A stretch of 39,907 nucleotides of DNA from NCBI GenBank assembly GCA_008015095.1, contig SSEV01000239.1:1-39907 (forward strand), written 5' to 3'. The notes beneath the pieces were generated by a model. It was not told where the DNA came from. It made no database searches and worked only from the letters and a program-made list of their open reading frames with translations. Both the position numbers and the translations under genes were made by a program. Shown here in pieces: positions 1-39,907 of this stretch. The number at the start of each line of letters is the position of its first letter. Position 1 is the first letter of the stretch. The stretch comes from Lysobacteraceae bacterium (GTDB lineage Bacteria; Pseudomonadota; Gammaproteobacteria; Xanthomonadales; Xanthomonadaceae).

Positions 1-687
1 GAGGGTTACCAGGACGCCCGCTCGTTGGCCCGCCGCATCGCGAAGATGGAAGCCTGGCTCGCCAATCCGCAGCTGCTCGAACCCGATGCCGACGCCGAGT
101 ACGCCGCCGTCATCGAGATCGATCTGGCCGACGTGCATGAGCCGATCGTGGCCTGCCCGAACGATCCTGACGATGTGAAGACCCTGTCCGAAGTCGCCGG
201 TGCGACGATCGACGAAGTATTCATCGGTTCATGCATGACCAACATCGGTCATTTCCGCGCCGCCGCGAAGCTGCTGGAAGGCAAGCGCGATATCCCGACC
301 CGCCTGTGGGTGGCGCCGCCGACCAAGATGGACGCATCCGAACTGACCAAGGAAGGCCATTACGGCACCTTTGGCGTTGCAGGTGCGCGTATGGAAATGC
401 CCGGCTGCTCGCTGTGCATGGGCAATCAGGCCCAGGTGCGCGAAGGCGCGACCGTGTTCTCGACTTCGACCCGCAACTTCCCGAACCGTCTTGGCAAGAA
501 CTCGAACGTCTATCTCGGCTCCGCCGAACTCGCCGCGATCTGCTCGCGTCTCGGCCGCATCCCGACCAAGGCCGAGTACATGGCGGACATCGGCATCATC
601 AACGAGAACGGTGCCGAGATCTATCGCTACATGAATTTCGATCAGATCAAGGACTACAAGGCGGTCGCGGACACCGTCACAGCCTGA
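1..687 (+). CDS. acnB: Aconitate hydratase B, C-terminal part (5' truncated by window edge)
   Basis: Frame 1 is open from base 1 ([26 protein letters not shown]...) to the stop at 687; AcnB-like C-terminal motifs including [19 protein letters not shown] and [13 protein letters not shown]. Confidence 0.93.
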
Positions 688-730
688 CGTGCTCGGCAAC
701 GCGGCCATGAGGCCGTCGTACGGAAAAACG

Positions 731-753
731 AAGTCCGGCGAAAGCCGGGCTTC
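731..753 (+). terminator. Hairpin downstream of acnB, possible terminator
   Basis: AAGTCCGGC-GAAA-GCCGGGCTT stem with a GNRA-like loop; weak T tract. Confidence 0.4.
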
Positions 754-1006
754 TGCGTGTGTGCGTCGGTTCCGGCGACACGTCGATCGTCATGCCGGGG
801 CGCGATGGCAGGGGTCTATTCCGGCAGCGTCGCGAGACCATGCTGAAAAACCCTTTCCGGCGCGAGGCATCGCGGCTCGAACGATACCCCTTGTCATCGC
901 TCTATGTCGTGGAACTCTGCCCAATTCGTGCGGTTCTCCCAACAACCCGCAAATCTTGTAAGGCCACCCTTGACGAAGCGCGCATGCTTCAGCGTTTGGG
1001 CAGAAC

Positions 1007-1618
1007 TCAGTACAGCGATTCCTCCACCGCTGCCATCATCGCCCGCCGCCGCAACGCGAAATCCCACATCGTGCCGCCCATCTGCCGCCAGAGCACAGCC
1101 GAGCGCAGTGCGGCGAGCAGCAGCGCACGGATCTCGATCACGACGTCCGCCTGCTGCAGATAATGCGGGTTGCCCAGCACGATCACTTTCGGACGCAACT
1201 GGCTGATGGTGTCCGCGTAGAGTTGGCCCAGCCGATGCACCACCTCCGGATGGGCGCTGCCCTGGCGTTCCGCGATGTCGGCGAGCGCGAGAATGCCATT
1301 GCGTACACGATCTGCCATGTCCTGGTCGGCGATGAATCGTCGTTCTATCTGCAAGACGGCCATGCCGAGCTTGGGTAACGCTTGATCTCCCTGCCGTTCC
1401 CCAAGGTGGTCGCGTATCAGCAGCAAACCGTTGCGCAGCGAGGACACGCCGCCATAGACCTCTTCGGCGCTGCGTGCGTCGATACGGAAAACGCTGTCGA
1501 GTACGCAGCGCTCGACCGTGCCGTCAGCATGGCCGGTTTCGGCGATCTGTCTGACCAATTTCAGCGCCTGCAGCATGCCTGCCAGGGCGAATACACAGGC
1601 GCGGATGTCCTTGCTCAT
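1007..1618 (-). CDS. hflD: High-frequency lysogenization protein HflD homolog
   Basis: 203-aa ORF overlapping the mnmA stop; HflD-like sequence ([19 protein letters not shown]..., [34 protein letters not shown]). Confidence 0.9.
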
Positions 1619-2847
1619 CTCGATGCGGTCTTCGAATTGGTAATGGCTTGGCCATCAGGCTCGGCAGGATATGCGGATGGCGATGGTTCCGCCATGGAAG
1701 GGTGCGCCAATGCATCCAGTGGCGCATCGGTTGCGGCGATCGCCGCCCCCCCCAGACAGACCTCTCCGCGGTAGAGCACCAGGGATTGGCCGGGTGTGAC
1801 GGCGCGCTGAGCAGAAGCGAACGTGACTTCCAGACTGCCGTCCGGGCGTATTTCGACATCGCAGTCGACATCGTTCTGTCGATAGCGCGTCTGCGCCGTG
1901 CAGCTGAATCGGCTGCACGGGGACTCGCCGGCGATCCAGTGCGCGGTTTCCGTACGCAGCCGTCGCGAATAAAGATACGGCGAGTCGACGCCTTGATCGA
2001 CGACGAGTTCGTTGCGAAGCACATCCTTCCCGACGACGTACCAGGGGGCTGGCTCGAATCCGCGGATGCCGCCCAACTGCAGGCCTTCGCGTTGGCCGAG
2101 GGTGAAATAGAACACGCCCGGGTGCTCGCCGATACGGCGTCCGTCGGGCGTGACGATTGCACCGGGTTTGGCGGGCAGATAGCGCGCGAGGAATTCGCGA
2201 AAATCACGTTCGCCAATGAAACAGATACCGGTCGAATCTTTTTTCCGCGCCGTCGGCAGTCCCGCGGATGCCGCGATCCTACGCACATCGCTCTTGAATA
2301 GCTCGCCGAGCGGGAAAAGGGTGGCCGACAACTGTGCTTGACCGAGCTGATGCAGGAAATAGCTCTGGTCCTTGCCGCGATCGAGCGCGCGAAGCAATTG
2401 CCACTGACCATCCTGCTCGCGAACCCGGGCGTAGTGGCCGGTCGCGATCGACGCAGCACCGAGTTCGCGCGCGGCGTCGAGAAAATGCTTGAACTTGATT
2501 TCGCGGTTGCAGAGCACATCGGGATTAGGCGTGCGCCCTGCGGCGTACTCGGCCAGGAAGTGCTCGAATACGCCGGCCCAGTATTCCGTGGAGAAATCGC
2601 GGAAATGGATCGGGATGCCCAGGCGCCCGCAGACCGCGACCGCATCGCGCCGGTCATCCTCGGCCCGGCATTCGCCGCTGCCGTCATCGGCCCAGTTGTG
2701 CATGAACAGACCGGCCACAGTGCTTTCGCGATCACATAGGGGGTGTTCGCGGAGGATTTGATCGCGCAGTAACAGGGCAGCGACCGAAGAATCGACCCCA
2801 CCCGACATTCCGACGATGATCCGCGGCGAACTCAAAGCGCGTCTCAA
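1615..2847 (-). CDS. mnmA: tRNA-specific 2-thiouridylase
   Basis: [15 protein letters not shown]-loop, [44 protein letters not shown]. Confidence 0.97.
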
Positions 2848-3308
2848 TCCATATGGCGCAGGATTGACAACGGGGTCTGCAAGCCCGCCAGGTGATCCGC
2901 GACCGCCTGCCAGACTAATGGGCTACGGTGCCGGTCGCGGGCCGCCAACAGTTCGTCGGGGCTCATCCAGATCGCCTGGACGATGCCCTCGTCGAGAGGG
3001 CGGCTGGGATCATGCCCTAACGGCTCGGCCGAGAAAGCGAAGCGCAGATAGTGGCGGCCGGTTTCCGGCGCCTTCCACTGATACGCACCCAGAAACCCGG
3101 TCGGACGCACATCCCATCCGGTTTCTTCGCGGGCTTCGCGAACGGCCGCATCGATCAGACTCTCATCCGGTTCCAGATGGCCGGCAGGCTGGTTGATGAC
3201 CACCCGGCCACTGACGCGCTCTTCCACGCAAAGCACGCGGCCTTCAGCCATGATCACGCTGGCGACAGTCACATCCGGTTGCCAGAAACGCCCGTCGCGA
3301 TAGCTCAT
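2844..3308 (-). CDS. Nudix hydrolase (NudJ-like)
   Basis: Nudix box [15 protein letters not shown]; likely ATG at 3308 preceded by GGGGGAG; 4-bp overlap with mnmA. Confidence 0.87.
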
Positions 3309-3868
3309 GCTCCCCCCTTCGTCGATCTTTTCCGCATGTGTCGTGTCTCCGGCGTCGGCGGGCATTGTGTTCCGCCACGACGGCCGCCGTCCATGCCGCT
3401 GCTATAGCGCAGGTAGTCCGACCGTTCCCCAACCTTTCCGAATCCTACGGACTGGATGGCGCAATTGCGCATGATCTGCCGGGACGGAGAGATCGCGGAC
3501 CTCCATCGCCATGTCCATCTCACATTCGAGACTCTCGGAGGCATCCAAGTTAACGGCGCCAGGAACTGAAGATCCCGCATGCTCCGCGTTCATCGTGGGG
3601 CAGGGAGGGGAACCGCCGCACCCGCGTGGCCCACATCCATACGGAGCAGACACCTGCATCCCTGTCAAGACGCTTTACCGGGCATCGCGAAGAGCGCCTC
3701 ACAAATGCAGACGCTGTGGCGATGGATGCTGGTGGCTGAAAGAAGAGTGTCTGTGGGCGGGAAGAGCGCCTGAAATCGTTTTTCTCATTGGGATCGGCCG
3801 AAAATAGAACTGATTTCGCGGGATTCGGGGTTGCCGGTTCGGTTGTTCGGGTCTCTCTGGCTCAGGCA

Positions 3869-4753
3869 CTAGTCGCGATAGCGCTTGAGCAGATCCTGGT
3901 AGGCGTCGATGCGACGGTCGCGCAGGAATGGCCAGATCCGGCGCACGTGTTCGCTGCGGCCCAGATCGACCTCCGCGTGCAGGATCGCCGGCCCCCCGTC
4001 CGCTTGAGCCAGAAATTCACCCTGCGGGCCGAGCACATGACTAGTGCCCCAAAAATCGATACCCGACGCTCCCAGCGGGGAGATCTCGTGCCCGACACGG
4101 TTGCAGGAGAGCACCGGCAATCCGTTCGCCACGGCATGGCCGCGGTGGCTGAGCACCCAGGCGTCGCGTTGGCGCTCCTTCTCGGCCTGGGTATCGTCGG
4201 GATCCCAGCCGATGGCCGTCGGATAAAGCAACAACTCAGCCCCGGCAAGGGCCATCAGTCGTGCGCCTTCGGGATACCATTGATCCCAACACACCAATAC
4301 GCCCAGTCGGCCCACCGAAGTGTCGATCGGAGTAAAGCCGAGATCGCCCGGCGTGAAATAGAACTTCTCGTAGAAACCCGGGTCGTCCGGGATGTGCATC
4401 TTGCGATATTTGCCGGCGACCGATCCGTCGGCTTCGTATACGACCGCGGTATTGTGGTATAGGCCAGCAGCCCTGCGTTCGAACAGAGAACTCACCAGGA
4501 CGACGCGGTGTCGTTTCGCCAGCGCCCCCAGGCGTTGCGTGCTCGGTCCCGGAATGCATTCAGCGCGTTCGAATTCATCCACAGACTCGTGCTGACAGAA
4601 ATACGCGCCGTTGTGCAGTTCTTGCAACAGCACTAATTGCGCGCCGCCCCTGGCCGCTTCGCCGACGCGCTCTTCGATCACGGTGAGGTTGGCCTCGACC
4701 GTACCGTGATTTTTTTCCTGGATCAGTGCAACCGGCAGCGTCTTGTGTTTCAT
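3869..4753 (-). CDS. aguB: N-carbamoylputrescine amidase (carbon-nitrogen hydrolase)
   Basis: Nitrilase-fold motifs LVLLQELHNGAYF, KYRKMHIPDDPGFYEKFYFTPGD, LVCWDQWYPEGARLMAL. Start chosen at MKHKTLPVALIQ. Confidence 0.93.
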   Translation of the reverse strand: MKHKTLPVALIQEKNHGTVEANLTVIEERVGEAARGGAQLVLLQELHNGAYFCQHESVDEFERAECIPGPSTQRLGALAKRHRVVLVSSLFERRAAGLYHNTAVVYEADGSVAGKYRKMHIPDDPGFYEKFYFTPGDLGFTPIDTSVGRLGVLVCWDQWYPEGARLMALAGAELLLYPTAIGWDPDDTQAEKERQRDAWVLSHRGHAVANGLPVLSCNRVGHEISPLGASGIDFWGTSHVLGPQGEFLAQADGGPAILHAEVDLGRSEHVRRIWPFLRDRRIDAYQDLLKRYRD

Positions 4754-4832
4754 GGCGACCTTGAACGAAATCAGCATGGTGGGGCCTGCTTGGGCCCGTC
4801 ATTGCAGCATATTCGACACGGATTTCCACCTA

Positions 4833-5207
4833 GGGAGCCTCTGAACGCATCAGAGGTTCCCGCACGCCATGAAGGGGCGCTCGCGGATCAAGCGCGCAAG
4901 AGCTTGATTTGCGTGAGCGGGCTCAAACTTGGTCAGAGTCTACGGCGTCTGAATCACACCAAGATGGTGTGATTCAGACCTTCCATAACAGGCTGTTGAA
5001 AAGCGAGTTGCTCGCGCGACCACGTAAGCGACTGATTTGCCGGAGGCAAGTCCGGACATGTGCCGGACTCGCGACTTGACTGCGTCGGCAGGGGGCCGCG
5101 CGAACAGCCGCGCCGGCCAGCCGCAAGGATGCGGCGAGTCAAATATGTGCACAGCGCCAGCGTGGCGTTATTCAGGCGTTGCGGACTCGGGGCAAGCCCG
5201 AGTCCGC
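4833..5207. repeat. Non-coding palindrome-rich mosaic between aguA and aguB
   Basis: Inverted repeats GGGAGCCTCTGA/TCAGAGGTTCCC (4833-4861, one mismatch), GTCTGAATCACACC/GGTGTGATTCAGAC (4947-4979, 14 bp perfect), AGTCCGG/CCGGACT (5049-5069), GCGGACTCGGG/CCCGAGTCCGC (5181-5207, 11 bp perfect). No credible ORF. Confidence 0.65.
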
Positions 5208-5333
5208 TATCGCTGGATCAGGCGCTTGAACGTTTGATTCGCCAGCGGGCTATCCACGGCGCGCTGAATCTCTCAATTGTTCCGGGAGTGCCCATGTGCT
5301 CCATCGAGCGAAACCGCAGCGGACGGCCGGTGG

Positions 5334-6371
5334 TCAGCTGAGCACGCCCGCAGGCAATTGCATGGTGATGCAATGCAGGCTGCCGTTCTGCCAGATCAGC
5401 GGGCGGCATGGTATCGGTACGATACTACGACCGGGGAAAGCTTCGGCCAGCACGGCCTGCGCACGGGCATCGGCAGGATCGCCGTATGCCGGCACCAGTA
5501 CTGCGCCATTGACGATCAGGAAATTCGCGTAACTCGCCGCGAGACGTCGGCCTTCATCGAAGATCGGGCGTGGCCACGGTAGGGCGAACAGGCGGTAGGG
5601 TCTGCCGTCGCGCGTACGCAGAGCCGCCAATTCTTCAGCCATCGCCTGCAGTTCCAGAAAGTGCGTATCAGAGACATCGTCGCAGGCTTGGTAGACGATA
5701 ACGTCTTCGGCGGCGAAGCGGGCCAGGGTGTCGATATGGGCATCGGTGTCATCGCCCTCAAGATGGCCATGCTCCAGCCATAGCACCCGATCCTGGATCA
5801 ACCATTCGCATAATTTGTGTGTCAACTCCGTGCGCGAGGCTTGGGGATGACGCTCATGCAGACAGCGCCAGGTGGTGAGCAGGGTTCCGGCGCCATCGGT
5901 CTCGATCCCGCCACCCTCTAGCGCGAAATCGATTTGGCGTCGCTCGCTCGCACTGAACAACTCGCGCTCGCACAAGGCATCGATCAGACGATCGTCGCGG
6001 CTTGCCTCGAATTTGCCGCCCCAGCCGGTGAAGCGGAAATCGAGCAGCTTGGAGCTGTCGGTATTGGGGCCGACCAGTGCGATCGGGCCAGTATCGCGTA
6101 ACCAGGTGTCGTCGTATCCGACTTCGACGAAGCGAACCCGAGACATGTCGACTCGCGCCGAACTCAGGCGCGCCTCTGCATATGCCTGTAAATCGTCGTC
6201 GATCACGCAGATCACAACGGGCTCGAATGCGGTGATTGCGTCGACCAGGGCAATGTAGGTCTCCTCTACATCGACCAGACGCGGCGACCAGTCGGTATCG
6301 AGGTGCGGCCAAGCGATCAGCACCGCGGACTGGGGTTCCCATTCCGCGGGAAAACGGAGCGACTCGGTCAT
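5334..6371 (-). CDS. aguA: Agmatine deiminase
   Basis: Porphyromonas-type peptidyl-arginine deiminase/agmatine deiminase family: EWEPQSAVLIAWPH, YDDTWLRDTGPIAL, ALEGGGIETDGAGTLLTT, LEHGHLEGDDTDAHIDTLARF. Confidence 0.96.
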   Translation of the reverse strand: MTESLRFPAEWEPQSAVLIAWPHLDTDWSPRLVDVEETYIALVDAITAFEPVVICVIDDDLQAYAEARLSSARVDMSRVRFVEVGYDDTWLRDTGPIALVGPNTDSSKLLDFRFTGWGGKFEASRDDRLIDALCERELFSASERRQIDFALEGGGIETDGAGTLLTTWRCLHERHPQASRTELTHKLCEWLIQDRVLWLEHGHLEGDDTDAHIDTLARFAAEDVIVYQACDDVSDTHFLELQAMAEELAALRTRDGRPYRLFALPWPRPIFDEGRRLAASYANFLIVNGAVLVPAYGDPADARAQAVLAEAFPGRSIVPIPCRPLIWQNGSLHCITMQLPAGVLS

Positions 6372-6373
6372 CG

Positions 6374-6703
6374 TCAGCGGATCGGCGCTTTGGGTCCGAT
6401 TTCTTCGTTACCGGCGCGGATCGCGACCACGTCGATCACTTTGTCTTTCTCGAAGTACACGACGAAATTCGGATAAGTCCAGCGGTTGATGGTCGGCCAC
6501 TGACGCTTTTGTCCGCCTCGGGGCTCCATGCGCGAAGCGGGCGCGCCAAATTTGCGTTCGACCTGCGCCATGCTCATACCGCGTGTGGGCAGGTTCATGC
6601 CGGACTCATTGCCGATGCGTTCGATGAGCAGTTTATCTGCAACGGCGGACTGCGGAATGCCCGCCAGTATGGCGAACAACAGGGCTGTGGCGAGACGGAG
6701 CAT
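6374..6703 (-). CDS. Small exported protein, possibly SmpA/OmlA (BamE)-like fold
   Basis: Signal peptide-like MLRLATALLFAILAGIPQSAVA; GMSMAQVERKFGAP...WTYPNFVVYFEKDKVIDVV resembles SmpA/OmlA domains; ATG at 6703 preceded by GGAGG; 2 bp from aguA. Confidence 0.65.
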   Translation of the reverse strand: MLRLATALLFAILAGIPQSAVADKLLIERIGNESGMNLPTRGMSMAQVERKFGAPASRMEPRGGQKRQWPTINRWTYPNFVVYFEKDKVIDVVAIRAGNEEIGPKAPIR

Positions 6704-6872
6704 GGGGGAACCTCCTCTGACGCTCAAACGGGAGCTCGATTGTAAGCAGGTTTGGCCAATGGGGTACAACGATCTTGCCACGATTGACACGATGGGTTCG
6801 CTGTGCGCACGACATGCCTATTCCGAACTCTGCTTTTGCAGTCCTTTACGGCATCGAAACCCGGATATGTCA

Positions 6873-6893
6873 AAGGCCGCGCTTGGCGGCCTT
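6873..6893 (-). terminator. Hairpin downstream of rpmJ, probable terminator
   Basis: AAGGCCGC-gcttg-GCGGCCTT, 8-bp perfect stem, followed by TTTGACAT on the minus strand. Confidence 0.5.
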
Positions 6894-6963
6894 CGACGGA
6901 ATCTTTCTGGGCGGTTCGACAACCAGGCAGTCGGGCTTCAGGCTCAAACCTGGCTGATGCGGT

Positions 6964-7089
6964 TCAGCGCTGGCGCGCTTTGAAACGCGGATTCGACTTG
7001 CAGATCACGAAGACCTTGCCACGACGGCGAACGACTTTGCAGTCGCGGTGGCGGGCCTTCGCCGACTTGAGAGAGGACAGAACCTTCAT
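6964..7089 (-). CDS. rpmJ: 50S ribosomal protein L36, alternative (YkgO-like) form
   Basis: [41 protein letters not shown], 41 aa, close to E. coli YkgO. Confidence 0.95.
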
Positions 7090-7288
7090 GGGAACCTCGG
7101 TAATGACTCGTTGACAGGAGTGCGGCACGTACGCAGCACAATCGAATGGAGACCAAGCCGAACATTCTACCCGGAGTTTCTTTTTTGATTCAAGTAGTTG
7201 CCCGGTGTGGTGCCGAAACTCAAGGAGTAGCCGGCGCCGGACCAAACTGCAGATAGAATGCGCCGTCGAATTGTCGCCCGAGCCCTGG

Positions 7289-7987
7289 ATGTCCGCTTCT
7301 CCCACTCAGTCCGCCCTCGTGGATGTCCTGACTATCGACGGACCCTCTGGTTCCGGCAAAGGCACCATCAGCCGTATGGTCGCTGCACGACTGGGCTGGC
7401 ATTACCTCGATTCCGGGGCTCTGTACAGAGGGGTAGGGGTCGCGGCAGGCTGGGCCGGACTTGATCTGGCGGATCCGGCCGCGCTAGTCCGTTGTGCGTT
7501 TGACACGCAGATCGGGTTTCAGGAAACCCCTGAAGGAGAACTGCGTGTGATCGTTAATGGCCTGGACGCGACAGATGAACTTCGGACCGAAACGGCCGGG
7601 GCAGCCGCTTCGGCGATCGCGGCGGTCCCCGAAGTCCGGGCCGCCTTGCGTGATCGTCAGCGTGCTTTTCGTTTGGCGCCTGGGCTAGTGGCAGACGGTC
7701 GGGACATGGGCACAGTGATCTTTCCGGATGCCCGATATAAGGTGTTTCTCACCGCGAGCCCCGAAGAACGAGCGGAAAGACGTTATAAGCAGTTGAAAGA
7801 CAAGGGGGTTTCCGTTACCCTGGACGACCTGCTGCGCGAAATTCTCGCCCGCGACGCCCGCGACGCCAATCGTGCGGTGGCGCCCTTGCGACCGGCCGAC
7901 GACGCCGTTTGCATCGACACCACTGGCTTCGGCATCGATGTCGTCGTCGAGCGTGTCTTGGCGCTGATGCCGGCGACACGCGGCTAG
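7289..7987 (+). CDS. cmk: Cytidylate kinase
   Basis: [69 protein letters not shown]. Confidence 0.97.
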
Positions 7988-8027
7988 CGACGCGCGCCGT
8001 AGCTGCGGCAGGATGGTCCGCCGGCCT

Positions 8028-8056
8028 GCTCCGTTCCGGAGCCCCAGCGGTTTTTT
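8028..8056 (+). terminator. Possible terminator or attenuator between cmk and rpsA
   Basis: GCTCCG-ttc-CGGAGC stem with a T6 run nine bases downstream. Confidence 0.35.
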
Positions 8057-8162
8057 CAACCAATCACTCTCACGGCCACAGGCAATCCCGCCAGGCCCGC
8101 AACGGGTGGATCGGCCCGTATCAGTGCAGGGCGATCTGTATCATCAACCGAGTAATCAACAC

Positions 8163-9851
8163 ATGACCGAATCATTCGCAGAACTGTTCGAACAGAGCCA
8201 GACTAATCTGGCCAAGCTCAAGCCCGGCGCCATCGTCAGCGGCACCGTCGTCGATATCCGCTCCGACGTCGTGGTGATCAACGCCGGCCTGAAGTCTGAG
8301 GGCATCGTCCCGATCGAACAGTTCCGTAACGACGCCGGCGAGATCGACGTCGCTGTCGGCGACACCGTCAAGGTGGCGCTGGACTCCCTGGAGAACGGTT
8401 TCGGCGAAACCATCCTCTCGCGCGAGAAAGCCAAGCGCGCAATGGTCTGGGACGAGTTGGAAGAGGCGCTGCAGAAGAACGAAACCATCACCGGCCGCAT
8501 CAGCGGCAAGGTCAAGGGCGGTTTCACTGTCGATATCAAGGATGTCCGCGCGTTCCTGCCGGGATCGTTGGTTGACGTGCGCCCGGTCCGTGATCCGGTC
8601 TACCTCGAAGGTAAGGAGCTGGAGTTCAAGCTGATCAAGCTCGATCGCAAGCGCAACAATGTCGTCGTCTCCCGCCGCGCGGTGGTCGAGAGCGAGCATT
8701 CGGAAGAGCGCGAGATCCTGCTCGAGAAGCTGGTCGAAGGCGCGAAGCTCAAGGGCGTGGTCAAGAATCTCACCGATTACGGTGCGTTCGTCGATCTCGG
8801 CGGCATCGATGGCCTGCTGCATATCACCGACATGGCGTGGAAGCGCGTGCGTCATCCCTCCGAAGTGGTCGAGGTCGGTCAGGAACTGGAAGTTCGCGTG
8901 CTCAAATACGATCGCGAACGCAACCGTGTCAGCCTTGGTCTCAAGCAGCTGGGCGAGGATCCATGGGACAACATCGCGCGCCGTTACCCGGCCAACATGC
9001 GCATGTTCGGTAAGGTTTCCAACGTCACTGACTATGGCGCTTTCGTGGAGATCGAGCCGGGCGTCGAGGGTCTGGTTCACGTGTCCGAGATGGACTGGAC
9101 CAACAAGAACGTCAATCCGTCTAAGGTTGTCCAGGTGGGCGACGAGGTCGAGGTGATGATCCTCGATGTGGACGAGGAGCGTCGTCGCATCTCTCTGGGC
9201 ATGAAGCAGTGCACCCAGAACCCCTGGGAAATGTTTGCAGCGACCCACAAGAAGAACGACAAGGTGTCCGGTCAAATCAAGTCGATCACCGACTTCGGCA
9301 TCTTCATCGGCTTGGATGGCGGGATCGACGGTTTGATCCATCTGTCCGATCTGAGCTGGAACACCACCGGCGAAGACGTGGTCCGCAATTTCAAGAAGGG
9401 CGACACTCTCGAAGCGGTCGTGCTAGCCGTCGATCCGGAACGCGAACGTATCAGCCTTGGCGTAAAGCAGCTTGAACAGGATCCGTTCGGCCAGTTCATG
9501 GCGACCTATCCCAAGGGCTCCAAAGTCTCCGGCATGGTGAAGGAAGTCGACGCGAAGGGCGCGATGATCGACCTTGGCGACGGCATCGAAGGTTATGTCA
9601 CCGCGCGCGACGTCAGTCACGAGCGTGTCGAGGACGCCAGTCAGCATCTGAAGGTGGGTGACAAGGTCGAAGCCAAGTTGATCGGCATGGACCGGAAGGG
9701 CCGCACTTTGCAGTTGTCGATTAAAGCCAAGGATGAAGCCGAGACTCAGGAGGCGTTGGCCGAGTACAACAAAGCCTCCGCCGAAGCCGCCAGCGGCACA
9801 ACCAAACTGGGTGCGTTGCTGCGCGAGCAGCTCGAGAACCGGTCCGAGTAA
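8163..9851 (+). CDS. rpsA: 30S ribosomal protein S1
   Basis: 562 aa from [22 protein letters not shown]; repeated S1 domains ([29 protein letters not shown] etc.). Confidence 0.98.
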
Positions 9852-9867
9852 TCCGCACCGGGTCCAA

Positions 9868-9894
9868 CGGCGATCCGCATGATGCGGATCGCCG
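9868..9894 (+). terminator. Strong hairpin between rpsA and ihfB
   Basis: CGGCGATCCGCA-tga-TGCGGATCGCCG, 12-bp perfect stem, no clear T tract. Confidence 0.5.
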
Positions 9895-9937
9895 TCCGGA
9901 CCGAGCGGTTGCGGTCTGAGCGAGCACTGCGAACGCC

Positions 9938-10240
9938 ATGACCAAGTCAGAACTGATCGAAATTCTGGCCCAGCGCCAGAGTCATCTGAAAGCAGACGAT
10001 GTCGACCTCGCGGTCAAGTCGTTGCTCGAAATGATGGGAGGGGCGCTGGCCGAGGGCGAGCGGATCGAGATCCGCGGGTTCGGCAGTTTTTCACTGCATT
10101 ACCGGCCGCCGCGCACTGGCCGAAACCCAAAGACCGGCGATGCCGTTGCGTTGCCCGGCAAGCATGTGCCGCACTTCAAGCCTGGCAAGGAGCTTCGCGA
10201 CAGGGTCAGCAGCGTCGTACCGCTGCCCTCCGAAGATTGA
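9938..10240 (+). CDS. ihfB: Integration host factor subunit beta
   Basis: [14 protein letters not shown]...[48 protein letters not shown]. Confidence 0.97.
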
Positions 10241-10354
10241 TCCCGGGCGCGCCTAGGGATTCCGAGGCGGGGCCGGCGAGCGGGTATTTCCTCATCCGAT
10301 GCCGACCGGCATACACTTGCCGGCATCCGTATCCATTGCGACCCCGTCATCACG

Positions 10355-10645
10355 ATGCGACCGGTCCGTCTTATCATCGCCGCGATCTTCCTTGCCACCG
10401 GTGTCGTGCTCGGTGCTTTGAATGCCCAACCGGTTGTGGTCGATCTTGGCGCGATGCGGCTCGACGCCCCGCTTGGCATCGTCATATTGGTAGCGCTGCT
10501 TATCGGGGTGCTTGCCGGCGGATTGGCGCTCACCGCATCGGTGGTTTTGCCAATGCGGCGTCGGCGGCGGCATGAGCAGCGACGCGCAGCGTCGCATACG
10601 CCCACCTCGCAGCCTTCGATATCCCCCATTCCCGACGAGCATTGA
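10355..10645 (+). CDS. lapA: LapA family membrane protein
   Basis: Two hydrophobic segments (LIIAAIFLATGVVLGALNAQPVVVDL; GIVILVALLIGVLAGGLAL); position ihfB-lapA-lapB. Confidence 0.87.
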   Translation: MRPVRLIIAAIFLATGVVLGALNAQPVVVDLGAMRLDAPLGIVILVALLIGVLAGGLALTASVVLPMRRRRRHEQRRAASHTPTSQPSISPIPDEH

Positions 10646-10646
10646 A

Positions 10647-11825
10647 ATGGCCTTCATTTCGGAATGGTTCTGGTTTTTCCTGTTGTTGCCTCTGGCCGCG
10701 CTCAGTGGCTGGATCATTGGACGGCGCGGTGGGGAACGACACAGCGATCATCAGGTCAGCAGGCTTTCGACGACCTATTTCCGTGGGTTGAATTACTTGT
10801 TGAACGAGCAGCCGGACAAGGCGATTGAGCTGTTCCTGCATGTGGCCGAACTCGACAAGGACACGTTCGAGACGCAGGTCGCGCTCGGGCATCTGTTTCG
10901 TCGGCGTGGCGAGGTCGATCGCGCGATACGTTTGCATCAGGGCTTGGTTCAACGCAACGATCTGAGTGATCAACAGCGCGTCCAGGCCCTGTTAGCCCTC
11001 GGCGAGGATTACATGCGTTCAGGTCTGCTTGATCGCGCCGAGACTGTGTTCACCGACCTGGCCAGGATCGACGACCGTGCGCCGCAGGCGTTGCGCCATC
11101 TGATCGGCATCTATCAGGCGGAACGTGATTGGCAGAAAGCGATCGAGAAGGCTTCGCGCTACGAAGCTGTGACCGGTGAGCCGATGGGTAAACTGATCGC
11201 GCAGTTCGAATGCGAATTGGCCGAACGCCAGCGATCCGCTGGTGACGCAGAGCAGGCGCGCGCGTCGATCGCCCGCGCGTATGCGGCTGACTCGACCACG
11301 GTGCGTGCCGGCATGTTGGAAGGGCGGATCGAATTCGAGGCGGGAAGATATCCAGCCGCGATCCGCGCGTACGAACGCGCCGCCCGCCACGATCCCGATT
11401 ATCTGCCTGAGATCCTGCCTTCGCTGCTGGTCTGCTACGAGAAGGTCGGCGATCCTACCGGAGCGCGAGCTTTCCTCGCCGAAATGTGCGAACACTACCG
11501 CGGCATCTCCCCGGTGCTGGCGTTGACAAGACTTGTCGAGGCCGGGGAGGGCGTGCATGCGGCCCGGGATTATCTCGCGCGCCAACTCAAGGAGCGTCCA
11601 TCAGTGCGGGGCGAAGTTGCGCTGATCGATCTCAGCCTCGCCGACCATACCGACCCAATCGCGACCTTGCATGATCTGAAGCACATCACCGACCAGTTGC
11701 TGGTGCGCAATCCCAGTTACCGCTGCAATCGATGTGGCTTCGGTGCGCGCAGTCATCACTGGCAATGCCCGAGTTGCAAGGAGTGGGGCACGGTGAAACC
11801 GCTATTGAACTACGCCGTAGTCTGA
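10647..11825 (+). CDS. lapB: Lipopolysaccharide assembly protein LapB (TPR plus rubredoxin-like C-terminus)
   Basis: N-terminal TM segment, TPRs, C-terminal YRCNRCGFGARSHHWQCPSCKEWGTVKP. Confidence 0.95.
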   Translation: MAFISEWFWFFLLLPLAALSGWIIGRRGGERHSDHQVSRLSTTYFRGLNYLLNEQPDKAIELFLHVAELDKDTFETQVALGHLFRRRGEVDRAIRLHQGLVQRNDLSDQQRVQALLALGEDYMRSGLLDRAETVFTDLARIDDRAPQALRHLIGIYQAERDWQKAIEKASRYEAVTGEPMGKLIAQFECELAERQRSAGDAEQARASIARAYAADSTTVRAGMLEGRIEFEAGRYPAAIRAYERAARHDPDYLPEILPSLLVCYEKVGDPTGARAFLAEMCEHYRGISPVLALTRLVEAGEGVHAARDYLARQLKERPSVRGEVALIDLSLADHTDPIATLHDLKHITDQLLVRNPSYRCNRCGFGARSHHWQCPSCKEWGTVKPLLNYAVV

Positions 11826-11826
11826 A

Positions 11827-12840
11827 ATGACCTTTGCTCCTGGATGGATGCTCTGGTTCGGATTGTTCTTGATAGTGAGTGCGCTTGGCACTTGGCTGGC
11901 CCGCCATTACGCATTGCAGCGGCGTATGCTCGACCAGCCGGGCGAACGCCGTAGCCATACCGTTGCCACTCCACGCGGCGGCGGCATTTCGATCGCCATC
12001 GCGCTGTTGATCGCACTTTGCACCCTGATCGTGCGCATGCCCTCGACTTTCGTGACCATGTCTCTGGCGGCGCTCGGTCTGGTGCTGGTCGCCGGTATCG
12101 GTTGGATCGACGATCACCGGCCGTTATCGGTCATACCGAAATTATCCGTACATATCCTCGCCTCACTGTCATTATCTGCAGGTATCGTTCTTGGGGGCGG
12201 CTCGCTAGGCTGTGGACTCGTTGTTTTCATATCCGGTTTGGTTCTGATCAATATCTGGAATTTCATGGATGGCATCGACGGGCTCGCGGCATCTCAAGCG
12301 GGTCTGGCGGCTGTGTTCTTCCTGTTGTTCGCCGGCGCAGGCAATGTGGTTCATCTGGGGTTGGCGTTGGTCGCGGCAATCTGTGGATTCCTGCCGTTCA
12401 ATCTGCCCACTGCGAAGATTTTTCTGGGGGATGTAGGGAGCGGAGCGCTTGGTTACGCGCTGGCGTTGATGGCGGGACTGGCGATGGAACGCATGCCGGT
12501 CGAAATTTGGCCGTTGTTGTTGTTGCCGTTGAGTGCATTTCTGCTGGATGCCGGCCTGACGCTGCTCTCGCGGATGCTGCGCGGAGAGCGCTGGTGGACG
12601 CCGCACGTCGAGCATGCCTACCAACGATGGGCCAGGAGATCGAGGAGTCATGGCCGGGTGACCATGGCGTACGCCGTCTGGACGATGATGGCGATGGCAG
12701 GGGGGGGGCTGTTCGGGGGGAACGATTCGAGAGGGAATGCGATGCTGGTATTGGCGTGGTTCGGTATAGGGGGCGCGAGCTGGTATTGGCTGAGAAGCCG
12801 GCCGGATTCGGGCCATAGTGATTCCGGAGTGAAGCCATGA
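11827..12840 (+). CDS. Glycosyltransferase family 4 / undecaprenyl-phosphate sugar-phosphate transferase (WecA/WbpL-like)
   Basis: Polytopic; RRSHTVATPRGGGISI, NIWNFMDGIDGLAASQ, FLPFNLPTAKIFLGDVGSGALGY. Confidence 0.92.
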   Translation: MTFAPGWMLWFGLFLIVSALGTWLARHYALQRRMLDQPGERRSHTVATPRGGGISIAIALLIALCTLIVRMPSTFVTMSLAALGLVLVAGIGWIDDHRPLSVIPKLSVHILASLSLSAGIVLGGGSLGCGLVVFISGLVLINIWNFMDGIDGLAASQAGLAAVFFLLFAGAGNVVHLGLALVAAICGFLPFNLPTAKIFLGDVGSGALGYALALMAGLAMERMPVEIWPLLLLPLSAFLLDAGLTLLSRMLRGERWWTPHVEHAYQRWARRSRSHGRVTMAYAVWTMMAMAGGGLFGGNDSRGNAMLVLAWFGIGGASWYWLRSRPDSGHSDSGVKP

Positions 12841-14759
12841 CCGGTTGGAGAGAACGCCTCAGTGGTGGACTGCCCCGAGCGGCTATCGTTATCCACGATC
12901 TGTGCATGGTCTGGTTATGTTGGAACGTTCTGGTCCGCTTCCGCTTTGCGATGCTGAACGCAGCGAGTTTGCCGACGATACTCTCGCCTGAAGTATTGCT
13001 GGTGTTGGTCGCGCAGGGGCTGGTGTTCTGGCAGGTCGGTCTCTATCGCGGAATTTGGCGCTTTGCCAGCGTTCCAGACCTCGTGAATATTCTCAAAGCG
13101 AGCATGTTCGGTTTGCTCGCGATCCTGCTGGTCCTATTCATCTATAACCGGCTCGATCAGGCGCCACGATCGGTGCTTGTGCTTTATCCCTTCGGCCTGA
13201 CCCTGATGCTCGGGACGCCACGTCTGTTGTATCGCTCGTGGAAGGATCATGGCCGCATACGCGGGGACAAGGCGGCGATCCGGGTGCTGATCCTCGGGGC
13301 GGGTCAGGCCGGCGAAGCGCTGGTGCGTGATCTGCGTCGTACAGGCGCTTACCAACCGGTTGGCTTCCTCGATGACGCCGCCAAATTGCGAGGCAGCCAC
13401 CTGCATGGTGTGCCGATTCTGGGTCGGATCGAGGATGTCGGCCGAATAGCCCCGGAAACCGCCGCCAAGTTACTGGTCATCGCCTTGCCCTCGGTCGACG
13501 CTGAGCGAATGCGCCAGGTGATCGAAGCCTGCGAGCGCACCGGAATTCCATTCCGGATGGTGCCGAGGCTGAACGACATCCTCGAAGGTCGCTCCTTGCC
13601 GGGCGAGTTGAAGGAAGTTGCGATCGAAGACCTGCTCGGACGCGAGCCTGTGGTGCCCGATTGGAAGGCGATGCGTGATTGGTTGGGCGGGCGTAGCGTG
13701 CTGGTGACGGGCGCGGGCGGCTCGATCGGCTCGGAACTTTGCCGCCAGTGCGCGCGCCATGGCGCGAGCAAGATCGCTTTGGTCGAGATTGACGAACTGG
13801 CGCTGACCACCACTCAGATGCGACTACGTCGCGACTTCCCGGAAATCGAATTGGCTCCCGTACTCGGCGATTGCGGCGATCCGGCGGTCATTCGATACGC
13901 GCTGGAATTAGTCCGCCCCGATGCGGTATTCCACGCAGCGGCCTACAAACAGGTGCCGCTGCTCGAAGCGCAGTTGCGCGAGGCGGTCCGCAATAATGTG
14001 TTGTCCACCGATACCGTCGCGCGCGAAAGCGCTGCCGCCGGCGTGGGTACTTTCGTATTGATTTCCACGGACAAAGCCGTCGACCCGGTCAACGTGCTCG
14101 GTGCGACCAAGCGCCTGGCCGAAATGTTGTGCCAATCGCTCGCGGATCCGCGCTCGACTCGGTTCGTCACCGTACGCTTCGGCAATGTGCTTGACTCCGC
14201 CGGTAGCGTAGTGCCCTTATTCCGCGAGCAGATCCGCAACGGTGGTCCGGTGACCGTCACCGATGCGGATGTAACTCGTTTCTTTATGACCATCCCTGAG
14301 GCATGCCAGTTGATCCTGCAGGCTTCGGCGATCGGCTCGCAGCAGGCGATCTACACGCTCGATATGGGTGAACCGGTATCGATCCGTCTGCTCGCAGAAC
14401 AGATGATCCGCCTCGCCGGCAAACAACCAGGCCGTGATATCGCGATTGTCTACACCGGGTTGCGGCCGGGCGAAAAACTGCACGAGACCTTGTTCCATGC
14501 GGACGAGCGCTATCGGCCGACGGCACATCCGAAGATCCTGCAAGCGCAACCGCGACAGGTGCCGGCGGACGCAATCGCAACAGCGATTGCGCGGATGCGT
14601 GAGGCCAGTAGCCGATACGATTTGGAGGCGTTGTCGGTCATGTTGCGCGAGGCAGTGCCGGAATTCGTGCCAACTGCGGCCACTGGCGAGACCCAGGCGC
14701 ATGCCGCGACGGTTGTGGCGTTTCCCGCGCGCAACGCGCGCAAGACGCGGATGGATTAG
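12837..14759 (+). CDS. Nucleoside-diphosphate sugar epimerase/dehydratase (WbpM/CapD family)
   Basis: N-terminal TM region, LILGAGQAGEALVRDL, VTGAGGSIGSELCRQ, STDKAVDPVNVLGATKRLAE, TGLRPGEKLHETLF. ATGA overlap with the upstream gene. Confidence 0.93.
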   Translation: MTGWRERLSGGLPRAAIVIHDLCMVWLCWNVLVRFRFAMLNAASLPTILSPEVLLVLVAQGLVFWQVGLYRGIWRFASVPDLVNILKASMFGLLAILLVLFIYNRLDQAPRSVLVLYPFGLTLMLGTPRLLYRSWKDHGRIRGDKAAIRVLILGAGQAGEALVRDLRRTGAYQPVGFLDDAAKLRGSHLHGVPILGRIEDVGRIAPETAAKLLVIALPSVDAERMRQVIEACERTGIPFRMVPRLNDILEGRSLPGELKEVAIEDLLGREPVVPDWKAMRDWLGGRSVLVTGAGGSIGSELCRQCARHGASKIALVEIDELALTTTQMRLRRDFPEIELAPVLGDCGDPAVIRYALELVRPDAVFHAAAYKQVPLLEAQLREAVRNNVLSTDTVARESAAAGVGTFVLISTDKAVDPVNVLGATKRLAEMLCQSLADPRSTRFVTVRFGNVLDSAGSVVPLFREQIRNGGPVTVTDADVTRFFMTIPEACQLILQASAIGSQQAIYTLDMGEPVSIRLLAEQMIRLAGKQPGRDIAIVYTGLRPGEKLHETLFHADERYRPTAHPKILQAQPRQVPADAIATAIARMREASSRYDLEALSVMLREAVPEFVPTAATGETQAHAATVVAFPARNARKTRMD

Positions 14760-15009
14760 AGACTGGGTTCCGACAACGCTGAATAAGCGAGCGTCGCCGT
14801 GGCGTATTGGGTGCTCGGCGCATGGGTCAATTGCGCAAGTAATGGATTCAGCATGAGTGAGCACGATTCGCTCAGGGGCCGCGACCACTGGAAGAGTCTA
14901 GCGGGGCTCGTTCGGCGCCGCCCTAATTTCGGTAGGGTCTCGGTTTGCGGATTTGGCTGTTGCTCAACCCCTCGCGTAATATTTGCCGATAGCCATCCGC
15001 CGGATTCTT

Positions 15010-15921
15010 ATGGGCCGTATCCGCAAAGCCGTGTTTCCCGTTGCCGGTCTCGGCACCCGCTTCCTGCCGGCGACGAAGACCGTTCCCAAGGAAATGTTGC
15101 CGATTGTCGATCGCCCATTGATCCAATACGCGGTGGACGAAGCTGTGGAGGCAGGATGCGACACCCTGATCTTCGTCACCAATCGTTACAAGCACGCTGT
15201 TGCCGATTACTTCGATAAAGCCTACGAACTCGAACAAAGGCTGGAGAAGTCCGGCAAGCAGGAACAGCTTGATCTTGTGCGCAACGTGTTGCCTCCGCAT
15301 GTGCGGGCGGTGTTCGTCACTCAAGCGGAAGCGCTAGGTCTTGGACACGCAGTGCTTTGCGCTAGGCCCATCGTCGGAGATGAGCCTTTCGCCGTGCTGT
15401 TGCCGGACGATCTCATCTGGAACGGTCGTGAAGGGCATGGCGGTCCTGGCGCCTTGAAACAGATGGCGGATGCGGCCGAAGTTTCGGGCGCCAGCGTGAT
15501 CGCAGTGCAGGATGTGCCGCGCGAACAGACCGGCAGCTACGGCATCGTCGCCACTGACGATTTTTCCGGACGCGCGGCGCGGATCCGCAAGATCGTCGAA
15601 AAGCCCAAACCGGAAGTCGCACCGAGCAATCTGGCTGTGGTCGGCCGCTATGTGCTTGATGGACGTATTTTCGACTTGCTGGAAAAGACTAGGCCCGGCG
15701 CAGGCGGCGAAATCCAGCTCACCGATGCGATTGCAGCGCTGTTGGCCGAACAGCCTGTCGACGCTTATCGCTTTCAGGGAACCCGCTTCGATTGCGGTAC
15801 GCACCTGGGTCTGATCGAGGCCACGATTCGTTATGCGCTCGATCACGAGACCTTGAGCGATGCCGCCCGTGGCATGATGCAGAACGCACTCAGCGAGCTA
15901 GGCGTGGTTGATTTGGATTAA
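15010..15921 (+). CDS. galU: UTP-glucose-1-phosphate uridylyltransferase
   Basis: [61 protein letters not shown]. Confidence 0.97.
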
Positions 15922-15967
15922 GCCTGCGGTTGAGCGGCAGATCCGTATCGCGTAAGGCGAACGTAGC

Positions 15968-16111
15968 ATGCGACTGGTCGAATGCGTGATGAACCGCTTG
16001 ATGCACACGCTTCAAAAGGGCTTGCTTCAAGGGCGCCTACTCAAGGACACCTACTTCAAGGGCACCTACTTCAAGGGCACCTACTTCAAGGGCATCGACA
16101 GTGATCGCTGA
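15968..16111 (+). CDS. Candidate 47-aa ORF with tandem pentapeptide GTYFK (speculative)
   Basis: Read directly: MRLVECVMNRLMHTLQKGLLQGRLLKDTYFKGTYFKGTYFKGIDSDR*; overlaps the ddaH start by 11 nt. Not in the supplied track (below its length cut-off). Confidence 0.25.
   Translation: MRLVECVMNRLMHTLQKGLLQGRLLKDTYFKGTYFKGTYFKGIDSDR
16032..16090 (+). repeat. 15-bp tandem repeat immediately upstream of ddaH
   Basis: GACACCTACTTCAAG / GGCACCTACTTCAAG / GGCACCTACTTCAAG (16046-16090), preceded by a degenerate copy GGCGCCTAC-TCAAG. Confidence 0.9.
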
Positions 16112-16910
16112 AAAGATCCGGTACGCGGTGACTCGATCCGTCGGCGATGACTTGTCCGCTTGCGAATTGTCCTTCGTTGACCGACATCCGATCGATGTCG
16201 TACGCGCGACAGCGCAACATCTCGCCTATCAGCATGCTTTGCGCGAAATTGGCTGTGAGCTGATCGTCCTGCCGGCATTGCCTGGTCATCCCGATGCGGT
16301 GTTCGTCGAGGACGTCGCGCTGGCGCTGGATGAGGTCGCGGTGATAACTCGGCCGGGTGCTGCATCGCGCAGGGCCGAGTCGACGGCGGTCGAAGCCATA
16401 CTATGCGCGCACCGTCCGCTGCTGCGGATCGAGCCGCCCGGCACGCTTGATGGCGGCGATATCCTGCGTATCGGACGTAAGATCTATCTTGGCGCATCCG
16501 CGCGCAGCAATGCCGCCGGGCATGCGCAATTAACGGCGTTGTTGGGGCCATTCGGCTATCAAGTCCACAGTGTGGAAATCCGCGACTGTTTGCACTTGAA
16601 ATCCGCAGTGACGCAGGTCGCCGCGAATACCGTGCTGATCCAGCCGGGGTGGGTGGATTCTTCGGCGTTTAAGGCCTACGGTCGGATCGAAGTCGATGGT
16701 GCGGAAGCGCATGCCGCGAACGCTCTGGCGATCGGAGATAGCGTGATCTATCCGGCTAATTTTCCGCGCACCGCCGCACGGCTCGAAGCTCACGGTTTGC
16801 GTCTGCGGATCGTGGAAGTGGACGAACTGCAGAAGGCCGAGGGGGCAGTAACCTGCTGCAGCCTCGTGTTCGACAGCGAATTCAGAAGCATGCATGCCAC
16901 GGATGTTTGA
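16101..16910 (+). CDS. ddaH: N(G),N(G)-dimethylarginine dimethylaminohydrolase
   Basis: DDAH-like: FVEDVALALDEVAVITRPGAASRR, LDGGDILRIGRKIYLG, CLHLKSAVTQV, catalytic-region AVTCCSLVF. GTG start with AAGGG upstream. Confidence 0.9.
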   Translation: MIAEKIRYAVTRSVGDDLSACELSFVDRHPIDVVRATAQHLAYQHALREIGCELIVLPALPGHPDAVFVEDVALALDEVAVITRPGAASRRAESTAVEAILCAHRPLLRIEPPGTLDGGDILRIGRKIYLGASARSNAAGHAQLTALLGPFGYQVHSVEIRDCLHLKSAVTQVAANTVLIQPGWVDSSAFKAYGRIEVDGAEAHAANALAIGDSVIYPANFPRTAARLEAHGLRLRIVEVDELQKAEGAVTCCSLVFDSEFRSMHATDV

Positions 16911-16932
16911 GGGCGCAGAAGCGCCCTCAAAC
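16905..16932. terminator. Bidirectional terminator between convergent ddaH and thiolase genes
   Basis: GTTTGAGGGCGC-agaa-GCGCCCTCAAAC, 12-bp perfect stem. Confidence 0.75.
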
Positions 16933-16952
16933 TTACCGAACCAATGCCACGC

Positions 16953-18161
16953 TCAAAGCGCTTCGAATATCCCGGCCGCGCCCATACCGGTCCCGATGCA
17001 CATCGTGACCATCCCGTATTTCTGCTGACGTCTGCGCAGGCCGTGAACGATCGTCGCAGTGCGGATCGCGCCCGTCGCCCCAAGAGGGTGGCCAAGCGCG
17101 ATCGCGCCGCCGAGCGGATTGACTTTGGACGGATCGAGCCCGCAATCGCGGATCACCGCCAGCGCCTGCGCGGCGAAGGCCTCGTTGAGTTCGATCCAGT
17201 CGAGCTGATCCTGATTCAAGCCCGCCTGCTTCAATGCTTTCGGGATTGCCGCGATCGGACCGATCCCCATCACTTCCGGGCGCACACCGGCGACCGAGAA
17301 GCTGACGAAACGGGCGAGTGGCGTCAGACCGTAGTCCTTGATCGCCTGTTCCGAGGCCAGCAGCACCGCGGCTGCGCCGTCGCTCATCTGCGAAGCGTTG
17401 CCGGCGGTGACCGTGCCGCCGAACATGCCGTTGCGAAACACCGGTTTGAGCTTGGCCAAGCCTTCGGCTGAAGTGTCGGGGCGCGGACCTTCGTCGATCT
17501 CGATCAGGTGTTTTTTGATTTTCGGCGCGCCGGCAGCGAGGTCGGGAACGCGCGCGATCACTTCGTAGGGCGAGATTTCCTCCTTGAATTCACCGGCCTG
17601 GATCGCGGCCATCGCTTTCTGGTGCGAGGCAAGTGCGAAAGCATCCTGATCCTCGCGTGAGATCTTCCACTCCTCGGCGACTTTCTCCGCGGTGATGCCC
17701 ATGCCGTAGGCGATGGCGATGTTTTCGTTGTTCGCGAATACTTGGGGGCTGAGGGCTACCTTATTGCCCATCATCGGCACCATCGACATCGATTCGGTGC
17801 CGCCAGCGAGCATCAAGTCGGCATTGCCGAGACGGATCTGATCGGCAGCCAGGGCTACGGCCTGCAGACCGGATGAGCAGAAGCGGTTGATGGTCTGCGC
17901 TGCGACGGTATTCGGCAGACCGGCGAGCAGGGCGCCGATGCGCGCGACATTCATGCCTTGTTCGCCCTCTGGCATGGCGCAGCCGATCACGGCGTCGTCA
18001 ACGCGGCCGAGGTCGATGCCCGGAGCCTGCGCGACTACATTACGCAACACGTGCGCGAGCATCTCGTCTGGACGGGTATTGCGGAACGCCCCCTTCGGCG
18101 CTTTGCCGACCGGGGTGCGGGTGGCTGCGACGATGTAGGCGTCTTGGATGATCTTGCCCAT
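16953..18161 (-). CDS. fadI: Acetyl-CoA C-acyltransferase (thiolase)
   Basis: [75 protein letters not shown]. fadI/fadA assignment uncertain. Confidence 0.93.
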
Positions 18162-18207
18162 GGAATGACTCCGTATCTCTTGCCTGTGTCATCGGGAGGC
18201 GTGACTC

Positions 18208-18255
18208 CCAAGACAGGGATGTCTTGGCGCCGACCAGCATATCGGGCTGGTCGGC
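18208..18255 (-). other. Twin hairpins in the intercistronic region of the beta-oxidation gene pair
   Basis: CCAAGACA-ggga-TGTCTTGG (18208-18227) and GCCGACCAGC-atatcgg-GCTGGTCGGC (18229-18255), both perfect. Confidence 0.7.
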
Positions 18256-18326
18256 AGCGCCCGGCGGAAACCACGCTTTTCGCCGGACGTGCGGGGACGC
18301 GACAGGATGTCACGGTCCCGGATCGA

Positions 18327-20699
18327 TCAGTTCCTCAACGGTTTCCCGGTTTCGAGCATGTGCTTGATCCGGGCCTGCGTTTTCGGCATCAACGCCAGCG
18401 CGACGAAATGTTCGCGCTCAAGGCGGATCAGCCATTCTTCGTCCACCAATGCGCCGCGGTCCACATCGCCGCCGCACAGGACAGTGGCGATGCGCGAGGC
18501 GATCTCGTAGTCGTGCTCGGAGATGAAACGGCCTTCCAGCATGTTGACCAGCATCATCTTGAAGGTGGCGATGCCGACGTTGCCGGCGACCTGCACGCGA
18601 CGCGCGGGCATAGGCGGCCGGTAGCCGGATTCTGCTAGCGCGAGCGCCTGTTGTTTGGCGATATGCAGCAGCTCGTAAGCGTTGAAACAGACCAGATCGT
18701 CCTTGCGCAGCAGACCGAGCTCCTTCGCCTCGACCGCCGATGTCGATACCTTCGCCATCGCCACGTTCTCGAACCATGGCTTGAGCTGCGCGAACACGTC
18801 GCCGCCAGGACCGGCGGCCTGAGATGCGCGCACCGCGAATTCCTTCAGGCCGCCGCCGGCCGGCAGCAGGCCAACCCCCGCTTCGACCAGCCCAATATAG
18901 CTTTCCAGGTGGGCTACGGTGCGGGCCGTGTGCATCTGGAATTCGCAACCACCGCCAAGCGCCAGACCACGAACCGCGCCGACTACCGGCACTAGCGAGT
19001 ACTTGATGCGCTGACTGGTCGCCTGGAAATTGGCGACCATCGCCTCGAAGCCCTTGAGATCGCCGGCTTGCAGCAGGCCGATCGCGCCCGAGAGATCGGC
19101 GCCCGCAGAGAAGGGCTCCTTCGATTGCCAGATCACCATGCCCTTGAAATCGCGCTCGGCGATGCCGATCGCTTCCTGCAGACCGTCGAGCACCTTATCG
19201 TTGACCGTATGCATCTTGGTCTTGAACGAGGCCACGGCCACGCCGTCGCCATCGTGCCAGAGGCGAAGACCATCGTTTTCGAAAACCGTTTCACCGGGAG
19301 AGAAACGTTCGCCGAGCATGGGGTCGGGGAAACGTTGGCGCCGATAGACTGGATTCGCCGAACGCGGCACGTCGGCTCCCTTGCCCGGGCTGTAACTGCC
19401 GCTTCCTATGTGCACGCCGTCACGGCCATCAGTGACCCAGGCCGGTAACGCGGCGTCGCTCATGGCTTTGCCCGAGGCGATGTCCTCGGCGATCCAGTTG
19501 GCGACCTGCTTCCAGCCCGCGGCCTGCCAGGTCTCGAATGGCCCGAGGGCCCAGCCGTAACCCCACCGTATCGCGAGATCGACATCGCGTGCGGTGTCGG
19601 CGATATCGGCCAAGTGGTAAGCGCTGTAATGGAACAGATCGCGGAACATCGCCCACAAGAACCGGGCCTGGGGATGATCGCTGGCGCGCAGTTTCCCGAA
19701 CTTCTGGGCAGGATCCTTCGTCTTCAGAATCTCGATCAGCTCCGGCGCAGCATCGCGATCCGCGGCGCGATAATCCTGTTTCGCCAGATCCAGCACGGCG
19801 ATGTCCTTACCAACTTTGCGGAAAATGCCCGCCCCGGTTTTCTGGCCCAGCGCCCCTTTTTCGATCAACGCGCCGAGCCAGGCGGGCGCCTTGAAATAAC
19901 GGTGCCATGGATCGTCTGGAAGGGTGTCCGCCATGGTCTTGATGACATGGGCCATGGTGTCCAGACCGACGACGTCGGAGGTGCGGTAGGTCGCCGATTT
20001 CGGACGCCCCAGCAGCGGGCCGGTCAGCGCGTCGACCTCATCGAAACCCAAGTCGAGGGCATGAGTATGGTGGATGGTGGCGAGGATCGAGAAAACGCCG
20101 ATCCGGTTACCGACGAAGTTGGGCGTGTCTTTGGCGTAAACCACGCCTTTGCCGAGCGTGGTTGTGAGGAAGGTCTCAAGCCCTTCGAGCACTGCCGCTT
20201 CGGTCGTGGCGGCCGGAATCAGCTCGGCCAAATGCATGTAGCGTGGCGGATTGAAGAAATGCACGCCGCAGAAACGCGGGCGAAGTTCTAGGGGAAGAAC
20301 TTCCGCCAACTTATTGATTCCCAAGCCTGACGTATTGCTCGCAAGGATGGCGTGCGCAGGAACGAAAGGGGCGATTTTCCGATACAGATCCTGCTTCCAG
20401 TCCATCCGTTCGGCGATGGCTTCGATAATGAGGTCGCAGCCACGGAGGAGTTCCAGGCCATGGTCGTAGTTGGCCGGAACGATCGCCTCGGCGAACGACT
20501 TGCCTGCCAGTGGGGCGGGCGAGAGTTTGCCGAGATTCGCGATGGCTTTGAGCACGATTCCGTTCGGATCGCCTTCTTTCGCGGGCAGATCGAACAGCAC
20601 GGTGTCGACGCCGGCATTGGTGAGGTGCGCCGCGATCTGCGCCCCCATCACACCGGCGCCGAGAACGGCTGCGCGCCGTACAAGTTGTTTCTGAGACAT
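18327..20699 (-). CDS. 3-hydroxyacyl-CoA dehydrogenase / enoyl-CoA hydratase, dehydrogenase-first (FadN-like) architecture
   Basis: N-terminal AAVLGAGVMGAQIAAHLTNAGVDTVLFDL (Rossmann), FFNPPRYMHLAELIP; C-terminal crotonase-like segment (SAGADLSGAIGLLQ, GLALGGGCEFQMHTARTVAH). Confidence 0.93.
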   Translation of the reverse strand: MSQKQLVRRAAVLGAGVMGAQIAAHLTNAGVDTVLFDLPAKEGDPNGIVLKAIANLGKLSPAPLAGKSFAEAIVPANYDHGLELLRGCDLIIEAIAERMDWKQDLYRKIAPFVPAHAILASNTSGLGINKLAEVLPLELRPRFCGVHFFNPPRYMHLAELIPAATTEAAVLEGLETFLTTTLGKGVVYAKDTPNFVGNRIGVFSILATIHHTHALDLGFDEVDALTGPLLGRPKSATYRTSDVVGLDTMAHVIKTMADTLPDDPWHRYFKAPAWLGALIEKGALGQKTGAGIFRKVGKDIAVLDLAKQDYRAADRDAAPELIEILKTKDPAQKFGKLRASDHPQARFLWAMFRDLFHYSAYHLADIADTARDVDLAIRWGYGWALGPFETWQAAGWKQVANWIAEDIASGKAMSDAALPAWVTDGRDGVHIGSGSYSPGKGADVPRSANPVYRRQRFPDPMLGERFSPGETVFENDGLRLWHDGDGVAVASFKTKMHTVNDKVLDGLQEAIGIAERDFKGMVIWQSKEPFSAGADLSGAIGLLQAGDLKGFEAMVANFQATSQRIKYSLVPVVGAVRGLALGGGCEFQMHTARTVAHLESYIGLVEAGVGLLPAGGGLKEFAVRASQAAGPGGDVFAQLKPWFENVAMAKVSTSAVEAKELGLLRKDDLVCFNAYELLHIAKQQALALAESGYRPPMPARRVQVAGNVGIATFKMMLVNMLEGRFISEHDYEIASRIATVLCGGDVDRGALVDEEWLIRLEREHFVALALMPKTQARIKHMLETGKPLRN

Positions 20700-20730
20700 G
20701 TCTTATACCTTATTGTTTCTTAAATAGAAA

Positions 20731-21360
20731 TTAGTTCATTTTCCCGGCTTTGAAACCTGCCGAGGCGAACCGGATCAATTCCTGAGCAGCCTGTTGTCGA
20801 TGCTCCGACTCGCTCACGCTGGTTGGCCGCTTGATCATCCCGAAGTCCGCCATCGCATAGGTCAGCGCCCCGGCAAGGAAATCCAACCGCCAGTACAGCT
20901 CGCTTTTGCTGAGGCCGGGCACACAGCCGGCGATGGCCTTGGCGAACTCACGCAGCACATGCCCGTATTGTTCGGACAGGAAGCGGCGCAGGCTGTCGTT
21001 CTTTTCGGCATAGGCGCGCGCGATGACCCGGATGAAGGAGCCGCCGCCATGCCGGTCCTGGGCCATCGCCAGGGCCGGCTCGACGAACGCGGCCAGAATC
21101 GCGTCAAGATCGCCCGGACTGTTGCGCAGGGCGTCCTGCAACTGGCGCAGGCGCTGCATGCTCATCTCGTCCATCCGCCGGCGGAAAACTTCGTTGACCA
21201 GGTTTTCCTTGCTGCCGAAGTGGTAATTCACGGCGGCGATGTTGACGTCCGCCTGGCTGGTCACCTGGCGAAGCGAGGTTCCGCCGAAGCCATAACGGGC
21301 GAACAGCGTTTCGGCCGCGTCGAGGATGCGCTCCTTGGTCGAGAACTGGGCTTTGCTCAT
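20731..21360 (-). CDS. TetR family regulator, probably PsrA-like
   Basis: KERILDAAETLFARYGFGGTSLRQVTSQADVNIAAVNYHFGSKENLVNEVF N-terminal HTH; upstream of a beta-oxidation operon and a PsrA-type box. Start chosen at MSKAQFSTKERIL. Confidence 0.9.
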   Translation of the reverse strand: MSKAQFSTKERILDAAETLFARYGFGGTSLRQVTSQADVNIAAVNYHFGSKENLVNEVFRRRMDEMSMQRLRQLQDALRNSPGDLDAILAAFVEPALAMAQDRHGGGSFIRVIARAYAEKNDSLRRFLSEQYGHVLREFAKAIAGCVPGLSKSELYWRLDFLAGALTYAMADFGMIKRPTSVSESEHRQQAAQELIRFASAGFKAGKMN

Positions 21361-21394
21361 TCGGTCCGGCTTCCGGTGGTGGGGCGGGTCTGAA

Positions 21395-21410
21395 TCAAAC
21401 GCTTGTTTGA
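21395..21410. promoter_or_regulatory. Candidate PsrA-type operator
   Basis: TCAAAC-GCTT-GTTTGA, 34 bp upstream of the TetR ATG; fits the published Pseudomonas PsrA consensus G/CAAAC(N2-4)GTTTG/C. Confidence 0.6.
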
Positions 21411-21508
21411 GGATACTCCGATCCCCCATGCCGGTGCAAAGCGTGATCGCCGCCAAAGATGCAAGGAGACCGGTCTCCGGGTTAGAATCTTCCGCAGCCA
21501 AGTCGGCT

Positions 21509-21535
21509 AAACCCGCGTCCGCACGCGGGTTTTTT
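21509..21535 (+). terminator. Rho-independent terminator upstream of ndk
   Basis: AAACCCGCGT-CCGC-ACGCGGGTTT followed by TTTCC; preceded by the small hairpin AGCC-aagtc-GGCT. Confidence 0.75.
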
Positions 21536-21599
21536 CCTAGTCATTCATGTTATCTTGCGGCCGCTCGTTGGCGGCTGCCTATCCCGGAGACCCTATCCC

Positions 21600-22025
21600 A
21601 TGGCGCTGGAGCGCACGATCTCAATCATCAAACCCGATGCCGTCGCCAAGAACGTCATCGGCGAAATCTATTCGCGTTTTGAGAAGGCCGGTCTGAAGAT
21701 CGTCGCCGCGAAGATGAAGCATCTCTCGCGCAAAGAAGCGGAAGGTTTCTACGCCGTGCATCGCGAACGCCCGTTCTTTGGCGCGCTGGTCGAGTTCATG
21801 ACCTCGGGGCCGGTGATGATCCAAGTGCTCGAAGGCGATAACGCGGTGACGAAGAATCGCGAGCTGATGGGTGCCACCAATCCGAAGGACGCCGCAGCAG
21901 GCACCATTCGCGCCGATTTCGCACAATCGATCGATGCCAACGCCGTGCATGGTTCTGACTCGATCGAGAATGCCGCGATCGAGATCGCGTATTTCTTCAG
22001 CGCCACCGAGTTGTGCCCGCGCTGA
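21600..22025 (+). CDS. ndk: Nucleoside-diphosphate kinase
   Basis: [28 protein letters not shown]...[20 protein letters not shown]. Confidence 0.98.
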
Positions 22026-22047
22026 TTCGCGACGGAATCCCCGCAAA

Positions 22048-23229
22048 GTGATCGAGTCCGCCACAAGACAGAATCTCCTCGATCTCGATCGCGAGGGGCT
22101 GGAGCGTTTCTTCGCCGAAGCGCTCGGCGAGAAACGCTACCGCGCGCACCAGGTGATGAAGTGGATCCATCACCGCCATGTCACTGTTTTCGATGAGATG
22201 ACCGACCTGGGCAAGGCGTTACGCGCCAAGCTGCAGGATCACGCCGAAGTGCGTGTGCCCCAAGTCCAGTTCGACAAGCCTTCCGAAGACGGCACCCACA
22301 AGTGGTTGCTCGGCATGGACGCGAGGAATGCGATCGAAGCGGTGTTCATTCCAGATAAAGGGCGTGGCACGCTCTGTGTGTCTTCGCAGGTCGGTTGCGG
22401 GCTTAACTGTCAGTTCTGCTCGACCGCGACCCAGGGCTTCAACCGTAATTTGTCCACCGCCGAGATCGTCGGGCAGGTGTGGACCGCGGCGCGCCATCTC
22501 GGCAACGTGCCGCACAAGCAGCGCAAGCTCACCAACGTGGTGATGATGGGCATGGGCGAGCCGCTGCTCAATTTCGACAATGTGGTCCGCGCGATGAGCG
22601 TGATGCGCGATGATCTCGGTTACGGGCTCGCCAACAAGCGCGTGACTCTCTCGACTGCAGGGATGGTGCCGATGATCGACCGCCTGGCGCAGGAGAGCGA
22701 TGTCTCCCTCGCGGTGTCGTTGCACGCGGCCAACGATGAACTGCGCAGCGAACTCGTGCCGCTGAACAGGAAGTATCCGATCGCCGAGTTGATGGACGCC
22801 TGCGTCCGCTACGCGCGACGCAAGAAAGGCGAGTCGGTGACGTTCGAGTACACCATGATGCGCGGAATCAACGATCGTCCCGAGCATGCGCGCCAGCTGG
22901 CGAAACTGATGCGCAGTTTCGACAACGCGGTGCAGATGAGCGACGCAGCCAAGGTTAATCTGATCCCGTTCAACCCGTTTCCCGGCACCCGTTTCGAGCG
23001 CACGCCGGAGGCGGATATCCGCGCATTCCAGAAGATCCTGCTCGATGCGCAGGTGTTGACCATGGTGCGACGCACGCGCGGCGATGACATCGATGCCGCC
23101 TGTGGGCAGCTCAAGGGTCAGGTCGCGGACCGGACGCGCAGGCAGGCCGAGTTCCGCAAGTCGATCGATATTCAACGCGGTCGCGCCGAAGGCGCGGTCG
23201 AACCGGGAGCCTCGCATGCGGCAGCGTGA
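22048..23229 (+). CDS. rlmN: 23S rRNA (adenine2503-C2)-methyltransferase (dual-specificity RNA methyltransferase)
   Basis: Radical [50 protein letters not shown] start at [18 protein letters not shown]. Confidence 0.96.
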
Positions 23230-23319
23230 GGCGCCTCCGATCATCGTCAACAGGGGCCCGCGCACGCACGGAATGGCCTCAGCGAGCGCAGGACGCTTTG
23301 CCTTGGGGGGCGGATTGCA

Positions 23320-24138
23320 ATGACATCAGCGCATGCCGGAATTCCGGAGGCCGCGCGCGGCATCGGCGAGAAGCTGCGCAATGCGCGCGAAGGTGCGGGT
23401 TTGAGCGTGACCGAGGCCGCCGCGCGTATGCACGTGCCGACCCACATCGTCCAGGCGCTCGAGAACGAGGACTGGGCGCGGATCGGTGCTCCCGTTTTCG
23501 TGCGCGGACAGCTACGCAGCTATTCGCGGTTGCTTGGTCTGCCTAACGAAGACGTCTCGGTCACCACCGTGATGCCGGCGGCGAGGCCATCGGAGCTGGT
23601 GCCGAGAACCTATACTCCGCGGATGCAGCGCATGGCGGAACAGACCGCGCGCCGCCTCGTCTATGTGGTGATCACCGCGGCGATCGCGGTGCCGGTGTGG
23701 CTGGCCACGCAATCGCATCTCGACGGCGATGCGCAGCAGACCGTGCCGCTGGATGCGCAGTCGCCGTCCGCCGCTCCTTCCGAGCGGATCTCAGTCGCTG
23801 ACGTTCAAGCGCAGCCCCTGGTCGCCTCAATGACCCCGATGCCGCAGAAACGCGAAGCCGAGCCGCCGGCGTCTTCCGGGTTGAACGTCAGTTTCAATGG
23901 TGAAAGCTGGGTCAAGATCAGCGCGCCGGATGGCAGCCTGATCGAGCAGGCCCTGATTCCGGCAGGGCAGCAGCGGGACTTCGCTCCCGGCCAGGTCGGC
24001 AGCGCCGTACTCGGCAACGCGACGGCATTGACCGTGCAATACCGGGGCCAGACGCTGGATCTGACGCCCTATATCCGCGCGAATGTGGTGCGCTTTACGG
24101 TATCCTCTGACGGCTCGCTTCAGCCGGTCGGACGCTGA
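23320..24138 (+). CDS. rodZ: RodZ-like protein (HTH, single TM, DUF4115-like C-terminus)
   Basis: N-terminal HTH GIGEKLRNAREGAGLSVTEAAARMHVPTHIVQALENEDW, TM VYVVITAAIAVPVWLA, C-terminal ESWVKISAPDG... Confidence 0.88.
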   Translation: MTSAHAGIPEAARGIGEKLRNAREGAGLSVTEAAARMHVPTHIVQALENEDWARIGAPVFVRGQLRSYSRLLGLPNEDVSVTTVMPAARPSELVPRTYTPRMQRMAEQTARRLVYVVITAAIAVPVWLATQSHLDGDAQQTVPLDAQSPSAAPSERISVADVQAQPLVASMTPMPQKREAEPPASSGLNVSFNGESWVKISAPDGSLIEQALIPAGQQRDFAPGQVGSAVLGNATALTVQYRGQTLDLTPYIRANVVRFTVSSDGSLQPVGR

Positions 24139-24384
24139 CAGCGTCGGCATCCGTCGCGCATTGCCGGGCTCGCCTCTGATTCGTCTTTGCGAGTCCGGGC
24201 TTGGGCCGGGGCGGCGCCCAATAAGCGCTCGCGGAATTTTTTAACAACCGGATGGAGCGGGCCCTGATTCAGGCATCGCTTGCTACAAGGTCCGTGGCGA
24301 CGCGCACGGATTGGCAAGCCGCTTGCATTGCCTGCATCTGTTTCCCTCACATCGACAACTGCACGAAACAACTTCACAGCGAAT

Positions 24385-25020
24385 ATGGCGATCGACGATC
24401 TACTCGACGAACACGAACAAAGCGAACGCGTCCGCACATGGCTGCGCGGCAATTCCATCGGCCTGATCGGCGGTGTGGCGCTGGGGCTGGCTGCGATCTA
24501 TGGCTGGAACTGGTGGAGCGACCAAGCCATGGCCAAGAAGATGCAGGCCAGCGACGCTTATGAAGCCATGCTCAAGCAGGCCCGCGAAGGCAATCTCAAG
24601 GAAGCCCAGGCGGCGGCCGGCGGGTTGAAGGACGAGGCGTATTCCGTGCTCGCGGCGCTTGATCTGGCGAAAGCCCAGGTCGATGGCGGTCAACGCGATG
24701 CGGCCATCGCCACATTGAAGTCGGTGAAGGGGCGGGATTCGATGCTGGCCCCCGTGATCGATCAGTGTTTGGCGCGCCTGCTGATCATCGCGGGCCAACG
24801 CGAAGATGCTTTGAAGCTCGTCGCCGAAACCGCGGACGACGCTGCGGCGCAGGAAATCCGCGGTGACGCCTTCTACGCGCTGGGCAAGATGGATCAGGCG
24901 CGCAGTGCTTACAGCAAGGCGCTCAGCAAACTTGACGTCGCCGCACGCCAACGGCGGATGGTCGAGCTGAAACTATCGCAGGCCGGCGGCACCCCGTCCA
25001 AACCGAAGACCGCATCTTGA
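24385..25020 (+). CDS. yfgM: YfgM-like tetratricopeptide membrane protein
   Basis: MAIDDLLDEHEQSERVRTWLRGNSIGLIGGVALGLAAIYGWNWW; position directly upstream of bamB-der. Confidence 0.88.
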   Translation: MAIDDLLDEHEQSERVRTWLRGNSIGLIGGVALGLAAIYGWNWWSDQAMAKKMQASDAYEAMLKQAREGNLKEAQAAAGGLKDEAYSVLAALDLAKAQVDGGQRDAAIATLKSVKGRDSMLAPVIDQCLARLLIIAGQREDALKLVAETADDAAAQEIRGDAFYALGKMDQARSAYSKALSKLDVAARQRRMVELKLSQAGGTPSKPKTAS

Positions 25021-25034
25021 GCACATATCAATCG

Positions 25035-26249
25035 ATGAATCCGACATTCCTCCAGCGCCAGCCCGGTTCCACGCATCGGACCAGCGCGTTGCGTATCGCC
25101 ATGCTCGCACTGGCTTTGGCCGCCACAGGATGCAGCACCGTCAAAGGCTGGTTCGACCGCGACGGCAAGAATGACAAGCCGACCGAGCCGACCGAATTAA
25201 GCGAATTCAGCCCTTCCACGACTGTGTCCAGGCTCTGGTCCGCGCAGGCGGGTGACGGCGACTCGCGGCTTGGCCTGACCCAGGGGCCCGTTGTGGCCAA
25301 CGGCAAGGTGTATGCCGCTGCGGTGGATGGCGGCGTGCGCGCCTACGATCTGCAGACGGGCGCTTCGGTCTGGCATTACAACAGCGAATACGATCTCACC
25401 GGCGGCCCCGGCGCGGGCGATGGCCTGGTCGCCATTGGCACGCTCGATGGAAATATTGTCGTGCTGGACGCAGAAACCGGCGCCGAGAAATGGGCGGCCA
25501 AAGTCCCCAGCGAAATCATCGCCGCGCCCGTGATCGGGCAGGGCATGGTCCTGGTGCGTTCCAACGACGGGCGAATCACCGCCTTCGATCCGAACAATGG
25601 CGAGCGCCGCTGGTTCTGGAATCACGATCTTCCGACCTTGACCGTGCGCGGTAACGATGGCGTGGTGCTCGGGCCGGGGTATGTGTTCGTCGGCAATGAC
25701 GATGGCACCGTCGCCGCATTGTCGCTTGGCGATGGCCGGCCGTTGTGGGAGCAGACGGTGGGCCAGCCCGACGGACGTACCGAACTTGATCGCATGGCCG
25801 ATGTCGATGGAACGCCCGCGCTCGATGGGACTACGCTGTTCGCCAGTAGCTACAAGAAGCAGACGATGGCGATCGATGCGCCGAGCGGCCGTCCGCTCTG
25901 GGCGCAAGAGCATGGGGGGGCAGGACGCGTCGGCGTGGCGGGTGATCGCGTCGTCGTGACCGACCCGGCCGGGGTTGTCTGGGCGCTCGATAAGACCGGC
26001 GGTTCCGCGTTGTGGCAACAGCCCGGCCTTGCCAGGCGCAACCTGTCCGGCGCGGTCGTCCATGGCGATTACGCGGTGGTCGGCGATTACGACGGCTATC
26101 TGCACTGGCTGCGCATCGATAACGGCGACTTCGGTGCGCGGGTGCGGCTCGGCGGCGGCGCGGTACGCGCGGCGCCGGTCGTGATCGGAGACATCCTGGT
26201 GGCGCAGAGCGTCGACGGCGATCTCAGCGCTTATCGCCTCTCGCAATAA
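25035..26249 (+). CDS. bamB: Outer membrane protein assembly factor BamB
   Basis: Lipoprotein signal [18 protein letters not shown]/beta-propeller repeats. A TTG at 25017 overlapping the yfgM stop is an alternative start. Confidence 0.93.
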
Positions 26250-26269
26250 GAGCGTCGCGCTGTCAGTAT

Positions 26270-26307
26270 CGGCCCCGAGGAGCGTCCCTCCTCGGGGCCG
26301 TGTTTTT
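26270..26307 (+). terminator. Rho-independent terminator between bamB and der
   Basis: CGGCCCCGAGGA-gcgtccc-TCCTCGGGGCCG then TGTTTTT. Confidence 0.85.
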
Positions 26308-26347
26308 CCACCCGAACGAATCCACCCCAACCGAGATCCGGATCGCC

Positions 26348-27748
26348 ATGCTGCCGCTCGTCGCCCTCGTCGGCCGTCCGAATGTCGGGAAATCGACGCT
26401 ATTCAATGCGCTGACCCGCAGCCGCGACGCATTGGTGCACGATGCGCCCGGGGTCACCCGCGATCGCAACTACGGCGTGTGTCGGCTCGACGAGACACGG
26501 CCGTTCGTGATCGTCGATACCGGCGGCATCGCCGGCAAGGACGAGGGTCTGGCCGGCGCCACCGCCAAGCAGTCGCGGACCGCGGCGGATGAGGCCGATC
26601 TGGTTCTGTTCGTGGTCGATGGCCGCGAAGGCCCGTCGGCGCTCGATGACGAGATCCTGCGCTGGCTGCGCAAAATCGATCGGCCGGTGCTGCTGATCGT
26701 CAACAAGACCGACGGCATCGACGCTCGCGCCGCCTTAGCCGAATTCGCGCGCTACGGCATCGCTGAGACGTTGTCGGTATCTTCGGCGCATCGGCAGGGT
26801 TTGGACGCCCTGATCGCCAAGGTGCTGGCGCAACTGCCTGCCGATGGCGACACTGCGGTGCTTGATGACGATCCGCAGCGGATGCGGCTCGCGTTCGTCG
26901 GTCGTCCCAACGTGGGCAAGTCGACCCTGGTCAATCGCATCCTCGGCGAGGAACGGATGATCGCGTCCGAAGTGCCGGGCACCACACGGGATGCGATTGC
27001 GGTTGATCTCGAGCGCGACGGACGCAAATATCGATTGATCGACACCGCGGGCATCCGTCGCAAATCCAAGATCGAAGAGGCCGTCGAGAAATTCTCGATC
27101 GTGAAGACGCTGCAGGCGATCGAGCACTGCCAGGTCGCCGTGATTCTGCTCGACGCCAGCGAAGGCGTGACCGAACAGGACGCGGCCGTGCTCGGTGCGG
27201 TGCTCGACGCCGGACGCGCCCTGGTGATCGCGGTGAACAAATGGGACGGGCTGTCCCAGTACCAGCGCGAGCAGACCCAGGGCCTGCTCGCACGCAAGCT
27301 TTCGTTCGTGAACTGGGCGGAAGCCGTGCAGATCAGCGCGAAGCATGGTTCCGGTCTGCGCGAGCTGTTCGCCGCGGTGCATCGCGCGCACCAATCGGCG
27401 ACGATGCAGTTCGGCACTTCCGAGATCACGCGCGCCCTTGAAATCGCCTATGAATCCAACCCGCCGCCGAGCATCCGCGGCCACGTGGCGAAGATGCGTT
27501 TCGCGCATCCGGGCGGTGAGAATCCACCGACCTTCGTGGTTCACGGCTCGCGCCTGCGCTCGCTTCCGGAGAGCTACAGGCGTTATCTCGAGAACTTCTT
27601 CCGCAAGCGGTTCAAGCTGATCGGCACCCCGGTGCGTTTCGTGTTCAAGGAAGGAGAAAACCCCTACAAGGACAAGAAAAACGTGCTGACCGAGGCGCAG
27701 GTCGCCAAACGCAGGCGGATGATCCGTCACGCCAAGCGCGGCAAATGA
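26348..27748 (+). CDS. der: Ribosome biogenesis GTPase Der
   Basis: Two G domains: [19 protein letters not shown] and [20 protein letters not shown]-like C-terminus. Confidence 0.97.
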
Positions 27749-27783
27749 CCTCGCGCGTCGGATAGCAGGGCTGGGCGATACGC

Positions 27784-28401
27784 ATGACGAGCACTCCACT
27801 GGCCACGGGCGTGCGGGTTCCTGCCGAAGCATTGACCTTGGGCATCCTCGCAGGCGGGCGCGCTACGCGTCTGGGCGGCATCGACAAGGCATGGCTGCAG
27901 CGCGACGGCATATCGCAAGTGGCGCGCTGGTCGCGGCGTTTCGTTGGCGAGCATGGGCCGGTGCTGGTTTCGGCGAATCGAGATCCAGAACGGTATGCGG
28001 CGCATGGATTGATCGCTTTGCCCGATCGCATGGCGGGTCTTGGTCCGCTTGGCGGAATCGAATCTTTGGCCGCCGCCTGCCCGACGACCTGGTTGTTCAC
28101 GCTGCCGGTGGACGTGGTGGGCGTCAACGACTGTCTGTTGCGCAGTCTTGTCGCCGGACGCGGCGATGACGGTGCCTTCGCCGTCGATGATGACGGCGCA
28201 CAACCTCTGGTGGCGCTGTGGCGTTGCGAGCGCTTGCGCGAAGCTTGCGCCAGCGCTTTGGCCGAGTCGCAATACGCGATCCGCGCGCTGCAAGCACGAA
28301 TGACATTGCGGCCGGTGACGTTCTGCGGCTTCCGCTTCGGTAATCTCAATACGCCGGCGGATTTGCTCGCGGCCGGCTTTCCTGCCCCCTCTCCGCCATG
28401 A
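27784..28401 (+). CDS. mobA: Molybdenum cofactor guanylyltransferase
   Basis: LGILAGGRATRLGGIDKAWLQ; LPDRMAGLGPLGGIESLA; LPVDVVGV. Confidence 0.92.
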   Translation: MTSTPLATGVRVPAEALTLGILAGGRATRLGGIDKAWLQRDGISQVARWSRRFVGEHGPVLVSANRDPERYAAHGLIALPDRMAGLGPLGGIESLAAACPTTWLFTLPVDVVGVNDCLLRSLVAGRGDDGAFAVDDDGAQPLVALWRCERLREACASALAESQYAIRALQARMTLRPVTFCGFRFGNLNTPADLLAAGFPAPSPP

Positions 28402-29654
28402 ACTTCCCTGTCCGAATCGCATTCGACGAGGCCCGCGCGATCATCGAGCGAGTCGCCGCAGACAGATGCTTGGGGACGGAACAAGCCGCGATTGGACGTG
28501 CGCGCGGACGCGTGCTCGCGCGCGATCTCGTCGCTGAGATCGATCACCCCGGCTTCGACAACTCGGCGATGGACGGTTATGCGCTTCGTCATTCCGATCT
28601 GGCCGCGGATAAGCCTCTGCGCCTGATTGGCGAGCAATATGCTGGCCGGATGCTCGACTTGCAGATCGGCCCCGGCGAATGCGTTCGGATCACGACGGGT
28701 GCGCCGATCCCGCAGGGGGCGGACACGGTGCTCATCAAAGAGAGCGCCCGTCTTGATGGTGACCGCGTGTACGCGTTGTCGATGCCGAAGCCGGGTCAGC
28801 ATGTGCGCCGCATGGGCGAGGATGTGCGTCGGGGCGAACGGTTACTCGCCACTGGGCAGGCGTTGACGCCTGCGCGGCTCGCATTGGCTGCCGGACAGGG
28901 GATGGCGCGCGTCGAGATCGCGCGCTTGCCGACTGTCGCGGTGTTCACCACCGGCGATGAACTGGTCGAGCCCGGTTTGCCGCTGGCGCCAGGGGAGCTC
29001 TACGACAGCAATCGCGAACTGTTGATGGCACTCTTGCATGCGGATGGGTTGGCGCCGGTCGCCTGGCCACGGTTGCCGGACGATCCTCAGGCGATTGCTT
29101 CTGCACTGCGTCATGCCGGGCACGCGTTCGATGTGGTCATCACTTGCGGAGGCGTCTCCGCAGGCGAGAAAGATCATCTCCCGATGCTGATGCAGGCAGC
29201 GGGGCAGGTGCATTTCTGGAAGGTGCGAATGAAGCCTGGCATGCCGGTCTTGTTCGCCGAATCGCATTCGGCGCTTGAAGGCCGAGCCGGCAGCGATGCG
29301 GAACAGGGTTTGGGTCAGGCGCTGTTCCTGTGTCTGCCGGGCAATCCGGTGTCGGTGCTGGCGACCTACCTCACGCTTGGCCGCGCCCTGCTGGACGGTT
29401 TGCAGCGGCGGACATCGCCGCGTTCGCGTCTGCGTGCGCGGTTGCGCGCACCCTGGTGCAAAACTCATGAGCGTCTTGAATTTCTCCGTGGCCGTCTCGC
29501 TTGCGATGACGACGGTTGTTTATGGGTCGAGCCCAGCCCCGCCGATGGCTCGCACCGCATGCGCGCCGCAGCGGACGGCGATGCGCTGATCGTGCTGGAA
29601 GAGGGCGAGCGGAGCCTGCAGGCCGGCGAGGTGGTCGATGTATTGGCGTACTGA
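28398..29654 (+). CDS. moeA: Molybdopterin molybdenumtransferase
   Basis: DNSAMDGYALR, GAPIPQGADTVLIKE, FTTGDELVEPG, ITCGGVSAGEKDHLP, CLPGNPVSVLATY; ATGA overlap with mobA. Confidence 0.95.
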   Translation: MNFPVRIAFDEARAIIERVAADRCLGTEQAAIGRARGRVLARDLVAEIDHPGFDNSAMDGYALRHSDLAADKPLRLIGEQYAGRMLDLQIGPGECVRITTGAPIPQGADTVLIKESARLDGDRVYALSMPKPGQHVRRMGEDVRRGERLLATGQALTPARLALAAGQGMARVEIARLPTVAVFTTGDELVEPGLPLAPGELYDSNRELLMALLHADGLAPVAWPRLPDDPQAIASALRHAGHAFDVVITCGGVSAGEKDHLPMLMQAAGQVHFWKVRMKPGMPVLFAESHSALEGRAGSDAEQGLGQALFLCLPGNPVSVLATYLTLGRALLDGLQRRTSPRSRLRARLRAPWCKTHERLEFLRGRLACDDDGCLWVEPSPADGSHRMRAAADGDALIVLEEGERSLQAGEVVDVLAY

Positions 29655-29876
29655 CGCACGATGATGGCGGCCAAAGGATGGTTCGATGCCCAGGCAGAGC
29701 GAACATCGCCACAGCGGCACGGATTGGGTTGATCGTCGCCCTGACGCACCGCGAAATGGGCCGCACTCGCCGCACGTTGCGGCTTGTCATTGCCATCCGC
29801 TGCGTTTTCGCCGGCGGTGAATGGGAACATCGCGATCCGGATGGGAATGGCGGCGGTCCGAGTATGATGGGCCGGC

Positions 29877-31013
29877 ATGAGCGCCGTTCACGAACTTTCC
29901 CCGATAGCCGCACGTGCGCGCCTGGATGCCGGCGCGACGCTGATCGATGTCCGTGAGGCGCATGAGCGCGCGTTGGGCATGGCCACAGGCGCGCGCGGCA
30001 TCGCCATGGGCGAATTGGTCTACGCGCCGGCTGCGCACCTGCCGGACCGCGACGCCGAGATCCTGCTGATTTGCCAGAGCGGCATGCGCTCGCTACGCGC
30101 GGCGCAGATGTTGGCCGAGCAAGGGTATGCGAACGTGGCCTCGATCGTCGGCGGTACCGCACGTTGGGTTGCGGAAGGGCTGCCGACCCGTATCCAGGAC
30201 GAAGATCTCGACGCGGATTTCGCGGAACGCTATTCGCGTCATTTGCGCTTGCCGCAAGTCGGACTGGAAGGACAGAGGCGGCTGGAGGCCGCGTGCGTGC
30301 TGCTGGTCGGCGCGGGCGGCTTGGGAAGTCCCATCGCCTATTATCTGACCGCGGCCGGCGTCGGCCGGTTGCGCATCGTCGATCACGACATCGTCGACCG
30401 CAGCAATCTTCAGCGTCAGATCCTGCACACGGAGGCGCGGATCGGACAGCGTAAGACCGAATCGGCTGCGGCAGCTTTGTCCGCGCTGAATCCGCGGGTG
30501 AAGATCGAGGCCGTGGCCGAGCGCGCGACGCGCGCGAATATCGACAATTTGCTCGATGGCGTCGACGTCGCCATCGACGGCGCGGACAATTTTCCATCGC
30601 GTTACCTGCTCAACGACGCCTGCGTACGGCTGGGAAAACCTTTGATCTACGGCGCGGTGCATCGTTTCGAGGGACAGGCGGCCGTATTCGACGCCGGCCG
30701 ACAACGCGGCATGTCGCCGTGCTATCGATGCCTGTTTCCGGAGCCGCCACCCGCCGAAGCCGCGCCCAATTGCGCCGAGGCCGGCGTGCTCGGCGTGCTT
30801 CCCGGTGTGATCGGCCTGATCCAGGCGACCGAGACGATCAAGCTCATCCTCGGCATCGGCGAATCCCTGGCCGGGCGTCTGCTTCATTTCGACGCGCTAT
30901 CGATGCGCTTTCGCGAAACGCGGCTGCGTGCGGATTCCGAGTGTCCGGTCTGCGCGCCCGGTACGAAGCCCGCCGGCGCGTTCGACGAAGAGACGTACTG
31001 CGCCTTGCGCTGA
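29877..31013 (+). CDS. moeB: MoeB/ThiF-type adenylyltransferase with N-terminal rhodanese domain
   Basis: Rhodanese LIDVREAHER...LICQSGMRSLRAAQML, then RYSRHLRLPQVGLEGQRRLEAACVLLVGAGGLGSPIAYYL. Confidence 0.93.
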   Translation: MSAVHELSPIAARARLDAGATLIDVREAHERALGMATGARGIAMGELVYAPAAHLPDRDAEILLICQSGMRSLRAAQMLAEQGYANVASIVGGTARWVAEGLPTRIQDEDLDADFAERYSRHLRLPQVGLEGQRRLEAACVLLVGAGGLGSPIAYYLTAAGVGRLRIVDHDIVDRSNLQRQILHTEARIGQRKTESAAAALSALNPRVKIEAVAERATRANIDNLLDGVDVAIDGADNFPSRYLLNDACVRLGKPLIYGAVHRFEGQAAVFDAGRQRGMSPCYRCLFPEPPPAEAAPNCAEAGVLGVLPGVIGLIQATETIKLILGIGESLAGRLLHFDALSMRFRETRLRADSECPVCAPGTKPAGAFDEETYCALR

Positions 31014-31026
31014 AGCCGCTTCAGCG
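31008..31026. terminator. Hairpin containing both convergent stop codons
   Basis: CGCTGAAG-ccg-CTTCAGCG: moeB TGA in the left arm, LuxR-gene TGA (as TCA) in the right arm. Confidence 0.5.
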
Positions 31027-31539
31027 GGCCGATTTCGACGGCTCGACCCGCGCGCCGACCTGCCTGGCTTGCGGGATCTCCGCGGTCGCCCACGAAGCGC
31101 AACGGAACACCATCGCCGAGCGGCTATGCACATTGAGTTTGCAGAAGATCTGCTTGAGATAGGTTTTCACCGTGTACTCGCTGATATGCAGCCTGTAGGC
31201 GATCTGTTTGTTGACGCAACCGTGACAGACCAGGCGAATGATCTGCAACTCGCGCGCGGTCAGCGAGGTGAGCGCGATTTCGTCCTGCGTCGTACGGGGT
31301 GCAACGGCATCGGTCCGCGCATAGACCGCATAGTCCTGGCCATCCAGATTCAGGCGGCCCAACAGTTTCACCACGCCGCACGCGTCGGCATCCAGCGCGC
31401 GCCCGAGTTGACCGGACGTCGGAACGACCAGGCAGTGAGTGTCTTCCAGACGAAATTCCGCGAGCACCGCGAGCGTGCTCGGGCTGCGCTCGATCAGTGC
31501 GGGCCGAAGTGGAGCAGTGGAGTCCTTTCGAGTGATCAT
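31021..31539 (-). CDS. LuxR/NarL-type HTH transcriptional regulator (orphan)
   Basis: C-terminal LTARELQIIRLVCHGCVNKQIAYRLHISEYTVKTYLKQIFCKLNVHSR. Start MITRKDSTAPLRP chosen; N-terminal domain not recognised. Confidence 0.85.
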   Translation of the reverse strand: MITRKDSTAPLRPALIERSPSTLAVLAEFRLEDTHCLVVPTSGQLGRALDADACGVVKLLGRLNLDGQDYAVYARTDAVAPRTTQDEIALTSLTARELQIIRLVCHGCVNKQIAYRLHISEYTVKTYLKQIFCKLNVHSRSAMVFRCASWATAEIPQARQVGARVEPSKSAR

Positions 31540-31840
31540 CGTCCCGTGCTCGCGCCCTTGGGTGCCCTCTGGCGGCAGATGCGACGATGCCCGACGGAAT
31601 CCCGGGGCAGGCGATGGCCGCGATGTGCCAAGCACAACATTGCCGCTGGATGCCCGGATCCCGACGCCCGCTCCATGCTGGTCGCCACGTATCCGGGCAA
31701 TCTTGCCAAGCTTCCCCTGTAGTAATACCCCCAACGCGATATCGGGCTGACACCGTCCACATAGCGGCGCGAACAGGGAACGCCCCGGTCGTCAGACGAC
31801 GCAACGGGTTGCATGGCGTCCGCACCTGCAGCGATCAACC

Positions 31841-32911
31841 TCATGCGTCTCCTGGCGTGCCGGTCGCAAAGGCCAGCCGAGGCGGGATTTCGCGCGCGAT
31901 GCAGGCGCGCCTGCGATCGCGCTCGGCGAGCGTTGCGCGGCGACGCGGCGGCGCGGGTTCGCGGACGCCGAGCACTCGGGCGATATTCGCGTTCGCGTCG
32001 CGATAGGGACGCAGCAAGGCCGACGGCCCGGTGATCAGCGGGGTCACGCCGGGGCCGTGACCGCTGACGGTGCTGTCGCCGTGGACGATCACGCCGACAG
32101 TGACGCGCCCCTGATTGACCGAGGGGCCACGTCTCGTATCCGCGTTGACGATCGCGACCAGATCGCCGAAACGCAGACTCCCCAGGCGATAACGCTCACG
32201 CAGGGCCCGATCGGACATCTGGATGTCGTAATCGCCGCGCCAGGCGCTGTTCTTGCCCAGACCAGACCCCATCAGCACCGCCGGTATCCGATGCGTCACC
32301 GGTGCGTGCAGCCCCCCGTCGCGCACATGCAGTCCCCAGCGACGGAGCAGGATGGGGGCCGCGTTCATCACTTCCAGATCCGGAAAATCCGGGAAACGCA
32401 GACCGAGACCGCAACTGCGGATTTGGATGCGATCGCCGATGGTCAGTCCGGCCAGCACCTCGGAGGGAAAATCGACCAGAACATGATTGATGCCGCCATG
32501 CTTGCCGGTGACGACGCCGCGCTGCCCAGCCATGCGCCCGTTGATCACTTCGGCGGGATTGCCCACACAGGCGTAGGTCATCAGTGCGTTGTTGGGGCCG
32601 TCACGCGGGCCGACCACCTCGCGTTGATTATTATGCAGCGCGACGCCTGGCTCGATGTGATCACCGGCCAGGCCGATGCACAGGTCGCCGATCCGGTGGT
32701 TCAGCACGATCCCTCCGGTGCCGGGCAGCACGCGTGGCACGCCGTCGTAGCCGATGCGATACGGGTTGGCGCGAGCGACAGGATGCGCGATCTGTCCGAG
32801 CACGCTGACCATGACCAATTCGTCGTCATTGATGCGCGGCGTCGCGCGGCCGTGGTTGATCACCGCATTTCTGCGTCTTGGGTTGGTCGTGGCCGGATCG
32901 GATGCGTCCAT
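31841..32911 (-). CDS. DUF4438-like protein
   Basis: INDDELVMVSVLGQIAHPVARANPYRIGYDGVPRVLPGTGGIVLNHRIGDLCIGLAGDHIEPGVALHN resembles DUF4438; start 14 bp after the upstream stop. Confidence 0.7.
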   Translation of the reverse strand: MDASDPATTNPRRRNAVINHGRATPRINDDELVMVSVLGQIAHPVARANPYRIGYDGVPRVLPGTGGIVLNHRIGDLCIGLAGDHIEPGVALHNNQREVVGPRDGPNNALMTYACVGNPAEVINGRMAGQRGVVTGKHGGINHVLVDFPSEVLAGLTIGDRIQIRSCGLGLRFPDFPDLEVMNAAPILLRRWGLHVRDGGLHAPVTHRIPAVLMGSGLGKNSAWRGDYDIQMSDRALRERYRLGSLRFGDLVAIVNADTRRGPSVNQGRVTVGVIVHGDSTVSGHGPGVTPLITGPSALLRPYRDANANIARVLGVREPAPPRRRATLAERDRRRACIAREIPPRLAFATGTPGDA

Positions 32912-32925
32912 GGGATGTTCTCGGG

Positions 32926-33783
32926 TCAGATGGCGTACCAGAAGTGACGCGCCGAACGCCACGGATCGCCGTTCGCCGGTTGCGGCGGAAGGTCGTAACC
33001 GAAGCCGCGATCAAGCGCGAACGATCCGACGGTTTCGAGCTCGGCGCTTTCGACGCGCAGCGCGACATCGCCGCAGAGCAACGGGTGCACCACCGCCAGG
33101 CGCAATCCGCCCCAGAGCAAAGAAGTGCAGCCCGCGCTGACGATCAGCTCGCGCAGACGGCGCTGTTCCAGATGGGTCAGCGCATCGTCGTCGCCCGGAG
33201 GTTGCTCCAGGTTCAGTCCGACCTGTTCGCAGGCCAGGCCGATGCAGGCTTGGGGCGCATCGGGCGCGATCGTCAGCACGCAGGCGTTGCCCAGCGCCGC
33301 GGCCAGCGACAGGCTGTCGATCGTGCCGTAGAACGCTGCGCTTTCGGTGGCGTCGTCGTTCAGATTCGAACGCGCGGTCAGACTCTGGTGAAAAGCCTCG
33401 TAGCGTTCGATCAGATCCGGCGGAATACCGTCCGGGAATGAGGATTCGCTCAGGTTGTCGCTGACCCAGTGCAGACGGCAATGACTGAGATCGGTGCGCA
33501 GCCGCGCGTCCTCCCACAGACGCAGAGCCTGGCCGAGTTCGATCGCGCTGTCGGACGGTAAGCGCTCGCGCAGCGCGTTCGGCCATAACACCAGGGGGTC
33601 GCTTCGATAGTAGTCGCTGGCGTCGATGACCTGCCAGAACGTGCGCGTCACCCACAGATCGGCGTGCGCAGACAGTCGGCTGACCAGATGTGCGCCGTAG
33701 GGCGAACCTAACGCAAGCAATGGGTCGACGACATAGGCGTTGCGCTTGGCGCGGAAACTGACTTCGAGTTCCTGATCGAGCAT
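32926..33783 (-). CDS. Hypothetical protein, 285 aa
   Basis: Uninterrupted ORF, balanced composition, tightly spaced with the downstream DUF4438-like gene. Confidence 0.78.
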   Translation of the reverse strand: MLDQELEVSFRAKRNAYVVDPLLALGSPYGAHLVSRLSAHADLWVTRTFWQVIDASDYYRSDPLVLWPNALRERLPSDSAIELGQALRLWEDARLRTDLSHCRLHWVSDNLSESSFPDGIPPDLIERYEAFHQSLTARSNLNDDATESAAFYGTIDSLSLAAALGNACVLTIAPDAPQACIGLACEQVGLNLEQPPGDDDALTHLEQRRLRELIVSAGCTSLLWGGLRLAVVHPLLCGDVALRVESAELETVGSFALDRGFGYDLPPQPANGDPWRSARHFWYAI

Positions 33784-33865
33784 GGCTCATGCCTGTTCAA
33801 AAGAGACCGCAGCGGCCGTGTCGCCGCCAGACCCGGCCGCGGATGCGGCAGGACTGAAATGCGCA

Positions 33866-34033
33866 GGACTTAAGGCAACACTGAACAAGTCCCTCCTGGA
33901 CTTGCTCAGTGGTCGCAAGTCCGACATGAATTCGGACTTGCTCTCGCCGAATCAATCACTTGCGTGATTGATTCGCAGGCGGCGCATCCCTGTGCCGCGG
34001 CAACGCTGACTTTTGCAGTGTTGCCTTAAGTTC
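33866..34033. repeat. MITE-like palindromic element with terminal inverted repeats
   Basis: 18-bp TIRs with one mismatch (GGACTTAAGGCAACACTG ... CAGTGTTGCCTTAAGTTC); internal hairpins at 33886-33904, 33915-33941 (10 bp) and 33948-33975 (12 bp). Confidence 0.85.
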
Positions 34034-34086
34034 GCAGAACCGAAGCTCGCAACGGAGGCGAGCGCCCCCGTTGCGCTCTGGCCTCA

Positions 34087-35178
34087 TCAGGCCGGGGTCG
34101 TCGCGGTGCCGAGTACGCTGCGCAAGGCCGGAGTGATGCCCGGGAAGCCGCGGCCTTCCGGCGTCATCCGATAGGCGGCGACCCATGAATCGGCGTGCGA
34201 ACCCAACGGCCGGATCGTCGACTGGAACAGAACCGGATCGGTCACCGTCTTGAAATCGTTGTCGGCCGCGAATTTCAGGATGCGCCTGCCGCTTTCGGCC
34301 ATCTTGGCGCGTTGCGAGGGCTCGGCTGTGCCGCCGAGATGACGGTTGGAGACGATTTCGATGACATCCCACTTGGTGTTGGCGTCGAACGCTTTCTTGA
34401 TGTCGGGCGTATCGAGGATCTCCAACACCTGCACCAGATAGTGTCCGACTTCCATCGCCAGCGAGAAGATGTTGCCGTAGGTGCTGCGGTCCAGGGCGTA
34501 ACGCATATCCAGTCCGATGCGCTGGATCGTGGCGATGCTGCCGAACGGGCGTTGGTCGATCAACTGGCCACCGCGGATCACTTCGCCGATCAGCATGTCG
34601 CGGAAATACTGGCTGATCGAGACCATGAAGCCGACCAGCTGGCGATGGAAATTGCGATTGACCACCGCGCCGGCCGGTACCTGGGCGTTGCCGTAGTTGA
34701 ACGCGCGACGGTACGCGATCATCCGATCCTGCTTGGTGTAACGCAGCGGACGCAGCTTGTCGAGGCGATAAAGGCCTTGCGCGCCGGGGCCGCGTTGCAC
34801 GCGCATTTTGCCCAGGCGGAACAGCCGTTGCAGCACTTCCACCACCTCGAACACTTTCATGCGCTCGTGCTGCCAGCTGTAGTACAGCTCGGCGGCGGCG
34901 TGCAATTGGCTCGGGATGACCGCATCGTCGAAGTCCGGTTCGATGTAGGGATAGCTGATGTCGGCGAAATCGACCGGTCCCTTCGTGCCCAGGCCGACCA
35001 GATCGAGGATGCCCTGCTCGCCGCGCGCGCCCGGATTGGACGAGCGCAGCAGGTCGCCGAGACGCTGTTCGAACTCGACTTCATACGCTTGGCGTTCGCC
35101 GGGCGGCAACCTGTCCAACTGCTCGCGCAGGAACGTTTCCCACAGCCGTTGAATGGTTTCGTGTGTCTGGAAACTCAT
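34087..35178 (-). CDS. Hypothetical protein, 363 aa, predicted mostly helical
   Basis: Uninterrupted ORF with natural composition (MSFQTHETIQRLWETFLREQLDRLPPGERQAYEVEFEQRLGDLL...), close spacing to the upstream gene. Confidence 0.82.
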   Translation of the reverse strand: MSFQTHETIQRLWETFLREQLDRLPPGERQAYEVEFEQRLGDLLRSSNPGARGEQGILDLVGLGTKGPVDFADISYPYIEPDFDDAVIPSQLHAAAELYYSWQHERMKVFEVVEVLQRLFRLGKMRVQRGPGAQGLYRLDKLRPLRYTKQDRMIAYRRAFNYGNAQVPAGAVVNRNFHRQLVGFMVSISQYFRDMLIGEVIRGGQLIDQRPFGSIATIQRIGLDMRYALDRSTYGNIFSLAMEVGHYLVQVLEILDTPDIKKAFDANTKWDVIEIVSNRHLGGTAEPSQRAKMAESGRRILKFAADNDFKTVTDPVLFQSTIRPLGSHADSWVAAYRMTPEGRGFPGITPALRSVLGTATTPA

Positions 35179-35193
35179 GATGATTCTCCTCGA

Positions 35194-36105
35194 TCAACGC
35201 TTGCTGCGAGGTTGATTTTTCTTGACTGCTCGCCTGGCGGCCTTCGGCGTGGCGGTCGCGGCGGACGGAGGCTGCGCGGGCATGTCGCCGGGAGCGGGGG
35301 TCGTCTGAATCCCGCCATCCTCATCGTAGGACGCAGCCGGCCAGTCGCCAGGATCGATCCCGTCGCCGAAATCCTCGGCGGCGACCAACAGCATCGTGGC
35401 GAGCAGCAGCCCCGCGCGCCGGTTGATTTCGTCGTAAACCGCGCGCGATGTCAGTTCGCCGTTTCCGACGAATTTCTCGAACACGGCCGTATCGACCGCG
35501 CTGTCGAAGGTCCGCAACGCTGCTTCCAGCTTGTATTCCGCCAGCAATCCGCGGACTTCGCCGATCAGCGGCAGCGTGTTGTGCATGAGCTTGTCGTGGA
35601 GATAGCTGTCGGCGTCGACATCGTGTTTGTCGACTAGGTGCGCGGTCGCCGCGATGATTTCCGCGATGATCGAGTACTTGAGATCGTTGAGTTCGGGTTC
35701 GAACTTGCCCGGATCCGGACGGTTCGAACCGTGTTTCGCGATGACCTCGGTCGCCAACGCGATCTTCAATTGCGCATCGGTCTGTTGGCGCAGGATCAGC
35801 GTCTGTTGGGTTTGCTCGATCGCCTGCTGTTGCAGGGCGAGCATCTTGCCGATGGCGGCGACGTTGCCGGCGTGGATGCGTTGATGCAGGACGCTATGGC
35901 CCGGTTGGGGCACGTGAGCGGATATCGCGATGGGCGCGACCGCCGCCGGTGTTTTTGGCGGCGGCGCGCAGGCGTGGATCCGCATGGCGCGACGCGGCGT
36001 TCTGGCGCTGCGCCCGATCCGATGCAGTCCGCAGGTGGCCGGTGCGCCGACGTCCGTCGTCGCGACCGCCGGTTGCTGCTGTAGGAACTGGACCGTGAAT
36101 GACAT
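35194..36105 (-). CDS. Hypothetical protein, 303 aa, Gln-rich centre and basic tail
   Basis: ORF with MLALQQQAIEQTQQTLILRQQTDAQLKIALATEV helical centre and PKAARRAVKKNQPRSKR C-terminus. Confidence 0.78.
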   Translation of the reverse strand: MSFTVQFLQQQPAVATTDVGAPATCGLHRIGRSARTPRRAMRIHACAPPPKTPAAVAPIAISAHVPQPGHSVLHQRIHAGNVAAIGKMLALQQQAIEQTQQTLILRQQTDAQLKIALATEVIAKHGSNRPDPGKFEPELNDLKYSIIAEIIAATAHLVDKHDVDADSYLHDKLMHNTLPLIGEVRGLLAEYKLEAALRTFDSAVDTAVFEKFVGNGELTSRAVYDEINRRAGLLLATMLLVAAEDFGDGIDPGDWPAASYDEDGGIQTTPAPGDMPAQPPSAATATPKAARRAVKKNQPRSKR

Positions 36106-36147
36106 GGTGTTCTCCTGTGGGATGCGTGGACGCGATCACGGACCGGT

Positions 36148-37998
36148 CTAGGGTTGCGACGCGGGGCTACCGCCGAACCGCAGACGATCCTGGGCGATGG
36201 TGTCGAGCGAGGTCTCGAAGTGCGCCGGAATATCCGGACCGTCCAGCCCGCAGTCGGTATTGACGACATTGGCGGCGATCCCGTCGACCACCAGCTGCAT
36301 GGCGTTCTCGAGCATCACGACCAGTGCTCCGTCGTCGCCGAACAGGGTCGACATCGGTATGCAATTGGCGCTCATCTGATCGGCGAGCGCTTCCCAGCGT
36401 CGCTCGGACTGCAGCTGCAGGCACAGTTCCTGATGCAGGATGTCGGTAAAGCGGAAAGTGCTGCCGGCCACGGCCTCATTGGTCGTCCGGCGCTGTTCGA
36501 AGCGGGTCAATGTCGTGTCCCAGTCCGGTTCTGCGTCGCTGTGCGGGCGCAGTTCTTCGGCGATCTCCTCCAGTGTCGTCACCAGGGCTGCGGGGAGATC
36601 CGGACAGAACATGAGGTTCTGACCGGTCTGCGGATCGATTTCATTGCTTTCCAGATGGAGGAACGCATCGATCAGGTAGCTATACGAGGCGGCGCGGATT
36701 TCGGGCAATCCGAGATCATCGCTGCCGACTGCGTACAGATCGATCGTGCGGTCGATGTCGTAGAGGATCTTGTCGAGCATCACCTGACAACTGATGTCGT
36801 CGCAGGCGCAGCGCGCCAGACAATCGACCTGACTGGCCAGGCGGCCGCGAGCGACGGTGAGATTGACGATGCGACGATCGGCGGCGGCTTCCTCTTCGAT
36901 CCCGTACAGGCCATAGAACACGATCGGCGGGCGTGCGACGCGGAGCAGGCGCGAACCGCCGGCTTGGCCGAATCCGTCGGCGAACAGGCGTAGCGCTTCG
37001 AGGAACGAAGTCAGCGGCGGCGACTCCGGATCGACCAGGCGATAGCCGAAGTTGATCAGGCGATAGACGCGATTGAGTTCGATCTGCGCAGTCGAACCGA
37101 GTGCGCGCAGGCCTTCGGCGCTGCCGTGAGCGGCGCGGCGGACGAGATCGTCGAGCACGCGCATCAGTTCGGGCTCGGTCATCAGCGCGCGCAGATCGCC
37201 TTGACCTTGCGCCTCCAGCGCATCGAACAAACGACGATAGGCGTCGATGCCGCGCGGCCATTCGTTCGGCGCGTTCTGGTACGACAGGCTGCCGAGCAGG
37301 TTCTGCAGCGAATGGATGCAGGCATCGCGGCGGGTCTGCATTTCGGTGAACGGCGCCTGCAGCAGGAAACGCCCGCCGGCGAAACCGTTGTTGGCCATGC
37401 TCTCGCCGAGCATCACCAGGATCACCGCACAAACTTCGTCGATGCTCTGCGCCAGGCTGCGGAATTCGTAGGTGGCCGATGGATTGAGCGCGCCGACCAG
37501 GCGCGAGAGGCGGGCGTAATCGCCAAGCGTGCGGCGCATGCCGATGGCGCGGTCGCGGTTGCGCGGATCGAGGCCGAAACGCGCCGCGTTCACGCCTTCC
37601 TGGGCGGACGAGCGAATGCCGTCGGACCAGCCGCCGAGTTCCGCATCGATATCCTTGAGCAGATTGTTGCGGTTGAGATTTTCGAGATCCTTCTCGACAT
37701 CGCTCATCGCCTGTTTGAGATCGACGCTGGTCGCGGTGTTGTCAGGCGCGGCCTGGACGAAGCGCGGTGCGCTGCGCAGGAATGGCAGGCCTTCGGCCTC
37801 GCTCTGGATACCGCGCGCGCGCGGCTCGGCCTGGTAGCGATCGAGCAGCGCCTTGGCGATCTGCTGCGGATTACGCGGGTCGCCGACCCGCAATTCCCGG
37901 CGCAGCAGATTATCGAGCGCGAGCTGGGCCTTCGATGGCGGAGTGGAGCGGCCACTATCGGTAGCGCCGGGCTTCGAATCGGATGAGTTGCTGAACAT
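36148..37998 (-). CDS. Hypothetical protein, 616 aa
   Basis: Long ORF with balanced composition, 30 bp from the upstream stop; local Cys cluster DCLARCACDDISC. Confidence 0.82.
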   Translation of the reverse strand: MFSNSSDSKPGATDSGRSTPPSKAQLALDNLLRRELRVGDPRNPQQIAKALLDRYQAEPRARGIQSEAEGLPFLRSAPRFVQAAPDNTATSVDLKQAMSDVEKDLENLNRNNLLKDIDAELGGWSDGIRSSAQEGVNAARFGLDPRNRDRAIGMRRTLGDYARLSRLVGALNPSATYEFRSLAQSIDEVCAVILVMLGESMANNGFAGGRFLLQAPFTEMQTRRDACIHSLQNLLGSLSYQNAPNEWPRGIDAYRRLFDALEAQGQGDLRALMTEPELMRVLDDLVRRAAHGSAEGLRALGSTAQIELNRVYRLINFGYRLVDPESPPLTSFLEALRLFADGFGQAGGSRLLRVARPPIVFYGLYGIEEEAAADRRIVNLTVARGRLASQVDCLARCACDDISCQVMLDKILYDIDRTIDLYAVGSDDLGLPEIRAASYSYLIDAFLHLESNEIDPQTGQNLMFCPDLPAALVTTLEEIAEELRPHSDAEPDWDTTLTRFEQRRTTNEAVAGSTFRFTDILHQELCLQLQSERRWEALADQMSANCIPMSTLFGDDGALVVMLENAMQLVVDGIAANVVNTDCGLDGPDIPAHFETSLDTIAQDRLRFGGSPASQP

Positions 37999-38028
37999 GT
38001 GCGATCTCCTGATGGACTCGGACTCGAT

Positions 38029-39330
38029 CTATGCGGCGACGGTTGCGATCCGCGGCTGCGATTCGCGTCTGCGTTCGGCGCGAACGTCCTCGGACAGGCG
38101 GCCGATGACGTCATCGGCGAGTTGGCGCGGATTGACCCGGGCGTCGGCCAGGGCATAGCTGGCGGCGCTGAGCAGATGCCGCGGCGGCAGCTCGACCCGG
38201 TCGATACGCCGCTGCGCCAGCAGTCGTGCGCCCCGCCGGATCGCGGCCTGGTTCTCGCGCGCGAACGGAATGATGTCGGCGACCGCGCGCTGGGCAAGAT
38301 TGCGGCGGGTCTGGTACATGGTTTCGTCGACCACGTGCGGAATCACATGACGTGCGCTGGACAGCAGCGCGCCGGGCATGCGGTGTCCGCGATCGGGGCG
38401 ATACAGGCTGCCCCAGATCCGTTCCAGGCGCGCGGCGTCCTGCGCGAAATTCATACGCCGCAGCATCTCCGCCAGAATCTGTACGCGCAGGAATGCGGTG
38501 GGATGTGCGCCGCCGGGACGATAGGTCATTGTTCGCGGCGCCGGATGGGCCAGAAATTCGGCCATGCCCCAGGCTGCGGCTGGTCCGCCAAGGCATAACG
38601 CGGCCAGATCCGCCCAGATTTCCTTGTGCCAGCGGCCATAGACGCTGGCCAGGAACGGTTGACGGAGTTGCCCCATGATCCGACGCACGACGGCCTGGCG
38701 ATTCTCTTGCCAGATGCCGAGATCCGCTTGCAGATTGTGCGCGACCTCGTGCAGGAATACCGCTTGCCAGGGATGATCCCGGTCCCAGGGAATTCGGATC
38801 AGCGGGAATGGATTCTGCTCGCCCAGCAAGCGCCCCAACGAAACGCCCCGACGCATCGTCGCCGGCGAGTAGCCGTGCTCCATGTAACACACCGGCTTGA
38901 GCAGCGTGCCGCGGAATACGCGCGGTGCGGCGGCGCGGATCGCCTGATAGCAGTCCTGGGCGATGGCGTCGTGCGCGGAGAGGGTAGGGCCATAGTTGGT
39001 GCCGCGCTGCGCGAAGACCTCGAAAAACATTCCGAACAGACGCCGCGCGCGATCCAGCTCACGCTCGACCAAGGCGATATCGATCAGCACGCGCTGGATC
39101 GGGGCCTGTTCGACCGAAGCCTGCACATCGGCGAAACGTTTGCGGATTTGGGCTTCGACGTTGGCCAGACGTTGATTGGCCGCTTCGAAATGCGCGCGTG
39201 AAGGTGCATGGGGCATGTCCTGCGGACGCAGGCCGACGAATGCATTGTCGACCCTGGCGAGGCGGCGCAGTCGCGCCGCCAGGCCACGGACCTTCAAGCG
39301 CAGGAACTCTCGGGCATTGCGGGCGGGCAT
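38029..39330 (-). CDS. Putative zinc metallopeptidase (HExxH...E), 433 aa
   Basis: VFLHEVAHNLQADLGIWQ (HEVAH codons at 38737-38751) with HKEIWADLAALCLGG about 39 residues later, a gluzincin-like arrangement. Confidence 0.75.
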   Translation of the reverse strand: MPARNAREFLRLKVRGLAARLRRLARVDNAFVGLRPQDMPHAPSRAHFEAANQRLANVEAQIRKRFADVQASVEQAPIQRVLIDIALVERELDRARRLFGMFFEVFAQRGTNYGPTLSAHDAIAQDCYQAIRAAAPRVFRGTLLKPVCYMEHGYSPATMRRGVSLGRLLGEQNPFPLIRIPWDRDHPWQAVFLHEVAHNLQADLGIWQENRQAVVRRIMGQLRQPFLASVYGRWHKEIWADLAALCLGGPAAAWGMAEFLAHPAPRTMTYRPGGAHPTAFLRVQILAEMLRRMNFAQDAARLERIWGSLYRPDRGHRMPGALLSSARHVIPHVVDETMYQTRRNLAQRAVADIIPFARENQAAIRRGARLLAQRRIDRVELPPRHLLSAASYALADARVNPRQLADDVIGRLSEDVRAERRRESQPRIATVAA

Positions 39331-39392
39331 GTCGTCGGGCTCCGTTTCGTCCTTGGGTGTGTCGTAGCGGTTTCGGGCTGTGATCGGTCACG

Positions 39393-39907
39393 TCACCGGC
39401 AACGCACACGGATCGTGGCCGGGCCGGCCACATTGACCACGCGCCGGCCGTGACGCGGGCAGTTGCAGCGTGCGGCCACACCACCGGCGACGACCGGGCG
39501 GGCGATGACGGGCGGACCCGTCCGCCGACGCACTGCGCGGACCAGCGGCACCACGCGGCCACGCACTGGCGCTGCAGCGCGACGTACGGTGGCCACCGCG
39601 CGACGCTGCGGGACGGCGCGGCGCACGCGCGGAACCAACGGACGGGCCAGCGCGCGGGCAGCCGCGGGACGTCGTACGGCCTGCGCCGTCACTCTGCGCA
39701 CGACGCGGGGAACCACGCGCCGGGCAGGGGCTCGGCGCTGGCGTGCGACGCGACGTGCGACGGCGATCGCACGCGGTACTACGCGCGCGGCTGGACGGCC
39801 GCGGGCGCGCACCGCACCGCGCACGGCCTGGGTCGCCGCACGCACCACGCGGCGACGCGCTGGCGCCGCCATGCGCGCGACTGCGGGTAATGCGCGACGT
39901 AAGGCAA
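39393..39907 (-). CDS. Extremely Arg/Ala/Val/Pro-rich basic protein, 5' end open at window edge
   Basis: 159 aa from ATG at 39872; frame stays open to the window end (...ALRRALPAVAR-MAAPARRRVV...). About 45/159 residues are Arg; C-terminus CNCPRHGRRVVNVAGPATIRVRCR. Confidence 0.6.
   Translation of the reverse strand, partial: ALRRALPAVARMAAPARRRVVRAATQAVRGAVRARGRPAARVVPRAIAVARRVARQRRAPARRVVPRVVRRVTAQAVRRPAAARALARPLVPRVRRAVPQRRAVATVRRAAAPVRGRVVPLVRAVRRRTGPPVIARPVVAGGVAARCNCPRHGRRVVNVAGPATIRVRCR

Follow-up and report, generated by a model that had tools for sequence, protein, structure and literature searches.

The window analysed here, 39,907 nucleotides of DNA, is a whole contig, and its last fifth is occupied by seven open frames on the minus strand (31841-39907). 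Starting from the contig end, these encode AAR2 (39393..39907), a zincin (38029..39330), p616 (36148..37998), p303 (35194..36105), p363 (34087..35178), p285 (32926..33783), and a DUF4438 protein (31841..32914, with a likely start at the ATG at 32911). The open frames thus bear out an earlier note, made from the letters of the sequence, which had described seven same-strand genes here, and the gaps of 30, 42, 15, and 14 bp that it gave are correct; AAR2 and the zincin gene are separated by a further 62 bp. Only between p363 and p285 is the spacing wide (303 bp), because a high-copy mobile repeat has been inserted there (33868..34031, no strand assigned). It has perfect inverted ends (ACTTAAGGCAACACTG), gives 40 scored matches in this genome, and lies outside the system, as the same gap is found without the repeat in G003 and G058, two genomes that carry related clusters, the former being that of Lysobacter PRO5. 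A promoter scan found no candidates, whereas shuffles give 1.6.

Both limits of the cluster lie further out than the seven frames suggest. On the left, the boundary drawn at 31841 was too short: a LuxR-type HTH regulator gene follows on the minus strand (31021..31734, with a likely shorter start near MITRKDS), which, to judge from its conservation beside the cluster, belongs to it as an eighth member. On the right, the expectation that the cluster continues past the window is supported, since AAR2 is cut by the contig end to its C-terminal 170 aa and intact copies occur in G003 (411 aa) and G058 (419 aa). Upstream, these two genomes also hold a second acidic/basic AAR paralogue, which, if present in the source genome, would sit past the contig end; two AAR-type genes are found in several loci.

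The intact copies change the picture of the first gene. What had been called an Arg-rich basic protein makes up just the tail of a protein of about 410 aa (AAR): the tail is indeed basic, but the whole is bipartite and almost charge-balanced. Charge amounts to about -50 in the N-terminal part and about +45 in the C-terminal part, and between these two lie a cationic amphipathic helix and a glycine-rich stretch. Across AARs, the N-terminal part ranges from -19 to -56, the C-terminal part from +21 to +46, and the whole from -18 to +5, the charges of the two parts being correlated at r = -0.78 (without correction for relatedness). Balanced acidic and basic blocks, as looked for in a propeptide-masked effector, were found in all 12 AARs, with 0 of 500 shuffles of each reaching the same charge split. 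When ranked by charge split among 254 background ORFs in the loci, AARs took the top 16 rows, several of which are the same or a near-identical gene as the loci partly overlap. The helix segments, picked by eye, showed hydrophobic moments of 0.55-0.72 (p <= 0.005 in 8/8). Arg or Lys makes up 13-27% of the basic part (length about 180 aa), which lacks Asp and Glu in several AARs, including the intact AAR2 copies of G003 and G058, whose tails end in a GPxxIRVRxR-like tag. Across the eight complete clade-1 AARs compared, this C-terminal tag is conserved without exception, 8-10 residues before the end. The tail of the G442 protein contains 20 Arg and 30 Lys, so it is the basic charge that is kept and not arginine itself.

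The zincin (433 aa) carries HEVAH at residues 194-198 and WHKEIWAD with E237 and D241. The HExxH call of the earlier note was right, as every one of the 12 sequences scanned has the motif, even where identity falls to about 20%, and in all of them [W/L]xxExxxD follows some 33-39 residues later, its Glu corresponding to the third metal ligand of gluzincins. The protein is therefore predicted to be a gluzincin-like metallopeptidase (clan MA(E)). Profiles of the zincin and of p363 found no match among PDB sequences, and AlphaFold2 models, each built from two sequences, reached a mean pLDDT of 47 for the zincin and 36 for p363, values too low for either to support a fold; the p363 model is helical at low confidence. 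Distant zincin relatives occur on rhizobial plasmids amid genes for CHAT, S8, and C25 peptidases, patatin, and phospholipase D.

Among the other members, p363 (363 aa) is the most conserved and serves as marker of the system (98% to G003, dN/dS 0.032). Compared with G003, all seven genes appear to be under purifying selection (dN/dS 0.03-0.26, but 0.53 in p303, which has a basic C-terminus and is the fastest evolving of the set). The identification of a DUF4438-like protein was confirmed: both domains score above the curated cut-offs (PF14505, 2.6e-52, 176.6 bits against 24.9; PF20999, 1e-44, 151.9 bits against 27), and residues 22-313 match the TM1086 structures (PDB 3n99/3dcl, 1.9e-66), by which the protein is a member of this family. 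The family is annotated as uncharacterised, and the clade 2 loci showed no gene of this kind. p285 is confined to clade 1, and p616 is conserved there alone. In clade 2 the slot of p616 holds other sequences, and these middle genes (382, 619, 652, and 176 aa) have no detectable homology to it.

The earlier note would have abandoned its proposal had the genes not been found together elsewhere. They recur: G003 contains all seven in the same order, G058 six of the seven in the same order (p303 was undetected), and ten more loci came to light in Alpha- and Betaproteobacteria, so that a consistently co-occurring set is common to three proteobacterial classes. This is a rare gene set that is found together in unrelated bacteria. 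The zincin and p363 genes stand together in every core locus found, with which four held-out loci agree. Both match the same 4 of 289 genomes, bar one weak partial p363 match, and the sequences of both fall into one and the same pair of groups that cuts across bacterial classes, from which it follows that they travel together. The AAR gene directly adjoins the zincin gene in every cluster readable on that side. In plasmids, a search for AAR, weakened by the BLAST low-complexity filter, matched only the source record, that of Paraburkholderia sp. PGU19. Within the genus, the cluster is present in 2 of 11 members, and its flanking genes lie close together in sister genomes without it, which marks it as an accessory islet.

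Searches against Pfam, NCBIfam, PHROGs, PADLOC, and PDB sequences matched only the DUF4438 protein. Within the libraries used, the statement thus holds that the cluster is unlike the secretion, phage, and defence systems known so far; prophage morphogenesis is not supported, as there was no PHROG match and p363 gave no match in phages or viral contigs. Weak Pfam/NCBIfam matches to a T9SS plug, CsoSCA_N, and OXA-42 were rejected as far below the cut-offs. A general dependence on the T6SS was also rejected, since the VipB sheath gene is missing from the cluster-bearing genomes G003 (97% complete), G656 (100%), and G720 (99%); it is present in G058, G253, G195, and G442. No published description of the system was found in the literature searched.

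The interpretation offered by the earlier note is partly supported: that of a self-contained system stands, within wider limits than it drew, but the basic protein is not simply basic. As AAR is charge-bipartite, a protease-matured product is favoured over plain nucleic-acid packaging. Our preferred reading, to which we give a probability of about 40%, is that AAR contains a cationic protein, active on membranes or nucleic acid, which an acidic propiece keeps masked until cleavage by the zincin, and that p363 acts as a partner. AAR would be made as a precursor, in which the acidic, aromatic-spaced repeat region neutralises the amphipathic helix, the glycine-rich stretch, and the long basic C-terminal region. 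Cut by the adjoining zincin, the precursor would fall into an acidic and a basic half, and the freed basic part would bind an anionic partner, most likely membranes or nucleic acid. Membranes targeted in this way could be those of the own cell upon a trigger or those of a neighbour following lysis. Restraint or triggering of the protease may fall to p363 and to the variable gene that separates the p363 and zincin genes, and expression of the cluster may be set by the LuxR-type regulator. The charge split, the tracking of N- and C-terminal charge, the keeping of basic charge, the cationic helix, the zincin-AAR adjacency, and the zincin-p363 linkage all support this reading. It is weakened by the fact that no cleavage site was identified in AAR and no immunity gene was recognised in the cluster, by the length of the basic tail, which is unlike small antimicrobial peptides, and by the very strong purifying selection on p363, which is unlike typical arms-race genes. 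Moreover, the DUF4438 protein has no obvious place in it, and extracellular release is unaccounted for, since no obvious signal peptide was seen by eye in any cluster protein.

The best surviving alternative, although unlikely, is a protease-matured assembly, in which AAR, a block polyampholyte, serves as a charge-patterned scaffold. By phase separation or assembly it would form a particle or compartment together with p363, p616, and p285, and the zincin would trim it in the process. Opposite charge blocks could favour self-association, the slow evolution of p363 is what a structural core would show, and the conserved tag and the paired AAR-type genes fit as well; however, neither a shell or capsid family nor a sheath or encapsulin-like one was detected in the library searches, and a middle gene without detectable conservation between the clades would be odd for a structural part. 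Less probable still is a narrower form of the masked-effector reading, an intracellular defence or suicide system in which a trigger frees the zincin, AAR is cut, and its cationic half then permeabilises the cell's own membrane, much as happens in protease-gated cell-death systems of bacteria. The scattered islet with its empty sites, a zincin-p363 slot that varies as a sensor would, and the neighbours of the plasmid-borne zincin relatives agree with it, but none of the seven proteins matched a PADLOC model, the surroundings of the clusters in the window, G003, and G058 showed no recognisable defence-island genes, and no NTPase sensor was recognised in the cluster. Nucleic-acid packaging or condensation, with a protamine-like basic tail and an acidic chaperone domain removed by the zincin, is the most improbable, for although the Arg/Lys content and the absence of acidic residues in several AARs would suit it, library searches with the window proteins found neither a nuclease or helicase nor a terminase or portal, no p363 relative was found in phages or viral contigs, and DNA binding needs neither an amphipathic helix nor a glycine-rich stretch.

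Returning to the masked effector, AAR, strongly acidic at one end and strongly basic at the other, looks like a masked, protease-releasable cationic agent of a type that has so far gone undescribed in bacteria. A fuller claim can be made somewhat more tentatively, namely that a dedicated zinc protease and p363 convert a charge-balanced bipartite precursor to a long cationic effector, in an undescribed, horizontally moving bacterial system that would be the counterpart of pro-defensin and pro-major-basic-protein logic. If true, this would be a new bacterial way of storing and releasing a cationic effector, with precursor, protease, and partners in one mobile cassette. Whether the mechanism is right or wrong, the co-occurring gene set is a clear target for experiment, and p363, AAR, and the zincin provide markers for proteins that went unrecognised in every library used.

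Several known systems invite comparison. In p363-like loci with S8 peptidases on Tolypothrix and Burkholderia pyrrocinia plasmids, too, a peptidase gene has a distant relative of p363 nearby, but with other unassigned proteins and with no AAR-type protein or zincin recognised. Bacterial gasdermins are protease-gated cell-death systems, in which, as here, a protease gene neighbours one whose product is putatively masked and may act on membranes; their protease is of another class, the mask of our cluster would be an acidic N-terminal region, and neither gasdermins nor any other known pore family were detected in the window proteins. Eosinophil pro-major basic protein unites an acidic propiece and a cationic effector in one chain. 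In this protein and in alpha-defensin precursors, as in AAR, the acidic part precedes the cationic one with charges roughly balanced, and the propiece is removed by proteases of the same compartment, a step that we propose for AAR. Both, unlike AAR, are eukaryotic, and the alpha-defensin precursors give small disulfide-bonded effectors; the likeness to AAR lies in the layout of charge. The anionic prosegment of the alpha-defensin precursors is thought to keep the cationic peptide inactive until it is removed by a protease (PMC3308943), a precedent that supports the reading of AAR as a masked effector.

The seven minus-strand genes at 31841-39907 lie where the earlier note had described them, as was confirmed by checking their open frames in the window. 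The window comprises contig C29 in full, and this contig breaks off within the gene with which the readable part of the cluster begins, so that the whole system is not visible from the window alone; the source genome is a 3.5-Mb draft in 254 contigs that is 75% complete. The suspected continuation past the right edge was borne out by G003 (apparently the locus of Lysobacter sp. MAG PRO5, WYBC01000014.1, the nearest named relative of the window in the collections) and by a second carrier (G058), where the cluster begins further upstream with two related proteins having an acidic N-terminal and a basic C-terminal part (AAR): AAR1 (436 aa in G003, 447 aa in G058) and AAR2 (411 and 419 aa, respectively). 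What had been called an Arg-rich protein (39393-39907, minus strand) indeed has a basic tail, yet is not a whole protein, being the C-terminal 170 aa of AAR2. Nor does the cluster end at 31841, as a LuxR-type HTH regulator gene (31021-31734, minus strand) follows downstream of the DUF4438 gene (31841-32914, minus strand). Similar regulators close the clusters of G003, G058, G720, G656, G442, Paraburkholderia sp. PGU19, and G1000, and none was seen in the parts of the G253 and G939 loci that were read.

All seven genes are found in G003 and six of the seven in G058, with the order kept (p303 was not detected in the latter by tblastn). Identities to G003 and G058 are 87% and 61% for the AAR2 tail, 88% and 74% for the 433-aa HExxH protein (zincin; 38029-39330, minus strand), 83% and 37% for p616, 98% and 81% for p363, 71% and 61% for p285, and 82% and 71% for the DUF4438 protein, while p303 is 45% identical to its G003 counterpart. 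Compared with G003, dN/dS values are 0.03 (p363), 0.07 (AAR tail), 0.11 (zincin), 0.14 to 0.15 (DUF4438 and p616), 0.26 (p285), and 0.53 (p303), with 0.23 for the flanking moeB. The seven are real, selected genes, of which p303 is loosely constrained. A MITE-like repeat of ~164 bp (33868-34031), whose inverted ends are perfect and which has hairpins inside, sits in the 303 bp that separate p363 from p285. It has at least 40 matches in the same genome (whole-genome search), up to 96% identical among the matches listed; the corresponding G003 gap measures 132 bp and is free of it. The repeat is an insertion and lies outside the system.

The cluster is an accessory islet, present in two of 11 genus members. 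G004 and G010 carry der, mobA, moeA, and moeB, then folD and guaB within a few kilobases, without the cluster, and G001 has the same flanks (gene calling there overlooked moeA and moeB, of which moeB was recovered by search); folD and guaB following the molybdenum-cofactor genes in these sister genomes mark the empty site. The cluster directly borders moeB in the window and, in G003, has moeB at one end and the folD side at the other. The adjoining molybdenum-cofactor genes (mobA-like, moeA, moeB) occupy 27784-31013 of the window. Further away (3869-6371, minus strand), two adjacent genes appear by eye to encode N-carbamoylputrescine amidase-like and agmatine deiminase-like proteins (arginine to putrescine route).

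The protein p363, used as marker, was found in three of 390 good Pseudomonadota genomes, in 4/282 from the class of G253 (plus a weak partial match in G661, 3.2e-4), in 3/254 from its order, and in 4/22 from the family of G720, these samples overlapping; a relative also lies on a replicon of PGU19. A zincin profile matched four of 289 genomes (G253, G656, G195, and G720, four genera in three families), identical to the p363-positive four. By hand calculation, this coincidence has a chance of ~1 in 2.8e8 if independent, and the true figure is less extreme because the genomes are related. The AAR tail profile matched only G195 and G253 among 299 genomes, both p363-positive. In genomes found later and held out as a test set (G939, G768, G1014, and G1000), the zincin lies in the p363 neighborhood in all four, and AAR lies upstream in each of the three with a long enough contig. 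In G1014, the AAR gene as assembled (L061, 81-1200) is broken by a stop codon, through decay or assembly error. This brings the known core loci to 13.

Zincin and p363 sequences fall into matching groups, the p363 grouping being taken from the identity table. Clade 1 (window, G003, G058, G253, and G720; p363 53-98% identical) spans Gamma- and Alphaproteobacteria, and clade 2 (PGU19, G656, G442, and G195; at least 45% among themselves, ~30% to clade 1) spans Beta- and Alphaproteobacteria; by similarity, G939, G1014, and G1000 join clade 1 and G768 joins clade 2. Because the clades mix classes, and G720 and G656 are split despite their shared family, movement of the unit between lineages is suggested. 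The core consists of AAR, zincin, a middle gene, and p363, usually with the LuxR gene. In clade 1, p616 fills the middle slot, and several loci have an additional gene in the place of p303; clade 2 has other proteins there, and those that were tested show no resemblance to p616. Only clade 1 loci were seen to carry p285 and DUF4438. Two genes of PGU19 (L012, 16009-18249), which by eye encode an M20-type peptidase and an amidohydrolase, separate p363 from the LuxR gene.

In 12 of 12 zincin sequences, down to ~20% identity, HExxH is followed ~33-39 residues on by [W/L]xxExxxD, the ligand pattern of gluzincins. More distant zincin relatives are encoded on rhizobial plasmids, in islands that also carry genes for CHAT, S8, and C25 peptidases, patatin, phospholipase D, and a large predicted ATP-binding protein (L015, 3618-22983; L016, 4737-16095); these neighbors serve as context. 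Distant p363 relatives occur in other unassigned clusters on Tolypothrix and Burkholderia pyrrocinia plasmids (L013, 11638-21809; L014, 6809-22549) with S8 peptidase and peptidoglycan-binding or amidase proteins, L014 also giving a weak Trypco2 match.

Across 12 AARs, net charge is -19 to -56 in the N-terminal and +21 to +46 in the C-terminal part, a split reached for none of them in 500 shuffles; AARs fill the top 16 rows against 254 background ORFs, where some genes recur because loci overlap or are nearly identical. Short repeats (e.g., DEFDEGD, EGEWEDES, ELHELGE) make up the acidic region, and the protein contains a cationic amphipathic helix (e.g., FFRRIARGVRGVVRTVRR; segments for the moment test were chosen by eye) and a glycine-rich stretch. 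Clade 1 AARs bear a tag of the GP[VAT]xhx type 8-10 residues before the C-terminus. In the G442 tail, lysine exceeds arginine, and thus charge is what the tail keeps. In Rhizobium CCGE532 (L017, 8487-19047), a zincin relative has two AAR-like proteins close by. Both share the helix, and their charge split is not convincing (88 and 8 of 500 shuffles); next comes a 934-aa protein whose matches are of the peptidoglycan-binding and glucosaminidase-type (FlgJ/GsmA-like) kinds.

DUF4438 (TM1086) is the sole family member assigned by library match, the LuxR-type HTH having been recognized by eye. Beyond DUF4438, Pfam, NCBIfam, PHROGs, and PADLOC gave no match for the seven proteins, p363 was not found in phage and viral collections, and PDB sequences include no p363 or zincin relative. 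For these reasons, we rate the system as a type for which the searched sources give no description; this rating derives from absent matches, and a comparison of structures could change it.

A protease gene stands beside the AAR gene in every locus readable on both sides, and the zincin and the charge-balanced, bipartite AAR may most simply be read as an enzyme-precursor pair. We infer that the zincin would cleave AAR, and the trigger and target are proposed in the same sense: membranes are suggested as a possible target by the amphipathic helix together with the glycine-rich stretch, and nucleic acid equally by the basic tail. As T6SS is absent from three host genomes and no obvious signal peptide was seen by eye, the options are that AAR acts within the cell that makes it or escapes when that cell lyses. 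Until the cut, the acidic half of AAR would neutralize the basic half, and in this AAR can be likened to the alpha-defensin precursors, whose acidic part has been proposed to neutralize the basic part until cleavage (PMC3308943).
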